Source: an uncultured Lysobacterales bacterium
GTDB lineage: Bacteria > Pseudomonadota > Gammaproteobacteria > Xanthomonadales > SZUA-36
Direction: 5' to 3'
Assembly: GCA_937995275.1 (NCBI GenBank)
Contig: CALKKN010000232.1
Coordinates: 1 to 13,279, forward strand
DNA: 13,279 bases
In this document: positions 1-13,279 of the stretch, one piece after another
Numbering within the stretch: the stretch's first letter is position 1
Layout: the number at the start of each line of letters is the position of its first letter
The notes under the pieces: model-generated
What the model was told of the DNA's origin: nothing
The model's database searches: none
Seen by the model: the letters and a program-made list of their open reading frames with translations, nothing else
Translations under genes and position numbers: made by a program

Positions 1-74
1 TGGCCACGCCGGGCATCATCGCCATCGAAGACCTCGACAAACTGGAGGGCACCGAGGGGGCGGACGGCCCCTAG
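1..74 (+). CDS. C-terminal end of an unidentified protein (partial)
   Basis: An open frame enters from the left edge (first whole codon at 3) and stops at TAG 72-74. It gives a tail of 23 residues ending in KLEGTEGADGP. Part of the tail, TPGIIAIEDLDKL, looks like ordinary protein sequence and the codons are GC-rich like the neighbours. There is too little to assign a family. It reads in the same direction as arsR but is separated from it by about 120 bases containing arsR's own promoter, so it is probably a separate transcription unit. Confidence 0.4.
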   Translation, partial: ATPGIIAIEDLDKLEGTEGADGP

Positions 75-150
75 GCCGCCAGGCGGGCAGCGAGACTTCT
101 TATCCCCCCGCGTGACGGCGGTTTCCTCGGGTGACTGATTAACCCGGCAT

Positions 151-190
151 TCACATATGCTTTGCCATATATATGGCAGTCCATATATAA
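151..190 (+). promoter_or_regulatory. Dyad operator of the ArsR repressor
   Basis: The core is a perfect 16-base palindrome, TGCCATATATATGGCA, at 163-178. It is flanked symmetrically by ATATG (155-159) and CATAT (182-186). Folded about 170.5, 15 of 20 positions on each side are complementary across 151-190. The site covers the -35 to -10 region of the arsR promoter, the classic position for an ArsR/SmtB-family repressor that leaves DNA when it binds As(III). The sequence symmetry is seen directly; binding is inferred. Confidence 0.7.
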
Positions 191-191
191 T
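162..191 (+). promoter_or_regulatory. sigma70-type promoter of arsR-acr3
   Basis: TTGCCA at 162-167 (5 of 6 to the -35 consensus) is followed by an 18-base spacer and a perfect TATAAT at 186-191. Transcription would be expected to start about 7 bases after the -10 box, at or next to the A of ATG 198. The promoter is embedded in the ArsR dyad, so repressor and RNA polymerase would compete. This predicts autoregulation of arsR and co-expression of acr3. Confidence 0.65.
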
Positions 192-197
192 TTGGTA

Positions 198-545
198 ATG
201 CGTCCCGAAGAACTATTCAGCCTGCTTTCGGACCCCACCCGCCTACGGGCGCTGATGCTTATCCAGGCGGAGGGTGAGTTGTGCGTCTGCGAACTGACCT
301 TCGCCCTCGGCGAGTCGCAACCGAAGGTCTCGCGCCACCTGGCCCTGATGCGTGAAGCCGGGGTCGTGGAGGCGCGCCGGGAAGGCACCTGGGTGTTCTA
401 CCGAATGCATCCAGCCATGCCTGACTGGGCGGAACGCCTGATCGCCAGAGTACATGAACAGGTCGTCGGACTGGGCGGGTTTGAAGATGATCTTCGCAAG
501 CTCGACACTATGAACGACCGGCCCGGAGCCCGGGCCTGTGCCTGA
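198..545 (+). CDS. arsR: ArsR-family arsenite-responsive repressor
   Basis: A 115-residue winged-helix repressor of the ArsR/SmtB family, expected to be a dimer that releases the ars operator when trivalent arsenic binds. The motif ELCVCEL at 27-33 is the As(III)-binding segment at the start of the recognition region (Cys29, Cys31). QPKVSRHLALMREAGVV is the DNA-recognition helix and what follows; GTWVFYRMHP is the wing. The closest remembered relative is the E. coli/plasmid ArsR type. The third cysteine of that protein's CVCxxC segment is Thr34 here. The first two cysteines are the ones usually considered essential. An upstream TTG at 162 is in frame but lies inside the -35 box, so ATG 198 is preferred. 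No clear ribosome binding site precedes it, consistent with a leaderless message. acr3 follows 66 bases downstream. Confidence 0.9.
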   Translation: MRPEELFSLLSDPTRLRALMLIQAEGELCVCELTFALGESQPKVSRHLALMREAGVVEARREGTWVFYRMHPAMPDWAERLIARVHEQVVGLGGFEDDLRKLDTMNDRPGARACA

Positions 546-577
546 CCCTGGCTGCCGCCCCGTTGCGGTCCCTAACC

Positions 578-602
578 GAGCCGGAACCCGGCTCCCGGGA
601 GA
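578..602 (+). other. Small inverted repeat plus ribosome binding site before acr3
   Basis: GAGCCG (578-583) and CGGCTC (589-594) form a 6-bp stem with a 5-base loop. The stem lies just upstream of GGGAGA (597-602), which is spaced 9 bases from ATG 612. The Shine-Dalgarno itself is convincing. The hairpin might modulate translation or protect the message, but it could be chance in GC-rich DNA. Confidence 0.4.
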
Positions 603-611
603 GATACATCC

Positions 612-1700
612 ATGAGCGTACAGTGCGAGACGACCGGCCGCCGCGCAGCCGGTGTCCGGATGCCTTTTTTCGAACGTTACCTGAGTCTGTGGGTGGCGCT
701 CTGTATCGTGACGGGCATTGCGTTGGGGCATTTCATGCCGGGCATGTTCGACGCGCTGGGCCGCATGGAAGTGGCGCGGGTCAACCTGCCGGTCGCCGTC
801 CTGATCTGGCTGATGATCCTGCCGATGCTGCTCAAGATCGACTTCCATTCGCTGCACGACGTGAGGCGGCACTGGAAGGGCGTCGGCGTCACACTGTTCA
901 TCAACTGGGGCGTCAAGCCCTTTTCCATGGCCCTGCTCGCCTGGCTGTTCATCCGTAATCTGTTCGCCGACTGGCTCCCGGCCGACCAACTGGACAGTTA
1001 CATTGCCGGGCTGATCCTGCTGGCGGCCGCGCCCTGCACCGCGATGGTGTTCGTCTGGAGCAACCTGAGTGACGGGCACCCCGGGTTCACCCTCTCCCAG
1101 GTGGCCCTGAACGACGTCATCATGGTCTTCGCCTTCGCGCCCATCGTGGCCCTGCTGCTCGGCATCTCGTCGATTCACGTGCCCTGGGAAACGCTGCTGC
1201 TGTCGGTCGTGCTGTACATCGTGCTGCCGGTTATTATCGCCGGCCTGTGGCGACGGCAACTGCTGCGCGCCGAGGACGGCAAAGCGCGCCTCGACAGGCT
1301 GCTGGAGCGCCTGCACCCGCTGTCCCTGGCCGCCCTGCTGGTCACGCTGGTGCTGCTGTTCGGTTTTCAGGGCCAGCAGATCCTGTCGAAGCCCGCCATC
1401 ATCCTGCTGCTGGCGGTACCGATCCTGATCCAGGTGTATTTCAACTCGGGTCTGGCCTACTGGCTCAACTGGAAACTGGGCGTGGCCCACTGCGTGGCCG
1501 CACCCTCGGCGTTGATCGGCGCCAGCAACTTCTTCGAACTGGCGGTCGCCGCCGCGATCAGCCTCTTCGGCCTCGATTCCGGCGCCGCCCTGGCAACCGT
1601 GGTCGGCGTTCTGGTCGAGGTGCCGGTCATGCTGTCGGTGGTCTGGTTCGTCAACCGTACCCGCCCCGCTTACGAGGCAGCCGCGCACCACCCCGGCTGA
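612..1700 (+). CDS. acr3: ACR3-family arsenite efflux permease
   Basis: A 362-residue inner-membrane carrier of the ACR3 (BART superfamily) arsenite exporters, with about ten hydrophobic segments and the usual family length. Signature blocks are seen: FERYLSLWVALCIVTGIALG near the start, NLPVAVLIWLMILPMLLKIDF, LFINWGVKPFSMALLAWLF, AAAPCTAMVFVWS with Cys142, QVYFNSGLAYWLN, and SALIGASNFFELAVAAAISLFG with Glu309. Cys142 and Glu309 match the cysteine and glutamate shown by mutagenesis to be needed for arsenite transport in characterised Acr3 proteins. The protein exports As(III) using the proton motive force. The start at 612 has a good GGGAGA. An internal ATG at 660 begins just before the conserved part but lacks a comparable site. 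It is co-transcribed with arsR. No arsenate reductase lies in the window. Confidence 0.95.
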   Translation: MSVQCETTGRRAAGVRMPFFERYLSLWVALCIVTGIALGHFMPGMFDALGRMEVARVNLPVAVLIWLMILPMLLKIDFHSLHDVRRHWKGVGVTLFINWGVKPFSMALLAWLFIRNLFADWLPADQLDSYIAGLILLAAAPCTAMVFVWSNLSDGHPGFTLSQVALNDVIMVFAFAPIVALLLGISSIHVPWETLLLSVVLYIVLPVIIAGLWRRQLLRAEDGKARLDRLLERLHPLSLAALLVTLVLLFGFQGQQILSKPAIILLLAVPILIQVYFNSGLAYWLNWKLGVAHCVAAPSALIGASNFFELAVAAAISLFGLDSGAALATVVGVLVEVPVMLSVVWFVNRTRPAYEAAAHHPG

Positions 1701-1751
1701 CGCGCGGCGCGGGGACCCCACCCGTATTTCCGCGTCCCGGCAGACATCGAT

Positions 1752-1767
1752 TGGCACGACCTTTCCA
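1752..1767 (+). promoter_or_regulatory. Possible sigma54 (-24/-12) element
   Basis: TGGCACGACCTTTCCA resembles the consensus TGGCACG-N4-TTGCA. It has a perfect TGGCACG half and the correct GG-to-GC spacing. The normally well-conserved GC of the -12 box is CC here, which weakens the call. If real, transcription would start near 1778 and give a leader of about 230 bases before korA. Confidence 0.2.
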
Positions 1768-1778
1768 TGCCATATATC

Positions 1779-1797
1779 ATCGACCTGCGGTCGATTT
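1779..1797 (+). terminator. Hairpin, possible weak terminator after acr3
   Basis: ATCGACC (1779-1785) and GGTCGAT (1789-1795) form a perfect 7-bp stem around TGC. It is followed by only a short T run (1795-1797). It lies 79 bases after the acr3 stop codon and could end arsR-acr3 transcription. The poor T tract keeps confidence low; a role at the 5' end of the next transcript is the alternative. Confidence 0.3.
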
Positions 1798-1998
1798 CTG
1801 CCGAGCCGGGACCACGAGGCAACAACAACGTCCTGAAGCCATCGGCGGTTTCGATTCCGGTGCGCTCGGGCGCTCGTTTCCGTCTACATTAGATTTTGTG
1901 CAATTTAGTTGATTTATGCCAAGTTCCCGGGAATTTCATGCCATTACAGTTGGCGATGAAATTGTGGCCAAATAGTGCATGATTAGGCTCTGCCGATT

Positions 1999-2003
1999 GG
2001 AGA
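1999..2003 (+). promoter_or_regulatory. Ribosome binding site deciding a TTG start for korA
   Basis: GGAGA lies 8 bases before TTG 2012. The upstream in-frame ATG at 1979 has no Shine-Dalgarno. The TTG is therefore the better start, and it removes 11 residues (MIRLCRLENET) that look like translated leader. Confidence 0.6.
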
Positions 2004-2011
2004 ATGAGACA

Positions 2012-3907
2012 TTGAGCAGCGTGGCAACCAAAGACATCAACATTTCGGAGGTCTCCGAACACACCGTCGAGATCATCACCAACTCCGGTGAAGGCGCCCA
2101 GAAGTGCGCCCAGATCTTCGGCCAGACCTGCGCCAAGATGGGCAACGGCGTGTGGACGGTAGAGATCATCCCGGCGGAAATCGAGCCCCCGCACCACACC
2201 GTCACCAGTACGTCGGGCAACATCATCCGCTTCGGCACCGACAAGGTGACCAACTGGGGCGACCAATCGAAGCTGGCCGTCGCGTTCAACGACCAGGTGC
2301 TGTTGTCGCGCCACCGGCTCGACTCGCTCCACGACAACTGCATCATTCTCCAGGAATCCCTCTGGGAGAACCACGAGGACGAGGACATCCGGCGGATGTA
2401 CCGCGAGGCGATGGAGGAGATGTCCTCGAAGAACTACCGATTCGTCAACGTGCCGATCGAAGAGGAGGCGCTGAAGATCGTCTCCAACCCCAGCCATGGC
2501 AAGAACATGTTCGCGCTCGGGCTGCTGGCCGAGATCTACCAGCGCGACGTGTCCATCATCGAGAGGCAGATCGCCCATATCTTCCGCTTGAAGTCCCAGA
2601 AAGTCATCGATTCCAACATCGAGCTGGTGAAGGCCGGTGCCGCCTGGGCGCGCGAGAACCTCGATTTCCAGTTCCATATCCCGTCGGTGCCCGCGGAAGA
2701 AGAGCGCATCGTGATGAACGGCAACCAGGCCTGCGGGCTCGGGTCCATCGCGGCCGGCATGGAACTGTGCTCGATGTACCCCATCACGCCGGCCACATCG
2801 GTGTCGCACGAACTGGCCGAGGTCATCGAGAACTACGGCGGGATCGTGCACCAGGCCGAGGACGAGATCGCCGCAGCCGGCGTGGCGATCGGCGCCTCCT
2901 ATGCCGGCAAGGTCGCCCTGACGGTCACCTCCGGCCCCGGGATGGCGCTGAAGACCGAATTCATTGCGCTGGCCATCATGGTCGAGGTCCCGTTGGTGGT
3001 GCTCGACGTCCAGCGCGGCGGCCCGTCGACCGGGCTGCCGACCAAGGTCGAGCAGTCCGACCTGCTGTCCTCGATTTACGGCCAGCCCGGCGACGCGCCG
3101 CGGGTGGTCATCGCGCCGCGCTCCATCGAGGAATGTTTCCATTCCATGGTCACGGCGCGCCGCATCGCCGAGACTTTCCGCACCGTGGTGATCGTGCTGA
3201 CCGATGCCAACCTGGCCACCGGCGTGCAGCAGTTCACCCGGCCGGAGCTCGACGTGCGCTGGCAGCAGGGTCCAATCGATCAGTCCCCGGTGCCCGAAGG
3301 ACTGCGGCCGTACGAATGGGACCCGAAAACCGGCATGTCCCGGCGGATCATTCCCGGCATGCCCGGCGGCGCGCACACCGTGACCGGCCTGGCGCATGAC
3401 GAGTTGAGCCTGGTTTCCTACCACCCGTCCGGCAACGAGCTCGGCATGCGGATGCGCAGCCGCAAGCTGGCCGTGTTCCAGTCGACCCTGATGCCCCCCG
3501 AGGTGCACGGCGACGAGGAGGGCGACCTGCTGGTCGTCGGCTGGGGATCGACCCACGGCGCCATCGAGGAAGCGGTGGACCGGGCGCGGGCCGAGGGACG
3601 CAAAGTCTCCTCGTGCCAGCTCACCTTCCTGTCGCCGCTGGAGCCGGGCATCAAGGACATCTTCAGCAAATTCGACAAGGTCATGACGGTCGAAATCAAT
3701 TACTCCGACACCGTCGGCGACCCGTACATCACCGAAGAGACCCGCCGCTACGGCCAGCTCGCCTGGTTGCTACGGGCCCACACGCTGATCGACATCGACT
3801 GCTGGACCAGCTGCCCGGGGCAGCCGTTGCGCCCGAAAGACATTTACCAGAACATCATCGCGAAACTCGAACCATCGCAAGACATAGAGATAGGAGAGGC
3901 ATCATGA
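2012..3907 (+). CDS. korA: 2-oxoacid:ferredoxin oxidoreductase, fused gamma-alpha subunit (KorA type)
   Basis: A 631-residue subunit combining the gamma domain (about 15-225) and the alpha domain (about 232-625) of a CoA-dependent 2-oxoacid:ferredoxin oxidoreductase. With KorB it interconverts a 2-oxoacid plus CoA and an acyl-CoA plus CO2, passing electrons to ferredoxin. Alpha-domain hallmarks are YPITPAT at 256-262, EDEIAAAG with Glu285 (thiamine diphosphate region), TSGPGMALKTE, and QRGGPSTGLPTKVEQSD (335-351). The C-terminal half carries a transketolase C-like domain (GWGSTHGAIEEAVD at 510). This two-subunit, fused gamma-alpha architecture is typical of 2-oxoglutarate-specific KorAB and of related enzymes. 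Substrate cannot be proven from sequence; 2-oxoglutarate is the best guess. Its stop overlaps the korB start by four bases. It is the first gene of the long operon, so a promoter is expected in the gap upstream. Confidence 0.88.
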   Translation: MSSVATKDINISEVSEHTVEIITNSGEGAQKCAQIFGQTCAKMGNGVWTVEIIPAEIEPPHHTVTSTSGNIIRFGTDKVTNWGDQSKLAVAFNDQVLLSRHRLDSLHDNCIILQESLWENHEDEDIRRMYREAMEEMSSKNYRFVNVPIEEEALKIVSNPSHGKNMFALGLLAEIYQRDVSIIERQIAHIFRLKSQKVIDSNIELVKAGAAWARENLDFQFHIPSVPAEEERIVMNGNQACGLGSIAAGMELCSMYPITPATSVSHELAEVIENYGGIVHQAEDEIAAAGVAIGASYAGKVALTVTSGPGMALKTEFIALAIMVEVPLVVLDVQRGGPSTGLPTKVEQSDLLSSIYGQPGDAPRVVIAPRSIEECFHSMVTARRIAETFRTVVIVLTDANLATGVQQFTRPELDVRWQQGPIDQSPVPEGLRPYEWDPKTGMSRRIIPGMPGGAHTVTGLAHDELSLVSYHPSGNELGMRMRSRKLAVFQSTLMPPEVHGDEEGDLLVVGWGSTHGAIEEAVDRARAEGRKVSSCQLTFLSPLEPGIKDIFSKFDKVMTVEINYSDTVGDPYITEETRRYGQLAWLLRAHTLIDIDCWTSCPGQPLRPKDIYQNIIAKLEPSQDIEIGEAS

Positions 3908-4857
3908 GTAGTCTGGCCATTTCCCTGCTGGACCTGGAGGCGGACGCCGGAGTCTGTTTCGAAGCTGAGGATTACCAGAAGCGCCCTGGAAAATGGTGTG
4001 CCGGCTGCGGTGATTTCGGCGCCCTGAACGCGGTCAAGCGGCTGCTGGCCAAGGAACAGCTGCAACCGGATAGAATGGTGTTCGTTTCCGGTATCGGCTG
4101 TTCCAGCCGCTTCCCGCACTACGTCAACGCGTACGGCTTCCACGGCATCCACGGCCGCGCGCTGCCGCTGGCATCGGGAATCAAGCTGGCCCGGCCGGAA
4201 CTGGATGTATTCGTGGTCACAGGCGACGGCGACTGCGTCTCGATCGGGGCCGGTCACTGGATCCACGCGATACGCTACAACATGAACATGGTCGTGATGC
4301 TGCTCGACAACAACATCTACGGCCTGACCAAGAACCAGACCTCGCCGACCACCCCGCTGGGCTATTCGTCGATGACCTCGCCCCACGGCGCGCAGCTGCC
4401 GGCTCTGGATCCGCTGCAGGCGACCCTGGGAGTGTCGAACGCTTCCTTCGTCGCGCAGACGGCCGACTGGGTGCCGGCGCACCTGTACGCGACCCTGGAG
4501 GCGGCGTACGACCATCCGGGCTTCTCGTTCATCCGCATTTTGCAGCGCTGCCCGAAATTCACCCCGGATATTTTCGAACAGGCGGTGAAAGACCCCGCCA
4601 GAACTGAACTGCTGGTGCACGAGGATGGCGTGGATCCGCCGGGCCTCGAAAAACTGTACGAGGCCCGCCGCGAACATGACCCCAAGGACATCGACGAAGC
4701 GCGGTCCCTTGCGCGCCGCGATGACATGATCCGCCTCGGGGTGTTCTTCCGCGATGACAGCCTGCCCGTGTACGAGGAAGTGCGGGCCGTACCGAAAGTT
4801 ACGCCGCAGGAGAAGATCAACCGATTGAACAAGGAATTCGAGCGCTATGCCGTCTGA
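3904..4857 (+). CDS. korB: 2-oxoacid:ferredoxin oxidoreductase beta subunit (KorB type)
   Basis: A 317-residue beta subunit that binds thiamine diphosphate and one [4Fe-4S] cluster. Likely cluster ligands are Cys32 and Cys35 (KWCAGCGDFG), Cys66 (SGIGCSSRF) and Cys216 (LQRCPKF). The thiamine-Mg segment is GDGDCVSIGAGHWIHAIRYN from 107, closing with DNNIYGLTKNQTSPT. The length and motif order match KorB/PorB of two-subunit enzymes. There is no separate ferredoxin-like delta subunit next door. The start has an excellent AGGAG (3892-3896, 7 bases away) and overlaps the korA stop as ATGA, so the two subunits should be made in equal amounts. An 11-base overlap leads into the next gene. Confidence 0.92.
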   Translation: MSSLAISLLDLEADAGVCFEAEDYQKRPGKWCAGCGDFGALNAVKRLLAKEQLQPDRMVFVSGIGCSSRFPHYVNAYGFHGIHGRALPLASGIKLARPELDVFVVTGDGDCVSIGAGHWIHAIRYNMNMVVMLLDNNIYGLTKNQTSPTTPLGYSSMTSPHGAQLPALDPLQATLGVSNASFVAQTADWVPAHLYATLEAAYDHPGFSFIRILQRCPKFTPDIFEQAVKDPARTELLVHEDGVDPPGLEKLYEARREHDPKDIDEARSLARRDDMIRLGVFFRDDSLPVYEEVRAVPKVTPQEKINRLNKEFERYAV

Positions 4858-5815
4858 AGAACGAAAGGGCATCGCCCTGGATGCGATCCGCCCGGGCATC
4901 GAGCGGTTCCAGGCGGCCGTCGCGAAAACCGCCGAAGAAGTCCGGGGTCTGCTCGCTGGAACCAGCGACTCGGAAGACGACCAGACGGCGGCCCTGGGAT
5001 TTTTTGCCCGGGGTAAGGTCGACATGGACCGCTTCTCCGCGTTCATGCCGGAGTCGGGGCACATCGACGAGGCCGCCGAAGCGCCGACGCGCGCCGCGCA
5101 GGAAGTAATGGACAGTCTGCTGGCGAGGGGCGACGAACTGTTCGTCCTGACCGTGCAGCAGGGCGAGGAACTGGCCAGCGCGGTCGCGGACAGGCTGGCG
5201 GAGATCGGCCGCGCATTCGCAGCCGCGCACGTGGTCGAACTGGCGCAGCGCCACGAATACAGCGAGGAGAAGCATGCTGGCCTGCTGTCCTGCTACCCGT
5301 TCGCGCAATGGAGCCGCTCGGAACGCTCGCTGGCGCCCGGCCTGGTGATCGAACTGCCGGGCGAGGTGCTCACGCCCGCTTCGATCGTGCCGTTTCTCGA
5401 CCGGGCGACGAAGATCGTTTTCGTCGTCGAGGGCGATGCGCCGGCAGCCGCGCTTTCGCGCGTCGTATCCCCCGGCGTATTCGTGCAGCAGGAAACGGGC
5501 GAAGCGGCACTGGAAGCCTTCACTGCCTTCGATGGCACGGCCGTGGCGGCCCTGATGCCCGACAAGGCGGTGAGCTTTGTGCACGATCCGGCGGCAGGCG
5601 AGACGACCTACGAGCGCTTCGTATCGCTGAACTTCCCCAAGGAAGTCAGGAAGCGCGCCATCGGCGGCATCAGCGCCGCCCAGCAGGCCGAGGATTACGC
5701 CCTGCTGGAAACCCTGTCGGTGGTGCCGTCACCGACAGGCGAGGCGGCCTCCGACCCGGCCGGCAAACTCTCAGCCTGGCTGCTGAGCCAGGCCGATTTG
5801 GCAAGCGGCGGCTAG
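4847..5815 (+). CDS. Unrecognised 322-residue protein of the kor-rnf operon
   Basis: I do not recognise a family. The protein is soluble: no signal peptide, no membrane segment, and a single cysteine (Cys149), so it is not an iron-sulfur carrier. The N-terminal third is helical and rich in Ala and Glu, with an acidic stretch (TSDSEDD, 39-45). Residues 95-135 look like an amphipathic helical region. Residues 165-260 alternate hydrophobic strands and turns (PGLVIELPGEV, KIVFVVEGDAP, VAALMPDKAVSFVHDP) as in an alpha/beta or beta-rich domain. The tail is low-complexity (about 291-322). It overlaps korB by 11 bases and ends 10 bases before rnfB, with AAGGA at 4831-4835 as ribosome binding site. 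The position suggests a scaffold, assembly or regulatory factor linking the oxidoreductase and Rnf. That is guilt by association only. Confidence 0.8.
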   Translation: MPSEERKGIALDAIRPGIERFQAAVAKTAEEVRGLLAGTSDSEDDQTAALGFFARGKVDMDRFSAFMPESGHIDEAAEAPTRAAQEVMDSLLARGDELFVLTVQQGEELASAVADRLAEIGRAFAAAHVVELAQRHEYSEEKHAGLLSCYPFAQWSRSERSLAPGLVIELPGEVLTPASIVPFLDRATKIVFVVEGDAPAAALSRVVSPGVFVQQETGEAALEAFTAFDGTAVAALMPDKAVSFVHDPAAGETTYERFVSLNFPKEVRKRAIGGISAAQQAEDYALLETLSVVPSPTGEAASDPAGKLSAWLLSQADLASGG

Positions 5816-5825
5816 TTACAGGCGC

Positions 5826-6677
5826 ATGACCGGCATCCCCATTCTCGACTCTGCCTTGATTCTCGGCGGCGTGGGGCTGTTCTTCGGCTTCGTGATCTCG
5901 CTGGTGAACAAGCGTTTCCGGGTGTGGGAGGATCCGCGCATCGTCGGCGTCGAAGAGATGCTGCCGAGCACCAACTGCGGCGCCTGCACGCAGCCGGGCT
6001 GCCGGGCTTTCGCCGAAGCCGTGGTGGCCGGCAGCCAGCAGCCTTCGGACTGCACGGTGATGGGGCCCGAAGACATCGACGACGTGGCCAGCTACCTGGG
6101 CGTCGACGCCGGCGAGGCGAACAAACGCGTCGCCCGTTTGCTCTGCGCCGGGGGCAAGAACGAAGCCCATCGCGAGGCCGACTATTCCGGCTTCGAGACC
6201 TGCAAGGCGGCCTCGGCCGTCGCCGGGGGTGGCAAGGGCTGCACCTGGGGCTGCCTGGGCCTGGCGGACTGCGAGGTCGTCTGCCTGCTGGATGCGATCT
6301 ACATGAACGAGGACGAACTGCCGGTGGTAATCCCGGAACGCTGCACGGCCTGCAACGATTGCGTGGAGACCTGTCCCAAGGACCTGTTCGTGCTGATGCC
6401 GCTCGACCACAAGCTGATCGTGCAGTGCCGGAACCTGCTGCACGGCGACGATGCCGAGGAGCTGTGCAGCGTGGCCTGCAACGCCTGCTCGAAGTGCGTC
6501 GCCGACGCCGCGCCCGGCCTCATCGAAATGGTCGACAACCTGGCCGTGGTCGATTACGAAAAGATCGCCCTGGCTGATCCGAAAGCCGTTTCGCGATGCC
6601 CCACGGACGCCATCGTCTGGGTTGAAGGTCAGCAGTTTGCAGACAGCGCCGAAGCGCTGGAGAGAAGAGCCGTATGA
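5826..6677 (+). CDS. rnfB: RnfB-like multi-cluster electron-transfer subunit (long form)
   Basis: A 283-residue protein with an N-terminal membrane helix (about 5-27), then the Fes domain NCGACTQPGC (Cys51, 54, 59, with Cys76). Next is the CKAAS...GCTWGCLGLADCEVVC region (Cys126, 139, 143, 149, 153) and a CxxCxxCxxxCP ferredoxin motif (Cys173, 176, 179, 183). The C-terminal part is partly degenerate (Cys214, 218, 221, 224, and CP at 258-259). RnfB accepts electrons from or donates them to ferredoxin and passes them on to the ion-pumping Rnf core at the membrane. The length and cysteine layout resemble clostridial-type RnfB more than the roughly 190-residue RnfB/RsxB usual in Gammaproteobacteria. 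Ribosome binding is weak (CAGGCG), so translation may be coupled from the gene 10 bases upstream. Its stop overlaps the next start as ATGA. Confidence 0.88.
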   Translation: MTGIPILDSALILGGVGLFFGFVISLVNKRFRVWEDPRIVGVEEMLPSTNCGACTQPGCRAFAEAVVAGSQQPSDCTVMGPEDIDDVASYLGVDAGEANKRVARLLCAGGKNEAHREADYSGFETCKAASAVAGGGKGCTWGCLGLADCEVVCLLDAIYMNEDELPVVIPERCTACNDCVETCPKDLFVLMPLDHKLIVQCRNLLHGDDAEELCSVACNACSKCVADAAPGLIEMVDNLAVVDYEKIALADPKAVSRCPTDAIVWVEGQQFADSAEALERRAV

Positions 6678-9600
6678 AGTCCAGCGAAACCCAGGCCCGA
6701 TTCCGCGGATTGTTGACGACGGGTGATGGCAGCTCGGCGGTCGTCGCCATGGAGACCGCGGCCAGCGAGGCAGCCGGGGCCTATCCCATCACGCCAGCCA
6801 CCAAGATGGGCGAAGAGTGGATGTCGGCGGCCGCTGCGGGTGCGAAGAACGTCAACGGGCGCACCCTGATCGCGTTCGAACCCGAAGGGGAACACGCCGC
6901 CGCGGGCGTCACGGCCGGTATGAGCATGGTAGGCCTGCGCGCCACCAATTTCGCCAGCGGTCAGGGCATCGCGTACATGCACGAATCGCTGTACGCGGCC
7001 GTCGGCAAGCGGCTGACCTACGTGCTGAACGTGGCCTGCCGCGCGATGACCAAACAGTCGCTGAACATCCACGCGGGCCATGACGATTACCACGCCGTCG
7101 CCGACACCGGCTTCTTCCAGCTCTTCGCCAGAGACGTCCAGAGCGTGGCCGACCTGAACCTGGTGTCGCACCGCATCGCCGAGCTGTCCCTGAACCCCGG
7201 CATCTGCGCGCAGGACGGTTTTCAGACCAGCCACGTGATCGAGTCCTACCGCCAGCCCGAGCGCGAACTGATCCGCGAGTACCTGGGCGATCCGGCCGAT
7301 CTGATCGAGACACCCACTCCGGCCCAGCGCTCCGTTTTCGGCGAACAGCGGCGGCGCATTCCCGAACTCTTCGATTTCGACTACCCGGCCAGCCTCGGCG
7401 TGGTTCAGAACCAGGAGTCCTACGCGCAGGGCGTGGCGGCCCAGCGGCCGTTCTATTTCGACCACATCGCCGGGCTGGCTGACCGCGCCTTCGAGGAATA
7501 CGCGGCGCTGACCGGCCGCACCTACGGGCGGGCGATGGGTTATCGCCTGGAAGACGCGGACTACGTCATCGTGGGCCAGGGTTCGGTCGTCTGCAACGCG
7601 GAAGCCGTCGCCGATTACCTGCGGGAGAAACGGCGTCTGAAGGTCGGCGTCCTGAACCTGGTGATGTTTCGACCCTTCCCGGCCGACCTCGTGACTCAAA
7701 TGCTCGCCGGAAAGAAAGGCGTGGTCGTCCTGGAGCGAACGGATCAGCCGCTGGCCGTCGAACTGCCGATGATCCGTGAAATCCGGTCCGCACTGGCGCA
7801 GGCCGCCGAAAACGGCCGCGCGACCAACGGGAAGGCGAAGCGCAGCCGCAGGACCAGGAAGGCCGTACCGGAAACCGCCCTGCCCTATCCGGGGTTGGCG
7901 GCCCTCGCGGGCGACCAGGTCCCGGACCTGTACTCCGGCTGCTTCGGTCTGGGCGGCCGCGATCTGCAGCCGGGCGACCTCGTCGCCGCCGTCGACAACA
8001 TGCTCGAAGGCGGCCGGCGGCAGCGGCGGTTCTACCTCGGCATCGAATTCATTCACAAAGATACCCCGCTTCCCAAGGTCGAAATCTGGCAGGAGAACAT
8101 CCTCGCCGATTACCCGCACGTAGCCGAGCTGGCGCTGCCCTCGGCCGGGGACCTGAACCTCAACCCCGAGGAATCCATCGAGCTGCGCATATATTCCATC
8201 GGCGGATGGGATGTCATCGGCGCGGGCGACGACCTGATGACCGCTGCGGCAGAGCTGTTCGGCATGCACGTGAAGGCCTACCCGCGGCACGGCCGTGAGA
8301 AGCGCGGGCAACCCACGACCTACTCCGGCGTGCTGTCGAACGAGCCCCTGCGGGTGAATTGCGAGCTGCAGCACGTCGACCTGGTCATGGCGCACGACCC
8401 GAACGTCTTCTTACATTCCGACCCGCTGGAAGGCATGCGAAAGGGCGGGATTCTGATCCTGCAGAGCGATCTTTCCGGGGCGGACCTCTGGAACAGCTTG
8501 CCGCAGACTGCCCAGTGGGCCATCCGCGAGCGGCAGATCAGGGTCTGCGCGGTGGACGCCATCGGTATCGCCCGGGCGGAATCCCCGGAGCCGTCCGCGC
8601 GTTACAGCATGCAGGGCCTGGCGTTCATGGGCGCGTTTTTCAACGCTGCTTCCCTGGTGGGCCGCAAGGGGCTCGCGCGCGACCGCCTGTTCGAAGGCCT
8701 GCGCGAGCGCCTGGCCGGACAATTCGGGCAGCGGGACGCGGCAGCCGTCGAGGACGACCTCCACGTGCTGATGCGCGGCTTCGACGAAGTTCAACCGCTC
8801 GACCTGGCCGGCCTGGGCGACGAGGGCCGACCCTCGCGGATTCCCCTGATACCGGTCGCCATGGCCGGTGCCGAAGCCGGCAAGGGCGTCGGCAACCAGG
8901 GCGAATTCTGGGACCAGGTCTGCGCACTGTACAAGACCGGGACCGACGTGCTCGCGGACCCATTCACGGCTATCAGCGCAATACCCGCCGCGACGTCCAC
9001 GATGCGCGACATGTCGTCGGTGCGCCAACTGGTGCCGCAGTTCATCCCCGACAAATGCACCGGCTGCAGCAAATGCTGGGTGCAATGCCCCGACTCGGCC
9101 ATTCCCGGCGTCGTCAGCACGGTCGAGGAAGTCATCGATTCGGCGATCAGGACCGTGTCCTCGCCGCAGAATCCCCTGTCCCGGCTGACCCCGATCGTCA
9201 GGCACCTCGGTGCCGCGTCACGCAAGATCCTGGCCGCCGAACCGTTCGAGACTTACGGCGCCGTGCTCGCCCAGGCTTATGAAAAGGTGGCCGAAAAGTC
9301 CAAGTGGAACGACGAACGGCGCGCCGAAGTGGATGTGGAATTCCAGCAGGTCCAGGCGGCACTGGCGGATTTTCCCCTGGCCCGGACCGCGCCGTTTTTC
9401 GAACTGCCCGAATCCGAGAAGAAGGGCACGGGCGGCCTGCTCTCCATAACCGTCAACCCGGAAACCTGCAAGGGCTGCGATGTCTGCGTGGCCGTCTGCG
9501 ACGACGGCGCGCTGATCAGCGTGCCGCAGACGGACGAGATGCAGGAGACGCTCGAGGCGAACTGGAGGCTGTGGAAAAACCTGCCCGAAACCGACGACGG

Positions 9601-11728
9601 CTACATCCGGATCTCCAGCCTCGAGGACAGCATTGGCGTGATGCCGTCACTGCTGCTCAAGCAGCGCAATTACCTGTCCATGCTGGGAGGCGACAACGCC
9701 TGCATGGGCTGCGGCGAAAAGACCGCCATCCACCTGGTGCTCTCGGCCGTGAACGCGGTCATGGCGCCGCGGGTGGAGGAACACGTGGCCGAGCTGGACG
9801 GGCTGGTGAAGGAACTGGACGAGCAGGCCCGGACGATGTTGATCTCGGGAACCGACCTGGCCGCCGTGTCGGTCGATGCCGAAGGCCTCGAAGTACCGGT
9901 CGAAAAAGACACCAAGGAACGGGTTGCGCTGATCCATCGAACCATCGAGGAACTGAAGGACCTCAAGTGGCGCTACGAGAAAGGCCCCAGCGGACGGGGC
10001 CGCGCCCGCATGGGCTTCTCCAACTCCACCGGCTGCACGTCGGTCTGGGGCGCGACCTTCCCGTTCAACCCCTACCCCTTCCCCTGGGTCAGCCACCTGT
10101 TCCAGGACTCGCCTTCGGTGGCGGTGGGGCTGTTCGAGGGCCATATGCGCAAGATGGCGGACGGCTTCGTCACCGTGCGCCGCGCGCAGAAACTGGCCGC
10201 CGGCCGCTACGACGCCGAATCCGACGAAGCTTTACTGGCCGATTTCGGCTGGCAACAGTTCACGGACGAGGAATTCGCACTGTGCCCGCCGCTGTTCGCC
10301 GTGGGCGGCGACGGGGCCATGATGGACATCGGTTTCCAGAACCTGTCCCGCCTGATGGCGTCCGGCAAACCGCTACGGGTCGTCGTGGTGGACACCCAGG
10401 CCAGTTCCGCCGGCGGCCAGGGCTGCAGCGCCGGCTTCCGCGGCCAAATTCCGGACATCACCGACCCGGGCCGCGAGCGGAAGGGCAAGGAAGAATACCG
10501 CAAGGAACTGGCGTTGATCTCGATGGCGCACCGCGGCACCTACGTGATGCAGTCCTCGCAGGCCACGCCCTCGCACCTGTTCAAACACCTCCTGCGGGGG
10601 CTACAGGTCCGGCGTCCCGCGGTGTTTATCCTGAACGCACCGTGCCCGCGCGAATGGGGCATCGCCCAGGACAGTGCGCCGGAGGCAGCCCGCCTGGCAC
10701 TGGAAAGCCGCGCGGTTCCCAACATCGTGTTCGATCCGGACCGGGGCGGGAACTTTTCCGAGTGCCTCGACCTGGAGGGCAATCCCTCGCCGGAGGACCG
10801 CTGGGCCAGCCGTGAATTGATCTACGTCGACGAGGAGGGCGAGGAGCAGCGGATGGAGCTGCCGCTCACCATCGCCGACTGGGCACTGGGCGAGGAGCGG
10901 TTTCGGGCGCACTTCTTCGAGCCCGAGGAAGGGACCGAGCTGGTCCCGTTCCACGAATACCTCGAACTGGACGAGGCCGGGCGCACCGCTGCGGATCCCT
11001 ATATCTACACCGTCGACGGGGACCGGCGGCTCGGCGAGATCTGCGTTTCCGCCGAGTTGGTGGACCTGGCCGAGGAACGCCTCCGTTACTGGGCCCAACT
11101 CAAGGAACTGGCGGGCATCGAGGTCTCCGAGCACATGCGCGAAGCGGTCGGCGAAGGCGTCTCCCGCAAGCTGGAGCAGAAACTCGCCGACCTGAAGACC
11201 GAGTACGAGGACAAGATTGCGCAGCTGACCTCCCAATACCCGATCCTGATCGCGCGCAAGATCGCCGAGGGCCTGCTGAAGGCGAACGGCAACGAAACCG
11301 TCTCGCAACTGCTGGAAAAGGCCGAAAGCTGGAAAGGCCCGGCCTTCAAGCCCTCGCCAGGCATGGCTTTCGGCGCCGCACCGGCGGCCGAAATGGAGGC
11401 GCAGGAAGCCGCGGCGGTGGAACCGGTACCGGCCGAGGGGCCGCCCCCGGTTGCCGAGGAAGACGAAGATGAGGCGCTGTCCAACGAGGCCTGGATCGAA
11501 ACCATCCGCTGCACCTCCTGCGACGAATGCACGGCGATCAACAACAAGTTGTTCGCCTACAACGAAGAAGGGCAGGCCTATATTGCCGATGCCGGGGCCG
11601 GAACGTTCCGGCAACTGGTGGAAGCCGCTGAGAAGTGCGCGCCGGCGATCATTCACCCCGGCGATCCGCTCAATCCGGACGAGAAGGGACTGGAGCAACT
11701 GGTCAAGCGAGCCGAGCCGTTCAACTGA
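6674..11728 (+). CDS. Giant NifJ-like 2-oxoacid:ferredoxin oxidoreductase with C-terminal ferredoxin domain
   Basis: A 1684-residue single-chain enzyme of the pyruvate:ferredoxin oxidoreductase (NifJ/PFOR) superfamily, usually about 1170-1200 residues. Domains in order: alpha (15-375; YPITPAT with Thr40, Glu73, Arg123, and QDGFQTSH); a polybasic linker (382-396); gamma (about 500-700); two [4Fe-4S] motifs (Cys795/798/801/805 and Cys932/935/938/942); thiamine domain (about 1005-1370) with cluster cysteines 1010, 1013, 1121 and 1324 and GDGAMMDIG at 1212; an extra region with a charged helix (1498-1515); an Ala/Glu/Pro-rich linker (about 1560-1605); and a terminal one-cluster ferredoxin-like domain (Cys1613/1616/1619 and Cys1655). 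It should interconvert a 2-oxoacid and its acyl-CoA, with electrons leaving through the attached ferredoxin. The substrate is uncertain because the SNTGGQ motif of classic PFOR reads SSAGGQ. GGAGA (6659-6663) precedes the start. It lies between rnfB and rnfC, overlapping both. Confidence 0.88.
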   Translation: MKSSETQARFRGLLTTGDGSSAVVAMETAASEAAGAYPITPATKMGEEWMSAAAAGAKNVNGRTLIAFEPEGEHAAAGVTAGMSMVGLRATNFASGQGIAYMHESLYAAVGKRLTYVLNVACRAMTKQSLNIHAGHDDYHAVADTGFFQLFARDVQSVADLNLVSHRIAELSLNPGICAQDGFQTSHVIESYRQPERELIREYLGDPADLIETPTPAQRSVFGEQRRRIPELFDFDYPASLGVVQNQESYAQGVAAQRPFYFDHIAGLADRAFEEYAALTGRTYGRAMGYRLEDADYVIVGQGSVVCNAEAVADYLREKRRLKVGVLNLVMFRPFPADLVTQMLAGKKGVVVLERTDQPLAVELPMIREIRSALAQAAENGRATNGKAKRSRRTRKAVPETALPYPGLAALAGDQVPDLYSGCFGLGGRDLQPGDLVAAVDNMLEGGRRQRRFYLGIEFIHKDTPLPKVEIWQENILADYPHVAELALPSAGDLNLNPEESIELRIYSIGGWDVIGAGDDLMTAAAELFGMHVKAYPRHGREKRGQPTTYSGVLSNEPLRVNCELQHVDLVMAHDPNVFLHSDPLEGMRKGGILILQSDLSGADLWNSLPQTAQWAIRERQIRVCAVDAIGIARAESPEPSARYSMQGLAFMGAFFNAASLVGRKGLARDRLFEGLRERLAGQFGQRDAAAVEDDLHVLMRGFDEVQPLDLAGLGDEGRPSRIPLIPVAMAGAEAGKGVGNQGEFWDQVCALYKTGTDVLADPFTAISAIPAATSTMRDMSSVRQLVPQFIPDKCTGCSKCWVQCPDSAIPGVVSTVEEVIDSAIRTVSSPQNPLSRLTPIVRHLGAASRKILAAEPFETYGAVLAQAYEKVAEKSKWNDERRAEVDVEFQQVQAALADFPLARTAPFFELPESEKKGTGGLLSITVNPETCKGCDVCVAVCDDGALISVPQTDEMQETLEANWRLWKNLPETDDGYIRISSLEDSIGVMPSLLLKQRNYLSMLGGDNACMGCGEKTAIHLVLSAVNAVMAPRVEEHVAELDGLVKELDEQARTMLISGTDLAAVSVDAEGLEVPVEKDTKERVALIHRTIEELKDLKWRYEKGPSGRGRARMGFSNSTGCTSVWGATFPFNPYPFPWVSHLFQDSPSVAVGLFEGHMRKMADGFVTVRRAQKLAAGRYDAESDEALLADFGWQQFTDEEFALCPPLFAVGGDGAMMDIGFQNLSRLMASGKPLRVVVVDTQASSAGGQGCSAGFRGQIPDITDPGRERKGKEEYRKELALISMAHRGTYVMQSSQATPSHLFKHLLRGLQVRRPAVFILNAPCPREWGIAQDSAPEAARLALESRAVPNIVFDPDRGGNFSECLDLEGNPSPEDRWASRELIYVDEEGEEQRMELPLTIADWALGEERFRAHFFEPEEGTELVPFHEYLELDEAGRTAADPYIYTVDGDRRLGEICVSAELVDLAEERLRYWAQLKELAGIEVSEHMREAVGEGVSRKLEQKLADLKTEYEDKIAQLTSQYPILIARKIAEGLLKANGNETVSQLLEKAESWKGPAFKPSPGMAFGAAPAAEMEAQEAAAVEPVPAEGPPPVAEEDEDEALSNEAWIETIRCTSCDECTAINNKLFAYNEEGQAYIADAGAGTFRQLVEAAEKCAPAIIHPGDPLNPDEKGLEQLVKRAEPFN

Positions 11729-13056
11729 TGGGCGTCCGCGACTTACTCACCTTCCGGAACGGGGTGCATCCCCCCGAGAACAAGCACCTGACCGAAGGGG
11801 TTCGCTCGCGGCGGCTGCCGTTCCCGGAGGAGGTGATCCTGCCGCTGTCGCAGCACATCGGCACCCCGGCGAGGGCCCTGGTGAAGGCGGGCGACCGGAT
11901 CGAGCGCGGCGACGTCATCGCGGAGGCGGCGGGACTCGTTTCCTCGCGCGTGCACGCCACCGCGTCGGGTACGGTGAAGGCGGTCGAGCACTGGCCGCAC
12001 CCGAGCGGCTCGATGCAACCATCCATCCGGATCGAGGTCGACCCGCACTCCACCCAGATGCAGCGGCCGCGCCTGGTGCCGCACTGGGACGAGGTGCCGC
12101 CGGAGCAACTGTCGGAGGAGATCAGCAAGGCGGGCATCGTCGGCCTCGGCGGCGCGGCCTTCCCGATGCACGTCAAGCTGCGGCCGCCGGCGGACCAGCC
12201 GATCGAGGTGCTGATGGTCAATGGCTGTGAATGCGAGCCGTACCTGACCTCGGACCATCGCACCATGCTCGAGCGCCCCGAGGAGGTGCACCTGGGCATC
12301 CGTATCGTATTGCGGGCACTGGGCATCGACCGGGCCGTGATCGGCATCGAGGCCAACAAGCCCGACGCCGTCGAGGTGATGCGGCAGACCGCGCCGGCGG
12401 ACCTGGACGTTTCCGTCCAGCCACTGAAGGTCAAGTATCCGCAGGGCGCTGAAAAAATGCTGATCAAGGCGGTGACGGGCCGCGAGGTGCCGTCGGGCAA
12501 ACTGCCGGCCTCCGTCGGCGCCCTGGTGCAGAATGTCGCCACCACCGCCAACGTCGCGCGCATCTTCGAGACCGGGCAGCCGCTGATTGAACGCATCATG
12601 ACGGTCTCGGGCCGCGGCGTACGGAACCCGGGCAACTGGGTCATTCCCTTCGGCACCAGGCTCAGCGACGTGATCGCGGCCTGCGGCGGCTTTACGGATG
12701 ATGCCTCCGAGATCGTGTTCGGCGGCCCCATGATGGGCCAGAGCCAGGCCAGTCTCGACGTGCCCGTGCTGAAGGCCACCGGCGGCATCCTGGTGTTGTC
12801 GAAGGACGAGTGCAAGCGCCAGGACATTCTGCCCTGCATCCGCTGCGGCAAGTGCCTCGATGCCTGCCCGGTGTTCCTCAATCCCCAGTTGATGGGTGCG
12901 CTGGCGCGGGTCGACCGCTTCGAGGAGATGGTCGAAACCAACCTCAATGATTGCATGTTGTGCGGCTGCTGCTCCTACGTCTGCCCTTCCAACATTCCCC
13001 TGTCGCAGCTGTTCGCGATGTCGAAAATCCAGCTCAGCAGGTTGAAGGCGGCATGA
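11728..13056 (+). CDS. rnfC: RnfC, NADH-side subunit of the Rnf complex
   Basis: A 442-residue peripheral subunit that handles electrons between NAD(H) and the Rnf membrane core. Seen in order: the RnfC N-terminal region (FRNGVHPPENK), a glycine-rich GLGGAAFP at 139-146 of the NuoF-like FMN/NADH fold, VNGCECEPYLTSDHR (165-179), GGPMMGQ (332-338), and two [4Fe-4S] motifs (CIRCGKCLDACP at 370-381 and CMLCGCCSYVCP at 409-420). The short form lacks the long Ala/Lys-rich repeat tail found in E. coli RsxC (about 740 residues). The start is ATG 11728, overlapping the previous stop as TGATG. Upstream in-frame codons back to 11635 lie inside the giant oxidoreductase gene and are unlikely starts. Its stop overlaps rnfD as ATGA. 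Confidence 0.95.
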   Translation: MGVRDLLTFRNGVHPPENKHLTEGVRSRRLPFPEEVILPLSQHIGTPARALVKAGDRIERGDVIAEAAGLVSSRVHATASGTVKAVEHWPHPSGSMQPSIRIEVDPHSTQMQRPRLVPHWDEVPPEQLSEEISKAGIVGLGGAAFPMHVKLRPPADQPIEVLMVNGCECEPYLTSDHRTMLERPEEVHLGIRIVLRALGIDRAVIGIEANKPDAVEVMRQTAPADLDVSVQPLKVKYPQGAEKMLIKAVTGREVPSGKLPASVGALVQNVATTANVARIFETGQPLIERIMTVSGRGVRNPGNWVIPFGTRLSDVIAACGGFTDDASEIVFGGPMMGQSQASLDVPVLKATGGILVLSKDECKRQDILPCIRCGKCLDACPVFLNPQLMGALARVDRFEEMVETNLNDCMLCGCCSYVCPSNIPLSQLFAMSKIQLSRLKAA

Positions 13057-13279
13057 AGGACTCCATCGTCAAGATCACCGCCGCGCCGCACGTACGCTCG
13101 GCTGAATCCACCACCCGCATCATGTGGTCGGTGGTACTGAGCCTGCTGCCGGTGACCGGCGCGTCGATCTGGCTGTTCGGGCCAAGCGCCCTGCTGGTGA
13201 TCCTGGTCAGCGTGGCCGGCTGCCTGCTGACCGAGCGCCTGTTCGGTGGCGAGCGCAATTCGATATCCGACGGTTCGGC
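13053..13279 (+). CDS. rnfD: RnfD, membrane subunit of the Rnf complex (partial)
   Basis: The first 75 residues of an integral membrane subunit, cut by the window edge. The N-terminus KITAAPHVRSAESTTRIMWSV matches the usual RnfD/NqrB opening of SSPH-like residues followed by a first membrane helix. Hydrophobic segments run about 24-42 and 46-61, and the fragment ends in SISDGS, the start of the conserved SDGSA block. RnfD carries a covalently bound flavin further downstream, not visible here, and forms part of the ion-translocating core. GAAGG (13044-13048) precedes the start. Further genes (rnfG, rnfE, rnfA) would be expected to the right. Confidence 0.9.
   Translation, partial: MKDSIVKITAAPHVRSAESTTRIMWSVVLSLLPVTGASIWLFGPSALLVILVSVAGCLLTERLFGGERNSISDGS

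Follow-up and report, generated by a model that had tools for sequence, protein, structure and literature searches.

Genes for two 2-oxoacid:ferredoxin oxidoreductases lie within a conserved Rnf operon, suggesting a dedicated electron-exchange module

The Rnf complex (rnfABCDGE or rnfCDGEAB) is an ion-translocating ferredoxin:NAD+ oxidoreductase. Why would an Rnf operon also hold genes for two 2-oxoacid oxidoreductases? We address this question in the window, one entire contig of 13,279 bases from a genome that is 78% complete. All window genes lie on the + strand, in the order korA-korB-UNK-rnfB-giant PFOR-like-rnfC-rnfD (Table 1), with successive junctions of −4, −11, +10, −4, −1, and −4 bases. 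The sequence-only reading had described this order, with every junction an overlap or a 10-base gap, and both descriptions hold. Since the window is the whole contig, rnfG/E/A lie past its end. The start of korA is uncertain (ATG 1979, TTG 2012 behind GGAG, or 2021), and an FNR-like box 5′ of korA was too weak for a claim.

Table 1. Genes and domains of the window, with the matches that identify them.
Feature	Position	Strand	Basis
korA, fused gamma+alpha 2-oxoacid:ferredoxin oxidoreductase subunit	2012..3907	+	TIGR03710 516.7 bits, cut-off 482.75
korB, TPP/[4Fe-4S] beta subunit	3904..4857	+	TIGR02177 226.5 bits, under cut-off 261.9
UNK, 322-aa conserved protein	4847..5815	+	profile-profile (hhalign) relation to PFOR TPP half
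UNK residues 116-266, aligned to giant PFOR residues 1157-1373	5192..5644	+	
rnfB, long form, FeS + ferredoxin-type clusters	5826..6677	+	TIGR01944 80.6 vs 68.7 bits; PF04060 over cut-off
Giant PFOR-like 2-oxoacid oxidoreductase, 1684 aa	6674..11728	+	POR_N (PF01855), PFOR_II (PF17147), POR (PF01558) over cut-off
Internal 2x[4Fe-4S] ferredoxin domain, Cys 795/798/801/805 + 932/935/938/942	9056..9499	+	
TPP domain; proximal-cluster Cys 1010, 1013, 1121, 1324; GGDG 1211-1214; loop SSAGGQ	9701..10645	+	
Predicted flexible linker, giant residues 1558-1602	11345..11479	+	pLDDT <50, predicted model of residues 940-1684
Predicted tethered single-[4Fe-4S] ferredoxin domain, Cys 1613/1616/1619/1655	11480..11725	+	
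rnfC	11728..13056	+	TIGR01945 526.7 bits, cut-off 245.95; PF01512, PF10531, PF13375
rnfD, first 75 codons up to contig end	13053..13279	+	PF03116 54.6 bits, cut-off 27.7; TIGR01946 37.9 bits, under 207, with 75 residues only

We compared 80 loci, the window and 79 others located with the giant PFOR-like protein (L089 duplicates L081 in inverted orientation on one contig and is left out of the counts). The giant has rnfB directly upstream in 63 of 64 testable loci and rnfC directly downstream in 56 of 57. The full upstream set, korA-korB-UNK-rnfB, is present in 45 of 51 (46 counting L050, which has a split hit), and the order rnfC-D-G-A/E-A/E, which supplies the genes expected beyond our contig, in 41 of 44. 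Thus, korA-korB-UNK-rnfB-PFOR-rnfC-D-G-A/E-A/E is found in most testable loci and in several phyla. These loci encode recognizable RnfB, C, D, G, and A/E, but unlike in a standard Rnf operon, a PFOR gene separates rnfB from rnfC, and korAB-UNK precedes them. A short contig from a fragmented genome might be an assembly artefact or chimera. However, an order unique to this contig is excluded by its recurrence in dozens of separate assemblies across phyla; this explanation is already refuted, and we give it practically no weight.

KorA and KorB have the features of a two-subunit OGOR: a fused gamma-alpha KorA, and CxxC, GIGCS, and GDGD motifs in KorB, which also exceeds the cut-off of Pfam TPP_enzyme_C. 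By sequence, their closest solved structure is the two-subunit enzyme of Magnetococcus marinus (6n2n/6n2o; entry titled 2-oxoglutarate:ferredoxin oxidoreductase), with E-values of 1.8e-79 for KorA against 6n2n and 7.9e-50 for KorB against 6n2n chain B. Unlike that enzyme, the window KorAB sits in an Rnf operon and is paired with UNK.

The giant has domains and catalytic residues in common with NifJ-type PFORs (Moorella 6cin, D. africanus 1b0p), but it is ~1,680 aa long rather than 1,171-1,232 aa, with longer stretches between cluster motifs and a predicted tethered ferredoxin domain. Against the NifJ equivalog TIGR02176 it scores 328 bits, well under the cut-off of 911.35, and thus represents a separate PFOR-superfamily branch. 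The gene identities of the sequence-only reading stand, except that its "NifJ" is not NifJ proper. Among the 120 best matches listed, full-length relatives of the giant are 59-86% identical to it. Apart from one swapped loop, described below, the PFOR-superfamily residues tested are present in the window giant: GGDG, C1010/1013/1121/1324, and R123 and E73, which we take to be the substrate Arg and Glu. Its substrate is probably pyruvate. The eight internal ferredoxin Cys columns are kept in 200 giants, bar one exception at one position. The four Cys of the tethered domain are found in 187 of 200 giants, and the other 13 are cut short or out of frame before or within the domain. This domain matches D. 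africanus ferredoxin I by profile (E 7e-6), and its predicted model aligns with 1fxr_A in Foldseek at E 6.5e-3, with TMt 0.84 and an rmsd of 1.5 across 60 columns. The giant is thus predicted to carry a ferredoxin of its own, tethered by a flexible linker.

At E<=0.001, neither Pfam nor NCBIfam has a match to UNK; its best hit among solved proteins by sequence is unrelated (E 0.22), and a Foldseek search gave nothing usable. Profile-profile alignment relates it modestly to psC, an 848/850-aa PFOR C-half paralogue (E 1.5e-5, hhalign probability 79.5), and to the giant (E 5.6e-4, hhalign probability 29.8). These alignments suggest that UNK is probably related to the TPP (beta) domain of PFOR, with the catalytic site missing, and we propose that it may act as a KorAB adaptor. 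Across the 80 loci, korB and UNK are both present in 53 and both absent in 24. UNK occurs alone in three, where the contig starts within UNK; otherwise it is found only with korAB. A UNK profile search of the class matched 16 of 274 genomes, with our own genome giving the sole strong match (446.9 bits). Except in G251, the remaining matches (<28 bits) fall in giant-PFOR or psC frames, as judged by length or by later analysis, so UNK proper was detected in 1 of 274 class genomes. In Gemmatimonadota, the phylum of G283, it is found in 37 of 200 genomes at E<=1e-10. The PFOR-like character of UNK and the difference between the giant and NifJ were both absent from the sequence-only reading.

A sister operon in Gammaproteobacteria offers the strongest clue to how the module works. 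Here, PFOR is split into two pseudo-enzymes, psN and psC, and the order korA-korB-psC-rnfB-psN is found in all six genomes fetched, five of which extend to rnfC. In 120 of 120 psN matches listed (of 248), all eight ferredoxin Cys are kept while none of the four catalytic-cluster Cys remains, and no more than 2 of 11 catalytic positions survive. The tethered-ferredoxin Cys of psC are kept in 6/6, one of them a split gene. Furthermore, the succinyl-CoA synthetase genes sucC-sucD lie inside the sister operon in four of five testable loci. This points to 2-oxoglutarate/succinyl-CoA, and indirectly suggests 2-oxoglutarate as the substrate of KorAB. In the rnfC tree, L111, whose contig ends inside psN, contributed another rnfC-like gene, and the type-3 group there is really five.

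The giant of the window sublineage could itself be on the way to becoming a psN-like electron scaffold without enzymatic activity, leaving KorAB as the sole working input. Its active-site loop reads SSAGGQ where most relatives have YSNTGGQ, similar swapped forms occur in dozens of relatives, and psN offers a precedent for losing catalytic positions while keeping ferredoxin Cys. Every other catalytic and proximal-cluster residue tested in the window is intact, however, and we consider such drift improbable, although it would be compatible with the electron path proposed below.

We conclude that the locus encodes a dedicated module linked to Rnf. In it, 2-oxoglutarate (through KorAB) and probably pyruvate (through PFOR) would exchange electrons with Rnf via PFOR-borne clusters, possibly within a physical assembly. 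In the full oxidative scheme, the TPP site of the giant PFOR would oxidize a 2-oxoacid (probably pyruvate), and electrons would run through the protein's internal clusters to the ferredoxin domain on its own linker, which would dock on RnfB. KorAB, beside which no ferredoxin subunit is encoded, would oxidize 2-oxoglutarate and deliver electrons through UNK, as a PFOR-derived adaptor without catalytic residues, to PFOR or RnfB. Rnf would then reduce NAD+ and pump Na+ or H+. NAD-linked pyruvate and 2-oxoglutarate dehydrogenases dissipate a drop of ~0.2 V as heat, which the cell would instead bank. We regard this scheme, in which Rnf has its own dedicated modules for 2-oxoacid input, as having about an even chance of being correct. 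A more specific version, which we put forward tentatively, is a membrane-bound, ion-pumping 2-oxoacid dehydrogenase. In this version, PFOR would be a stoichiometric Rnf subunit by way of its tethered ferredoxin and KorAB would be plugged in by the PFOR-derived adaptor; in one large gammaproteobacterial branch, PFOR would have become a catalytically dead electron wire, joining Rnf to the oxidation of 2-oxoglutarate together with succinyl-CoA synthetase.

The operon might also reflect co-regulation only, with the enzymes communicating through the soluble ferredoxin pool and forming no complex. Co-transcription would suffice to account for a single operon. Yet PFOR separates rnfB from rnfC almost invariably across phyla, a ferredoxin is predicted to be built into it, and PFOR pseudo-enzymes are kept beside Rnf in the sister operon. 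These features argue against co-regulation only, which we find unlikely. The sequence-only reading had proposed a unit in which Rnf and 2-oxoacid enzymes share low-potential electrons; order across phyla, tethered ferredoxin, and sister operon give that idea strong genetic support, with the amendment to its NifJ member noted above. It had also set a complete second rnf operon against such coupling. Our own genome does carry a canonical second rnfABCD, on contig C324 and followed to the contig end, and the window proteins are 40% (RnfC) and 31% (RnfB) identical to its products. However, 21 of 40 hand-picked carrier genomes have a single rnfC over cut-off, so a carrier does not as a rule have a second Rnf.

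The same 40 genomes bear on the direction of flux. In the reverse TCA cycle, PFOR and KorAB catalyze the two ferredoxin-dependent carboxylations. The same assembly could therefore run in reverse, with ion-motive force and NADH reducing PFOR and KorAB through Rnf for reductive carboxylation and CO2 fixation (pyruvate and 2-oxoglutarate synthesis, in a reverse or reversed-oxidative TCA cycle, or anaplerosis). In favor of reversal, our own genome already encodes AceE and SucA as enzymes for oxidation. By organism names, the sister type is found in symbionts, which we presume to be thiotrophic. RuBisCO at 200 or more bits occurs in 7 of 12 type-2 and 2 of 2 type-3 genomes, but in only 3 of 26 genomes of type 1, the window's type, and was not found at that score in our own genome. 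Also against reversal, 31 of the 40 carriers have OGDH over cut-off, and 38 have a member of the heme-copper oxidase family. Published work on tubeworm symbionts favors reversal, in that the parts covered of PMC6315080 (2019) and PMC11636981 (2024, Riftia) tie carbon fixation to Rnf and OGOR. We consider the reverse direction a serious but lesser possibility; for the window's type, oxidation seems the likeliest direction, though unproven. The OGDH count also led us to reject KorAB as a plain OGDH replacement.

Rnf and NifJ each feed nitrogenase in some diazotrophs, and the module could by that precedent supply nitrogenase. Two of the 40 carriers have nifH over cut-off, our own genome not among them, so a general role of this kind is very unlikely.

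In a literature search of mostly open-access main texts, we found no printed description of a PFOR inside an rnf operon; none appears in the portions covered of PMC11636981, PMC4853749, PMC6593406, PMC3534657, PMC5317091, PMC12542636, and PMC6315080. For C. abyssi, rnfBCDGEA is reported as consecutive loci in the text covered. As here, OGOR and Rnf genes are linked in the reverse TCA clusters of tubeworm symbionts and Thioflavicoccus, according to the parts covered of PMC6315080 and PMC11636981. Those clusters, however, have a four-subunit OGOR with Hdr-Flx, and the same parts describe no PFOR inside rnf. Direct electron channeling has been proposed there for Hdr-Flx with KorABCD (PMC6315080/PMC11636981). 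Judging from these accounts, the "PFOR-like" gene of tubeworm symbionts and their dimeric korAB close to TCA genes may be the sister operon.

Conservation of the cluster in many distant bacteria suggests that pyruvate and 2-oxoglutarate are handled directly on an ion pump. If so, these steps would run on the pump in many environmental, oxidase-encoding bacteria, yielding extra energy per TCA turn or CO2 fixation driven by membrane potential. This would give Rnf a concrete role in such organisms and account for genomes holding both OGDH and KorAB. The pseudo-PFOR would then be a natural experiment on an enzyme turning into an electron carrier.

Contig C328 was considered as the continuation of rnfD and rejected: its ORFs, a 30-42% match to rnfD/G/A/E relatives, read as what we take to be NqrB-NqrF, and we found no overlap between its ends and the window. 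In the homologous loci, the flavin motif [ST]GA[TS] is present in 46 of 48 RnfG proteins, and the same pattern in only 19 of 47 RnfD proteins.

Gene calls and family matches confirm the proposed interleaving of korAB, a 322-aa gene (UNK), rnfB, a PFOR-like gene, rnfC and rnfD in the window, which is the entire contig C232 of its genome (2.59 Mb, 379 contigs, 78% complete). Consecutive genes overlap by 4 (korA/korB), 11 (korB/UNK), 4 (rnfB/PFOR), 1 (PFOR/rnfC), and 4 bases (rnfC/rnfD), with a 10-base gap between UNK and rnfB. Family profile matching assigned no family to UNK. The giant protein encoded between rnfB and rnfC, called NifJ in the sequence-only reading, is PFOR-like but not NifJ in the strict sense, since it scores 328 bits against a cut-off of 911 for the equivalog TIGR02176.

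Features of the window and of related loci, with coordinates
Feature	Location	Position	Strand
arsR, acr3, korA, korB, UNK (322 aa), rnfB, PFOR-like (1684 aa), rnfC, start of rnfD (gene order)	window		all +
arsR and ACR3 arsenite efflux genes, ~310 bases before korA	window	162-1700	+
FNR/Anr-like box, 5' of korA	window	1909-1922	
Linker	giant PFOR	residues 1558-1602	
Tethered ferredoxin	giant PFOR	residues 1603-1684	
korA, over several frames	L118 (G034)	15138-17042	
psC, over several frames	L118 (G034)	11649-14169	
Ferredoxin-NADP reductase/BoxA-like gene	L117	383-1252	

We find that this gene order is not confined to one contig. GTDB-representative contigs, scanned once with an alignment of 13 giant sequences, yielded at least 559 confirmed relatives, and the top 80 loci were retained. 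Among the window and 79 loci (L089 was left out as a duplicate), rnfB lies directly 5' of the giant in 63 of 64 loci with sufficient sequence and rnfC directly 3' in 56 of 57, counts that are conditional on the giant because the loci were found through it. Under the same condition, korA-korB-UNK-rnfB precedes the giant in 45/51 loci (46/51 including L050, where UNK is a split match). The rnfG/E/A genes sought beyond rnfD are also present: rnfC-D-G-A/E-A/E follows the giant in 41 of 44 homologous loci, and two of the remaining three are split matches. True exceptions are L060, with korB-UNK-PFOR and no rnf, and L037, where the rnfC match is short and no rnfDGEA follows within 10 kb. According to record titles, the order recurs across many taxa, including Gammaproteobacteria (Lysobacterales, Halieaceae, and Woeseiaceae), Gemmatimonadota, Planctomycetota, Rokubacteria, Deltaproteobacteria, Hydrogenedentota, Calditrichales, and KSB1, among others. 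A further gene, clustered in 29 loci, is presumably apbE. Pairwise PFOR identities track those of rnfB, rnfC, rnfD, rnfG, korA, and UNK (r 0.71-0.86) and correlate weakly with korB (r 0.30); shared descent alone could explain these correlations. One contig, JAJFLA010000003.1, has an identical 21.7-kb stretch at either end in opposite orientation (L081 and L089), probably an assembly palindrome.

The giant appears, from profile and predicted structure, to carry its own ferredoxin at the C-terminus. This domain matches D. africanus ferredoxin I (profile E 7e-6) and the 1fxr_A fold (E 6.5e-3; TM 0.84 over the target; 1.5 Å over 60 columns), behind a linker with predicted pLDDT below 50. Of 200 giants (80 loci plus 120 proteins, redundancy kept), 187 have all four cysteines of this domain; the remaining 13 are truncated, mainly at contig ends, or lose frame before or in it. 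Across the 200, hardly any variation is seen in the eight cysteines of the internal ferredoxin domain, the four of the proximal cluster, GGDG, R123, or E73. The active-site loop is YSNTGGQ in most giants, and SSAGGQ in the window with like forms in its relatives. The role ascribed to the Asn of YSNTGGQ reportedly comes from work on D. africanus PFOR.

The strongest clue to the function of the module is a sister operon (type 3), in which PFOR is represented by two pseudo-enzyme pieces, psC and psN. The order korA-korB-psC-rnfB-psN-(...)-rnfC-D-G-A/E occurs in G218, G098, G034, G167, G219, and G102, up to psN in all six genomes and reaching rnfC in five. psC, 811-850 aa long in the five genomes where the gene is intact, is a homologue of the giant's C-terminal half (hhalign E 1.9e-65). 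The TPP residues are missing from it in L109 and L111, the two loci checked, but the tethered-ferredoxin cysteines are kept in 6/6. psN (1264-1603 aa in these six) still has the internal ferredoxin domain, but neither the tethered ferredoxin nor most of the catalytic positions. Among 120 listed of its 248 database relatives, all 120 have 8/8 ferredoxin cysteines and 0/4 proximal-cluster cysteines, and no more than 2 of the 11 catalytic positions agree (the second G of GDG in 1; the DT motif's D and T in none; E in none; T in 3). The exceptions, again per 120 listed, are the GDG aspartate, kept in 101, and the substrate-Arg position, with R in 86. Sources among those listed include symbionts of Taylorina, Lucinoma, Bathyaustriella, and Lamellibrachia, as well as Sedimenticola, Thiotrichaceae, Chromatiales, and Pseudomonadales. 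Because these pseudo-enzymes keep ferredoxin cysteines and lose catalytic positions, selection beside Rnf seems to maintain the electron path rather than PFOR catalysis. The broken korA and psC frames of the one-contig genome G034 are due to decay or to errors in sequencing.

Four of five testable type-3 loci carry sucC and sucD in the interval from psN to rnfC; no sucCD match at E<=1e-10 came from the window or from the 80 scan loci within the flanks covered. The window's KorA and KorB are 56-58% and 49% identical to the type-3 sequences compared. Given this type-3 evidence, 2-oxoglutarate is our best guess for the KorAB substrate.

Type 1, that of the window, has korAB-UNK. Type 2 (rnfB-PFOR-rnfC-D-G-A/E-A/E) lacks it upstream, and comprises L091-L101 in the GTDB-representative scan (46-47% identity) and ten loci in a gammaproteobacterial sample (L110, L112-L117, L122, L125, and L126; 2.5-6.5 kb of upstream sequence covered). 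rnfB adjoins PFOR in nine of these ten; in L125, it is at the far end. Type 1 is monophyletic in the RnfC tree (support 0.92), where types 2 and 3 are joined in one group (0.83). The five type-3 sequences of the KorA tree form one clade (1.0), and the RnfB tree recovers types 1 (0.89) and 2 (1.0) as clades, with type 3 forming none. Several type-2 operons have a ferredoxin-NADP reductase/BoxA-like gene 3' of rnfA/E, in a cluster spanning seven loci whose family match is under curated cut-offs. In L123 (G084) and L124 (G227), the giant-related PFOR is encoded by two neighbouring genes (692+543 aa and 656+546 aa, respectively).

We compared 40 hand-picked carrier genomes (26 type 1, including the window's own, 12 type 2, and 2 type 3). 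The module is mostly an addition to NAD-linked dehydrogenases, since OGDH E1 is above cut-off in 31/40 and AceE (AceE-type PDH only) in 18/40. It is often the sole Rnf of a genome, because rnfC is above cut-off just once in 21 carriers (at least two copies in 18, the window's own genome included; none in one). A second rnf operon that could supply the complex exists in the window's genome, as rnfABCD on contig C324, but such a second set is not general among the carriers. C324 (L016) has this canonical set beside a metG-like gene, cut off by the end of the contig; contig C328 (L015) has Na+-NQR-like genes, which we take to be nqrB to nqrF.

The module fits an energy-conserving alternative under low oxygen or scarce energy. 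Use for carboxylation also fits, with types 2 and 3 the likelier cases: RuBisCO (at least 200 bits) occurs in 12/40 carriers, namely 7/12 of type 2, 2/2 of type 3, and 3/26 of type 1. For the window's type, we prefer the oxidative direction, because RuBisCO is rare among type-1 genomes and oxidases are almost universal. A heme-copper oxidase-family subunit is above cut-off in 38/40 carriers, a family that also includes NO reductases, and NifH in 2/40. The window's genome has SucA and AceE; at 78% completeness, it yielded no RuBisCO, no NifH above cut-off, and no COX1 family member.

Every component family is already known. In the full-text passages covered, we found no description of the combination seen here, in which a PFOR with a ferredoxin of its own has a constant place between rnfB and rnfC and is accompanied by a putative PFOR-derived adaptor and a pseudo-PFOR branch. 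Passages of PMC6315080 (2019) describe rTCA clusters that include Rnf, and a dimeric korAB located with TCA genes. Those of PMC11636981 (2024) describe a dimeric OGOR and a gene called "PFOR-like", both of which drop under sulfide limitation. Both papers may have met the type-3 operon but read it differently.

The FNR/Anr consensus is TTGAT N4 ATCAA. Like the window, L022, L023, L028, L030, L081, L109, L111, and L118 have a candidate box 5' of korA. Boxes matching 8-9 of 10 positions occur in 9/12 gammaproteobacterial loci versus 2/38 others (L094 and L098, with korA on the opposite strand, left out), with p 0.02-0.16 against per-locus shuffles in the loci tested.
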